This document shows positions 1-64,000 of a stretch of DNA of 64,000 nt, piece after piece. The position numbers and the translations under genes are program-made. The DNA lies in assembly GCA_951799425.1 (NCBI GenBank), contig OX637405.1, positions 23,945,371 to 24,009,370 of the forward strand, written 5' to 3'. A model generated the notes under the pieces. It worked only from the letters and a program-made list of their open reading frames with translations. It had not been told where the DNA came from and ran no database searches. The stretch comes from Ilex aquifolium. Taxonomy: Eukaryota; Streptophyta; Magnoliopsida; Aquifoliales; Aquifoliaceae. Position 1 is the first letter of the stretch, and every line of letters starts with the position of its first letter.

Positions 1-648
1 TGGCCAAATTACAGCACATTTTGAAATTCGGTTGTAAATCTTGAAATTTCACAAAAAATCTTCCAAAACAACGAATCTAGTAATCTGTATGCAACCTTGT
101 CCTTTGAAAATCTTGTAATTCTTTTGCTTCAAATTCAAACACAGCCATAATTTGAAATTTCGTTTGGCCCAAATCAGAGAAAATGCAAATCAGAATCTTG
201 GTTCATAAGAAAAATGGCTCTAATAATATTGATAAGCAATTTCTAAAAATCAACTATCTAAATTCAGCCCAAAAAAATATCGGTCAAGTACTGTTCCCAT
301 CACACTTGCGAATTAACCTAAATTCCTACACCCAAAACCATGTCTAAAATTAAAAATCTGAGTTTGGCAGCATGAAATTGAGGTCCCAATTCCATGCTTC
401 CAAGCGCAGTGTAAATCCCAAGTTGCCCAATCCCAATTAACTTATACAGTAGGCACCCAAAAATATCATAAGAACGCAATGCCCAAGCAGATTCATCTGA
501 ACTGTCAGAAGAAAAAGAATTTTCTCGCCGGAGCAGACCACTCAGACATTTACAATATAAATCAGTGATAAGAATTGAAAAACCATAAAGTAATTGAACA
601 GTGAAGTTGAAAAAACACTGAGGTGAATTAAAGTGGAATTGAACTTAC
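1..648 (-). other. Intron 1 (partial) of the CIP111-like gene
   Basis: A GTAAGT donor on the minus strand at 648-643 follows the coding exon directly. No stretch of the remaining 640 bases, in any minus-strand frame, resembles the next part of the protein, so the intron runs off the left edge. The stretch is AT-rich and I see no other feature in it. Confidence 0.6.
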
Positions 649-950
649 GTATACGGTGGACCCGGGGCTAATGGAAGAAGCGATCATAGAAGACTGAGAA
701 AGCCAAATTTTGCAGCCTTTGGAGTCCACAACCTCGCCAACATCCTCTGTGACTCTGCCAATCACTAAAGTTTTCACAATAAGAGATGGGTATTTCAAGG
801 GAGCTTCATCTAGAGCGGACAGAGTTCTTCTTCACTGAATTCAACATCTGGGTTTGGCGTCAAATGTGAGGATGACGATGGTGAAGTCTGGTCAGAGTGT
901 GAGAGCTTTGATGAAGCTGTCTTCGAGTGTTTCTTGGTTTTTGAAGGCAT
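649..950 (-). CDS. CIP111: First coding exon of CIP111/AFG2-like AAA-ATPase
   Basis: The start MPSKTKKHSKTASSKLS, followed by a Ser/Pro-rich linker and an acidic EFSEEEL stretch, matches from memory the N-terminus of Arabidopsis calmodulin-interacting protein CIP111, a two-domain AAA-ATPase related to yeast Afg2/Drg1 (pre-60S ribosome maturation) and animal SPATA5. After about 42 residues the match moves to another frame (LDEAPLKYPSL, then DSKGCKIWLSQSSMIASS, then SPGSTVY), ending at a GTAAGT donor. This half corresponds to the N-terminal double-psi barrel before the first ATPase domain. The frame change lies around 812-825, and one extra base would restore the frame. It is either a real mutation, making this a pseudogene, or a sequence error. 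The ATPase domains lie beyond the window. The ATG at 950 was chosen over an upstream in-frame ATG because family similarity starts here. Identification is from memory, without alignment. Confidence 0.7.
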
Positions 951-1260
951 TGAAACTAAGGAAATATAGAAAAGTATAAATACCCACAGGAGTAAGCTAA
1001 ATTCTGTTTCTGGGTTGGGCGTGAAGAGAGCGGAATTTAAACCCTTTTTTAGGCTTTTGGCAGAATGCTGCGTGGAAGATGTACAGTAGACGATGGACAG
1101 TGGCTTGCTGCGAGCCTGCGACTGCGACTGAGAGAGATGAACTGCTAATGTGGGAAGGTGGTCCGACGGGATGACTGGCGAGTAGTGAGGTGGTCCAGAG
1201 ACGCAGAAGCAGTGAGAGAGAAAGGGGTGGAGCCAGAAATATACGTCAGGGGGCAAAATA
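951..1260 (-). promoter_or_regulatory. Probable 5'UTR/promoter of the CIP111-like gene
   Basis: This stretch lies directly upstream of the exon-1 ATG on the minus strand. It stays open in frame with the start for about 100 codons, but the extra residues resemble nothing known to me. It is richer in C and G than the AT-rich DNA beyond 1260, as expected for a leader and proximal promoter. No clear TATA box at a sensible distance is visible. Confidence 0.35.
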
Positions 1261-1488
1261 TAGAAAATAATTCATTAGTTGATAAAAAAATTAAGACTCA
1301 ATATAAAATTAGTGTAAATTGTATTACTAGTTCTTGAAGTTTGCCGCTGGTTAAATATTAGTGAAACTTTTAATTTCATTAATTTAATCTTAAAAATTCA
1401 CTCATTGCATTCTCACACTAATTTTTGTCCTAATTAATAAAATTACTATCGTTTCTATCCAAGAAAAAATCATTGACAAAAATTATAA

Positions 1489-2217
1489 GGAAGAATTACA
1501 CCAAGGCCTTCTAATGTTTACCACTTAGTTACTCAGATCTTCTGACATTTAAAATATTATATATAGACACCCTAAAATTTGTACGTTCGTAACAGTTAGA
1601 CATATGCTCTCAATGGTTAGTATATTCATTAGTAAATTACACATAGAGCCCCTAAAGTTTGTAGACGTGTAATACTTAAACTCTTCAAATTTAAAATATT
1701 ATACTTAAACAAAAAATACTCCAATTAAAGATAGAATATCAAATATTTTAAATTTTCCAACTAAAATTCATGTTATGTTATGATATTTATTAAAATAAAA
1801 TCAAAAATAAAAATCTAATTTTTTCTTAAAAAATCTTAATTAGAACATGAATTTTATAACCAAAATTCATGTTCTATTATAAATGATTTAGACTCTTTGT
1901 TTGATTTTTTAGTTTTATTTCAATAGTTAGTATAATTGTATACTAATTATGAGTTTTTAAGAAAGAAAGAAATTTTTATTTTTGTTTTTTTGGTCTAAGT
2001 ATAATATTTTAAAGTTGAAGGGTCTAAATATTATATACTTATAAATTTTAGGGGATTTTGGTGTAATTTACTAACAGATATATTAATGGACATTGACGGC
2101 AATGATCTAACTGTTACGCGTGTATAAACCTCAAGGAGTTTGTGTGTAATATTTAAAATTTTAAGAGGTCTGTGTGATTAAGTGACAAATCTCGAGAAAT
2201 CCAAATGTAATTCTCCC
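1489..2217. mobile_element. Mutator-like MITE with long inverted repeats
   Basis: The left end (GGAAGAATTACACC) and the inverted right end (GGGAGAATTACATT) match, and similarity continues inward for about 200 bases. Both arms contain, in the same order, CGTAACAGTTAGA, then AGTAAATTACAC, then a CCCCTAAA block. The flanks AAATTATAA and AAAATATAA form a 9-base duplication with one mismatch, the length made by Mutator-like transposases. The centre is AT-rich and itself partly palindromic (ATTCATGTT repeats). No coding sequence is present, so it is non-autonomous. Confidence 0.75.
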
Positions 2218-2272
2218 AAAATATAAAGTATAATTAAGTCATTACTCCTAAGCCTACGTCCAAACATCCTTA

Positions 2273-2987
2273 GAGCAACTCCAACGGGACTATCCAAAAT
2301 AGCTACTCAAAATATATTTAACTATTGCATTATCTATTTTAGCTAGTCACTTTTACAAATTCACTCCAACCACGCTATCTATTATAACTAACTACTTCAA
2401 CTAATCTTAACTAACTTTTAATAATATAATTAAAAATTATATTTAACACCCATTCCAATCTCTGCTTTTGTGTTTGGTTGTCCACAAGTTGGCAACAAAG
2501 CTTTCAACGAAAAACTCAAGCAATTTCAAAACCTGAAAGTGCTTCACATTAGGAATAAGATCGATCTGATACTGTTTGTATCAGAGTCCTTTGCTGAGTT
2601 ATGTCAATTCTGGAGTGGAGCTATTGATCGATACTCGAAAATCGCCATACTTGAAGGATTCGAAAAACCCAAGTGACTGGCATAACTTGCAGACCATGTT
2701 GCATAACTTTCCGGTGGGATTTTTGGGGGATTTTGTTGGGTCTTTTTTGGGGTTTTCCAGTGGGAACCGAGAGAGAGAGGTTGGAGCGAAGATGGAGAGA
2801 GAGAGAGAGAGAGAGAAGAGAGCATACCTTCAACTAGCTAGCCCCTTTGTCTTGCCAGAAATAGCTAGGAAAATGATGCTATGAAAAATAGCTAGGGAAA
2901 ATAGCTAGCCGGTTGGAGGGGGATTTTAGGAAGAAACTAGCTACACTAGCTAACAAGGGTCATTTGAGGAGCCCGTTGGAGTTGCTC
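2273..2987. mobile_element. PIF/Harbinger-like Pack element carrying a gene fragment
   Basis: The ends are perfect 16-base inverted repeats (GAGCAACTCCAACGGG and its complement) flanked on both sides by TTA, the 3-base target duplication typical of PIF/Harbinger elements. Subterminal AGCTAG/TAGCTA motifs recur at both ends. The 715-base element has no transposase. Its middle holds a recognisable piece of a phospholipase A1 gene (2449-2706) and then a GA-rich run (about 2769-2818). The perfect termini and target duplication suggest a fairly young insertion. Confidence 0.8.
2449..2706 (+). pseudogene. Captured phospholipase A1-II fragment
   Basis: One frame reads SAFVFGCPQVGNKAFNEKL, then [14 protein letters not shown]. 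From about 2576 a second frame reads [19 protein letters not shown], then [15 protein letters not shown]. Both are hallmarks of plant DAD1-like class-II phospholipase A1 enzymes and lie in consecutive order downstream of the catalytic GHSLG serine, which is not included. The frame changes by one base near 2575. The fragment sits wholly inside the TTA-flanked inverted-repeat element, so it is a transduplicate of a host gene located elsewhere. It cannot encode an active lipase. Identification is from memory of the family. Confidence 0.8.
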
Positions 2988-2990
2988 TTA

Positions 2991-3353
2991 CTCCTCCTTT
3001 GAACAATTCTAAACCTAAATCTAAATAAACTATTGCTTTTTCTCCTTTCCCATGCATCCATTACCCTGTCTCTTACAACACTAACCAAACCCAGAAAACA
3101 ACACATAAATATACATACGGACACACACACACACACTCTCTTTCTGGCAATGTGCAACACACAACCACTTGATCCACCACCTAAACACACAATTCCCATC
3201 CAATTTACAAACAAATATGAAATAAAAATCACAAATGAAATGAAAAACCAAATCAAAATCAATACTGAAATCAAAATTGAATTCAAAAACCAAATCAAAA
3301 TCAACATTGAAAACTAAAACTGAACTACATGGGGGTGAAGAGATAAGTGATTC
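2991..3353. other. Non-coding, low-complexity spacer
   Basis: The stretch contains a short CA repeat (about 3120-3138) and AAATCAAAATC-type runs. Open frames here are compositional. I see no gene. Confidence 0.5.
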
Positions 3354-3358
3354 GATGG

Positions 3359-5842
3359 TGTAAGATTTCGTATTATTTTTGAGAATATATATACTACATT
3401 AAAAATGTTTATAAAATAATAAAGCAATGGCCTTGAAAACTTTGAAGCGTAATTCGTAAAATAATCGCAAGATTTAAGTTTGCACGTAATGACTTTTGGG
3501 TCAAATATAGAGTTGGAGGCATGTAAGCTTTATAAGGGTAGTTAAATAATCATTTTAAAAGTTTATAGCTCGAAATAACATTGTTATTGAATCCGAGGGC
3601 GGCGAAAAAAGTTGGGTTAGACATTTAGTCGGTATTGGGATCTAAAAGGATAAAAATTATAAATTTGACATTTTGGTAATAATTTGGCTTGGATTTTTAT
3701 AGAAATCATATAAATAAATATTTTTAGCCTAAAATAACATTAAAAATGAATCCGGAACATCGAAAAACCTTAGAGTAGTCATACGGATCAAATTGGAATG
3801 TTAGTGGCAAAACCGTAATTTCGGAGAAAAATATATTTTTCTGCCCATAAACAGTAAATTTCGGGACTTCTGGGTTTAAAACCTCAATTTCAGCCCCTTT
3901 TCTTCCATTCTTTCATTCCACTCTCACCCAATACCTCTTAGAACCCTAGGAGAAGATAAAAGGGAAGAAGAAGGTCTCTAAAGTTTGAGTTTTGCTTGGA
4001 AATCCTTGGAACTTGGCTTGGAATTCTTGATTTCTAGGTGGGTTTTCCTCTCTCTTGCATTACATTGTGCATCTCATGTATTTTCTTTAGCTAAAGCTTA
4101 CTATGTGTTTGATAGCAAAATTTGTTATAAATCTTGATTTAGTGTTGAGTATTCCATGAATTGTGAACTCACATGCATAAAAATGATTTAAGTGTTATGG
4201 GTTTGAAACCCTAGTTTAATTTTAGTTATGAGTATTTGATTAAACCTATGATTTGGGGGTTTTGAAGTATGTTATGATCTTGTACATAATATGACTTATT
4301 CTCTTAGAAATGGAAATGATTTTAGTGTTGTGGGTTTGAAACCCTAGTTTGATGTTAGTTATGAATATTTGATTAAACGTATGATTTGAGAGTTTTGAAG
4401 TATGTTATGATCTTGTACATAATATGACTTATTCTCTTGGAAATGAAAATGATTTTAGTGTTGTAGGTTTGAAACTCTAGTTTGATTTTAGTTATGGATA
4501 TTTTATTAAACCTATGATTTGGGGGTTTTGAAGTATGCTATGATTTTGTACATTATATATATGACTTATTCTCTTGGAAATGACTATGTTGCTTTGAAAA
4601 TGCAAATTTTGAGATTTGAGCCTATTACATGTTTGATAAAATATCAAGGTTATGACATGTATTTTCAAAAGGATTTATGGCTATAAAAAATAATGATTTT
4701 GGAAAATGTATGCTCGATACTGACAGGCAGAGGGTTAGTAGACGGTTGGGGAAGGTTGGGGCCTATTGAGTGGGTTGCCAAGGCGGCTACTAGTCCTAAG
4801 GGGGATTGGTTATGGTAGTGGTTTTCAGTGATGGTCTATGTGGCGTCACAAGTTGTGTCCTACACGTTCCCCTTGAAAAGCAAGAAGGGCGATGAGACCT
4901 TAGGGTGCAAGACCCAAAAGGTTCCCCAGGGATGGTTCATGCGTGAACCAGTGTAATTGATTATATTCTCTGTATGCGAGACATGCATGATATTTGCTAT
5001 GATAGTTTGACTTTAAATATATAAACCTTTAATTTATGCCTTGTATATTTCTAATGTTGAGGTGTTGGGAGATTTTTATAAATGATTTACTTATTATCTT
5101 GTACCTATACTTAATTATAGAAAACTTTCATTACGTATTCGTATGGTTTGTGGAATGTTGGTATTTAAAACTTTGTAAATGCTTGAGAAAAGAATTATCC
5201 TACTGAGCGTGTGGTTGCTCACCCCTATCATTTAATATTTTCAGTTATGGACATATGTTGGTGGGCTGCATAGTGGGAGTATCAAGACAGAAGATAGTTG
5301 TTATGATTTTTATATATTTAGTTAGAGTATGTAAAAAATAATGTACAATGATGTATATTATTGAAGATTTGTAAGTGATTTATATCTTAGTTAATTTGAG
5401 AGAATATGTATAGATTGTGACCTTTTAAATGGTTTACTTATAAAGATTTTAGATATTCTGTATATTATGTTTATGACAAAGAATTTTGGATAATTAGATT
5501 ATAACTCGGGTTTGGGAGGACTTTGTGGGCCTCTATTTGCCACCCGGGTATTGAATGGTAATGACTTATTTGTAGATATCATGAGAAGGGATGTCTATGA
5601 TTGATATGATGTGAATGACTAGTTAGGTATAATTATTATGTTTAATGCTCTCACAGGTAGCTCTCACCAATTATCTAGATGCCCGATTTTCAAAGGAAAC
5701 TCTGCCGAAATTTTCTAAAACAATGATTTATTTAAACTAAAGATATACTTTTCTAGATGTTTTTACAACAAACCAACATGTATTTTTGGAATAAACAAAG
5801 TAATTTTTTTAATTACGCTTTTGTGAAATTTGGGGCGTGACA
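3359..5842 (+). mobile_element. Solo LTR of a gypsy (Tekay-like) retrotransposon
   Basis: The stretch begins TGTAAGATTT, ends GGGGCGTGACA, and is flanked by a perfect 5-base duplication, GATGG (3354-3358 and 5843-5847). There is no internal coding region, so this is one LTR left by LTR-LTR recombination. Around 3900-4060 it shares a block with the inverted LTRs at 34835-36613 and 39076-40827 (CTCTTAGAACCCTAGG, AGATAAAAGG, TTTGCTTGGAAATC), which places it in a related Tekay-type family and gives its orientation. Internal direct repeats of about 120 bases occur at roughly 4190-4530 (GTGGGTTTGAAACCCTAG). Confidence 0.85.
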
Positions 5843-5847
5843 GATGG

Positions 5848-6075
5848 GTAGAAATAGAGAAACTTGTGGGGTATGGGGTGCTCGTTGGGGGTTGTTTTGG
5901 GGGTGGGAGCCGGTGGAGAGTGGAGTCGCTTGGTGGTGGTGGAGGCCAAAGGTGGCGATGATGGGTGATGTGCAGTGTGTGCGAACTGTGTGTATGTGTG
6001 TGAACTTTTTGCGTGCGAATTCTGTGTATGTGTGTGAGAGAGAAAGAGAAAGAGAACCATGGAGAGAGTAAGGGG

Positions 6076-6110
<35 letters not shown>

Positions 6111-6212
6111 CCATGGAGAGAGAGTAAGGAATGGGTTGTGGTGGTGGGTGATTGCAGCGGTCGTCAGGTTGCGTTGTCGGTGCTGTTGAAGAGCTCTTGT
6201 GTTATAGAATTA
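5848..6212. other. Purine-rich low-complexity region
   Basis: The region contains GGTGGTGG, GTGTGTATGTGTG and a GA microsatellite (about 6074-6110). The pattern resembles, in inverse, the CCACCACC/CTCTCT segments in the Helitrons at 29.1 kb and 32.8 kb. Before the solo LTR inserted, this DNA was continuous with 3353. No gene is supported. Confidence 0.45.
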
Positions 6213-7707
6213 TCTATATAATAAAACATATAGGAAGTTGAATTTTATCCCTTACACATTTTTTTCCTTCCCCGCAAAACCATCACATCACCTATTTCTA
6301 TTACATGTTCAATCATATAATATTTGATTAATTTGTTGTTTAACATAATTTTTATTCGTTTCAATTGTTACGACCATTTTCTTAAGATTTTGTGATACAA
6401 CCGTTTTCTTAAAAAATTGGAATAAACCCATAAAATTTTTCAATCACAAACAACTGTAATCACGCAACAAAATGACATAAACTACTTTTAAATCAATCTC
6501 TACCTCAATTAATGAACAAAAATCAAGCTTTGCCCAATTTAAAATTATATACCCTTGAATTACATTTTGGGTCATTCCAAAATTTGCCCAATTCAAAAAC
6601 CAATCTCCATTTGCTTATATTAATGAAAGAAATTGAAATCAATGTAAAAAACTTTTAAATTTTTTACAGAATATCCCCTGAAAATATAATTCCACAAATA
6701 TATCAACTTGTTTACAAAACTTATATATTTCTCGATAAGCTTAAAAAAGAATGAATACTCTTAGGTTTTGACTCAAGGGTCAATGATTGTTAACCTAGAA
6801 TTTTACTAAATAATCAATGGTACAATTTTATTTATTATGCAGTTGTTGAACTACTGATATGGACAAGGGCTGAGGTGGATTGGAAATGAGATGAGTCGAA
6901 CTGGTAACTTCGGGCGAAGTTTTGTTATTTTGCCTTTTGATTTCTTGACTACAATTATGGTAGCTCCAATTTGGATTTTGTTGGCATAGTGAAGTGCTAA
7001 ATTTTCATAAGCATGATTCCAAGGTTTATGAAGATTCACGTGATCACTTGCCCATGCATCGCTTTTCATGTCTCATGTGTTCCCATCTTCCATGCTCTCC
7101 AAATTTTACTCAGAGGTTACAGAGGATAACATGGAGCAATTCATTTGCTTGGAGAAATTCATTTACTAATAATGTGTTCATGTTTCTTCCTTTTTTGTCT
7201 ATATAATTTTGACAAAGAAATGAAGATACACAAAAGAGCTTGGAGAAAAAAAAAGACAGTATCTTGGTGGTTGTTATACATGTTTATTGATTTCGAAAGA
7301 GTTTATAGTGAGTGATTTTATAAATGTTTTCAAATTTGTTTAGTTGTTATATTTGTTGTGTGTTTATTAGTTTTGATAAAAGTGATCGAATGATAATTAG
7401 TTATGAATTTTACATTGTTGCGGTAGTTGGTAAATGTGGTTGTATGGTGAGTCCTATAATTGGTTTAGACTGTCTTTTCTTTAAATACAAGTTTTTCTCA
7501 ATAATAAACAACTCTATACATTCAGATGTTGTTTGGCGATTATTTTGCAATAATTGCAATTACTTTGTACATCCAGAGGCTACTTGGCTGCATGGCTTTT
7601 CTCAATAATGATCCATTTTGCAAGTGTATTATATAATTACGTTTTTTTAGTCATTCTTTAATCTTATGGTTAATTTTATTGTGGTAGTTGGTAAATAGTT
7701 GTGTTTA
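6213..7707 (+). mobile_element. Helitron with 5' end at 6213 (left part)
   Basis: The start TCTATATAATAAAAC follows an A, matching the 5' termini of the Helitrons at 32079 and 48680. The CATCACATCACC stretch just inside resembles the start of the 48680 copy. The part near 7680-7710 (GGTAAATAGTTGTGTT) resembles the 3' region of that copy. The body resumes after the Tat element, from 17765 (TTGCAGTAATTGGTAAATAG). No clear CTAG terminus was located, so the right boundary is unknown. No Rep/helicase gene is present. Confidence 0.5.
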
Positions 7708-7712
7708 GGCAA

Positions 7713-8368
7713 TGTTAGAGGTAAAAATTGAGAATACCTCCTCCTGAAAAGATAAATCGATAATTCTGATAGTGTCTTCTGAACTTGGTTTCCCAATCTC
7801 CTTCCTGCAAAACGAACAAACTGCCCAAGATCGAAGTGCTTCGATCGAAGGCACTCCGATGCTTAAGTCAGTAATGGAATTCAATAGATTCAAGAAGACT
7901 GGGAGAGTTCAGCGTACCTTTTTTCTTAGTCCTTTCTGCCTCTTATAGATCGTTACCTCATTATGGTTTCCGAGGTTTTTGGTTCAAGGTGGCACACCTT
8001 CCTTTAATTTAGTCATTCAGTTTGGGAAGTTGCTGATCTTTCTCCAGCAATTCCTTCTAATCTCAACAATTTCGCTGATTCACTTATCTGAATGCCGAAG
8101 TTTTAGGCGAATATCTATCCCTCTGTATATCTTTTCAAACAGCTCGGCTATAATGATGGACGGTCTCCTTTAATGTTTGCCGAAGTAGTTGATCAACTCG
8201 GTTTGGTACACGCCGAGCTCTTTTGGTATTTTACCGTACTCATTAGTTAGTTCAGCTAGGTTCATTCATTTGAGCAGCTAACGTCTTCGTCACGTGCCCT
8301 GTCCTGTCAACCTCACGTGAGATCATTTAATGATACGACACGTGTAACAAGGGGAGCCACCCCCTTCA
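7713..8368 (-). repeat. 3' LTR of the Tat element
   Basis: This is a direct copy of 17104-17759, bounded by TG/CA on the plus strand. A purine-rich tract (minus strand CTGGGGGCAAA) directly abuts it at 8369-8379, as expected for the polypurine tract before the 3' LTR. Confidence 0.93.
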
Positions 8369-8621
8369 TTTGCCCCCAGAAAAGCGTCTGACAGACGCTT
8401 TCTGTCTGTCAGCCATTTTTATGCCTTTTCATCATCATTGCTTTGTACTTTGTGACATCCCCCCTTTGTTTTGGCGGCATGCTCAGTATTTAAATACCGT
8501 CTTTTAGAATTCTCGATCTTTATAAACGGTTTTTTCTTCGTCTTCCCATCACTTTACTTCCCTCGTTTCAGACTTCCTTTCTTTCGCACCATCCTTCTTC
8601 TTTCTGTGTTCATTTTCCTCA

Positions 8622-10543
8622 ATGGCCCCTCTTACATCTCAAGAATTACCCTCTTTCAAAGCCAGATATCTTATCCCAGATGATGTAGATATAAGGGTTG
8701 CTGGTAAAGATGAGCCCCTGATTGGAACCAGAGAGAGCATTCCCACCCATACTCGAGCAATTACAGAGGGTGGAGTTCGTTTCCCCCTGGATCCTCTGCT
8801 CCTTTGGGTGCTTTCTGCTATGAAGCTCTGTCCCCTCCAGTGCTGCCCCAATTTCTTCAGGATTGTGATGGGAGTAGCTGCTTTGAACAAACTTCTGGGT
8901 TTGAGTCTCGGTTTGTGGGAGATTCTGTTTTGCTACATTCTCAAACCAACCGGGGATAACTACTATCTTGCGGTGAGGAGGAAAGACTGTTATCTGGTAA
9001 CTTACCTCCCAGATTCTAACAAAGGACATGAAAATAATATTGTTTTTGTTTCTAGAAATTGGGAATATGCTGCAAATGCCACTCCTTCCTATCGCTATCC
9101 TTTCGAAGAAGGCACTCCAGGTATATGAATTTTTTACTCTTAGAATTTCCATTTTGCTTGCTATTTTCTGACATGATCTTCTTTCTTTTCTGAAGGTGAG
9201 ACTGTAAAGGGCAGGATTCCCGAATCGGCTGTAAAAATGGAGGAACTCAAAAGAGTTTGGAATTTCAACGAGTCTTTATTCTGCCGAGCTGCCCATACTC
9301 TCCTTGGGTACACTCCGTCCTATACCTCTTTCATTGCGGTGCTGAACCGACCTAACGCCACACTAGTGGTAGATCGGGAGGCCATCCAGAATGCTGTGGA
9401 GCAAACCCCTCGAGCCTGAAAAAAGTTATCCTTTGCTGCTTCTGGGCGTAGAACGGTGAGGAATTTCTTAGATTTTTTATCAACAGTTGAGCTATCCCAT
9501 CTACCGAACCTACTCCGCCGATCACTGAGCCTGCTGCCGTGGAGGCAATCACAGAGGTTCCTGCCGAAATGGTTCCACAAGATAATGAAGGTCTATTGGT
9601 TGATGACCGAGCACACGAGGTTCATCCTGCTGAAACCTCAATTCAGGTTGAGACTGACCCTCCAGACTTTGTTCATTCTCCTGATCATGAAGACGACTCA
9701 ATTTTTGAACTGACCGAGGATCCTGCCCCAAAGAGGCGAAGAACTACCGAACCCGAGGTGAGCCTTTCTCCTAAGTTAGCTAATCCGCCTTTCTGACCTG
9801 TTCTTAGGGCCAAAAGGAGAGAGGTTACTGTCAAGGATTCCGCCATTGAAGACTTTAACGTTGCAGTAGGGATCGCCAGAGGGGTCATTCTACCTCGGGA
9901 CCTTGCCATGAATGAGGCAATGACTGATGATGAAGTGTCCCGCCAAGCAATTCAACATATGGTGTTGGTAAGTCCTCTGTCTGCTTTCCTTTTGTTAAGA
10001 ATTTTACCAAGTCTTTTTGCTCTTCAACTTGTAGGGTCTTCAAAAAGTGCATGAGGTAGGAGCCAGGATAGCAAGAAAGGACAAGGCCATGAAAGATGCT
10101 ATTTATGCTCGAGCCTCAGCGCTCGCCAAGAAGGAGTCCATAGATGAGGAGTACGCCAAAATCTGCGAGGAAGCTAAGGTTTTGCAGGCTAACAATCAGA
10201 GCCTAACAGAAGAGAACCGTCAGCTGGAAGCAGAATTGGCAAACTTAAAGACTCTGAACATGAAGCTATTGTGGAGCTTTCTCAATCCCAGCTCGATTAT
10301 ACAAGTCTCCTTGAGGAGTTTGATCAATACAAGGCCGAGGCAAAGGGGAGAGAAGATGCAACTTATGATGAAGGGGTTGAGAAAGCAGAGAACGCCCTGG
10401 CTTTACAGATCCCTCAACTACAAGATGCGTTTTTCAGCAAGGGTTGGCATGCTGCCTTGATTGCTGCCGGGGTCCCGTCTTCCTCCGAGCTCTACTCCAA
10501 GCACTGCCTTCCTAGCTCCTCTCAATCTCCTGAAAATATTTAA
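8622..10543 (+). mobile_element. Antisense ORF region of the Tat element
   Basis: Open stretches lie on the strand opposite gag-pol, between integrase and the 3' LTR, the position of the antisense ORF described in Tat-lineage elements. The first part opens MAPLTSQELPSF and contains a hydrophobic core (FPLDPLLLWVL). The later part is strongly heptad-like (ANNQSLTEENRQLEAEL), suggesting a coiled coil, and a C-terminal FFSKGWHAALIAAGVP motif follows. Function is unknown for the family. The region is broken into several blocks and is reported as part of the fossil. Confidence 0.7.
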
Positions 10544-10723
10544 AAGAATTTTTTGCAACTTTTTGATGTAATGATCCTTCTTAATGTAATATTTTGAAGT
10601 TTTTAATGCAAGTAACTCTTTGGTTTTGGATATCTTTGCTTACGGCTTTATTTATATAACTTGGTCAAATCTTTTAAAATGCGTCGAAATATCTAAATAA
10701 TCCAAACTTTCACAGTTTTGGGC

Positions 10724-11150
10724 CTTGTCCTTTCTAAAGAACTCGGTCCCTTAGTGGGGATAAATACTTAATTACCTTTTCTGAAGTTATGGCCCTTGCT
10801 CGGCCTTTCTTTAAAGAGTTCGGTCCCTTAGTGGGGATTTAAACACCTAGAAAATTCTCTCCTGAAGTTATGGGTCTTGCTCGGCCTTTCTTCATATAGT
10901 TCGGTCCCTTAGTGGGGACTTAAACATTTAGAAAATTCTTTACCTCTTCTGAAGTTATGGCCTGTGCTCGGATCTTCTTTAGAATTCGGTCCCTTAGTGG
11001 GGACTTAAACATTTAGAAAATTCTTTACCTCTTCTGAAGTTGTGGCCCGTGCTCGGCTCTTCTTCAGAGTTCGGTCCCTTAGTGGGGACTTCAATACTTA
11101 GAAAATTCTTTACCTCTTCTGAAGTTATGGCCCGTACTCGGTCATCTCGT
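10724..11150. repeat. About 80-base minisatellite within the Tat element
   Basis: Five copies of a unit containing TCGGTCCCTTAGTGGGGA begin near 10743, 10820, 10901, 10986 and 11071, with periods of 77 to 85 bases. A partial sixth follows. Each unit also carries CTGAAGTTATGGCC and GCTCGG. Tandem repeats at this position are known in several Tat-lineage elements and can seed satellite DNA. Confidence 0.9.
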
Positions 11151-11812
11151 AGAGTTACTCATAGTCCCTTGGAAATCTAAGAGTGTCTCTACCACGCACC
11201 GACCCGCTAATCTTATTGGTCTCCAATCCATCCCTTTATCAGCTTACATCGTCATGCCTAGCTGTGGGACTGGAATAGATCGGGTGGCTGCGCCTGATTT
11301 AAGTATTTACTTCTATCAAGATTTTTGCCTCCCTGCCTTAGCAGTAGGATGTAAGTAAAAAGTAGAGTACGCATATGAATCTTCAAAAATCTCTTTATTT
11401 AATAACTTCAATTCTCATCTAAAATTTTGACAAACCCTTTACTGACTTAAGGGGCACCCTTAAGTTTTCCGAAGGTACTTCGGAGTTCTATCTAAAAATG
11501 TACTTTTTAGAAATAGAACTTTCTCAAATTAGCAGTGTTCCAGGGGCGTGGTACGACTTTGTGATCCATAGTCTCGAGCTCGTAGTAACCACTGCCCTCA
11601 ACTCAGGTTACCCTGTACGGTCCTTCCCAGTTCGCACCAAGCTTTCCATGTGTTGGGTCCTTTGCCGACCCCATCACTCGTTTGAGGACCAGATCCCCGA
11701 GTATGAAAGACCGAGGCATAACCTTCTTGTTGTAGGCTCGGGCCATTTGATTCTGATAAGAGGTCATTGTAATTGCTGCTCGTTCTCTTTTTTCCTCTGC
11801 TAGATCAAGATC

Positions 11813-12592
11813 TCAGGCGATAGTTTCGTCATTATTTTTGCTCTGCACCAGTTCGGTTCTCAAGGTCGGTAAGACGACCTCTAAAGGAATTACTGCTTCC
11901 ATTCCGTAAGCTAGGGAGAAGGGGGTTTCACCAGTGGAGCGCCGAGGTGTGGTACGGTACGTCCACAAAACACTAGGTAATTCTTCTACCCATCTCCCTT
12001 TGGCATCTTCTAACCTTTTCTTAACTCCATCCAATATGGTCTTGTTGGGGATCTCTACTTGCCCATTACTTTGGGGATAGGCCGGGGTGGAATAGTGATT
12101 CCGAATCCCATAGTGCTGACAGAAAGCCTTGAAGGGACTGCTATCGAACTGTGTGCCGTTGTCGGAGATAAGTATATGCGAGATTCCGAACTTGTTAATA
12201 ATGTTCCTTCAAACAAATTTCCTTGTATCAGTGTCTCTGATATTGGCTAGGGGCTCGGCTTCCACCCATTTGGTAAAATAGTCTGTGGCAACTAGAAGGT
12301 ACTTCTTATTGCCAGGGGCCCGAGGTAGAGGTCCCACTATATCCAGTCCCCACTGCGCAAATGGCCACGGGCTCGCCAATGGAAGTAACTCCTGTGATGG
12401 TTTTCTTGGAATTGCAGAGAATTTTTGGCACTTTTCACATCGCCTAACAAACTGCTGGGTGTCTTTCTGCATGTATGGCCAACAAAAACCCTGGGAGATT
12501 GCTCGGTGAGCTAGAGACCTCCCCCCTGTATGAGCTCCACAACTTCGTTCATGAATTTCAGATAGGAAGTCCGGGACTATTTTCGGGTGCAC
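11813..12592 (-). mobile_element. Integrase region of the Tat element
   Basis: The zinc-binding HHCC area ends in FVRRCEKCQKF. It is followed by the catalytic core start (PFAQWGLDIVGPLP, LLVATDYFTKWVEAEPL) and a downstream block with the typical ELPSVLWTYRTTPRRSTGE and SLAYGMEAVIP sequences. The order and spacing fit gypsy integrases. Confidence 0.88.
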
Positions 12593-12622
12593 ACATTTTA
12601 AGTATGGGCCACCAAATGAGCA

Positions 12623-13702
12623 TCAATAAAGCTCGTCTTTTGGAGATAACCAATACCTAGCTGCCGTCAATCGTAGCTTATGACCCTCCTTCTTGTCTTC
12701 GTGTAAATCACCATTCTTTAGGTAAGCAATAATTGGATCCATCCAGCTCGGTTCGGCTTCGTTACACAAAAATTCGTCAATCTTAGTATGCTGGATGCTC
12801 GGCTCGGATTGGAACTCAATTGTGAGAGCTCTTTCAGTATCCTGATCAATGGCCGAAGCCAATGAAGCAAGGGCATCGGCATGCGAATTTCTTGCTCTTC
12901 CGACCTGCTGGATAGAGTACTTCGGTATTTTGTTCAATTCCTTTTCGGCAATAGCCTGATATGTCATCATTCTTTCATCCTTAGCCGTATACTCCCATAT
13001 TATCTGATTTACAACAAGCTGTGAATCGGAGAATATTTGAAGTTTTGGTGCTCCCAACTCGGTCGCGAGCCTTACTCCGGCAATCAGGGCCTCATATTCG
13101 GCTTCGTTATTTGACGCGTGGAAGCCGAGTCTAATAGATTTTTCTAGGACACAGCCATCCAGACTCACTAGAATGAGGCCAATTCCTGCGCCCTTTTGGT
13201 TAGAAGACCCATCGACATATAGGGTCCATTTGCCCCCGAGCTCAATCACCTGATTATCATCCGCCTTGTCATTTGGTTCTGAGTTATTTTTGGGTTGAAA
13301 TTCTGCAATAAAGTCAACCATTACTTGGCCTTTAATTTCCTTTCTTGGTTCAAATACAATGTCGAACTCCCCGAGCTCGACTGCCCACTTAGCGAGGCGG
13401 CCAGATAGGTCAGCTTTTTGAAAAATGGACTTCAACGGCTGGTCGGTGAGCACGGTGATCTGATGTACCTGGAAATAGTGTCTGAGCTTTCTGGTCGAAC
13501 TAATCAGTGCAAGTGCAAGCTTTTCCAATGGTGTGTACCTTGATTCTGCGTCTAGGAGCATTTTGCTCACATAATAAATAGGCCTTAATCTTTCACGGTC
13601 GTTTCTCATCAGGGCTCCACTCACCGCGCTTTCAAATACTGCTAGGTACAGGAACAGACTTTCTTCGGGCAATGGTGTTGATAAGATTGGTGGTGAGGCC
13701 AA
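12623..13702 (-). mobile_element. RNase H plus archaeal-type RNase H of the Tat element
   Basis: The first half contains the retroelement RNase H region (YYVSKMLLDAESRYTPLEK, LTDQPLKSIFQKADLSGRL). After a linker, a second RNase H-like domain reads WTLYVDGSSNQKGAGIGL, NNEAEYEALIAGVRLA, then FSDSQLVVNQI and NSHADALASLAS. A second domain of this kind is characteristic of Tat elements. Confidence 0.88.
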
Positions 13703-13730
13703 GTATGCCTTGAGATTCAGAAACGCTTCT

Positions 13731-14852
13731 TCACACTCCTGACTCCAAAGTGCTCCCTTCAGTCCCTTGATAGATTAAAAAAAATGGTCTACACTTATCA
13801 GAGGCTCGGGATATAAATCTACCGAGCGCAGCCGCCATCCCTGTAAGTCTTTGTACTTCTTTCACGGTTCGAGGTGACTGCAACTCTTTAATAGCTTTGA
13901 CCTGATCAGGGTTTACCTCTATACCTCTATGTGTAATCAGGAATCCGAGGAACTTTCCCGAGCCCACCCCAAAGGCACATTTTGAGGCATTTAACTTCAT
14001 TTTGAATCTTCAAAGAACATCAAAAGTACCTTTCAGGTCGGCACAATGATTGTTATCCTTTCGACTCTTCACCACCATGTTGTCAATGTAGACTTCCATA
14101 GTGTTGCCTATCATGTGCGAGAACATCTTTGTTACCAACCTCTGGTATGTTGCTCCAACATTCTTTAACCCGAACGGTATCACCTTGTAACAGTATGTCC
14201 CTTCAGGAGTTATGAAGGCAGTCTTTTCTTGATCCTCTTCGGCAAGGGGGATTTGGTGATACCCTCTGTAGTCATCTAGGAAGCTCATTTGTTCATGCCC
14301 GGCAGTTGCGTCAACCAGCTGGTCTATTTTGGGCAAAAGAAAACTGTCCTTTGGGCATGCTTTGTTGAGGTCGGTGAAGTCCACACAAACTCTCCATTTC
14401 CCGTTTTTCTTGCTGACCACCACTGTGTTCGACAGCCAGGTCGGATATTGCACTCCCCTGATAGTTTGAGACTCGAGTAATCGAGTCACTTCCTCTTTTA
14501 CCGCTTCTTGATGATGAGGTGCCGACCTTCTTAGCTTTTGCTTAATTGGCTTGAAGGTCGGGTCAACATTCAGCCGGTGACACGCAACCTCGGACGATAC
14601 GCCGGGCATTTCCCTGGTGCTCCAGGCGAAGACGTCGGCATATTCTTTAAGTAGGGAAACCAATTCCTTTTGTTGTTCGGAGCTAAGAGATGTTCCTAGT
14701 AAGAAATACTTGTCCGGATCCCCATGTTTATCTAGAGGTTCTTTGGATAGAACTTCAATTGTTCGGTCTGTAACTTCTTTCTCGGCGCCTAAAGGTACTT
14801 TAGGGCTTTCCTTGTTAGCTCGGTCGTGTGAAGCTTCCGAGCTGTTGACCAT
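13731..14852 (-). mobile_element. Reverse transcriptase region of the Tat element
   Basis: It contains WRVCVDFTDLNKACPKDSF, MSFLDDYRGYHQIPLAEED, TYCYKVIPFGLKNVGATYQ and VYIDNMVVKS, followed by [20 protein letters not shown] of the thumb/connection. These are standard Ty3/gypsy reverse-transcriptase blocks in the right order. It lies directly downstream of the gag-protease block on the same strand. Confidence 0.92.
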
Positions 14853-14858
14853 TGATTG

Positions 14859-17054
14859 CTATTTTTCCCCTTCTGCAACCGACCTCTTTTCTCCCACTTC
14901 TAATTCATTTTTTGTTTTTACCGAGGCCAGTAAGCAAGTCTTGGCACTGACCTGGTCCCCTCTGATGTTTACTATTCCTTCTGAAGAAGGGAATCTCAAC
15001 ATTTGGTGGTACGTTGACGGTACTACCTTCATCTCGTGTAACCATGACCGCCCCATTATTGCGTTATAAGCTGAGACAGTATCCACTACCAGGAATTCGA
15101 TCATGACACCGACTGGCCCCGTCTTCACTGGCAGCGTGATTTTTCCTCTGGAAAGAACAGTTTTTCCACTAAAACCAATTAATGGAGTGTTGGATGGCTT
15201 GAGGTCCTCCCTCCTGAGTCCGAGTTTGTCGAAAAGGTCAATATACATAATCTCAGATGAACTTCCAAGATCAATCAAAACCCTCCTCACATCGAAGTTG
15301 GTTATCCGAAGTGTTACCACCAAAGCATCGTTGTGTGGTTGATGAATTCCATCCAAATCCTGCTCGGTGAAGCAAATGGAGTCAATCGATTCTTCCACCT
15401 TCAGCCTTTTGTTTCTTATCTCCGGAGTTAACCGAAGCTGATAGACTTCTCTTTCCTTTGCAGCTTTCTGAATGTATGCCCTAGCAGCGTTGTTCGTGGA
15501 CATCTGTGGATTTGTTGCAGCATGGATCACATCTATTACCCCTGCTGGCGTGGTCTTATCTCCCTTTAGTTCGGATCTTCCTCCGTTTGGACTGGCCTCG
15601 CTCTCGATGAACTCGGAGAGATGCCCCTCTCGGACCAGCTCCTCCAAATGCTGTTTCAGTGTTCGGCAATTTTCGGTCATATGACCGACATCACGATGAT
15701 ATGAACATCTGAAGTTAGGATTTCGTCTTGAAGGGTCTCCTATCAACTTGTTGGGCCATTTGAAGAATGACTTTCCTTTGATCTGGCCCAATATCTTGTG
15801 TATGGGCTCTTTGAACAGTGTGTTTACTCCAAGGAAAGGAGATTTCGTGTAGAACCCTTCCTTCTCGTTCTTTCTCCCTATCTCTCTGTTCGGCTCGGCC
15901 TGTTTCTCCCTGCCAAACTGCCTCCTGTTATGTTGATCCCTTACCACGTCTCTGGACAAGTCATCGTCGACTTTAACATATTTCTCGATTCTAGCCATTA
16001 ACTCTTCCAAGTCTGCGGTCGGCCTCCTTGTTAAGGATTGGTACAGGGGGTTCTCCTTTGGCAACCCGATCTTGAATGATGCCACCGCAATTTCAGGGTT
16101 GCAACCTTCTACCTCATTCATTGTCTCCCAATAACGATGAGCATACTCGCGCAAAGTCTCGTTGTTTCATTTTTTCAATGTCAGCAAAGCATCGACGTCC
16201 TTAGGCTATTTGCTACTCGTTATGAACCGAGCAGTGAACTATTCGGCTAGCTGCGACCAGCCGTCAATCGACTGCCTCGGCAAGCTGTCAAACCACTTCA
16301 TGGCCGACTCTCCAAGGCTGCTAGGAAAGATTGTGCAGAGCAGGGGTTCATTCTTCCGATGTATAGTCATCAGCTGCCTGAAATGTCTGATGTGGGAAGA
16401 TGGGTCGGTTTTTTCCATCGTAGAGTTTGAAGTTCGGAACGGTGAACTTACTCGGGATACGCCCCTTTTCAATCCATGAGGAAAAAGGGGACGAATCCGA
16501 ATCGTCTTCATACTCCCCTGTCGCTCGTCTGGCTATATCCCTAGCCGACCTCTGCTCCGGCTTCTTCAAACGGTTGTCTAACTCTTCAGCAATGTACTGC
16601 TTCCAGGAGTCCTCCTCTGAAACTCGAGGTTTTTTCTGCCGGTATTTGTTAGTTTCGATTTTTCTGAATCTGCTAAACTTCTTCTCAGGACTTTCTCGTC
16701 GGCTTTCTCGCTCACGCTTCTCTTTTCCTTTAGCAGATCGTTCTCCCTGGAATAAGATTTTTTGAACAACTTGTCATGAGCATCCAGCCGGTCCTGCATA
16801 GACTAGACTAGCTTTATCATAGAGTGATTTTCCCCCTCGGTACGAAGGGATTCACCGCGATTTCCAACTTGCTGGTTTGGATTCTTAGAAAGTCTGAAAC
16901 TTGTTGAAGATACCTCGTCATGCTCATGGGGCTTAGCAGGGCTTCCGTTAACATGCATTCTAACGTTGCCATCGGATGGAAGTGACATCGGATCGGAATT
17001 ACCCAAGGCAAGACTGCCTATAGGTGATCCAATAGCACTCCTGAGTCTTGACAT
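14859..17054 (-). mobile_element. Gag and protease region of the Tat element
   Basis: The gag core shows AMKWFDSLPRQSIDGWSQLAE and YAHRYWETMNEVEGCNP, then a CCHC-like knuckle region (YHRDVGHMTENCRTLKQHLEELVREGHL). The protease follows with RRVLIDLGSSSEIMYIDLFDKL and VVDTVSAYNAIMGRSWLHEM. The N-terminal part is spread over several short open blocks up to about 17054. Confidence 0.88.
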
Positions 17055-17083
17055 AGTAGCTTTTTGTTCTGTTTAAATAATCT

Positions 17084-17103
17084 TCCCACAGACGGCGCCA
17101 AAA
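17084..17103 (-). other. Primer-binding site of the Tat element
   Basis: On the minus strand, TGGCGCCGTCTGTGGGAA lies just inside the 5' LTR. It is the common Tat-type PBS, whose first bases match the 3' end of plant tRNA-Asp. Confidence 0.8.
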
Positions 17104-17759
17104 TGTTAGAGGTAAAAATTGAGAATACCTCCTCCTGAAAAGATAAATCGATAATTCTGATAGTGTCTTCTGAACTTGGTTTCCCAATCTCCTTCCTGCA
17201 AAACGAACAAACTGCCCAAGATCGAAGTGCTTCGATCGAAGGCACTCCGATGCTTAAGTCAGTAATGGAATTCAATAGATTCAAGAAGACTGGGAGAGTT
17301 CAGCGTACCTTTTTTCTTAGTCCTTTCTGCCTCTTATAGATCGTTACCTCATTAGGGTTTCTGAGGTTTTTGGTTCAAGGTGGCACACCTTCCTTTAATT
17401 AAGTCATTCAGTTTGGGAAGTTGCTGATCTTTCTCCATCAATTTCTTCTAATATCAACAATTTCGCTGATTCGCTTATCTGAATGCCGAAGTTTTAGGCG
17501 AATATCTATCCCTCTGTATATCTTTTCAAACAGCTCGGCTATAATGATGGACGGTCTCCTTTAATGTTTGCCGAAGTAGTTGATCAACTCGGTTTGGTAC
17601 ACGCCGAGCTCTTTTGGTATTTTACCGTACTCATTAGTTAGTTCGGCTAGGTTCATTCGTTTGAGAAGCTAACGTCTTTGTCACGTGCCCTGTCCCGTCA
17701 ACCTCACGTGAGATCATTTAATGACACGACACGTGTAACAAGGGGAGCCACCCCCTTCA
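17104..17759 (-). repeat. 5' LTR of the Tat element
   Basis: This is the partner of 7713-8368, same length, with about 13 single-base differences seen by eye. It is followed by the second GGCAA target copy. Confidence 0.93.
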
Positions 17760-17764
17760 GGCAA

Positions 17765-18864
17765 GATTATGAGTTAATTTTGTTATGCTTTTTTGCAGTA
17801 ATTGGTAAATAGTTTGAAATAGGCAAGAAGATGGTTATTATTATTATTTTTTTTTGGTAATTGGTAATAGTTATGTTTAGGCATGACGATGGTTTATATT
17901 ATGATGTTTTTGCGATAATCAATAAATAATTGTGTTTGGGCAAGAAGATGCTATCCCAACAATGCCGTTTATGCAGCAATAAACTACAAAACTCGAAAGA
18001 GAAAAGTACATATGTTCTTCGGCTTACTGTTCTTCTCTTATACCCCTCCATTCTCCATGAAACCATAACACCTTTGCACCTATAATGGAAGCATACTAAT
18101 TGAAACTTCTATGTTACTCAAATCAATTATCTGGAGATATTATCTTTCGAAAGTTAATAATCTCAGCAATACCACATAAACATAGAATAAACAAAACCCA
18201 AATTGCATAACCAAAATTGCATATATTTTCCCAATTCGCAAATATATATATATCATTCCTCAGATAAATGTATTACTCAACCAAAGAGGAGAAAAGTATT
18301 AAAAAATCTACAAAATACAAAAGGCAAAAAAGTGAGTCACATTTGAAAGACTAAAAAACAAAAAAGAACTCACATTTAGCACAGTAGATTGAATCTCCCA
18401 AGGATTAAACAATAGTCCTTTTTTGCGACAGATTACACACACTTTGAAACTTTGCTTCCCACTAAACGATGGCTTTTATATGGTAGCTACAAAATTCTTC
18501 TTCCCACTCAACAACCCATTTCCAACTGTACTCCGACAACCTATTTTTGACGGGCGGCGTTGCTGGAGACCCCCCTCTTCTCTCTCTCTCTCTCTCCCCC
18601 CCCCCCCCCCCCAACCCTCACCCACAAATAAACTAGATCCTTTCAGACATTTTCTCTAATAGCTTGCGAGCAAGCCAAAAAAATTGAAATTTGGAAAAAA
18701 CTATAAGCTTTACTCAAATAAAAAAAGAAGCAAACTCAATTGTGCTAATAGTTTGACAAACATAGTCATTGTAATTGTACCACTTGATCACAATTTGGGG
18801 GTGGAGAGGGACGAGGAGTGGGAGTGTGTGAAGCAGGGGATGGAGAGAGGGGAGGTTGCATCTA

Positions 18865-18908
<44 letters not shown>

Positions 18909-19303
18909 CTAAGAAATCGCGAAAGGTTTGAGGGTTTGGGGGAGAGAATCTAGGGGAGGGGGGTGTCTGTGTGTGAAGCAATGGAAGGGTTGGGGAGAAG
19001 AGAGGAGGGGAGGACAATACTTTGGTGGTGACGCTGTGACAGGCACTAGCGATAACCTGTGCCTGACGGCACTGAGCAATTCAAAAAAAATTAAACATTG
19101 ATCGTGAACATAAAAAAATCAAGCACTGAACATGGACACGCATTAGGCTCAACCAAATCGCCAAATGTCTAAATTGCATCCTTAATACACTCGTAATTTA
19201 CATACATGCTCAACAAAGCATTACCTATATAAAGATTTTCGTGAAGATAAATTTCAATGAAGAGAAAGAAAACTCAATTACATAAATTGAAACTAAACAT
19301 CAA
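17765..19303. other. Continuation of Helitron-like and low-complexity DNA
   Basis: The first 250 bases repeat GGTAAT(T)GGTAAATAG motifs seen before the Tat insertion. A C run (18596-18612) and a GA run (about 18868-18906) are present. About 18650-18770 (GCTTGCGAGCAAGCC, GCAAACTCAATTGTGCTAA) is an inverted copy of 51420-51550 within the Helitron at 48680. No gene is supported. Confidence 0.5.
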
Positions 19304-19312
19304 TAAAATTTA

Positions 19313-19634
19313 GGATTAATTACAAAATACCCCCTTGAACTATGTGCCTTGTTTCAATTAGCTCCTTCAGGTTTCAAATTCAACAATTAACCCCCTTCAT
19401 GTTCCAAATTTTGAAAAAGTACAAAAAATTAACAGGCTTCTGTCAAATGTAACGGTAATCTCTTAAGGCAACTCACGTGCAACTAAAAAGCAAGCCATTA
19501 AGACCATTTTGCCCTTATGAGGTACAAAATGACTTGATTCTTAACCGTTGGAAATGTGCTTATTTAATTTAACTGCTTCAACAGCTCAGTCACACTTTCT
19601 TACTTGTAACCCTTCTTCTCTCTCTATCCCTCTC

Positions 19635-19665
<31 letters not shown>

Positions 19666-20811
19666 AAAAAAAACTATGTACTACATCTCTCTCTTCCCAA
19701 CTTTCTATAATATATCTTGCCATAAGTGGTTGTGTGCACAAACAGTAGAAGTGATTTCAAGCCAAATATCAGTCCATCAAGAAAATGAAAGATTGTGCTA
19801 CAACCAAGGGATACAATCGTCCCAACTACAAGGTAATGGTATTAATTTTTAGGACCACTTTTTTTTCATTACAAATTTCCTTGATTAATATCTTAACTAA
19901 TAATTTGTAAATTGTAGGGAAATTCATCTTGCACATACTTTGAATGGTATGAACCAAAGCTGACGGAGAGGGAGGGGAATATTATAGTTGGTTTCATGAT
20001 GTTGAGACCGAGATTAAATGGTTAAGAAGGAAGTAGAATATAGTAGATATAGTTGCTATTCTATTGAAATAGCTACTTACCTTTAGAGGTATAAGGCATG
20101 CATGTATGTGTATCATAAGGAAATGATCTTGCTATAACATGAGTAACAAGTTATTCCTAAGAATTGTAACAAAACACATTCTGTGCAATGCAGGAAAATA
20201 AGTTAACATATCACACTAGGACTAGGTCATAACTTCATACTTTTACAAAGTAGACAAAATAATATCAATACATTGGAGACATTACAAACAGAAAGATGGA
20301 TTGGTTTCAAAAGCAAATCAGTTTTTGCATGTATGAAGTTCCTATGGACCCACCTGAACCACACGAACAGTAGAAAACAACCCACTGACAAATGAAGAAG
20401 AAGAAATAGTAGAATATACAAGCAACTTATTTTAGCTCCATCGATATTGTATATTGAATAATTTTACTGTGGGTTGATCTTCAAAGCTCAATCGTCGTTC
20501 CTCCATTCGGTGAGAGTTTAGAGCAAAATGCAGTCGAAAAACGCCGCTCAAATGAGAAAATAGGGCATGGGGTGAAAATGGGGTTAGTGTTTGTTTTTAT
20601 CAACTGCTCTGTAGCCAACCATGGTTAATTTTTTGGGCGCCAATTCAGTTGTCATGGTCAAGGGTATTTTTAGAATTTCATCATCTTAGTTAACACCGTC
20701 AGTCAGCTTACTCATTTTAGAACATGAAGGGGGTTAATTGTTGAATTTGAAAACCGATGGAGCTAATTGGAATATGACACATAGTTCAAGGGGGTATTTT
20801 GTAATTAACCC
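19313..20811. mobile_element. Pack-MULE with GRF zinc-finger fragment
   Basis: Left end GGATTAATTACAAAATACCC and inverted right end GGGTTAATTACAAAATACCC continue inward for over 80 bases (CCCCCTTGAACTATGTG, CAATTAGCTCC, ACCCCCTTCATGTTC). The element is flanked by a perfect 9-base duplication TAAAATTTA (19304-19312, 20812-20820), diagnostic of Mutator-like elements. It encodes no transposase but carries a small spliced-looking coding fragment (19785-20025) and a C22A18 homopolymer tract (19634-19673). Confidence 0.88.
19785..20025 (+). pseudogene. Captured GRF-type zinc-finger fragment, two exons
   Basis: Exon 1 (19785-19832) reads MKDCATTKGYNRPNYK. A GTAATG donor and TTGTAG acceptor bound an 85-base intron (19833-19917). 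Exon 2 opens GNSSCTYFEWYEPKLTERE and stays open to a stop at 20023-20025. The PNYK...C-YFEWYEP pattern matches the second half of GRF zinc fingers, single-strand nucleic-acid-binding modules of the type in topoisomerase III alpha and many plant proteins. The frame runs through the splice without a break, giving about 51 codons. The first cysteines of a complete finger are missing or altered. It sits inside the TIRs, so I read it as a captured gene piece; whether it is expressed is unknown. Confidence 0.55.
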
Positions 20812-20976
20812 TAAAATTTAATATGCTTGAAACTATATACCAAATTAGAAATCATAACAGTGCCCAAAAAGATTTACTCAAAAGTCAACCTATGCCATTA
20901 GAAGAAATGTCTGTGTCTGAAGACACTATATTATTCTAAACAAAAACATCGCCACTATTTAATCAAATATTTTTTT

Positions 20977-21228
20977 GGGTCATTGGGAGGCCGGTACCTC
21001 CCAAAAAACTTAATAGGATAAAAGTACATTTTTTAAAATAATTGGGATAGAAGTACATGTGCTAAAAAAAAGTCATAAAAGCCCTTTTACCCCTACCATA
21101 AATAGTGCATACCTAATTGAATGTGAGACTTTCAAGATTAAAATGTGAGACTTTCAAGATTAGAATGTGAGATTTTCAAGATTCCTTTTGATATTTGTGT
21201 ATCATTTGAATTTTGAAATTTCATATAT

Positions 21229-21272
<44 letters not shown>

Positions 21273-21864
21273 AGTCGAAAAAGAGAAACACGATATAAAT
21301 CGTCATGCAAACAGTGTCACCATAGAGAGACACGATATAAATTGTCATGCAAACAGTGTCACCAAAGAGAGACACGATATAATGACAATGGGGGTCCAAT
21401 GACATTCCATGATGCCACTGATTGGACCCCCATTGTCATTATATCGTGTCTCTCTTTGGTGACACTGTTTGCATGACGATTTATATCGTGTCTCTCTTTG
21501 GTGACACTGTTTGCATGACGATTTATATCGTATCTCTCTTTTTCGACTCCATATATATATATATACATATATATATATGTATGTATGTATATATGAAATT
21601 TCAAAATTCAAATGATACACAAATATCAAAAGGAATCTTGAAAGTCTCACATTCTAATCTTGAAAGTCTCACATTCAATTAAGTATGCACTATTTATGAT
21701 AGGGGTAATTATGGAATACAATTTAGAAAGAATTTGAAAATGTTTTAAAATGTGTACTTATTGACAACTATTTAATGAAAAAGAGGACTTAAAGGAGGAT
21801 AAGTTTGGAGGTGGTACTTAAAGTCAACTAAGTTTTGAAAAAGGTACCCCCATCCCATTATCTC
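20977..21864. mobile_element. Fold-back MULE, near-complete palindrome
   Basis: Two arms (20977-21400 and 21421-21864) are inverted copies separated by a 20-base loop. A perfect 9-base duplication TATTTTTTT (20968-20976, 21865-21873) flanks the element, marking a Mutator-type insertion. Outer ends are GGGTCATTGGGAGG and GAGATAATGGGATG. The inner arms carry a 42-base tandem unit (starting CACGATATAAATCGTCATGC) in two full copies each, an AT microsatellite, and GTGAGACTTTCAAGATT repeats. The central 250 bases are nearly perfect. No protein is encoded. Confidence 0.9.
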
Positions 21865-21873
21865 TATTTTTTT

Positions 21874-22200
21874 CTTTGTTATTTTAAAAAATTAGTACAT
21901 CATCTTTCCTAAAAATAGACCCTAAAAACATATCAACCTATATATAAAATTAATATAGGTTACAATCACAACCCAAATCAATTATTGGACTCATCATCAC
22001 GTTGCAATCCAATGTTATAATAAAAAAAAAATTCCAACTATCGCAAAAACATGAACAATGGTGTGCGCAAATAAAGTTCATAACAAAAATCGGTGTGAAA
22101 TGTTCAATTCCAAATTTAGTTAAACAGTACATAATCACATCAATTTGATGAACAGCAAAGTACAAAAATATCAATTTGTTAATACCTTGCCTGTATTATC
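21874..22200. other. AT-rich spacer
   Basis: About 21960-22020 inversely resembles 7440-7480 (ATTGGACTCATCA against GAGTCCTATAATTGG), so it may be another scrap of the Helitron-type repeat. No gene is seen. Confidence 0.35.
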
Positions 22201-22283
22201 AAAAGTAAAGTGACTGAGTATAAGATGAGATTATGAGAATTATTAATCGTTCCATATATATACCGCATGCATCCATGACTCTT

Positions 22284-22490
22284 AATTGGTATAGATACAT
22301 GTACTTGATGCCTCGCCCAACAAAGAGACCCAAGTCCTAGTAACCCCGCTATATGGTGATTCAACATAGATTCTACATCTTGAAACCAAACCAATTTTGA
22401 AGTAGCTTTATGAAAATGAAACCATCCAGAAAAAAGCATTAGCGCTGCAAAGATCAATGCACCAATTGCGGTACAATAAAGTTCAAATGG
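22284..22490 (-). pseudogene. psaA: psaA fragment of plastid origin
   Basis: The minus strand reads [20 protein letters not shown], then [20 protein letters not shown] and [16 protein letters not shown], matching from memory a transmembrane part of photosystem I P700 apoprotein A1, which binds chlorophyll in the thylakoid. The plastid protein is about 750 residues; only about 65 are here. Several changes at conserved positions (Y to F in WFHYHK, AGHQVH to ARHQVH) show it is no longer maintained. It is a nuclear copy of organelle DNA and lies next to mitochondrial-looking sequence, so it may have passed through the mitochondrion. Confidence 0.85.
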
Positions 22491-23400
22491 TTCGTATGCA
22501 CGAGAAAAGACCTCCCCCTTCCTCTCCCTCCGCTTTAGCTCCTTATGAGAAGGGTTTAGCGAGGGCTTTCCTCTCTCTGATTCACCACCCCTAGGGCATG
22601 CAAGAGAAACTCAAAACTTAAATGTGTTAAGAAAAAAAATAACAATCAATCCTTGAACTTAATAACAATCAATCCTTGAACTTAAGAATTGTTAATATAC
22701 TGAAAGCGAGTGAAGTGACCAAATTGGGCACGAATGGTATAACAAGTAATAGGTCTTGCTCTTCTCCCCGCTTTGAGTAGGATATGTTATTCCTTACTCC
22801 ATTCCTTCCTAATGACAGGAGCGAAGGGACGCTTAAGGGCTACGCTCACTGCATAGAAAACTCGTGCATCCAAGTCCCTAATCCCTAATACCTGTCCTAG
22901 TGGCAGCAACAGAAAGACTGAAAGGTACCGATAGGAAACTTCAGACTCTCGCTGACAGTTCTAAAGGTGTGGAAGTTCATTTTAACAGCATGGGGGTACC
23001 CCCCAAACCCCCTGATGGTACAGTTTCCCCTGAAGGAAGAGGCCCTCTTAATCGCCGAGGGCTCACAAGAGAGATTAGAAGTGAATCGAAGTCCTAAATG
23101 TAGCAAAGGTAGACTATAGACCAACTCTATGGACCAATTCCCAACAAGAAAGGGGTAGGGCCTCCTCTGCTCAGGTATCTCCTTCGGGGATTTTGGGGTC
23201 ACAACTCTATTTCGCTGCCTATTTGCCTTCCTTCATTCCCCTATGAAGTAAGTCAAATCCTTGCTCATAAGTTGTTCCAATTTCTGCTATTGCAGCTGTA
23301 GTTTGGGATTTTTTAGTAGTTCTTTCTTTATAGAGTTATGGGGAAAAAGTCCCAGCAACAGCCAATCCTCGGTGGCCTGTTTGCTTTCTACGCAAAAAAT
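22491..23400. other. Probable mitochondrial-derived DNA (NUMT)
   Basis: The composition is more balanced than the surroundings and it resembles plant mitochondrial spacer DNA (GGTACCGATAGGAAACTTCA, GGAGCGAAGGGACGCTTAAG, GAGGCCCTCTTAATCGCC). It adjoins the psaA fragment, and plant mitochondrial genomes often carry plastid pieces. No complete mitochondrial gene is recognisable. The call rests on general appearance. Confidence 0.45.
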
Positions 23401-23452
23401 AATCAAATCTTACTTCTGATAATTTATTAATTGTATTCCTAAATTTAATTTA

Positions 23453-24186
23453 GGGAAATTTGGAGGCCGGTCCCCCTATATGGACTTATTTGGACTTAAG
23501 TCCGTCAAAGAAACTTATTTGTTATGAAGTCCGTTTTTTGTCAATTTTACCATACTATCCCTTCCTTTAGAAGTGAAATAAAACTAAAAATTAAAAACTC
23601 CTAAATCTTAGGAGTTTAACTAACATTAAAATCTTTTCTCTCTCATATCTATCTATATCCATATATAGGTTAAGAGTTTGACTAACATTAAAATTTTTCC
23701 TCTCTCTTATCTATCTATATCCATATATAAGTTAGGTGTGTGTGTGTGTGTCTATATATATATATAGTAACATTAAAAATAAAAAATAGTAACATTCAAA
23801 TACAAAAAAAAGTTATCATTTGGACACAAAAAATAATACATTTAAACACAAAAAAATAGTAACATATAAACATAAAAAAAATTGAAACATTCAATATTAA
23901 TATTTTTAAAAAATAACAACATGTTCAACAAAAATAGTAACATGCTTAATAAAAACTGTAACATACTTAACAATAATTTTCTCTCAAATTCAAAGGCAAA
24001 AAATAGTACCATTCAAACACAAAAAATAATAATATTCAAAAACAAAACAAATAGTAATATTGAATATTAATATTTAGTAAAATAATAGTAGTAACATGCT
24101 CAAAATAATAGTAACATGAACAGTAACATACTCAACAAAAACAGTAACATGAACAGTAACATAATAAAAAAAATAGTAACGTGAAT

Positions 24187-24256
<70 letters not shown>

Positions 24257-24511
24257 TTGAATTTGAATTTTAAATTTATGATGAAGATTTTATTGATATA
24301 TTTTAATTGACCTTGAATTAAGGGATAACAATTTCCAAAATAGGAAATTAATTTAACTTCCTTTCAAGGAAGGGTATTTTTGAGATAAAAAAAAAAAGTG
24401 GACTTAAGTCATTACATATAATTTTAAACATGGACTTAGCCCCTTATAAGTTTCCTTGCAGGACTTATCTCCAAACAAGTACATCTAGGAGGACTCACTT
24501 CCAATTTTCAC
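23453..24511. mobile_element. Mutator-like MITE
   Basis: The left end (GGGAAATTTGGAGGCCGGTC) and inverted right end (GTGAAAATTGGAAGTGAGTC) match for about 80 bases, including GGACTTAAGTCC/ATAAGTCC and GAAACTTAT. The flanks TTTAATTTA and TTTAATTAA form a 9-base duplication with one mismatch. The interior has an internal duplication near 23620-23740, AGTAACAT-rich repeats, and an AT-GA microsatellite at 24191-24254. No coding sequence. Confidence 0.75.
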
Positions 24512-24520
24512 TTTAATTAA

Positions 24521-25609
24521 TAGTACATTGTGTTCCAATTTTATCCTTTTCATGAAAACATAAGTTGTATTTTTACCTTTTATATTAGATAATAAATTTT
24601 AATTTTGTTAAAAATCATATTTTACATGTATTTAGATACTTAAAATTCTAATTGCCAGAGTTAGGCCTGTTAATGGATTCGATCTTTATCTAATGCTGAT
24701 CTGAATCTAAGTCTGATTGGTCAAGTACGTGATTGATATTTTTAACCTATTATTCAATTAATTTTGAATCTGAATTCATTATATCTTATTCCAAGCATTC
24801 AACTTTAGATATACTAATGTCATATCTAAGTATGATTTGATCCGAAGTTTATCTATGAATATATAAATCTAAATTAAACATTTATTTCATGTAAGCATGA
24901 ATTTTGTTAGATATTCTACATTCGGATAAGAATTTTTAAATCAGATTCGATTCAAAAGAATTTTTAAAAATCTCTTGTAATGTGATAAAAAAATTGATCC
25001 AAAAGAAGCACAGAGGTTGAGGTCAAAGTTGGAGCCCCTTAAGGTTGCGATACTAATTTCATACAATAATGCATGTCCCAACAAATAATAGGAACTATTG
25101 TCAATTTAATAATTATAAATAATTAGATTAATAAATTAAATCTAAATAACATTGCTCAATTTCATAAGTATATTCTCAAAATGGTCAAACCCATGTTCTA
25201 ATGTCATTTTTGGCCTAGCTAAGAGTATGGTAACTTCAGAGATGAAGTATCAGTGGACTAAAATTCTCAAGGTCTTAGAAGTGGGCCCTAAGTCAAATGG
25301 CCGGTGCAAAATGAAGTATGTACACCTATATATCTATATCTATATTAATATAAATTGTCAATTATTCTTCAATTTTTTTTATTTTCTTTTTATCCCTCTA
25401 CAATGCAATTAGTTCATTTTAGTTCTCTGCAAACAGATTCTAACTGTCAGGCAATTTAAAAAAACATTTATTAACGTGATATTTACTTTGTTGATAAAAT
25501 CAGTCTTGGTTTTTGGTTCTCCTTGCATATTCCATTAATCTTTCTCTGTTTGTCTTCTTAAGAAACTAAAAAGTGCACAAAAGCAACTCTAGATCCACAC
25601 AGTCAGAGG
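24521..25609. other. Intergenic, with possible relict exons
   Basis: Around 24664 GGCCTGTTAATGGATTCG resembles the end of a degenerate hAT-type repeat. From about 25152 a plus-strand open stretch reads FGLAKSMVTSEMKYQWTKIL and reaches a GTATGT donor near 25316. A pyrimidine-rich acceptor TTCTTAAG at about 25562 is followed, in matching phase, by KKCTKATLDPH. This could be a decayed host gene, but I do not recognise the protein. Confidence 0.25.
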
Positions 25610-26286
25610 AAGCACGGATACGGACACGGACACGGGATATGGATATGATACGATACGATACGGATACAACGATGCGATACGGATACAACGATGCGATAAA
25701 ATCCCAAAAAATAGGATACGGGTATGGCCGGAATACGTCTATAAATATATATTTTATATTTTTACTATTATGTAATGACTTGATAGCTATAATTTTTAGT
25801 GATTCTTTAACAATAATAATCAACATTAACAATTTTTTATTTTCAAAAAGTTACCTATCATCTTACTATGGTACATCTACAAAGTGAACGTGATAAATTA
25901 AAGGAAAAAAACCAACATTTAATTATATTGTTTGCGTAGAAGTATTAGTTGCTAAGATTATAGAGTAATCAACTCATTTAAACTCTTTAAATATGTTATA
26001 ATGGATAATACTTGGAAAACACTCATATGCCTTCTAAATTATATGAATTTTTGTTAATTTGTTGCATTATACGTGAAATCAAAAGGAATGAGTAAAGATT
26101 AAAACTAAAAATTGCACATACTTCTTTGTATATCGCAGTATCCATAAAGTATCCATATATTTTATTTATTATTAGATACGTTTAATGTGTATCAAATACG
26201 TATCCTCGAGCATCTGACGAGTATCGTATCCGATATGATATCCGATATGGATATGCCGACCTAAATGAAATATTGGTGCTTCACGG
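25610..26286. mobile_element. TIR element with GATACG-rich ends (hAT-like?)
   Basis: The left end GAAGCACGGATACGG and inverted right end GAAGCACC bracket about 680 bases. Both subterminal zones are packed with GATACG/CGATATG motifs (25618-25735 and 26165-26260), a pattern of subterminal transposase-binding repeats. No clean target duplication was found, so the family is uncertain. Confidence 0.45.
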
Positions 26287-26644
26287 GCCAGAAGGCACTA
26301 AAGCAGCTCTAGAGCCATACAACCTCGTTTACTAATGGTACATAATGCTTGAAATTCCTCAACTTCTACAGTTCATTGAATCATTCTACCATGAATACAT
26401 TAGTTAAAAGTTTAAATTGGAAGATTTTTTGGTCTTCCACGTTCAGCCTTTCTTCATATACAGAGGATAAATAAAGCAAGAAAAGCCTGTTGTAACAGGT
26501 ACTGATTTGTTCACTTTCAGCCTTTCTCAAAAACCCTTATGGTTCACTACATACACGTCTCCCCCCCACCCCTACTTCAACAGGTAATGATTTGTTTTTG
26601 TTTTTCATTATGCCAATTAGATTAAATTTGCTTCTTTTTGTATA
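26287..26644. other. Intergenic spacer
   Basis: CTAAAGCAGCTCTAGAGCC near 26297 is an imperfect direct copy of CAAAAGCAACTCTAGATCC left of the preceding element (about 25579). TTCAGCCTTTCT occurs twice (about 26445 and 26518). No gene is supported. Confidence 0.35.
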
Positions 26645-27792
26645 GGGTAAATTACACTCCCTTCCTGACATTTGGTTTTATTACACAGACACCCCTCACG
26701 TTTCAAAAATTACACTGAGACCCAATAGTTAGATGGAGTTAACTATCTTAATAAAAATAAAATTTTGCCCCTCTATTTAACACAAACTCAACTTAAACCC
26801 CAAGCCCTATCCCTAACCCTAACCCTAATATTCACAGTCATCTACACAGTACTCCCAAGGCACTCTCTCTCGCGTGCTCTCTCTCTCTCTCTCTCTCAAG
26901 GAGAAGAACCTGCTAAAAATCATTGGTCTTCTCTCTCTCCCTCACTCTCTTTCTTTCTATGTATGTATGTGTATATATATATATATATCGCAGAAGAATC
27001 GGTGAAAATTGCCTATCCTCCCCCACCACTGCAGCATCCTCTAGTAGCCACCCATCCAAAACGTTAACCCACCCAAGCAAAGAACGTCGAGTGAGAGAGA
27101 GAATCGAAAGGATCCAAAGCTTAAAAATTTGAGAAATTGAAATGACAACAGTGGTTTTTGGGGTTCAATTTTGACAGCAGTGGTTGTTGGGTTATGTGGG
27201 TGGTGTGGTTGAGAAGGTGGAAATGGAGGTGGAGGAGAAGAATGTAGTGGGGTTTTGTTGGACTATGGTGGTGGTGTGTGTTCTATGTGGTTGTGGAGAT
27301 GATAATAGAGATGGAGGTGGTGGGGTTTCTTCGTTACTGGGCAGGGGGCAGTGCTCTATGTATGCGTGAGGGGAGAAAGAGAGATGAGGAGGAGGAGGAG
27401 GTGGTGGTGGTTTCCGTGGTGTGGAGGCGGTGATGGGGGTGGTTAACTGTGATGATGGTAATGGTGGATTTGGGGCAAATCTGATTGATAAATGGAATTT
27501 ACATTAATATGTTGTATAATAAACAAAAAAAATTAGTATTTAACTTATTAATTTGATAGTTTATGAAATATAAAATATAAAATAGAGAAATGATAAATGA
27601 GAGATGGAATAAATTCTGGGGTAAGAAGAATAAATATTTGAATTTTTAAACTTAGTTTTGAAGGGTATTTTTGGTATTATATAAATTATTATTGATGACA
27701 TCAGCTTTAACCGTGAACCATTCTAACGTCCGTTAGTTAGAGGGGGTGTGGTTGTTATACGTTTTAAATGTCGAGGGAGTATATAGTTAATC
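26645..27792. mobile_element. Degenerate long-TIR element (MULE-like)
   Basis: The left end GGGTAAATTACACTCCC and inverted right end GATTAACTATATACTCCC match loosely, followed on both sides by GACATTT and an ACACCCC block. The organisation parallels the MULE MITEs at 1489 and 19313. No convincing target duplication was found. The interior is CTCTCT/GGTGGTGG low-complexity sequence with no recognisable protein. Confidence 0.5.
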
Positions 27793-28316
27793 TATTTATT
27801 TGCTACAATTTGTGTACAAGCGAGAGCTGAAACTATGAGTTTTGTAATAAAATCGGTGTTTTGCGTATGTATTGTGAATAGCTTCCACCAAAATTTGGAA
27901 GAGATCCTTTGTCACTCTTAGACGTAGTTATACATGAATGAATAAAGGTTGGTGTAGATAGATCTAAAATATTGGACGTTGATAAAAATAGAAGGATTGT
28001 GGTTTTAGGAAAACATATGTAGTATTTATTGATTCATGTCTTTTGACAATTTTACTATTGTATTTCACTTCTAAGACAGTGAAATTAAGACTAAATTTGT
28101 TGCCTAGGAAAATGAAATGTCTTGGACAACATTGAACTAATAAAATTGAAATGTGAAATAAGATTTATTTCACTATCTGATTTTATTAAGGACAATTTTG
28201 TCTTTTGGTATAATGATGTCTACTAAAAAACTTTGTTTGGGAACAAGTCTACTTTGATCTCCATGGTCCAAAATACCTTCAGTAGTTATATTTAGTTAAA
28301 ACAAATTCTCTCTCTC

Positions 28317-28362
<46 letters not shown>

Positions 28363-28369
28363 CTACCTA
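27793..28369. other. Intergenic, ends in CT microsatellite
   Basis: AT-rich DNA without recognisable coding sequence. A CT run occupies 28321-28358, directly before the Helitron start. Confidence 0.5.
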
Positions 28370-29128
28370 TCTATAATAAGGTACCTAACAATTCAAATTC
28401 TTTGTTTGCCTTTAGTTTTTCACGGATGGGATTGTTTTAAGATTATTGATCCAACGATCTTAATTACTTCATAAATTTATTTTTCCACTCAAGAATTTGA
28501 CTAAGAGTTTCATCTCATGTCTAACTCTAGACTCTCATCTCTCACACATCTCTATCTCTCAAACTCTCTCATATACGTATCCTTCTCTCTTTCTCACTCT
28601 CACTCTAATAAAAAAAATTGGGTGTAACCGTTCCACCACGTCAGCATTGCTACGTGGTATAACCGTCCAAAAATAAGTATACAAGTCGGCAAGTGAGCCC
28701 TATTGAAATTCATAACCGCTCAGTCATGTTATAGATAACCACCTTCATGATAGGAAGTGACCTCATTTTATTCATTTTGTTGTTTTCTTATTGGATGGTT
28801 ACACCATGTCAGTACATATACACGTTTGTCTCTCTCTCCCTCTAAGAATTAGACTAAGAGTTTTATCTCATGTCTAACTCTAGACTCCCATCTCTCACAC
28901 ATCCTCCCTCATATACATATCCTCCTTCTTTTTTTTTTCTCTCTCTCTCTCTCACACACACACCCCCTGTCAATGCCGCAGTTCCACCCCTGCCAACACG
29001 CATTGCCACTGCCATTCCCACGCAATTTTCCATCTCCTTCTTTCCATCATTCGTCCTCTTTGCTACACATAGAATACACTTACATACAACCTAATTTTTG
29101 GCTCCAAACCCCACCCACCACATCTATT

Positions 29129-29164
<36 letters not shown>

Positions 29165-32074
29165 CCTACCAACACCGCAGTGCCACCGCCTCCAAAACCC
29201 ACCCACCACAACATCTCATTGCCACCAAAGCCCACTATTTGCCTCCAACCATTGCCTCCACCCCTTCCTCCCTTCCCCCACTTGTTCAATAAAGTGTTCA
29301 TTTTCGCTGGATTTTATTTCAGGAGTAGAGTTCATCAAGGGCTTTTGGCACTGGGACGAACTTGATTTTGTGCCCTCCCAAATCGCTGACATTGCTGAAG
29401 ATTTGTGCTTTGATTTAGATGCCTTTTTTGCTCTGAATTTCTATAAATTATAGAATTTACCAACACACTCACATATAGGCCAAAATTGGGAAACAAAGTT
29501 TCCGGGCCTCCAGTGAGGCTCCATAGATGGTCAGCAGAACAAAGAAGATTACTGAAGAATTCGAGTACTCGATCGATCCAGTACACCGAAATATTTGCTC
29601 TATGGAGACAAGAGGTGCGCGTCTCGCATGCAAGTCCGGCGACTTCAAGATGTAACACAGTGGAAAGTATAAAGAAGCAAGTTGCGAAACAGGTGTATCA
29701 GTAGAGCGACCGAGTCAGTATTCAAGCTGTGGAGTCAAAGAATAGTTCCTTCACCCCTGTTTGCCGATCCCCTATTTTCACTAACATTCAAGCATTCATT
29801 CTTGCCTCAAGTTTATTATTGGTATTGGATGTGAAATTACTATAATTTGGTGTGAATTTTTTGTTTGTTGAAACTTATTTAATTTTGATGCGATCTATAG
29901 GAACCATGGTTGGAACAAGTTGGATAGTCCTGTATACTGTGGTTTTTGTTTTGCCTCAAAGTGTTTATCATTTGCAATTTTCTAGAATGGTAGGCTATGT
30001 AGATACATATATACTTAAGATTGTTTGTTGTTATTACTATTTTTTGTTATATGGATGTGATTTTTGGTTATTCTGAATGGGCCAATTCAATTATGTACAC
30101 ATATTTGCTATATTTATGTTGTTGTATGGAGTTTTGTTGCTTTTATTCAAGTTTTTTTGGGATTAGCACTAACTGTTGTCACTCCACCTTGCTCCTCCGG
30201 TCTTTGCTTCTATATTTCTCCATTATTCTTTAGTGGGATTTCACCTTTTTTCAATGGATTCTCTTTTTTATTAATTTTCGATATAAATTATGCAAATATG
30301 ACCTGTTTTTGATAGTCATGTTTTTTAAAAGATTTTTTTTTTCAAAAAATATAGTAGGCCCAGATTGATTGGTGATTTTGATCATTGTGTGTGTTTTCTC
30401 TCTCTATCTTTTGTATTTGTGTGTGTGTGTTGTGTGTTGTGTGTGTGTTCTGTTTGTATGTGTTGTTTGTGTGGTGTGCATGTTATGTGAGTTTATGTGT
30501 GTGCGCGTTCGTTCTGTGTGTAAGTGACCCATTAGCAATTTGAAGAAGTGAATCATTGTTGGATTAGTTGTATGTATCCCATAATTCTTAACTATTTTTC
30601 CCTTGCAGTGTTTTTTTTGTTGTTGCTTAATCTGGACTCATAAAATCTTTGGATTTGTCACTGGGTAAGTGCCTTTCTTTACTTCGACCAGATCATTGAA
30701 TTTTTTATTTTATTATTTGTGTTATATTATACTGTAAACCATGATGATGTTGGAATTTTTGATTTCAAAATTGAACTTTTTATTTTATTAGTTGTTTTAT
30801 GGTATGTGTTGTGTTTAATAATAATAATTATTTACTTAAGTATACAGTAGTTTTCATAATCAGTAACTTTTGCACTTGGGTTGCTGTTTTCCTCCTTTAC
30901 CTGGTAAGTAGTACTAAAATTATTCTTTTTAATTTTCATATTTGTTACAACTAACAAATTTGTTGATTGTCATGAATGATTGGTTGAAAGAATTTCTATT
31001 ACAAAAAGCTTGATTGAATTTTAATTTTACATAAGCAATGTATAAAAGAAGCAAAAAAATAAAAATAAAAGAGAGTAGGATAATGAGATATTACTTATTT
31101 GTCATTTTTATGTTCAATTAGAATTGCTAATTTGAGTTCATATAAGTCTTGATTTTAATCCACTTAGTGAATCAGATCGATTGATTAACTTAACCTTTGA
31201 TTTTGATTGCACGAATAGAGAGGATAGATTCATAAACACCTTGGCTTCTATTCTTTGGTGGTGTCATAGCTTTGAGGTGAACTGCACTGTCATAATTCCT
31301 TTGTGTGACTATTTGGCGAGATATTAAATTTAATTATTGCCGCAAGATTAGTTTAGTTAGAATTCCAAATACCAATATTGGTTGGGATTGTGAACTAATT
31401 TGTGGTGTTATGTTATTTGGGATTATCTTTTTGTTTGACTACAAAGGTTTGTTGTGCTAAGCAAGATACATGAGAGTATGGAATATGATTTTCTTTAACT
31501 TTTTGTCATTTGTTTTTTTTTTTTTTTTGTCAGACTTCTTTCATGTGTTGGATGGGATGGTTTTGCACATATGTTTTACTTTTAATTTATTAATTTTCAT
31601 AGATGTAAATTGTGGATGAATGAATGATTTGTATGAAAAATGGGGATTTATTTGGGTTTGATAGGTCGAAAATACATAGACATGCTAAATAGGTAGTGTT
31701 CGTTGTATTGATTGTGTTGTGGGGGTCATCATAACCCAATTGGGACATGTGTACTAAACATATTGATCGGGTTGATAGCGGGTTGTGTCAACATGGATAT
31801 AATTTATTTATTAAGCGTGTTACATTGGTCATGCTCTGATTATTGGAGTTATAAGCAAACTTTATTTGTATCAAGTCATTTTGACATGATTAATTAGATA
31901 GTTTGTGTTAGGGTTCAGAGATTTTTGACATGAATCTGAGAAAACACAACACGGTTTGATTGTCATTCCTACTTCAGGCATTGCAGATGTTTAAATTTTT
32001 CGAATGGATTTTTAGTTTTCTTAATGATTTATTTTTTTGATGATATAGTACCTTCAGACGCGGACAATTACGAG
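28370..32074 (+). mobile_element. Non-autonomous Helitron A
   Basis: It begins TCTATAATAAGG after an A and ends ...CAATTACGAG before a T, agreeing with Helitron insertion between A and T. It is colinear with the next element (32079-41314): both share GCAATTCAAATT-like starts, TTGGGTGTAACC, AAGTGAG, and the CTCACACA block. Both have the same internal duplication of GTCTAACTCTAGACTC (about 345 bases apart) and the same exon-like block near 30610. Their 3' ends match over ACCTTCAG...CAATT. No Rep/helicase is present. A carries a private segment at 29489-29810. Confidence 0.75.
29489..29810 (+). other. Helitron A-specific insert, possible captured fragment
   Basis: Flanking sequences (GGCCAAAATTG and GTTTATTATTG) are shared with Helitron B, but B has only about 50 unrelated bases between them. 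The insert has more balanced composition than the rest of the element and an open frame for about 70 codons (GNKVSGPPVRLHRWSAEQRR...). I do not recognise the protein; organelle origin is also possible. Confidence 0.4.
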
Positions 32075-33889
32075 TCTATCTATATAATAAGGGAGCTAGC
32101 AATTCAAATTTTTTGTTTATCTTTAGCTTTTCGCTATTGAGATTGTTTTAAGATTATTGATTCAACGATCCTAATTACTCCCTAAATTTATTTCCCCGTT
32201 CAAGAATTTGACCAAGAGTTTCATCTCATGTCTAACTCTAGACTCTCATCTCTTACACATCTCAATCTCTTAGGCTCTCTCATATACATATCCTTCTCTC
32301 TTTCTCTCAATCTCACTCTCATGAAAAATATTGGGTGTAACCATTACGCCACGTCAGCATTACCATGTGGTATAACCGTCCACTAATAAGTATACAAGTC
32401 TGCAAGTGAGCACCAGTGAACCACCAAGCCATTTAATACATAACCACCTTCATGATAGGAAGTGGGTATCATTTTATCCATTTTGTTATTTTCTTATAGG
32501 ATGGTTACACCATGTCAGTGCATATACACGCCTCTTTCTCTTTCTCTGTCTAAGAATTGGACTAAGAGTTTTATCTCATGTCTAACTCTAGACTCCCATC
32601 TCTCACACATCCCTATGTCTTAGGCTCACTCATATATGTATCCTTCTCTCTTTCTTTCTCTCTCTCACACACACACCCCTGCCAACTCTACAATGCCACC
32701 CCTGCCAATGTCGCATTGCCATCTCTATTCCCACATAATTTTCTATCTCCTTTGCTCCATCCTTCGTCCTCTTTGCTACACGTAGGACACACTCATAGAC
32801 ATCCCACTATTCACCTCCAAACCCCACCCACCATGTCTGTTTCTCCCTCTCTCTCTTTCTCTCTCTCCCTCTCCCTCTCTCTCTTTCTCTCTAACACACA
32901 GACACACACATATCCCCTGCCAACGCCGCAGCGCCACCACCTCCAAACCCCACCCACCACAACATCTCACTGCCACCAAAGCCCATTATGCACCTCCAAC
33001 CATTGCCTCCATCCCTTCCTCCCTTCCCCCACCTGTTCGATGAAATGTTCACTTTCGCTAGATTTTATTTTAGGAGTAGAGTTCATCAAGAGTTTTTGGA
33101 ACTAGGACGATCTTGATTTTGTGCCCTCCCAAGTTGCTGGCATTGCCTAAGGTTTGTGCTTTGATTTAGATGCCTTTTTGCTTTGAATTTCTATAACTTA
33201 TAGAATTTACCACCACACTCACACATAGGCCAAAATTGACAGACAAATTGATTGCGCACACTCATCTACACAATATTTGTCAACTCTTTAGGTTTATTAT
33301 TGCTATTGGATGTGAAATTATTGTAATTTGGTGTGTTTTTTTTTGTTGAAATTTATTTAATTTTACGCGATCTATTGGAACCATGGTTGGAACAAGTTGG
33401 ATAGTCCTCTATACTATGGTTTTGTTTTGCCTCAATATGTTCATCATTTGGAATTTTCTAGAATGATAGGCCATGTAAATTCATATATACTTAAGATTTT
33501 TTGTTATTATTACTATTTTTTGTTATATGGATGTGATTTTTTGGTGATTGTGAATGGGCCAATTCAATTATGTACACATATTTGCTATATTTATGTTTTT
33601 GTATGGAGTTTTGTTGCTTTTATTCAAGTTTTGTTGGGGATTAGCACTAACTGTTGTGTATGATTTTATACAATTCATAAACACTCCACCTTGCTACTCC
33701 GATCTTTGTTTCTATGTTTCTCTATTATTCTTTAGTGGGAGTTCACCTTTTTCAATGGATTCCCTCTTTTATTAATTTTTGATATAAATTACGCAAACAT
33801 GACTTGTTTTTGATACATTCATGTTTTTAAAAGAATTTTTAAAAAAAATAGTATGCCCAGATTGATTGGTGATTTTGATCATTGTGAGT

Positions 33890-33944
<55 letters not shown>

Positions 33945-34834
33945 CTCTGTGTGTTATGTATGGTGTGCGTTTTGTGTGTGTGTGTTCTGTTTGTATGGTG
34001 TGCATTTTGTGTGAGTTTATGTGTGTGTGCGTGCATTCTGTGTGTAAGTGACCATTAGCAATGTGAAGAAGTGAATCATTATTGCATTAGTTGTATGTAT
34101 CCCTTAATTCTTAACTATTTTTCCCTTGCAGTGTTCTTTTTGCTCTTGCTTAATCTGGACTCATAAAATCTTTGGATTTGTCACTGGGTAAGTGCCTTTC
34201 TTTACTCCAACCAAATCAGTAAACTTTTTATTTTATTATTTGTGTTACATTACACTGTGTTGATTCTCGACCGTGTGTTGATTCAGAGTGGACAAGTCCC
34301 TGGCTTTGTTATCTAGAAACTCATTGTATTCATATTACTATTCCAAAATTGGAAGAATGGTCTTGAAAGCATTTTTCCACCTTATTTTCAATCAACTTAT
34401 TTGACGAGTTTCTTGCATATAATAAAATTTTGGTACGCATCTTCTCGAGGATTATGGTCGTACAACCTTCCCACTTTGCTGTTATGTGGTCAGATTAGTA
34501 ATTATATATAAAGAATTATGGGTTTAATTTAGACTTTATTTTCTTCAGTTTGTGTATTATGGGTTTAATTTATTCAAATCATAATATTTGTTGGATTCTT
34601 TTGTCAATGCTGGTTTAATACTTGCATGGTAATCTATTGTATGTATTTTCAATGTGTGTTGGCCGATTACATAACCCACTGAAATGGGTGGTTTGGATTG
34701 ATCAAATCATGTGCTTGATATGCAACCCTTTCGAATATGTTTGTTTAAAAGAATAGCTTTTGAGAATCCGGTTTCACTTTTAAGATTAAAAACGTTGAAA
34801 ATTCAATGCATGGATTGTGGATATTGGGTTAGAA

Positions 34835-36613
34835 TGTAACGCCCCAAAATCCCCCTTGGACGGCATTACTATTTAAAACCATTCACATCATGAGAGCAAC
34901 TAATAAGATCCATAATTAAAGAAAATTTCATTCACCATCCATAATATCTACAACATCATTCCAAAATAATAAGCCAACCCATGGCCATTACATTCAAAAG
35001 AATATGCCAAACTATTATCTCGCAGCGGAATAAGGAAAATATTAACATGAACAATATTCTCAAAAGAAATCCCCTAGTCTAGAACATAAAAAGAACAATT
35101 CTAGACATTCCCCTCCGGATCTACATGCCCATCAACTTGAGCTTCCCAAAGCACCTGCCCGTCAACTCCGAGCTCTTCCTCTAAACCAAAATCTGAAAAG
35201 AATATTGTTTGTAGGGGGTGAGCACTAAGCTCTGTAGGAAAATCCTTCCAAACTCGAACAAGGTTTAGAAAATATATAAAATAAGTCGGTCTCATTTCAC
35301 AAATATCATATATAACTTTTGAAAGAAAACAGTGACAGTTTATCCGATCTCAAGTTTAAGCAATATCAATGAAGTAAATGAAGAAGTAAAACCAATTTCC
35401 AAAACGAACAATTCCAACAAATCACTATAAACCATAGCCAACCATTGGCACCATAAACCATAGCTCACAATGTATTTCAAACCACAACTTGTGTCTCAAC
35501 AACAATATGTATCTCAAGTATGATGTATGATATCGCATGAATAAACACATCAAGAGTATCCTGGCCCACACACACACACTCAATCCTCTCAAGGATATAC
35601 AACTTTAGGAAGGGCGTATACCAACACATTGGCAGTGACGAATCCAACCCAGGAATAGTATACTAACCCTCTGCCACGGCACCCGTGAGCGAATAGTGGT
35701 TTGGTCCTCACATGGCACCGACCCCACTACGAGTGGTAGGAAAAATTCAAACCCGTACGGAGTAAGAAACGCATCTATCCACTCTACGATATCTGGTCAA
35801 CGGCCACCCATGGTCATCCGAACATCCACAAGAGATACAATACCCAACCAATTTCCTCAAGTCACAAATAAATCCAAAAAATCCCCAAATTTCATATGAA
35901 GTATTACCATAGAACCATTTAAGAAAATATACAAGAGATCATCTACAATACCATTTTGTTATTTAATACAAAGTGCTAAAGTTTTGAAATCAAGGACAAA
36001 GGAAGAATCAAGAGAAAAATCTATTTCTCTTGAAAACTAGGGTTTTAAGTCAAGAAAAGAGATTTAATAGCTATTCCAACATAGCATTGTCCAAAACATG
36101 GTAATATTTACAAGAATATCAAGAATCAATGATTTCATAGTATACATATAGGATTTAGAGTCAAAAGAATACATATATATAAGCCCTAGCCTAAATGTAA
36201 GAGAATAGGAAGAAACCCCTACCTTGAATCAAGATTTCCAAGCAAAAACCCAAGCTCTAGAGACTTCCTTCCTCCCTTTTTTTTTTCCTTTTATCTTCCC
36301 CTAGGGTTCTAAGAGGTTTGGGGAGAGAGTGAAGTGGAAGAATAGAAGAAAATATGATGAAAAGGTGTTTTAAACTAAGCAAAATCCTGAATTTTACTGT
36401 TTTAAAATTTTTGATTTTTACCGACAGTACTGGTACGCTGTACCGGTACGGTTTGCTCTCGGGACATTGGGGTACCGGTACGGTTTGTTCGGATTTGCCT
36501 TTTTCACCTGTTTCTCATTTTCAATCCATTTCAAAACCAACCCAAACTTATACAACATACATTTGTATATTAAACATAGTTGATACAAATTCTATTACAT
36601 GTAGGGGTTTACA
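34835..36613 (-). repeat. 3' LTR of the Tekay-type element
   Basis: It is followed inward by the purine tract (minus strand AAGGGGGGTGGATT). Two copies of GGTACCGGTACGGTTTG-like sequence (about 36430-36490) occur in its outer part. Confidence 0.9.
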
Positions 36614-36800
36614 ATCCACCCCCCTTGAAGAAAGTTTCGTCCTCGAAACTTACCTCAGGTAGCGAACAAATGAGGGTACTTCTCTCGCATCTCCAGTTTC
36701 GGTTCCCAAGTAGCTTCCTCCACTCCATGATGTTGCCACAAAACTTTCACCAATTGGATGACTTTATTGCGGAACACCTTCTCTTTGGTATCCAGAATCT

Positions 36801-37697
36801 TCACCGGTTGTTCTTCATATGTTCTCCATCTTGAACTTCAATATCCTCCAAATCTACAACGTGTGTTGTATCCGATTGACACTTTCTCAACATTGACACG
36901 TGGAACACGTCATGTACTCCTGACAACTGATCTGGTAACCGAAGTTGATACGCCATTTTGCCCACTGCTTTGATAACCTCAAATGGTCCGATGTACCTTG
37001 GAGCTAATTTTCCCTTCTTGCCAAATCTCAACACTCCCTTCTTGGGTGACACTTTGAGGAACACATAGTCCCCCTCTTGGAATTCCAAAGGTCTTCGTCT
37101 TCTATCTGCATAGCTTTTCTGTCTACTTTGTGCCGTGCGTAGTCTCTCCCGGATAAGTTGAATTTTCTCCGTAGTCTCCCGAACAATCTCTGGCCCAAAC
37201 AAACTACTTTCTCCAGCTTCCAACCAACAAGTCGGGGACCTACATGGTCTTCCATACAATGCCTCATAAGGAGCCATTCCAATACTTGTCTGATAGCTGT
37301 TGTTATATGCGAACTCCACCAGCGGCAAATGATCACTCCAACTTCCCTTGAAGTCCAACACACAAGCTCGTAGCATGTCTTCCAAAATTTGTATCACCCT
37401 CTCGGATTGGTCATCCGTTTGGGGATGAAGGGCGGTGCTAAAGTGTAACTCTGTCCCCATAGCTCGTTGTAGACTTTGCCAAAATTGTGCCACAAAACGA
37501 GAATTACGATCCGACACAATAGAGAGTGGAACTCCATGCAATCTAACAATTTGGCGAATATAAAACTTGCTCAAGGTCTCTAAAGTGTCAGTGGTCTTCA
37601 TACTCAAGAAATGAGCGGATTTGGTGAGTCTATCAACAATGACCCATAAGGCATTATGCCCGCGTAAAGTCCGTGGAAAGCCAGACACGAAATCCAT
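36801..37697 (-). mobile_element. Integrase core and C-terminus of the Tekay-type element
   Basis: The catalytic core shows ALWVIVDRLTKSAHFL, IVSDRNSRFVAQFWQ and HPQTDDQSERVIQILEDMLR. The C-terminal part has YVFLKVSPKKGVLRFGKKGK, RYIGPFEVIKAVG and HDVFHVSMLRK, typical of chromoviral integrases. Confidence 0.9.
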
Positions 37698-37736
37698 GGT
37701 GATGTGATCCCACTTCCACTCTGGGATAGGTAAGGA

Positions 37737-39083
37737 CTATAGTAATCCTCCAAGTTTATGATGCTCAATCTTCACCGGCTGACACACCGCGCACTTTGCA
37801 ATGTACTTAGCCACGTCTTGCTTCATCCCTTTCCACCAATATTGACACTTCATGTCTCTATGCATCTTAGTACTACCCGGATGTATGGAGAATTTTGAAC
37901 GATGACACTCACCCAACACTTCTTCCCTTACTTTGTCATTGTTTGGTACACATAGTCTTCCACGAAACTTTAACTCGTCATCGTGTATGGACCAATTCTC
38001 AACAATCTCATTCCTCTTTAATCTATCCCGGATAGTTTCCAACTCTGTGTCTAATTGTTGCAACTCTACAATCCATTGTCGGAGAATTGGTTGAGCTACA
38101 AGATTGAGTAAGCATGGTCGATCTCCCTGCCTATCCACCAATAGATCAAAGTCCTCCAAAGTATCAATCATCTTCCACCTATTAACAATAAGAACATTGA
38201 TTTCTCCCCGACACTTTCTGCTCAGTGCATCTGCTACTACATTAGCCTTCCCCGGATGGTAGTTGAGTGTGAAATCGTAATCTTCCAAATATTCGATCCA
38301 CCTTCTTTGTCGGAGATTCAAATCTTTCTGTGTGAATATATACTTGAGACTCTTATGATCAGAAAACACCTGAAACTTTTCTGCATACAGGTAACACCTC
38401 CACAACTTAAGAGCAAAGACCACATCGGTGAGCTCTAAGTCGTGAGTGGGATAGTTCTGCTCATGAACCTTTAGTTGTCTCGATCCATAAGCGACTACCC
38501 TACCTCCCTGAATTAGCACACATCCTAACCCTCGTAACGAAGCATCGGTGTAAACATCGTATCCTTCCCCACTGCTAGGAATAATGAGGACATGGGCTGT
38601 TGTCAACCTCTCCTTCATGGTGCGAAAGGCTTGTTCACACTCTTGAGTCCACAAGAACCTTTCCCCCTTCTTGGTGAGGCGGGTCATTGGCATCGCGAGC
38701 TTTGAGAACCCTTCCACAAACCTCCGGTAGTAACCTGCTAATCCCAGGAAACTACATACTTCGGTCACATTCCTTGGTGGTTCCCATTTCATCATGGCTT
38801 CAATCTTTGCGGGGTCAACAACTACGCCTCGTTCCGACACAACATGGCCAAGAAATTTCACTTCCTTCATCCAGAACTCGCATTTGCTCATCTTAGCATA
38901 CAACTTATGCTCTCTCAATGTTTGTAGCACAATCGAGAGATGGCGTTCATGTTCCCCTTGTGTCCGTGAATAAATCAATATATCATCAATAAACACGATA
39001 ACAAACTGATCTAGATACGGCCGTAATACCCTGTGCATCAAATCCATAAAGGCTGCTGGAGCATTAGTCAGTCTGAACGGCAT
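37737..39083 (-). mobile_element. Reverse transcriptase/RNase H region of the Tekay-type element
   Basis: Starts at the [17 protein letters not shown] block, then [14 protein letters not shown] (the polymerase YxDD-type motif) and [17 protein letters not shown]. RNase H reads [15 protein letters not shown], then [20 protein letters not shown] and [10 protein letters not shown]. An integrase zinc-binding stretch ends it ([26 protein letters not shown]). Confidence 0.93.
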
Positions 39084-40827
39084 TACTATTTAAAATCATT
39101 CACATCATGAGAGCAACTAATAAGATCCATAATTAAAGAAAATTTCATTCACCATCCATAATATCTACAACATCATTCCAAAATAATAAGCCAACACATG
39201 GCCATTACATTCAAAAGAATATGTCAAACTATTATCTCGCAGCGGAATAAGGAAAATATTAACATGAATAGTATTCTCAAAAGAAATCCCCTAGTCTAGA
39301 ACATAAAAAGAACAATTCTAGACATTCCCCTCCGGATCTACATGCCCATCAACTTGAGCTTCCCAAAGCACCTGCCCGTCAACTCCGAGCTCTTCCTCTA
39401 AACCAAAATCTGAAAAGAATATTGTTTGTAGGGGGTGAGCACTAAGCTCTGTAGGAAAATCCTTCCAAACTCGAACAAGGTTTAGAAAACATATAAAATA
39501 AGTCGGTCTCATTTCACAAATATCATATATAACTTTTGAAAGAAAACAGTGACAGTTTATCCGATCTCAAGTTTAAGCAATATCAATGAAGTAAATGAAG
39601 AAGTAAAACCAATTTCCAAAACGAACAATTCCAACAAATCACTATAAACCATAGCCAACCATTGGCACCATAAACCATAGCTCACAATGTATTTCAAACC
39701 ACAACTTGTGTCTCAACAACAATATGTATCTCAAGTATGATGTATGATATTGCATGAATAAACACATCAAGAGTATCCTGGCCCACACACACGCACCCAA
39801 TCCTCTCAAGGATATACAACTTTAGGAAGGGCGTATACCAACACATTGGCAGTGATGAATCCAACCTACGAATAGTATACTAACTCTTTGCCACGGCACC
39901 CGTGAGCGAATAGTGGTTTGGTCCTTACATGGCACCGACCCCACTACGAGTGGTAGGAAAAATTCAAACCCGCACGGAGTAAGAAACGCATCTACCCACT
40001 CTACGATACCCAATCAACGGCCACCCATGGTCATCCGAACAGCCACAAGAGATACAATACCCAACCAATTTCCTCAAGTCACAAACAAATCCAAAAAATC
40101 CCCAAATTTCATATGAAGTATTACCATAGAACCATTTAAGAAAATATACAAGAGATCATCCACAATACCATTTTGTTATTTAATAAAAAGTGCTAAAGTT
40201 TTGAAATCAAGGACAAATGAAGAATCAAGAGAAAAATCTATTTCTCTTGAAAACTAGGATTTTAAGTCAAGAAAAGAGATTTAATAGCTATTCCAACATA
40301 GCATTGTCCAAAACATGGTAATATTTACAAGAATATCAAGAATCAAGGATTTCATAGCATACATATAGGATTTAGAGTCAAAAGAATACATATATGTAAG
40401 CCCTATCCTCAATGTAAGAGAATAGGAAGAAACCCCTACCTTGAATCAAGATTTCCAAGCAAAAACCCAAGCTCTAGAGACTTCCTTCCTCCGTTTTCTT
40501 TTTTCTTTTATCTTCCCCTAGGGTTCTAAGAGGTTTGGGGTAAGAGTGGAGTGAAAGAATAGAAGAAAATAGGATGAAACGGTGTTTTAAACTCAGCAAA
40601 ATCCCGAATTTTACTGTTTTAGAATTTCTGATTTTTACCGATAGTACCGGTACAGTTTGCTCTCGGGACATCGGGGTACCGGTATGGTTTGTCCGGATTT
40701 GCCTTTTTCACCTGTTTCTCATTTTCAATCCATTCCAAACCCTTCCAAAACCAACCCAAACTTATACAACATACATTTGTATATCAAACATAGTTGGTAC
40801 AAGTTCTATTACATGTGGGGGTTTACA
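39076..40827 (-). repeat. 5' LTR of the Tekay-type element
   Basis: A near-identical direct copy of 34860-36613, followed by the second TAGAA target copy. Confidence 0.9.
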
Positions 40828-41314
40828 TAGAATCTTTAGAAAAATTGATTTGAGCGCATGAAATTGGGTTAGTTATTACCTACATAATATCTTAAATCAC
40901 TGCTTATATTTCAAAATGCGTATTGAATGAGCATGGCCTTTCAACATTTATAATGCAATCGCTTTATGCTAGCTTTCTCTAGATTGAATTCGTTTTGCTT
41001 TCTCTTTTAGGAATTGGAAGTTTGATTGCACTCTTTTAGGAAAAGTAAAATGTGTTTTTTGTTCTGGATTCAAACACTATCTTTTTTGTTTTAGAATTTA
41101 GGTACATAAAATTTTGATATCTATTATGTTAGGCTAGAGATCAAAATCAGAATGAACTCATGTAAAGTGAAGGACTTGAACAAGACACGAGTCCATTGCA
41201 TTTTTTTTTATGGTTAAGAGATTTTTTGTGTTAGATCATGCAGTCGAACATGGGTAATTGTTTGAGAATTTTTCTATTTGTTACATAGTACCTTCAGGTC
41301 CGTGCAATTGTTAG

Positions 41315-41547
41315 TATACATATATAGATTAAGAATATTTCTGTCTCTCTCTCTCTCTTTATATATATATTGAAAAATAGTAACATTCAAAACAAAAAAA
41401 TAGTAACATTCAAAACAAAAAATAATTACATTCAAATATTAACATTTCAGAAAATAGTAACATTCAAAAAAAAAAAGAGTAACACAGAATATTAACATTT
41501 CAAAAATAAAACAAAAAATAATAACTTTCACAACAAAAAATAGTATA
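41315..41547. repeat. AGTAACATTC-rich repeat
   Basis: Irregular repeats of AAAATAGTAACATTCAAA occupy the stretch between two Helitron termini. The same motif fills the MULE at 23453-24511, so this may be a scrap of that family. Confidence 0.5.
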
Positions 41548-42300
41548 TCTATATAATAAAGTAAAACGAGTTTTGAATTCTAAAACAAAGAGCGGCTTAG
41601 ATCAATTCGTGATAAAATAAGGTCTCATCCGACGGACGACACTATTACACCCTGTCTCAAGCTATTGACGCATCAAATAATTTCAAACATTTTGATCCAT
41701 CATACATTCTCTCTTGAAATTTTTATCCTGCCCAAATTTTTTTTTTTTTTTTGTTTTTTGAATCCACTGCCATTCAGGCCCTAATCTCAAGCGATTCCCT
41801 CTTTCTCATGCCTCATTTCCCGAGCCCTCTCTTTCTCTCTCCCACTGTTTTAAAACCCTAAAACCCCTTTCCTTCAATCCTAGCAATGCGTAACCACACT
41901 CAATTTTCTGCCCCTCGTAACCCAATTCCAAATAATTATCCTCCATCTCTCAATGTCACGCCCCTCTTTCTCAATCTTCCATTTCCCTTTCTCTGCCAGT
42001 TCTCTTTCCATCTCTCTGCTCCTCTCCCGTTGTCTCTCTCTCTCTCTAACTCTAATCTCCCCTCGTTCCTCCATTTCACCTTCTAGCTCCACCGCTGCCA
42101 TCCACCGATATCACTAACAACGATGACAAAACCACCACTCGGAGTTAGGTAACTTTGTCTTTAAGCTATGCCTGTCCACCCTCTTTCACAACCTTACCTT
42201 CCCTCCCCACCGCCTTTGCCCAGCGACACCATTACCTATCCCCATTAACACCACTGTCAAAGACAAATCGGTGAAAGTCATCTTTTTCAAGTCGGTAAGC
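41548..42300 (+). mobile_element. Helitron 5' end with captured-looking DNA
   Basis: TCTATATAATAAAG after an A matches the 5' termini of the other Helitrons here. Beyond about 41800 the sequence turns pyrimidine-rich and exon-like (TTTTAAAACCCTAAAACCCC, then a 5'UTR-like CTCTCT stretch), as in captured gene leaders. No 3' terminus was found, so the right end given is only nominal. Confidence 0.4.
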
Positions 42301-43064
42301 ATACCTGACTGTACACTATTATTTTTCATAATTGTCTTAATCTCCATGCTTGATTATAGGCATACACAACTCCACAAAATTAGGTTCTTATGAGTTTCTA
42401 AAATTAGATCTATGACTGAGAGCTCTTCAAATCTATTGATTTCTCCAACGATTGCTTCAGATCTGTTGATTTCTTCGACAATTGCTTTGGATCTGTATAC
42501 TAGATCTGTTTTTTTGTTGGACCTTGATTTTTTTTTCAACCATTGCTTTGGATCTGCTTCGGATCTGTTTTTTTTCAGTGACTTCAAGATCTACTTCAAA
42601 TCTATTTTTTTTTACGGCTTCAAGACCATTTTGTGTTGATTTTCGGATCGGTGAAAGTGTTGATTGTTGATGGAGGCTAAGTCAACTAGGAAATTTTCTT
42701 CCTTTTTTTTCTTTTCACATTTTATCAAGTTTAATATATTGAAATTTTTTTATATGAAACACTCAATCCAAACAGGTTTTATTATTTTTTGTTTTGTAAA
42801 GCTATTTTTAGAATCATATAAACAAACAAGTTATACAATACAAAAATACCAAAATACACTTTTTTTTAAAACTCTTCTCAAAAACATGTTTTTAGATACT
42901 GTTTTTAGAGATATAATCCAAACACACCCTGTGTTTTTATATATTGATAGCTCTCACTTTCCAACATTTGATAAACCTCTTGTATGCAATAGTTTGAAGC
43001 AACCTAATTTTAGAAGAGTAATGCTATTGGGACTTAGAAAACTAATATAGTTTTCTGACCTAAT
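42301..43064. other. AT-rich spacer before the copia element
   Basis: The stretch includes a repetitive GATCTGTTGATTTCT-type segment (42400-42620) and AATCCAAACA repeats (42768, 42915) of the kind found at MITE ends. No gene is supported. Confidence 0.35.
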
Positions 43065-43069
43065 GATTG

Positions 43070-43221
43070 TGTAAAAGAAGAGAATAGAAAATGAATAGCA
43101 ATTATATATTGATTTAGTGTATTTTACCATATACATGAGGATGTTTATTTATAGTATAAGAGAGTAGTGAAGTTTTCTAGTCTAACCGATATGAGACATA
43201 TACACATAATAAACATTAACA
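43070..43221 (-). repeat. 3' LTR of the copia element
   Basis: Ends TG...CA on the plus strand and is followed inward by the polypurine tract (minus strand GTTTGAGGGGGA). Confidence 0.82.
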
Positions 43222-44730
43222 TCCCCCTCAAACTCAAGGTGGGATCGAAGATGCCAACTGGAGTTTGTAAACCAAATTACGGTGAAGACCAGTTGGATGA
43301 GCCTTCATGAAGATATCAGCCAGCTGATCAGTCGAAGCAACTGAAAGACATAATGACAATCGATCTTGATGTGTTTTGTGCACTCATGAAAGACATTGTT
43401 GTGAGCAATTTGAATAGCATTGTAGTTGTCACAATAAAGAAGAGTACTAGACTGGTGAGGAACACCCATATCTTATTGAAGCCAGTGAAGCCAAAGGAGC
43501 TTGGAAGTAATATCAGCAAGTGCTTGGTACTCAGCCTCAGTACTAAAGCAAGCAACAATAGTCTGCTTCTTACTTTGCCAAGATATAAGAGATTCACCCA
43601 GTAGAAAAAGAAAACTACTAGTATACCGTCGGTCAGTAGGGTCACTTGCCCAATCAGCATCAAAGTAAACCTACAACGTCAAGGATAAGTGAGAGAAAAA
43701 ATGAAACCCATGGAACAAGGTGCCCTTCACATATCGTAAGATGCGAAGAACAACTATATAGTAAACAAAACAAGGAGCATACATAAACTGGCTAACAAGA
43801 TGCACATCATAGGCAATATCCGTCCTAGTAATAGTGAGATAAATAAGGCTCCTAAAAAGCTCTCGGTAATGGGTAGCATATGGAAGAAGCTCTCCATCAG
43901 TAGGATGGACAATCAACCATCTTACAATCGATTAGACCAACACGAGAGAGAAGATTAGAAGCATACTTGGCCTAGGTCAAATAGTAGGTATCAGAGGATT
44001 GGGACACCTCTAGTCCGAGAAAGTAACTGAGAGAGCCTAGGTCTTTCATCTCAAAGTGCTAACTCAAAAAGTACTTAAGCTCATGAATGTAAGAAGTATC
44101 ATCACAAGTAATGATCATATCATCAACATAAAGTAGAAGAATAGTAATACCAACATTAGTATGACGAGTAAAAAAATAGAATCATAGGGGCTAGAAGCAA
44201 ACCTAAGTTGTGCAATAGTGGAGCTGAATTTGGCAAACTAGACCCTTGGGGAGGCTACATATAGACCTCCTCAGCCAAGTCACTATGTAAGAAGACATTC
44301 TTCATATCCATTTGAATAGAGGCCATCGGCGTATAGAGGCTACAACCAAAAGGGAACGAACAGAGGTAATACAAGTAAGGAGCAAATGTCTCCAGTCAAT
44401 GATATACTCCTATGTAAAGCCCTTGGCTACCAAACAAGTTTTATATCATACCTTAGAACCATTAGAGTTGGTTTTCCTCTTATATACCCATTTGTTCCCA
44501 ACTACAGTCTTTCTAAGTGGAAACTCAACCAAATCCCAAGTATGAAGTTTTGTGAAGGGCATCAAGTTCTTCAAACATAGCTTGCTATCAAAGAGGGTCA
44601 GAACAAGCCTCGCGATAACTGCGAGGCTCATGAAAAGTAGCAAGAGTGGAAAAATAATGATAATTATTGTTCCAGGAGGAAGAACCCGCTATAGATCTTC
44701 CCTGACGATTATACACATGGAGCTCAAGAT

Positions 44731-46080
44731 TTATACCTAGAGGGGGGAGGACGAATAGATTTTTCAATTTTAGCTCAATTGATTACCAATTAAATCCTAA
44801 CCCACCACAATTACCTCATATCACAAAGATTTAGAAAATAATGTGAGAACCCCTTTTATCACCACAAGCACCTTTCACCATAACAATTGATTAAATTAAT
44901 ATTCAATTAATTCGCTCGTAATCAATCTCACGTCGATCTCAAAACCCAAACCTAATTACACGCTATGGTTGAATGAATATTCAAACAATCAAATCCATAA
45001 ACACATATTGTGCATGTGTGCAAACAATCACAAGTGTATACAATAATCAATAAAGAACACAAGCAGTTTGTTGACGCAGAAATCCTTCTCAAGAAAAATC
45101 ATGGGAACCACTCGAGTTTCTCCAAAGCCTAATCCACTACTCGCTAAGTCAACATACAATTATATGAGACTTATACATCAACCAATACCATGGTTAGATG
45201 CTACTTTCCTTGCTGTCTCTCCACAAAAGACGCTCCTTTGACGTCTAGTGTAGCTTCACTTGGACCTTCTCGTCGCACGGTTCGTCAAGGCCTTGAGCAA
45301 TCATGGGCACGCCAACGATCTTTGGTATTCACACACCAATGGAGTTATCAAACCATCAAGATTTTCTTCTCCAAGTTGTAAGGTTGGGTAGAATCTCTAG
45401 AGGTAGCCGCTGGGGTTTTAGAGATCTAGATTGTGGTAGAAGCTCTTAAGGTAAAAATGTGATTTTATCTCTTAGAAATCTCACAAGAGGCTTGACCTAA
45501 ATGTGGGAAAGGTTCTCCCTATTTATAGGTATGGAATAAGGATAGTCTTAGTAAATAAAAAGACTCAAATTTGCGAACGACTGCTCAATCGATGGGAGGG
45601 CGGTCATAGAGCTGTTGTGGCTGGAATGAAAAACACATTTCAAATACGACTAAGGCAAACATTGCTCAAGCGACCATGAGCACTGCTCATGCAATCATGA
45701 AGGACCGCTCGAGCGAGCCCTATGTTGCCTTTTGTGGCCTTTTCTCATTTCTTTCCCTAATTCATAAAGAGATCTCTCTAGCGAAAGCAAGTGAGCATAG
45801 ATCGGTCCCTACATGTCTTTTAAGCATAAAACCATGTAAAAACTTGTTCTCTTTAGCACTAAAGGGTGTTGCTCAAAGAGGGGTTCTATTGTGACTCAAA
45901 CTATGTTTTCAAAACTCATAAATGGTTTAGAAAATCTTGAGCATTGTCCTCTTGAACACTAAAGGGGGTTGCGAAGGTTGAATGATGTTGCTTTGATGCT
46001 TGCTCTCCTCCCTTCAATGACGCTTTCAGATATTGAACTTGATAGTATCATGACCATGAAATAGGTTGAGATTTACAATG
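44731..46080. mobile_element. Unclassified insert in the copia element
   Basis: Copia-like sequence stops near 44730 and resumes near 46080, with AGATTTA on both sides as a possible target duplication. The insert begins TACCTAGAGGGGGGAGG, a start seen in widespread plant repeats of the LTR/TRIM type, and contains leader-like text (GTTGACGCAGAAATCC, CTATTTATAGG). No coding sequence is recognised. Confidence 0.4.
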
Positions 46081-48116
46081 GACTCCACAAAATTAGGCAA
46101 TTACAAATATGATCGAGCAATAATTACTAAGATGAACAACGGGAGCTCTTACCCTATTGGAATGACGAACATCAAAAGTGGAGGAGGACTCGGGTGGATC
46201 GGATGTGATGACAGGATCAACAGATGATCCAAATTCATGAGGAACAATCGTTGAGTTATACTTAGATGAATCGAATGTTATGACATGATAAATAGGCGGT
46301 CCAGAGTCGTGAGGAGTAGTCATTGAGTTATCATCTAATGAGCTTACATCATCTGCATCAGAAAAAAAAAATGAGAAAAGACCTATAGACCGGTTAGTGA
46401 AAATAGGAGAATATAAGGAAGTATCGGATGGGAATTGAGAAAATTGTGTTCCCAAAACTGAACATGTCAGGAAACTCGAAGATCCTTGGTTATGGGGTCA
46501 TAGCACCGATAACACCTATGTTCAATGCCATAACCAATAAAACAACAAAGACGAGAAAGGGGTTCAAGTTTTGAACGCTCGTGAGGTAGGAGTAAGTCAA
46601 AGCATACACATTCAAAAACTTTTAAAAGAGAATAATTGGGTACCTTTCCATAGATAACTTCATATAAAGATCAATTAGAGATAGCAGGAGATGAAACCCG
46701 ATTGATAGTGTAAACAGTGGTAAGGGCAGCTTGTCCCCAAAAAGCTTCTGAGAGAGAGTCAGAGAGAACAAATAGTGTCAAGAATGTGATGATGCTTACA
46801 TTCTGCACAACCATTCTGTTGGGAGGTTTAATGACACGATCGATGAGCCAAGGTGCCTGCCTATTTAAGTTCTTCAATGAATGAGACATCCTTGTACTCC
46901 ACGGCATTATTGCAACGAAAGATTTTAATAGTGCTATCCAACTGAGTTTTTATCATATGCTTAAAATCATGAAAGATATTAAGTAACTCAGGGCGATCAT
47001 GTAAAAGATAAATCCATGTGCATTGTGAATAATCATCAATTAAAATTATAAAATAACGAGACTCATCTTTAGTGGAGACAAGAGTAGGTCCCTAGATATC
47101 AAAATGAACCAAATCAAAAGGTACATAAGACAAATAATCACTCATACTAAAAGGTAAAGCTTTCTGTTTGCCCAATTGACAAGAAATACAATCAAACGAT
47201 TCAAATTTAACATCTGCTAAACAACCACTACAAACTAAAGACTGGACATGAGGTCAAGATGTATGATTGAAACGAGAGTGATGAATACTGAACACAACAA
47301 CAACAAGAGGTTGAACATTTATGTAGATATGTAAGCTCAAAAAGGCAACCAACTTTACGCCTAGTCCCAACGAGCTGGCCCATCTTCTGATCCTGCACAT
47401 CATACCCTTTTTGAGAAAAGGTTAAGATAAGACCATATTCAACAAGTTGACTAATAGAAACAAGATTTAGAGATAAGTTAGGAACAAGATATGTGTCAGA
47501 TACAGAAAAAGTAGGGGTAGAAATAGCACCAACATGACTAACAAACATGTGTGAACCATATATATGTGAGGCAAAAGTTTAAACACTTCTTATGAGAGAT
47601 TAGGGAAGAATCAGATGCCATATGATTGCAATAGGCTGAGTCGATAAACCAGGGAGAAGATTTACCTCAGGAGACTGATAAGGCAGTGGAAGAACGAGAT
47701 AGAACCTTAGTCATAATCGCCTGAAGATCAGTTGCCATATGAGAAGACAAAGAAGTTCCTGCAACGAGAATGACTAGAGTAGAAGAGCTAGGCAATGCAG
47801 CGACCATGACCAGATCAATGAAATGGACCCGACGAGTTTAGAACGAGCACGAAAAACTAGTCGGGGCAGGTTGGAATGTCATTAGAGGGCGACCAGGTAA
47901 TTGCTATAGGATGGCCGAGAGGAGATTGGAACGACGCCAAAGGACGATCAGAGGTTGCCGGGAGGCGATCGAAAAGTCGCTGGAGGATAATAGGAAAGTC
48001 GCCGGAGGATGGTCGGAAGGAGAAGAGCCTCAAGAATTCTGATGTGTAGGATCACTCACAAGTCAACCAAAGAGTATACTATCATTGGCCAAAAGGATTC
48101 ACGAGCCTAGGTTTCA

Positions 48117-48263
48117 TATAAAAGAAGAGAATAAAAAATGAATAGTAATTGTATATTACTTTGGTGTATTTTACCATATACATGAGGAAGTTCATTTATA
48201 ATACAAGAGAGTAGTGAGGTTTACTAGTTTAACTGATGTAAAACAAACATATAAACATTAACA
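48117..48263 (-). repeat. 5' LTR of the copia element
   Basis: A divergent copy of 43070-43221, best matched over TTTACCATATACATGAGGA and the ACATTAACA end. Confidence 0.8.
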
Positions 48264-48962
48264 GATGGGATAGTGAAATGGTCTAATAGTGTAGTTGTGA
48301 CTATAACCCTTGGATTTATTTATTGGAATTTCGTCACATGACATATCATTATGTCAGCAAATTAGTTCAATTTTTTAGGTCTTAATAGTATTACTCATAA
48401 AAGAAGTCTAACTCTATAAATAGGAGCCCAAGAGAGGGCGAAGAATGAGAAAATAGAAGAGTTTTTAGTGGTCAAAACACGTGGAGGTGTCAATTTTATC
48501 CATTAACACGAACCCAACTATATTACAAAATTAAAAAATAACACAATTATTTGACACAAGTAATAAATGAGACAAATTAAAATTCGACAAGAATAACACG
48601 ATTAACAGGTACTGTAAATATAAAATAAATATTTAATGAATATTATAGACAAAAAATAAAATTTTTTAAATTTTTTAAATCTATATAATAAAATTTTATC
48701 TCATACATATTTTTCCGTCCAAAACCATCGGCTCTCACTTACCTCACCTATCATTCCTCTGTCAGACTCAGACGCAATGCCACCATTCTCCATCTCTTTT
48801 TATATTTTTTACTTTTCCTCCTTCATTCCTGACTCTCTCTCTCTCTCTCTCTCACCAGTGCCGGCGCCACAGCCAGAGCCACCGCCACCGCGCCACAGCC
48901 TTCCTATTCTCTCCCAGGTATCCCTCTTATCATCTTCTCTCTCTCACACACACCTAGATAAC

Positions 48963-49828
48963 GAGTCTATCACCCATATACGGTAGATTTATAACATAAT
49001 TACCAAAATACAGTAGTTTTGAACTTAATTACCAATTTACGGCACTTTTTGAAAGCGGAATCAACAAATCCGCTTTTAACAATAAAAGCGGAATTACCAA
49101 CCCCGCTTTTAATTAAAAAAAATTAAAAAGCGTACTCAAGGAATACGCTTTTCTTTTCCCCCAACAGAACCCACATCCTGGACTTTGTTTCTTTTCCACC
49201 AACGGAACCCACATCTCTAGTCTCAACACTCTCTCTCTAGTCTCAACATTCCCTGCCTAGCACCCACACAGAAACACACACACTCTCTCTCTCTTTCTCT
49301 CTCTCTCTGCAGTGATGTTGGCAAGCGTCCAAGGCCTCCGATGAGGAGGACGACGAGCATGACTGCGATGTGGAACAGCTCCAAGGCTGTCATCAAGGAA
49401 TTCTCCTCTTTGTCCTTTCAATCTTTGTTCTTCAAAATCAATCCACTACCAAATTTTTTGTCTCATTTGGGTTTGCTTTCTTTAACATTGGGTGACTGTT
49501 TTTGAACTGGGTTCCTTTACTAGTCCATGACTAATGTAGAGAGAGAAAACAGCTCTGGTTCACGTGCGGGGAGGTGAAAGAGTGTGAAAAGCGTGTTTAA
49601 TAAACACGCTTTTCACAAAAACCCGTAAAAATCGTGTTTAACAAATACGCTTTTCGCATTGCCCAAAAAAATTTTCCCCTTGAAAGCGGGGTTGTTGAAT
49701 CCGCTTTTTAACAAAAGCGGACTTGTTAAATCCGCTTTTAAAAAGTGCCGTAGTTTGGTAAATAAGTTTAAAAGTGCCGTATTTTAGTAAATTTGTTGGA
49801 AAAGTGCCGTATTTTGGTAATAGATTCC
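48963..49828. mobile_element. Pack-MULE inside Helitron C
   Basis: Ends GAGTCTATCACCCATATACGG and GGAATCTATTACCAAAATACGG (inverted), flanked by a perfect 9-base duplication CTAGATAAC (48954-48962, 49829-49837). Both arms carry tandem AATACGGCACTTTT units followed by complementary AAAGCGG/CCGCTTT runs, giving long local hairpins. The middle holds a probable FLZ gene fragment. Confidence 0.85.
49315..49405 (+). pseudogene. Captured FLZ (DUF581) gene start
   Basis: After an ATG the sequence encodes KRPRPPMRRTTSMTAMWNSS, in a frame one base off the ATG. FCS-like zinc-finger (FLZ) proteins commonly open with M-L-G-K-R-P-R-P-P-M-R-R-T-T-S, so I read this as an FLZ 5' exon with a single-base loss just after codon 2. 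The leader before it is a CT-rich 5'UTR. FLZ proteins are plant SnRK1-interacting adaptors; the zinc finger itself is absent. It lies between the MULE inverted repeats and is non-functional as it stands. Confidence 0.5.
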
Positions 49829-51688
49829 CTAGATAACACCCCCAGCCCCAACTCTCCCCTTCTGCGAACACCGCCCCCTAACCAAGCTCTCCCCCTCTTG
49901 GGCAAATCCCCCTTTCTGCGCCTGACCCCCTTCTCTTATGCGCCCTCTGGGTAATCGACCCCCTACACACACAAACACAAACGGAACACACACCACAACA
50001 CACTAAACACACACATCCACACTCTTAACACATACATGCACTCACGAGTTCTCTCTCTCTCTCTCTCTCTCAGTGCCACTGTCACCAATAAAGCACCACC
50101 ATCACCGCCATAGCACCACCGTCACAACCACACAGCACCACCGTCAAGACCACACAACCATCTCCTAGGTATTTCTTTCCATCCCCTCCCCTACCCTCTT
50201 TCTGTATCTCACTAAAATATTTGTTGAAATGCATAAAACACAGACCCCAAGCATAATGCCCATGAAGTGTTTGTTGAAATGCCTAAGAGACACGCACACT
50301 CAAATCATACCCACAATGCACACACACCGCACCCTCACACCATTCTGCGTTGACACACATTGCTGTCTTCAAGCACATCTCTCTCAAACCCTCTCCCTCC
50401 CTTCTTCTACTCTTCTCATACACAAACAACACACACCCAAACCCCCATCAATCACACACATAGACCCACACAAAGCCCCTCAGCCAAATTTGAGTGTTAA
50501 TTTGGGTTTTTTAATTTGAGTGCTTTCAAATTGTGTTTTCCATTAAGGGATATGTGTGTGTGTGTGTGTGTGTGTGTACTCCCCCTCCACTCTTCTATTC
50601 TCTTATTCTTCTCTGTTCTTCCTCTTCTTTACAACACAAACACACACATACAGCAGACACACACACACACCCCATCGCACACGTATGCATAGAACACACA
50701 ACACACACATAACCGAGAGTTTTATAAGGGCAGAATATTACATGATGTTTTGGGTTCAAATGCTATGATCAAACTGTCTATTGCGTCGTCTCAATGTTTA
50801 TTTTCCACGTTGTTAGGACATTACTTCTTAGGGCCTTCTTAATATGAGGGGGTTCAATTTGGGCAAAAAATGGAAGTCACAAAGCATAGCAAGAGGGTTG
50901 ATTAGGGTTTTTTAATTGTAAGAATCAAGTACATATAATATTTTTTATTTCATCTTTTTTAGTTGGGGCATTTGAGATTTTAGAATTTTAATTTAATTTA
51001 ATTGCATCATTTCTGTCTTGCTCTCATTTTTTGTTATTGAGTTCAAATCCTTATTTCTTAGTTTTTTGGCCATTGGTTTTGGCATGAGGAAGAAAATTTT
51101 TGGCCCTGAAAATTTGTAACCCTTACCAATGACTCAATGAGATTTAAAAACTTAAGGTTCAAATGAACCCTAACACACACAGGGCATAGGAGGAATTTAT
51201 GTTTACCTTGATTTTTTTGTTTTAATTTCTACCAAATCTATTATGGTATGTGTATACGTCAGTATTTAGGATGGGATTATTAGAATTAGTATTTGAGAGT
51301 AATTGGAACTAAATATTGGAATTAGGATTACTCTATAAGTATTTTTCTTTTTGAGTAATTGACAATTGTATGCTTGAATTGGGATTGAGAGTAATTGGAG
51401 CGAAAGTAATTAGGATCAAGTAGCACAATTGCAGTGACTATGTTTGTCAAGCTGTTAGCACAATTGAGTTTGCTTTTAAAAAAAAAAAATTGAGTAAAGC
51501 TTATAATTTTTTCCAAGTTCCAATTTTTTGGGCTTGCTCGCAAGCTACTTGAGAAAATGTCTGAAAGGGTTTGGCTGATTGGGGGGGGGGGGGGGGGGGG
51601 GGGGGAGAGAGAGAAAGAGGCACATGAAAGACAGAGAAAAAGTCCACTGTAATGCCGACAACAAGCAAGTCCACTGTAAGGAGTGCCA

Positions 51689-51991
51689 GGTATCTCCCTC
51701 TCTTTGTCTTCTCCACTCCCACCTTTATCCTGTAGCTTTGTCACCGCCTTCTGCCAAAAACCCAACCCTACTGTCTGCCATAAACACTCAACAAATATCA
51801 ATTTCCTCCACCATCTACCCCTGTGAAGTGTTTGGTGTCAGGTATCTCCCTCTCTTTGTCTTCTCCACTCCCACCTTTATCCTGTAGCTTTGTCACCGCC
51901 TTCTGCCAAAAACCCAACCCTACTGTCTGCCATAAACACTCAACAAATATCAATTTCCTCCACCATCTACCCCTGTGAAGTGTTTGGTGTT
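51689..51991. repeat. Exact 152-base tandem duplication
   Basis: The unit starting GGTATCTCCCTCTCTTTGTC occurs at 51689-51840 and again at 51841-51991, identical for about 150 bases. It is either a very recent duplication or an assembly effect. Confidence 0.92.
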
Positions 51992-54900
51992 GATTTGTTG
52001 ATAATATCATACTCCACATGAAGTGTTTGTTGAAATGCGTGAGAGAAATTGTATACTCTACCATTGATTTTTCATTGGATTCTTTTCCTTGAGTTTTGAT
52101 GGTTTTTTAGAAAAATTTATGGGGTTTGTTTGCAGTAATTGTTTGAGCTTAAGTATGTTTTGTGTCGTTGATGAACTGCGTCCTCACTCGCTGAAATATT
52201 GAGGCCGTTAAAAATTAGATTTCTGATAAAAAACACTCATGCATTAATTTGTGCTTTGTTTTGTTCATATTTTTTATATTTGATTTTAGGTAGACATCCA
52301 ATTGTTATAAGTTGTTACTTTGATTAATTTTTCTCCTTGATTTCACAAAAAATGGCCAATTGTTATCCCTCGCGAACTTTGTAGGATTGCCACTCACATT
52401 TTTCTTTGCTAGATGCTTCTTAGCGTTTTTGCTTGCAAATTATTGTAGGTTTTGCAAATGGAATCACAGTTGCTTATTTTCTTGAAGTTTGAAATCACAG
52501 CCCTGACATCAAATTTTTTTTGCTGGTAAATTTGATGTCTGATGCTTATTGAAAATATTTATTTCCCTTTATTTTTACATCCTCTTTTTTGCACTGAATT
52601 TGTCCAATCAAATGGTCTAAAACACTGTGTATATTAATTTGTCTATCAATAATGTTATTGTAATTTTGGTTGGGTAAGGAGAAGATTATTTTATCCTTTA
52701 TTTGCATTGTATGGGATTCGAACAATGATGCAATCCTTTTTTCTAGATCTGATTTGCGTTAATTTTAGTTTTGAATCGATTTATTTTGGGAATTAGAATG
52801 ATGGGTTTAACTTGATATAGTTTACAATTTCAAAAACCATTTCTATTTGATGTAGTTCACTAAAATTTGGTAATTGGCCTAGATGATTTTTGCCCACATG
52901 GTTTGATGGCTTTACTCTTGATTATGCTTTTAAAATTTTGAAGTTATTTTAGACTTTTGACTTGATCGATAAAACTCTGTAACAAGTCCCGTGTACACAA
53001 AATGGAGGCTTTGGGTGATGTGGACCCCATAGTTAAATGCAGGTATATTTCCATGTTAGTGTATATAGAAGCTAGATGACCTGTATCGAGTATACTTTTT
53101 TTTGGTACTTTAAATCATTTTTATTGGCTTTTACTACAACTGGTATTTTGTTATTTTTGGGGGTTCTGTCATTGCTAACTTTTGGTTTGGTTTGTTTTGA
53201 GGTGGTAATGAACGAAAATTTCATAGAGGAGATGAGGTTGCTTGGTATGCGGATGGCAAAAATTTAATGACAGACAAAAATTTATGGATTGATTTTATCC
53301 ATTTCTTTCCTTTTTTCAGGATCATGGATTAATTTTCTTTTCTGATCAACAGATTGTTGCATAAAGTATTAGATAAATGTTGTAGACCTTTAATTCTATG
53401 GTGGTAGTTGTTATACCCAATTTAAATTGAAATCTTTTGATTTATTGTTTATTGTGCATGTGTCAGGGTTTTCTCCGAATACGTGTATTTGTATTGAAGG
53501 TTTATAGAAGGTCTTATATGAGCAAGGTTGTTTGTACACGCATGATTTAGTTTGATCATTTATTTGTTGAAGTGTGTGAATGTGGTCTATAGTGATATTC
53601 AAGCTTTTGTTCTCCTATTGTGGGTTTATTATTATTATTATTTTTTTAACTTATGCCAATATTGGACCCGAGCATAAATCATCTAATTCTTTTGGAACCT
53701 GTATCACACTTCCAAGTTCTCAATTTGAAAGCAATCCCAGTAATTCCTTGCATCTCATCTTTTATCCAATTTCAGTAATTTCTCATCGACTTTTTCTTCC
53801 ATTATAGGATTCTTTGATAGCGAATCCCAGCACTACCTAAGATCTGCTTATACCTTTGGTGATCGCTATGAATTTGTTTGAAACCAATTTATGTTTGTTC
53901 TTGGCGTTTGTGTAGTTCGTGTTCAAAGTTTATTCACATACGGTAGCTAAGAGGTTAGGATGGGTAGATTTATATGCACTGCTTTCATTTTCTTTATTTT
54001 GTTAATTGTTAATTGCATAGAGCATTTAAACATTGAGTTTTCTTGGGTACATCCAACATGAATATTTTGTTTATGGAATTTATATGTTGTTATGGAATTT
54101 GTTTACGTGGTTGCGTTACTTGGTAAATAGTTGTGTTAGGCAGAATTGTGTAATAGTGAGACATTTGGTAGCTTTTTTGGGTATGAAAATAAATTGTGTA
54201 TACATGTTGAAAATTTTCAGAGGACCCATTTTTTGGGGAAATTATTGCAATTTTTTTAAAAATATATTGAGGGTTTAACTTTTTGTGCAATAAATTTCTA
54301 AGTTTTGCTAATTGTTGTTTTTTTTTTTTGGTTACTTAGCGCCTTTAGGCACAAGCCCAGGATCAATTAAACCAATAATCTTGATTTGTTTCAGTTTTGC
54401 TTAGATTTTCGACTTTTCTTATAGCAATTTTTATATGGGAACTGATATGAAAGTTAATTAAACGTGTGCGTTTAGAATTGTGGGTTAGATTTGATATATG
54501 CAAATTTATATGGATAAATTGAACTTTATTCTATTGTTAATATTATTTTGTTGTTGCAGTAATTGATAAATGGTTTTGTTACGGTAGAATTTGGGCGTGA
54601 TATTGAATCCGATAAATGAATTGGGACGTATTTTTTTAAAATTCACGTGTTTATTTATAATAAGTAAATTTTTACTAATTATTAGACATTCAATAAATTA
54701 TGCACACAAATTGAAATTTTTTTGTGTTATGTTTTAAAAGTAAGCTCCATAAAAAAAAATTTTATATTGATTGTGGGTGGCTTTAACTAAAACAAAAAGA
54801 AAAAAAATTGCTACTTGAAATATTTGTATGCAACCGAAAATATTTGTATTATATGATTAATGCTCGATTTTGTGTTATAATGTCTTGAGGTATGATTTTT

Positions 54901-55166
54901 GTCCATTTTTTAAAAAAAAAAAATGGTTCTCGCGGTTTTATATAGTGGCTTAATTTTTTGGGGTGCTCGATTTTTATATTGCACTGTGTCTTCAAGCACG
55001 GGTTATTACTAGTAGTATTATATGAGTAGTTGTGAAATTAAATATTTTTTTATTGACACGAATATTAACATGAACCCGAAACGTATCGAAAGTGACCCGA
55101 CTCAAAAATAATACGACCGAAAGTGACACGATACAAAAATGACACGGCACGATATGATTGACACCT

Positions 55167-57750
55167 CAAGCTACACGTTGCACTTTTGGGCCAACCCTTT
55201 AAATTAAGTCATATTTTTAAGTCCAAATAACATTATTCTTAACTTATTGGGACTTAAACGATATTTTGATGCCGAAAACCCTAGAATGCTCCCAAAAAGA
55301 ACAGTGACATGTCCACAAGGCGAAATACACAACGATAAATGCCCAGTGGCATATATATGATGACAAAAAGAATGATATCAACTTACAGCCTATCTGACTC
55401 TCTTAACAATCACATACACACATAGACACTCACAGTCAACTATTCATCTAGACACATCAACAAATACCATCAAATATTCACCCACAAACCAATCACACAC
55501 ACAGACACACATCCGAGATCAAAAAGTCAAGTAGATCTTTGTAAAAGATATGTCACCGTTCGAGGAAATTATAGTAAATGGAGTCTGTCATCGTCTTTAC
55601 CAAATCAAAAAATTGGGCACATGGAAGCACACCAAGAGAGTCAACATTACATCTTATAACTACAAGTCAAAGAATCAACTATTCTAATTTGACCATTTTT
55701 TGTGTAGTTCGACATACAAATTTTGGCTTTGGAAAGGTATTGTGAAAATAAAAATCTGTTGGATAATAAGATAGGTTTTAGATCAATGTTTTTAAATTGA
55801 TTTTTGGATCAAACAAAATGCAATTCACATATGACCGGTTGACCCTAACAAAAATGGTTACTTGTTGATTCATCTGGTCATTTAAGGTCTACGCTTGATA
55901 AAAACTACTCAAAGATACGTAAAGTTGGGATGGATGATTAGAAATGAAACTAGGAAACCTATTAACTACCGTCTTGAATTCCATCACTGCTTTTGACCAA
56001 ATACAGCACACCAGCTTTTATTTTGACACAAACTCACAATATTGAAACTCTGCCCACAGAGCAATGCTTAGTCTTATTACAAGATATAATAATGCATTGT
56101 CTATATGAGTTAATTGAAATAGAACATAAACAAAGGGTATCAAACGGAGACTTGAGGCTTCAAGCTTTAGTCCAATCTCCAGAATGCTGACTCCCACGGA
56201 CTTGGCTGATAGCAACAAAAAGCTTTGAACAAATTACCGCGGTAGTTGTAGTTGCCGAATAAAAGAAAAAGAAACACACAGACATAGTGGAAGCAACTAT
56301 CTTTGGCCGCGTCAAATCTAGATGCTCTCTATTATTTTTTTTACACAATTTCACTCAATGACAAATCATCCGCCGTGTATTCTTGTGGGACCTATTATTT
56401 ATAGGGGTGAGGAGTCCAAATACAAATAATAGGTCACGTGAATACATGATGAGTGATTTACCATTGAGTGAAAAAGTAATGGAAAACATCTCAATTCGCC
56501 CTGCATCATAGAGACCACTCATATAAGTACGACATGGATTGATTATCAAAAAGCACGCACTAGGAATTCTATCAACATAGCATCAACTCTATCACTGCTT
56601 CACAAAATACCCTCACTGCAGCACAGTTGGATTTGATACAAACTCAGAGCATTTATACTCCGCCCCTAAAGCAGAGCTTGCTGTCAATCGGTAGCTTCAG
56701 CCTCCTTCCTTCTTCTCTCCAAATATTCTCTCACCTTCAGCCCCTAAAGCAGAGCTTAATGTCAATCGGTAGCACAAGACTATTGAATGATACATGACTA
56801 ATGGACAATAAGATAGATTTACAGATGGGGAAAGGAATCTTCACACCTATAATTAACCTTATAATTGAAAATCACAGTACAAAAAAAGATTATGTAGTTG
56901 TCTACACTGCATTGAGACTAGCTTGTAGATTTGCACACATTATTAGAAATATTTTCAGAAAAAGAAAAAAAAAATGTAAAGAGTGTTTTTCACATCAACA
57001 AGAAAGGTGTGTTTCGATAATGATTTGATTCGAAATTCTTAACTAAGTAGGAATTTAAACTACTTTACAGCGAAAAGTTAATATTAAAATTTTAACTTTT
57101 GATAAGGATTTTAACTTCAAGTAGGTACATCCTACTTGCACATCTGAGCATCAAGGTGACGACGTAAATTTGAAGAAATAATGACCAAATTCAAGAATAT
57201 ACCAAAAAATATATTTTTTGAATTCAATCATTTCGCAAATACACATGCTTACGTATATCTTCAATTCAACTTAGTTGGACATTTTTGCTTCATCATGCTT
57301 CCTCTACTAAACATTTTCTAAAGGCCCACTGCCAAGTGCAAAAATCTAAACAATAATACCACCGACAAAATTTATCGATTCAGTGCATTGATATTGTTAA
57401 TCCAATGACATTAGTAAATTGAGTCTTACATGTTATCTTACTAAATTGAGTCCAAATAGCATTATGAATTCGAGATCTACAACAATTTGAAACTACAAAA
57501 TTTCATTAAAGTTCTGGAAGAGCATGTGATATATTCGGTGGGGAGGGGATTTTTTACCAATTTCATTACCACCACAAAATTCTAATATTGTTCTAATCAC
57601 TTATTATGTTTTATAAATTCAAATAAAGGAAAAGAAAAAAAATATAACTATTTTGAGTTCAAGGTTGGAGAAGTTTTTTGTATCATTTTGACTCAAATTT
57701 AAATTTAAGTCTATATTTAAGTTAAGGTTGGAGATGCTCTAACTAGAATG
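55167..57750. other. Intergenic region downstream of the resistance gene
   Basis: AT-rich, with no coding sequence recognised. Two copies of CCCCTAAAGCAGAGCTT..TGTCAATCGGTAGC occur at 56663-56695 and 56741-56773 (period 78). The stretch 56565-56660 loosely repeats 55975-56065 (CATCACTGCTT, ACAAACTCA, CTCTGCCC). A third exon of the resistance gene could be hidden here but was not found. Confidence 0.4.
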
Positions 57751-57871
57751 TCCAAGATAATTAGTTGCTAGTGTAGAAAATAGAAAATAGAAAATACAAA
57801 GAAATTAAGAAGCAGATGTCATCATGTGTCAGGAGTATTTTTGGAAAGATTAACAAGATATAGTGGCATAC

Positions 57872-58478
57872 CTCTGTTTCGTATATGTGCCTTATTGTGT
57901 TATTAAGGTCGTCCTTCCACACAATTAGACTGACTTGTGAAGAAAAATATACTTTCTCCAGCTTTGGCGTGCTTAGGGGTCCCAGAGAGAAGGTCTTCAT
58001 TTCAGGGCAACGACCGAGTCTGACATAATGCAATGATGGCAATTCCAAAGCCTGTTTTACCGGAAAAAAACTCCTTGGCTTGAGTAGACCGTACAGTGAC
58101 AAAGTTTCCAATTGAGGGAACATAATTTCATTCATCCTGCTCCCTTCTTCTGCTTCTTCTTCCTTTACAACAACTTCTTTCAACATTGGGCAATCTGATA
58201 TTCTCAATTCTCGGAGGTGCAACAGACCCCTAGCCATGGACGGAGAGAATAAGTTTCTCAATTTGAGTAGACCGTACAGTGACAAAGTTTCCAATTGAGG
58301 GAACATAATTTCACTCATCCTGCTCCCTTCTTCTGCTTCTTCTTCCTTTACAACAACTTCTTCCAACATTGGGCATTTATGTATTATCAATTCTCGGAGG
58401 TGCACCAGACTCCTTGCCATGGACGGAGAGAATAAGTTTCTCACTTCCACCATTCCATCGATAGTCAATTTCTTTAAG
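57872..58478 (-). CDS. LRR exon 2 of the CC-NBS-LRR gene
   Basis: From a TGCTAG acceptor this exon reads LKKLTIDGMVEVRNLFSPSM and continues with LRR units of the kind at the end of the large exon (LHLRELIIHKCPMLEEVVVK, PQLETLSLYGLLK). Its phase fits the GTAAAT donor at 58617 (AT|C), and it ends at a GTATGC donor (57871-57870) after HIYETE. An alternative acceptor 14 bases upstream (CGCAG at 58493-58494) would start FVSASLKK but in another phase. If there is no splicing, the frame runs on to a stop at 57761. The exon contains a 61-residue unit duplicated in tandem. A further 3' exon is expected but not identified. Alternatively this is a broken end of the gene. Confidence 0.6.
58080..58445 (-). 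repeat. 183-base tandem LRR duplication
   Basis: Two units with period 183 bases (61 codons) encode RNLFSPSMAR...LLHLREL...CPML(K/E)EVVVKEEEAEEGSRM. They differ at only a few positions, mainly between HLRELRISDCPMLK and HLRELIIHKCPMLE, so the duplication is recent and remains in frame. Confidence 0.9.
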
Positions 58479-58617
58479 CTAGCAGACACGAACTGCGAAA
58501 TTCATAACATCACGTTAACGTTGGACCCACATCAAAAATAGAAGAGACAAGAGTAAACTACACAAATGTCTCTTAAACTATGACCCTTGTGTCAATTAAG
58601 CCCTTAAACTAATTTAC
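58479..58617 (-). other. Predicted intron with MITE-like relic
   Basis: A GTAAATTAG donor and TAG acceptor bound 139 bases. The donor half (plus strand AGTAAACTACACAAATGTCTC, then AAACTATGACCC and GTGTCAATTAAGCCC) resembles the inverted-repeat end of the MULE at 19313. The present splice donor, and the stop codon used if unspliced, may thus come from an inserted element. Confidence 0.45.
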
Positions 58618-61529
58618 ATGTCAATATAGCTTTTGGGGCAGAATTCCTTGATCATTGGCAGATGCTGAAGGTATAGTTCAGTCAAAAGATGGAACTCAAT
58701 GCCATCAATGTTTTCACATAAACAAATGAGGCTTGGTAGATCGGATAGATCTAAATGCTCTAGTTTGGGAAATATGATCTTATCAGTTACATTTTCATCT
58801 CCTGTTTCATTTGAAAAGACTTCTTGAAGCATCTGACAATTAACTATATGAAGTTCTTGGAGTTGCATCAAACTTCTAGCTACTGATCGCGAAAAGAGAT
58901 TTCCCAATTTTGCACAGTAGTATACCCTAATATATTTGAGATTGCCAAGGAAAACATTTTGAGTGGGACCCTTCCACAAATGTGTCAGTGAAGGTAACTC
59001 ATTCAGATCTACAACGCCTAGTTCCTTGAAGGACCCCGCAGGAAGTTGGCCGTGACAAACCTCTGTTAAATTAGCCATATATGTAAGACGAAGTAAATTC
59101 AAGATTGGAAAAATACCAATGCTAGGTGAGCGCCAATTCGTTGTATTCGCAAGATACTCCAGCTTATCACAATTTGCAATTTCGAGTTCCTTCAAGTGTC
59201 GAAAACCCTCCCGATCCAACTCATTCACTACACTCTTTGAACCATCCAAATCCAAGTGTAGACATTCAGAATTCTTTATTAGTAGAATAGTCCAGTCTGG
59301 TAAACGAGTGATTGTTGGGAGGCTGACCTCCATAAATTTCTGGTAATCATTTCTTCGAACAATTGAAGTAGAATGACCAATACATATACTGTATGTTGTT
59401 AGCTTTGACCAAAAGCCTAGGCTTGTTGGCACAAGCTCCAGTTCCGGTAAGCTAATTTTTAAATTAGTGAAATTGGACAAGGACTCCAGCTCTTTGAGAA
59501 TCGCATTACTGCTTTCTTTGCCTTCTTCTTCAGCCTCCCATCTAAATTCGTACAATCTTTCCATGAATAATTCTTCCAATCCGACTAACCTTGAGATGAC
59601 ACCTGGTGCAATTGTTGTGAGATAGAAACAGTCCCTCAGCTCTAGCAACCTCAGATTACGCAATCTTCCAATTTCTTGTGGTAACACATCGATAGAGGAA
59701 CGAACAAGGCTGAGGATTTCTAGATTCACTAACCCTCCAATTAAAGTTATATCTTCAAGTGACTCGCAATTTTTTAGATGCAATGTCCGAAGGTTTTTCA
59801 GGAGTCCAAGTGATGATGGCATTGATGGTATCTCATTGTGCTGCATATCAATATCTAAAACTTTGAGGTTGCTCAGTTCCATTAAAAAACTGTCGAGTAC
59901 CTTCATTGGACATTTGTTACAAACCAACCGCAACAACTCAAGTCTTGGACACTTCCCAGGAAGCTCGGTAATCTCATCTGTTATTATTGAAATTGCAGTG
60001 TAATCTTTATATGCCTCTCTGCTTGGCCACCTCTTCAGGTTGACATCATGGCTTATCATAAAAACATGTTCACCCTTCGAAGCAATTGATATGGCCACAT
60101 CACGAATAACATCATGCATTTTGACATGCTTTGTACTGTCACTCTCTAGCAATAGGAAACGATCTTCATGCATTTTGACATTCTTTTTAAAGTCACTATC
60201 TAGCAGTAGGAAATGATCTTTAAGTTGCTCAATCAATGTGAAAACCCTGTTTCTCGCTTCTTCGACTACTTGGATGCCTCCAAAGAAATTGAGACCCATT
60301 CCATACCTAACCAGATCTTCTAACGGGATATCAAAATCTTCACGAAATAAACAACAAAGCAAAAAGAGAGACTTGCCTTCTGGGGATTCTAAACGATTGT
60401 AACTCAGCTCTAGTGGTAGGTATAAATCTCTTTGCACTTCTGGGATAGCGCTGGGGATAGATCTTTTCAATTGTACGAGTGCATCTTTCCACATAGGCTT
60501 TCTTTTATTTTTCAATGCTCTACCAACAGTAACAAGAGCAAGTGGCAAACAATTGCATTCATTTGCAACTGAGTGTGCCACATCAAGCAAGTCAGGAGCT
60601 TCAACAGAATGACCTGCCATCTCTTTGAAAAGACTCCACGCTTCGTTTTCAGATAAGGTTCCAATAGTGAAAACCTCAGCTTCCATCGCAGTGCAAACAT
60701 CTTGACTCCTTGAAGTCAATATAACTTTGGACCCATCATGATCTCTTCCCCAAGGGATTCCTAATTCCTCCAGATCGAGCCTTTTCCAAAGGTCATCTAA
60801 AATTATAAGGAATTTCTTTCCATTTAGTCTGTCATATAGCCGATCTGCTCTAACGGACAAAATCTTTTCTTCGAGTTTCAGATCTAATGATTCTGCAATT
60901 GCACATTGTATCATTTTTAGGTCTGGAAATTGAGAGACAACTACCATGACGACCTCATCAAAGAGTTTCTCTTTTTTTGCCCATTGCCGAATTTCTTTCA
61001 CCATTGTTGTCTTGCCTATCCCTCCCATTCCACATATCCCTACCACATTGACGTTGCTATTCTTCACAGCTGCCATTATTCCTTGCTTAATTGATTTTCG
61101 GGATTCGAATTCTCGGGATTTGAATTCTGCCCCCACTGGAGTTTCACGGACCGACACCCTAATGAACTTTCCATCTGTTCTGAGCGTAGTAAGAACTTGG
61201 ATCTTCTCCTTCGCAGTACTGCTCCGCCAGTAACGAGGCACCAGACAAAATGGAGACAAACACTGTTTGCTTTCTCTATCTTCATCTTCTAGAAATGTTT
61301 TTGCCTCTTGCAGGGATGTATCTGCAGTTGAACACCAGTGCGTAACATCAGGTAGGATAGTTTCTCCATTCCGTTCAGCGTCATCAATCTTTCGTTGCAC
61401 AGTATGTCTCCTAGCTTCTAGATTCCCAACTTCCTTTCCAAATTCCTGGATGTTGTTGTCATAGTTCTTCAGGGAAGAAAAGACCTCCTTGATTGGAATA
61501 ATCCCAAGGACTAGTTTAGCTACGTCCAT
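58618..61529 (-). CDS. CC-NBS-LRR disease-resistance protein, main exon
   Basis: This exon encodes an intracellular immune receptor of the At4g27190/RPS2-like CNL group. An N-terminal coiled-coil-type region (1-150) precedes the nucleotide-binding domain: P-loop GMGGIGKTT (about 167-175), kinase-2 LIILDDLW (241-248), RNBS-B GSKVILTSRS (266-275) and GLPL-like CNCLPLALV (325-333). The ARC2 motif occurs twice, as VKMHE (451-455) and VKMHDV (470-474), in back-to-back 18-residue copies. LRRs start near residue 520 and run to the end (for example LSNLKVLDIDM, LRNLRLLELRDC). All core ATP-binding motifs are intact, so the protein looks functional. The ATG at 61529 fits the family start (MDVAKLVLGI). 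Unspliced, the frame stops at 58614-58616; a GTAAAT donor at 58617 suggests joining to the LRR exon downstream. Confidence 0.92.
60111..60218 (-). repeat. 54-base tandem duplication over the MHD motif
   Basis: Residues 438-455 (DHFLLLDSDFKKNVKMHE) and 456-473 (DRFLLLESDSTKHVKMHD) are adjacent, in-frame copies. The second keeps the canonical MHD; the first has MHE. Confidence 0.93.
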
Positions 61530-62059
61530 TATGATTACTCTTCAACAACTTGATCAGCAACACCAATATCACTTGGACCTTTTCAATAAAAAAAGGAGGA
61601 TGTCAATTGCATCAATTAACGACGGTGAATTTTTCAACAAAAGAGGAATAAATCAAATGCCAACAAGCCTTAATCACCCCCGAATCCCCTTTGTTCTACT
61701 ATTCAAATTAAAATTTAGTGACTAGATGTAGGAGAGTGCCCCCCACACTGATATTTTTAGTAAAGTATCATGTCAAATTCTTCGTTCTATAGAGTTTATT
61801 CAATCACTTTACACATGATATGTGTATAGTCTAATAAGTTCTCAATAAAATAGACAACATTAATTCTGACTTGTGGATATTAATAATATTTCTTTCAATA
61901 GAAATAAATCAAATACATGTTCTTTTGCAACTTTCTACCAAAAAAAATATATATATATTTTGTAACCATGCCATCATTCGCCTGTTACTACTAATGTGGG
62001 AAAAAATCAACTATACCATTGCAAAAGATCTGATTAAAGCAACTTATTTAAAAAGTTAC
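61530..62059 (-). promoter_or_regulatory. Upstream region of the resistance gene
   Basis: About 530 AT-rich bases lie between the CNL start and the LTR of the next retroelement, so any more distal promoter was displaced when that element inserted. No definite TATA box or defence element could be assigned by eye. Confidence 0.3.
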
Positions 62060-62647
62060 TGTTGGGAAGCTTGAACGCTAATCCTAGTAATTAGCCCCGC
62101 CCCAGCTAATTGACTCTTGGATAAAGACAAGAGGATAAACTTATCCACCATTCAAAAATCAAAAGATTTCCTAGTCGAATCACCAATCTCCATTTAAAAG
62201 GAAAGAGGTTAAGACACCTCACCGTAGAGGAGTTTCAACCTCCTAAACAACTAGGGATGGAGTATTTCCTGCCTCATAGGATGAGCAGGAAGATCAGACT
62301 CCTCAAATAGAAGGAGTTTGACTTCTCAAATAGCAAATAGAGTCCACTCTCCTAAGGAATGAATTCCCAAACTATAAAATGGAGCTCGGGGGAATCATCA
62401 AAGGTACACAACTCCACTCCTAAATATCCCTCTCCAACTTTAATTAGATTTCTAACTTAAGCATCGGAGATCAACCCCTAGAGCCCCCCCTCCCTCCAAT
62501 CATTGACTTTTTTTTAAGGGTTACCAGCCATTCGAAAAGCTAACTTGGATCATCAGAGAGCTGGGATGGACCTTCAGAAAGTTGACTAGGAGGCCAATAG
62601 AGTTTAACCTAACTTATGTGGAGGTTGGGAAAAATTTTGTACCGACA
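62060..62647 (+). repeat. 5' LTR of the second Tat-type element
   Basis: Starts TGTTGGGAAGC, ends TTGTACCGACA, and contains a TATAAAATGG box near 62375 that would suit an LTR promoter. The expected target copy on the left is GTTAC; the partner lies outside the window. Confidence 0.65.
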
Positions 62648-62648
62648 G

Positions 62649-62668
62649 TTTGACGCCGTATGTGGAAA
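62649..62668 (+). other. Primer-binding site of the second Tat-type element
   Basis: TTTGACGCCGTATGTGGAAA lies next to the LTR end and differs at a few bases from the Tat PBS read at 17103-17084. Confidence 0.65.
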
Positions 62669-64000
62669 CAACGGAGAATTTCGTATGTTCTCATAACCTT
62701 GAATGCTAACTACCAGATTGATGGATGTGACCAGAAATAATCTTCCCAAGGAACAACGGTTCCAGGAGTTGCTCGAAGAATATAATCATGACCAGGAGCC
62801 CCTCAAACCAACAAGAGACAAGGAACTTTGAGAATGCTAAATCTGGAGAGGATTATAACATAATGAATAAGACAAAGGAAGGTTTGACCCAATAAAATCA
62901 GTAAATATTACAGATGCTCGTTGGCCAGCCTCCTCAACAGGTCTCTCATTTAGGAGAAACTCAGTGTGATCAAGCAATAGACGACCACAACCACAATGAT
63001 ACCTCCCGCCAGCAAGAGGAAAACAGTACCCTAGACTGGAAGTTCAGGGACGTTAATGATCGCATCAGAGATGTGCTCAACTTTAGAATATCCATTCTAA
63101 TATGATGTTACACATTATCCGTTGACTCCTAAATTTAAATTGCCTATAATAGATAGCTTTGATGGGCAAAAAGATACTTGGACCATCTAAAGACTTATAA
63201 GTCTCTCATACTGCTTCAAAACGTTCCAGACTAGATCATGTGCTGAGCTTTAACACAACGGTGGAATAGGTCCTCTTCCAAGTGCAAGATGACAAAGTTC
63301 TTTGAAGGTTGCAAACACCAGCATCCCTTCGGGAAAATAAAGGTAGAAGTTGTCGAATAAGGTCCCGCTAAATTGGCTAAGGGTACCATACTTCGGATAT
63401 CGCTCGGAGCAAGGCCAGTCGCTGGATTAAGACTAACAAACCGACCATTCCTTATCAAAGGCCCAAACTTCAGGAGGTTTGGCAACCAGAGGTGAAATTA
63501 GCTCGGCGTGATGAGTCTCTTCAAGAATAGCTTGATTGGACCAAGATATGGAAGAAATCATCCTGGTACATCAAGGAAAGGTGCCCCGACACAACCCACC
63601 AATTAATTTTTCAGACAAAGACCTTAAGGGATTTTGCTTTCCACATGATGACATCCTCTCATCTCAATAATTGCATCAAATCACACTATCAACAGGGTCT
63701 TGATAGATAATGGAAGCTCAACTGATATAATCTTTAGACTGATCAATTGAATGAAGACAGACTGGAATTGTACCTAGAGGAGAATCCTTACTTACAGAAA
63801 TGACTTTCATCAGCTAAACGTAGGATGGTACAACTTGAGGCCCATCAAAGCTCTCCTCGTTGGTTTCCTAGGGGAAAAAGCTTATCCGTTAGGAGTAGTT
63901 TCCATCCCAATCACCCTAGGGAATTCCCCTACAGAAGTCACCCATTTGGTGGCTTCGTGGTAATGGACTACCCCTATGCATAAAATATTATCCTCAGGCG

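Follow-up and report, generated by a model that had tools for sequence, protein, structure and literature searches.

A young family of fold-back, probably Mutator-like, non-autonomous elements in Ilex aquifolium, with unlike ends and a palindrome most likely inherited from a founder

A stretch of 64 kb from the 800-Mb genome of Ilex aquifolium (contig OX637405.1, C15:23945371-24009370; hereafter the window) contains an 888-bp element at positions 20977-21864, for which a near-perfect 0.9-kb palindrome of Mutator type had been predicted from the sequence alone. Such a locus raises the question of what moves the element, its palindrome or its ends, and of how its arms came to be alike. We consider it highly probable that the element is a non-autonomous, fold-back MULE-like MITE, belonging to a young family with at least 87 loci; it would be guided by RGTMC sites under the action of a MULE transposase and would carry its palindrome as a passenger. 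Its features are the following:

20968-20976, no strand: left 9-bp target-site duplication (TSD) TATTTTTTT, an exact duplicate of the right TSD
20977-21086, plus strand: left end, 110 bp, outside the palindrome, with RGTMC starts at 20993, 21023 and 21052
21087-21400, plus strand: left palindrome arm, with 22-bp units, (AT)n and 42-bp units
21120-21183, plus strand: 22-bp unit of the left arm, 2.9 copies
21223-21270, no strand: (AT)n tract of the left arm
21271-21550, no strand: 280-bp core, bordered by the two (AT)n tracts and holding the 42-bp units as two arrays (21280-21382 and 21439-21541)
21401-21420, no strand: hairpin spacer, 20 nt
21421-21708, minus strand: right palindrome arm
21551-21594, no strand: (AT)n tract of the right arm
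21634-21676, minus strand: 22-bp unit of the right arm, 2.0 copies
21709-21864, minus strand: right end, 156 bp, outside the palindrome, with minus-strand RGTMC starts at 21848, 21818, 21789 and 21758
21865-21873, no strand: right 9-bp TSD TATTTTTTT, an exact duplicate of the left TSD

The best self-complementary alignment of the element covers only 622 of its 888 bases (21087-21708), with 96.3% identity over 590 aligned positions, gaps set aside, and the outermost 110 and 156 bases pair poorly with each other; the palindrome is therefore shorter than the 0.9 kb originally predicted. The intact 9-base duplication, the gap of 20 bases between the arms and the repetition of a 42-base unit in each arm (about 2.5 copies) were confirmed. 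The 22-bp units, the (AT)n tracts and the RGTMC arrays are additions to the original prediction. The number of 22-bp units differs among copies of the family and between arms. When folded in silico as RNA, a check proposed with the original prediction, the element reached -507.6 kcal/mol, compared with a mean of -180.0 kcal/mol (sd 7.0) for shuffled sequences, none of the 20 shuffles being as low. The element thus has the long inverted repeats of pairing repeated modules that characterize a fold-back build, namely 22- and 42-bp units and (AT)n tracts. In fold-back transposons, the inverted repeats usually extend to the very ends, although Tm1, with asymmetric ends of 7 bp, shows that this rule is loose. 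Here they do not reach the termini, so that "fold-back" denotes the build only and no named fold-back family is claimed.

Searching the genome for other copies, with the best 40 of 338 to 697 candidates scored in each search, we located at least 87 loci on 19 contigs (88 coordinates, of which 87 are separated by more than 3 kb), a count that is a lower bound since only these best candidates were scored. The copies are short (452-1039 bp, median 826, for 62 copies), and in the window copy, the one scanned for frames, no overlapping stop-to-stop frame exceeds 102 aa; small size, many copies and the lack of a long frame are as expected of a MITE. Divergence of the ends from the majority sequence has a median of 1.2% (range 0-6.8%) in 43 A-type copies and of 1.5% in 17 B-type copies, two copies with a truncated or foreign right end (L062, L066) having been dropped from this count. 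The window copy differs from the majority at 2 of 266 end bases. With ends about 1% from the majority, the family is young, and these values support recent activity as well as the youth predicted for the window insertion. The B-type copies form a subfamily in which a right-end variant, CTCACATCCC (for example L024, L026 and L034), goes with a different core: the match to the centre of the window element is partial (12) or absent (3) in all 15 B-type copies and present in 31 of 38 A-type copies. We also observed four copies about 11.6 kb apart (L032, L033, C5:3468081-3503548); the left flanks of L032 and L033 match and their TSDs are identical, so a larger, element-bearing unit is probably repeated here in tandem.

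The TSDs were then read in 63 sequences (62 fetched loci and the window), 58 of which could be parsed to both ends, 52 with a perfect 9-bp TSD. Six copies added later (L087-L092) all have a perfect TSD, giving 58 of 64 parsed copies, L062 and L066 included, or 56 of 62 after removal of two copies that share flanks with others; the length of 9 bp is MULE-like. When left and right 9-mers were paired across different copies, they matched in 6 of 3080 pairs. In the 56 non-redundant perfect copies, the TSDs contain 95.6% A/T, compared with 61% in the left flanks, with T as the first base in 43 and A as the last in 36. None of the perfect TSDs listed is a pure TA repeat, and the targets are thus A/T-rich 9-mers and not (TA)n. 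The right end was not detected by score in 5 of the 63 sequences (L017, L020, L023, L030 and L039); L039 has a 9-bp TSD under a looser parse, and the tails of L017, L020 and L023 appear unrelated to the element. Two of these, L017 (C3:40702638-40704938) and L020 (C3:4505928-4508228), are truncated copies running into other sequence, presumably an R2R3-MYB-like gene in the first, as judged from a motif in its frame, and a 314-aa frame that we take to be possibly of retroelement or pararetrovirus origin in the second.

Support for insertion came from copy L060, which lies within another transposon, a relative of a second MULE-like element of the window (23453-24511, the sister element). When the flanks of L060 were joined over one TSD copy, they aligned without a break to window positions 23474-23636 (87%, 165 of 240 query bases) and to L079/L080 (88%), two duplicates of one place; these alignments show a related empty site, as read from sequence. 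The proposed search for empty sites thus gave a related one for L060. It yielded no empty allele for the window copy: the region has a near-identical duplicate 446 kb away, which carries the element too, with 0 substitutions and 4 gap columns between the two. Taken together, the loci, the perfect TSDs and the related empty site strongly support a mobile element that makes a 9-bp TSD.

Membership in the MULE superfamily is likely, because of the TSD size and the architecture (A/T-rich target, fold-back anatomy), and the element likely works like a fold-back MULE MITE. In the excerpts of the cited papers on which the comparisons below are based, TSDs measure 9 bp in MuTAnT (PMC4486113), 9 bp in Tm1 (PMC3169594) and 8-9 bp in Muta1 (PMC5225508). 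MULE domains are plentiful in the holly genome: of 1566 candidate loci, 150 were scored, and many of these have frames longer than 700 aa, so a possible source of transposase exists. None of the scored loci comes closer than 44 kb to one of the 88 family coordinates, and family-type ends were not seen in two 6-kb stretches around MULE domains (L093 and L094, chosen from groups of similar long MULE frames); an autonomous partner was thus not found among these 150 loci or in these two stretches. The predicted Mutator type fits in TSD size, target and anatomy, without a transposase linked to it in the loci and stretches covered.

Comparison with described systems, as far as the excerpts go, places the element close to several of them without full identity. 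The MuTAnT MITEs of Medicago truncatula (PMC4486113) are likewise plant fold-back Mutator-like MITEs with a 9-nt TSD, a modular palindrome and TA microsatellites. However, MuTAnT inserts in (TA)n, whereas in the Ilex element (AT)n is internal and A/T-rich 9-mers are targeted; MuTAnT also has near-identical TIRs reaching the termini and a putative autonomous partner, whereas the ends of the Ilex element are unlike. The Mutator/Foldback element Tm1 of root-knot nematodes (PMC3169594) shares asymmetric termini outside the inverted repeat, a 9-bp TSD, repeated motifs near the ends and MITE-like members, so that non-inverted sequence at the very termini of MULEs is on record; its asymmetric part is just 7 bp, compared with 110 and 156 bp here, and its tandem motif is of about 14 bp, compared with pentamers every 29-32 bp. 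Muta1 and Muta5 of Aedes aegypti (PMC5225508) similarly have subterminal repeat arrays in long ends, an 8-9-bp TSD and many non-autonomous derivatives (>300 for Muta1, >200 for Muta5); their TIRs of 145 or 151 bp hold nine repeats of 12 or 15 bp, whereas the Ilex element has 3 + 4 short sites spaced by about 30 bp in unlike ends. In plant MULEs with tandem long TIRs, repeated end modules have also been argued to raise recognition by the transposase (PMC3310237), but there whole TIRs are duplicated, with 48 of 61 tomato elements showing this at both ends, whereas the Ilex element has short periodic sites whose number differs between the two ends. FARE of Arabidopsis, counted among MULEs in PMC4486113, likewise has long palindromic repeats and is likened here by description only.

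The ends themselves were analyzed in the window element and in its sister, whose ends read GGGAAATTTGGAGGCC... and ...TTTTCAC, with the TSD TTTAATTTA/TTTAATTAA (one mismatch). In the end consensus of the family, 26 of the 40 outermost positions agree between left and right. Counted from the terminus, RGTMC sites start at offsets 17/47/76 on the left and 17/47/76/107 on the right of the window element, and at 17/47/76 and 17/47/76/108 in the sister element. The latter lacks a long palindrome in its interior, and its ends are degenerate inverted repeats (71% over 96 nt, counting the flanks). With a chain defined as at least three sites at 28-32-nt spacing, both strands considered, the only RGTMC chains in the 64 kb are the four ends of these two elements, and none of 3000 shuffles per end equalled them, for a motif that was defined after inspection of these same ends. 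In the fetched stretches L009-L092, each of the 98 chains overlaps an end of one or the other family, a few ends being counted twice in overlapping stretches. Of 62 copies, 48 keep all three left sites and 35 keep all four right ones. Within the family, the sites are no better conserved than their spacers (0.982 vs 0.979 on the left, 0.956 vs 0.970 on the right), and the sister element may share the register by plain descent. Of these 62 copies, 51 have exactly 266 bases outside the palindrome, and 61 have between 264 and 276. In L022, the self-alignment extends through the ends (865 of 879 bases, 87.5%), so the ends retain some inverted likeness.

The RGTMC arrays are putative transposase-docking sites about three helical turns apart. 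We tentatively extend this to a plant MULE group with an asymmetric end code, in which RGTMC sites about three turns apart, 3 on the left and 4 on the right, begin 17 bp from the termini, a proposal that we regard as rather doubtful at present. Neither the RGTMC end register nor the end strings (searched as window letters or their reverse complement, one slightly off) matched any description found among open-licence papers. If true, such a code would imply a lopsided transposase complex; the rest of the ends would not need to be inverted repeats, and the interior would be free to become anything, a long hairpin included. According to the mechanism that we propose, a MULE transposase encoded elsewhere in the genome would recognise both ends via the RGTMC sites about 30 bp apart, excise the element and insert it into A/T-rich 9-mers. 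The palindrome would be a passenger, derived from a founder whose interior underwent a single inverted duplication, and tolerated because the ends were left alone, while tandem units and (AT)n tracts would keep changing by slippage. This reading separates the probable determinant of mobility, the unlike ends with periodic sites, from the determinant of folding, the inherited passenger palindrome.

The borders of the 280-bp core raise an alternative, in which the core would be a separate MuTAnT-type fold-back element that landed in a central (AT)n of the outer element. (AT)n does border the core on both sides, in L043 a (TA)/(TG) tract is all that occupies the centre of the outer element, L045 also lacks the core, and MuTAnT elements of about 292 bp occupy TA microsatellites, as described in the excerpt of PMC4486113. 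However, in a search with the core only, in which the best 40 of 338 candidates were scored, 15 loci were already known via the left half, and all 25 new loci have the core between outer-element sequence on both sides, the right end being truncated in L062 and L066. In addition, L043 is as young as the other copies (0.38% off the majority in its ends), so that the loss of its core is more simply explained by a deletion between the (AT)n tracts. We therefore regard the core as part of the element; the nested TA-targeting insertion found no support in these loci and is improbable.

The element could also have been retained for a host function exerted as a hairpin or siRNA locus, which we consider equally improbable. 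The predicted transcript folds very strongly, and Mu killer of maize has been proposed to silence MuDR via a hairpin RNA (PMC3440606, in excerpt). By contrast, a search of the 64-kb window against Rfam gave nothing at gathering thresholds, and the core length and the number of units vary among copies. Hairpin RNA and self-silencing by siRNA are possible consequences of the modelled fold.

To return to the passenger palindrome, gene conversion or hairpin-templated repair acting inside each copy could maintain the likeness of its arms, in line with the homogenisation suggested by the original prediction. Local copying of this kind would explain unusual microsatellite variants that are mirrored between both arms in L055 and L054. 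However, fixed differences between left and right arms run across the copies, for example a C in 45 of 47 left arms and a T in 45 of 47 right arms. The outer segment of the arms was tested in 47 of 56 non-redundant elements (L012, L013, L019, L021, L037, L042, L045, L052 and L063 were excluded, the segment not being delimitable). There, the arms of one element diverge by 3.50%, compared with 3.48% between opposite arms of different elements, and 3130 of 5000 permutations gave a value at least as low. The nearest arm, ties counted, was the same-side arm of another copy for 90 of 94 arms and the own partner for 1 of 94. Two tests nearer the centre (core, 18 elements; inner-70, 37 elements; L087-L092 in none of the three arm tests) placed the own partner closer by 0.04 and 0.07 points (3.63 vs 3.67% and 4.03 vs 4.10%), with 1378 and 823 of 5000 permutations as low, and the own partner was nearest for 3 of 36 and 0 of 74 arms. 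Homogenisation is thus mostly refuted, and very unlikely as the general cause of arm identity. Since arm differences are fixed and the own partner is no closer in the outer segment, the palindrome was most likely made once in a founder, gained its arm differences and was then multiplied, as the sequences suggest. The arm mismatches would then be mostly inherited and older than the insertion, so arm identity does not date it and can be unreliable as a clock in fold-back elements.

An assembly artefact, which the near-identical duplicate of the window 446 kb away might suggest through a mis-assembled haplotype, has a negligible probability as the origin of the palindrome, since dozens of loci share this palindrome while differing in their flanks and having TSDs of their own.

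The duplicate itself lies on the same contig: window positions 1-23450 and 24512-52756 are near-identical (99.72 and 99.93%) to C15:23499337-23550999 (L071-L076), and the similarity extends to the edge of the fetched sequence. Probes at equal offset matched at C15:23470000 (99.98%) and 23400000 (99.4%) and gave no match at C15:23300000, 23650000 and 23800000. The duplicate is either a recent segmental duplication or a misplaced haplotype. The sister element is missing from it, and a single TTTAATTAA stands in its place, which indicates an insertion or excision after the duplication. A uniform family, together with a related element that differs between near-identical copies of a region, makes a good system for the study of MULE end recognition.

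Other sequences were observed in the window. A psaA/psaB fragment (photosystem I, PF00223, E 4.6e-27) adjoins the element at 22182-22610 on the minus strand and is probably plastid DNA in the nucleus. Ty3-type polyproteins split over several frames lie on the minus strand at 12626-16166 and 36804-39089, both with reverse transcriptase and RNase H, and with integrase domains in 36804-39089 only. Finally, an NB-ARC/LRR disease-resistance-type gene is found at 57764-61541 on the minus strand, as a 975-aa frame followed by a downstream LRR frame.
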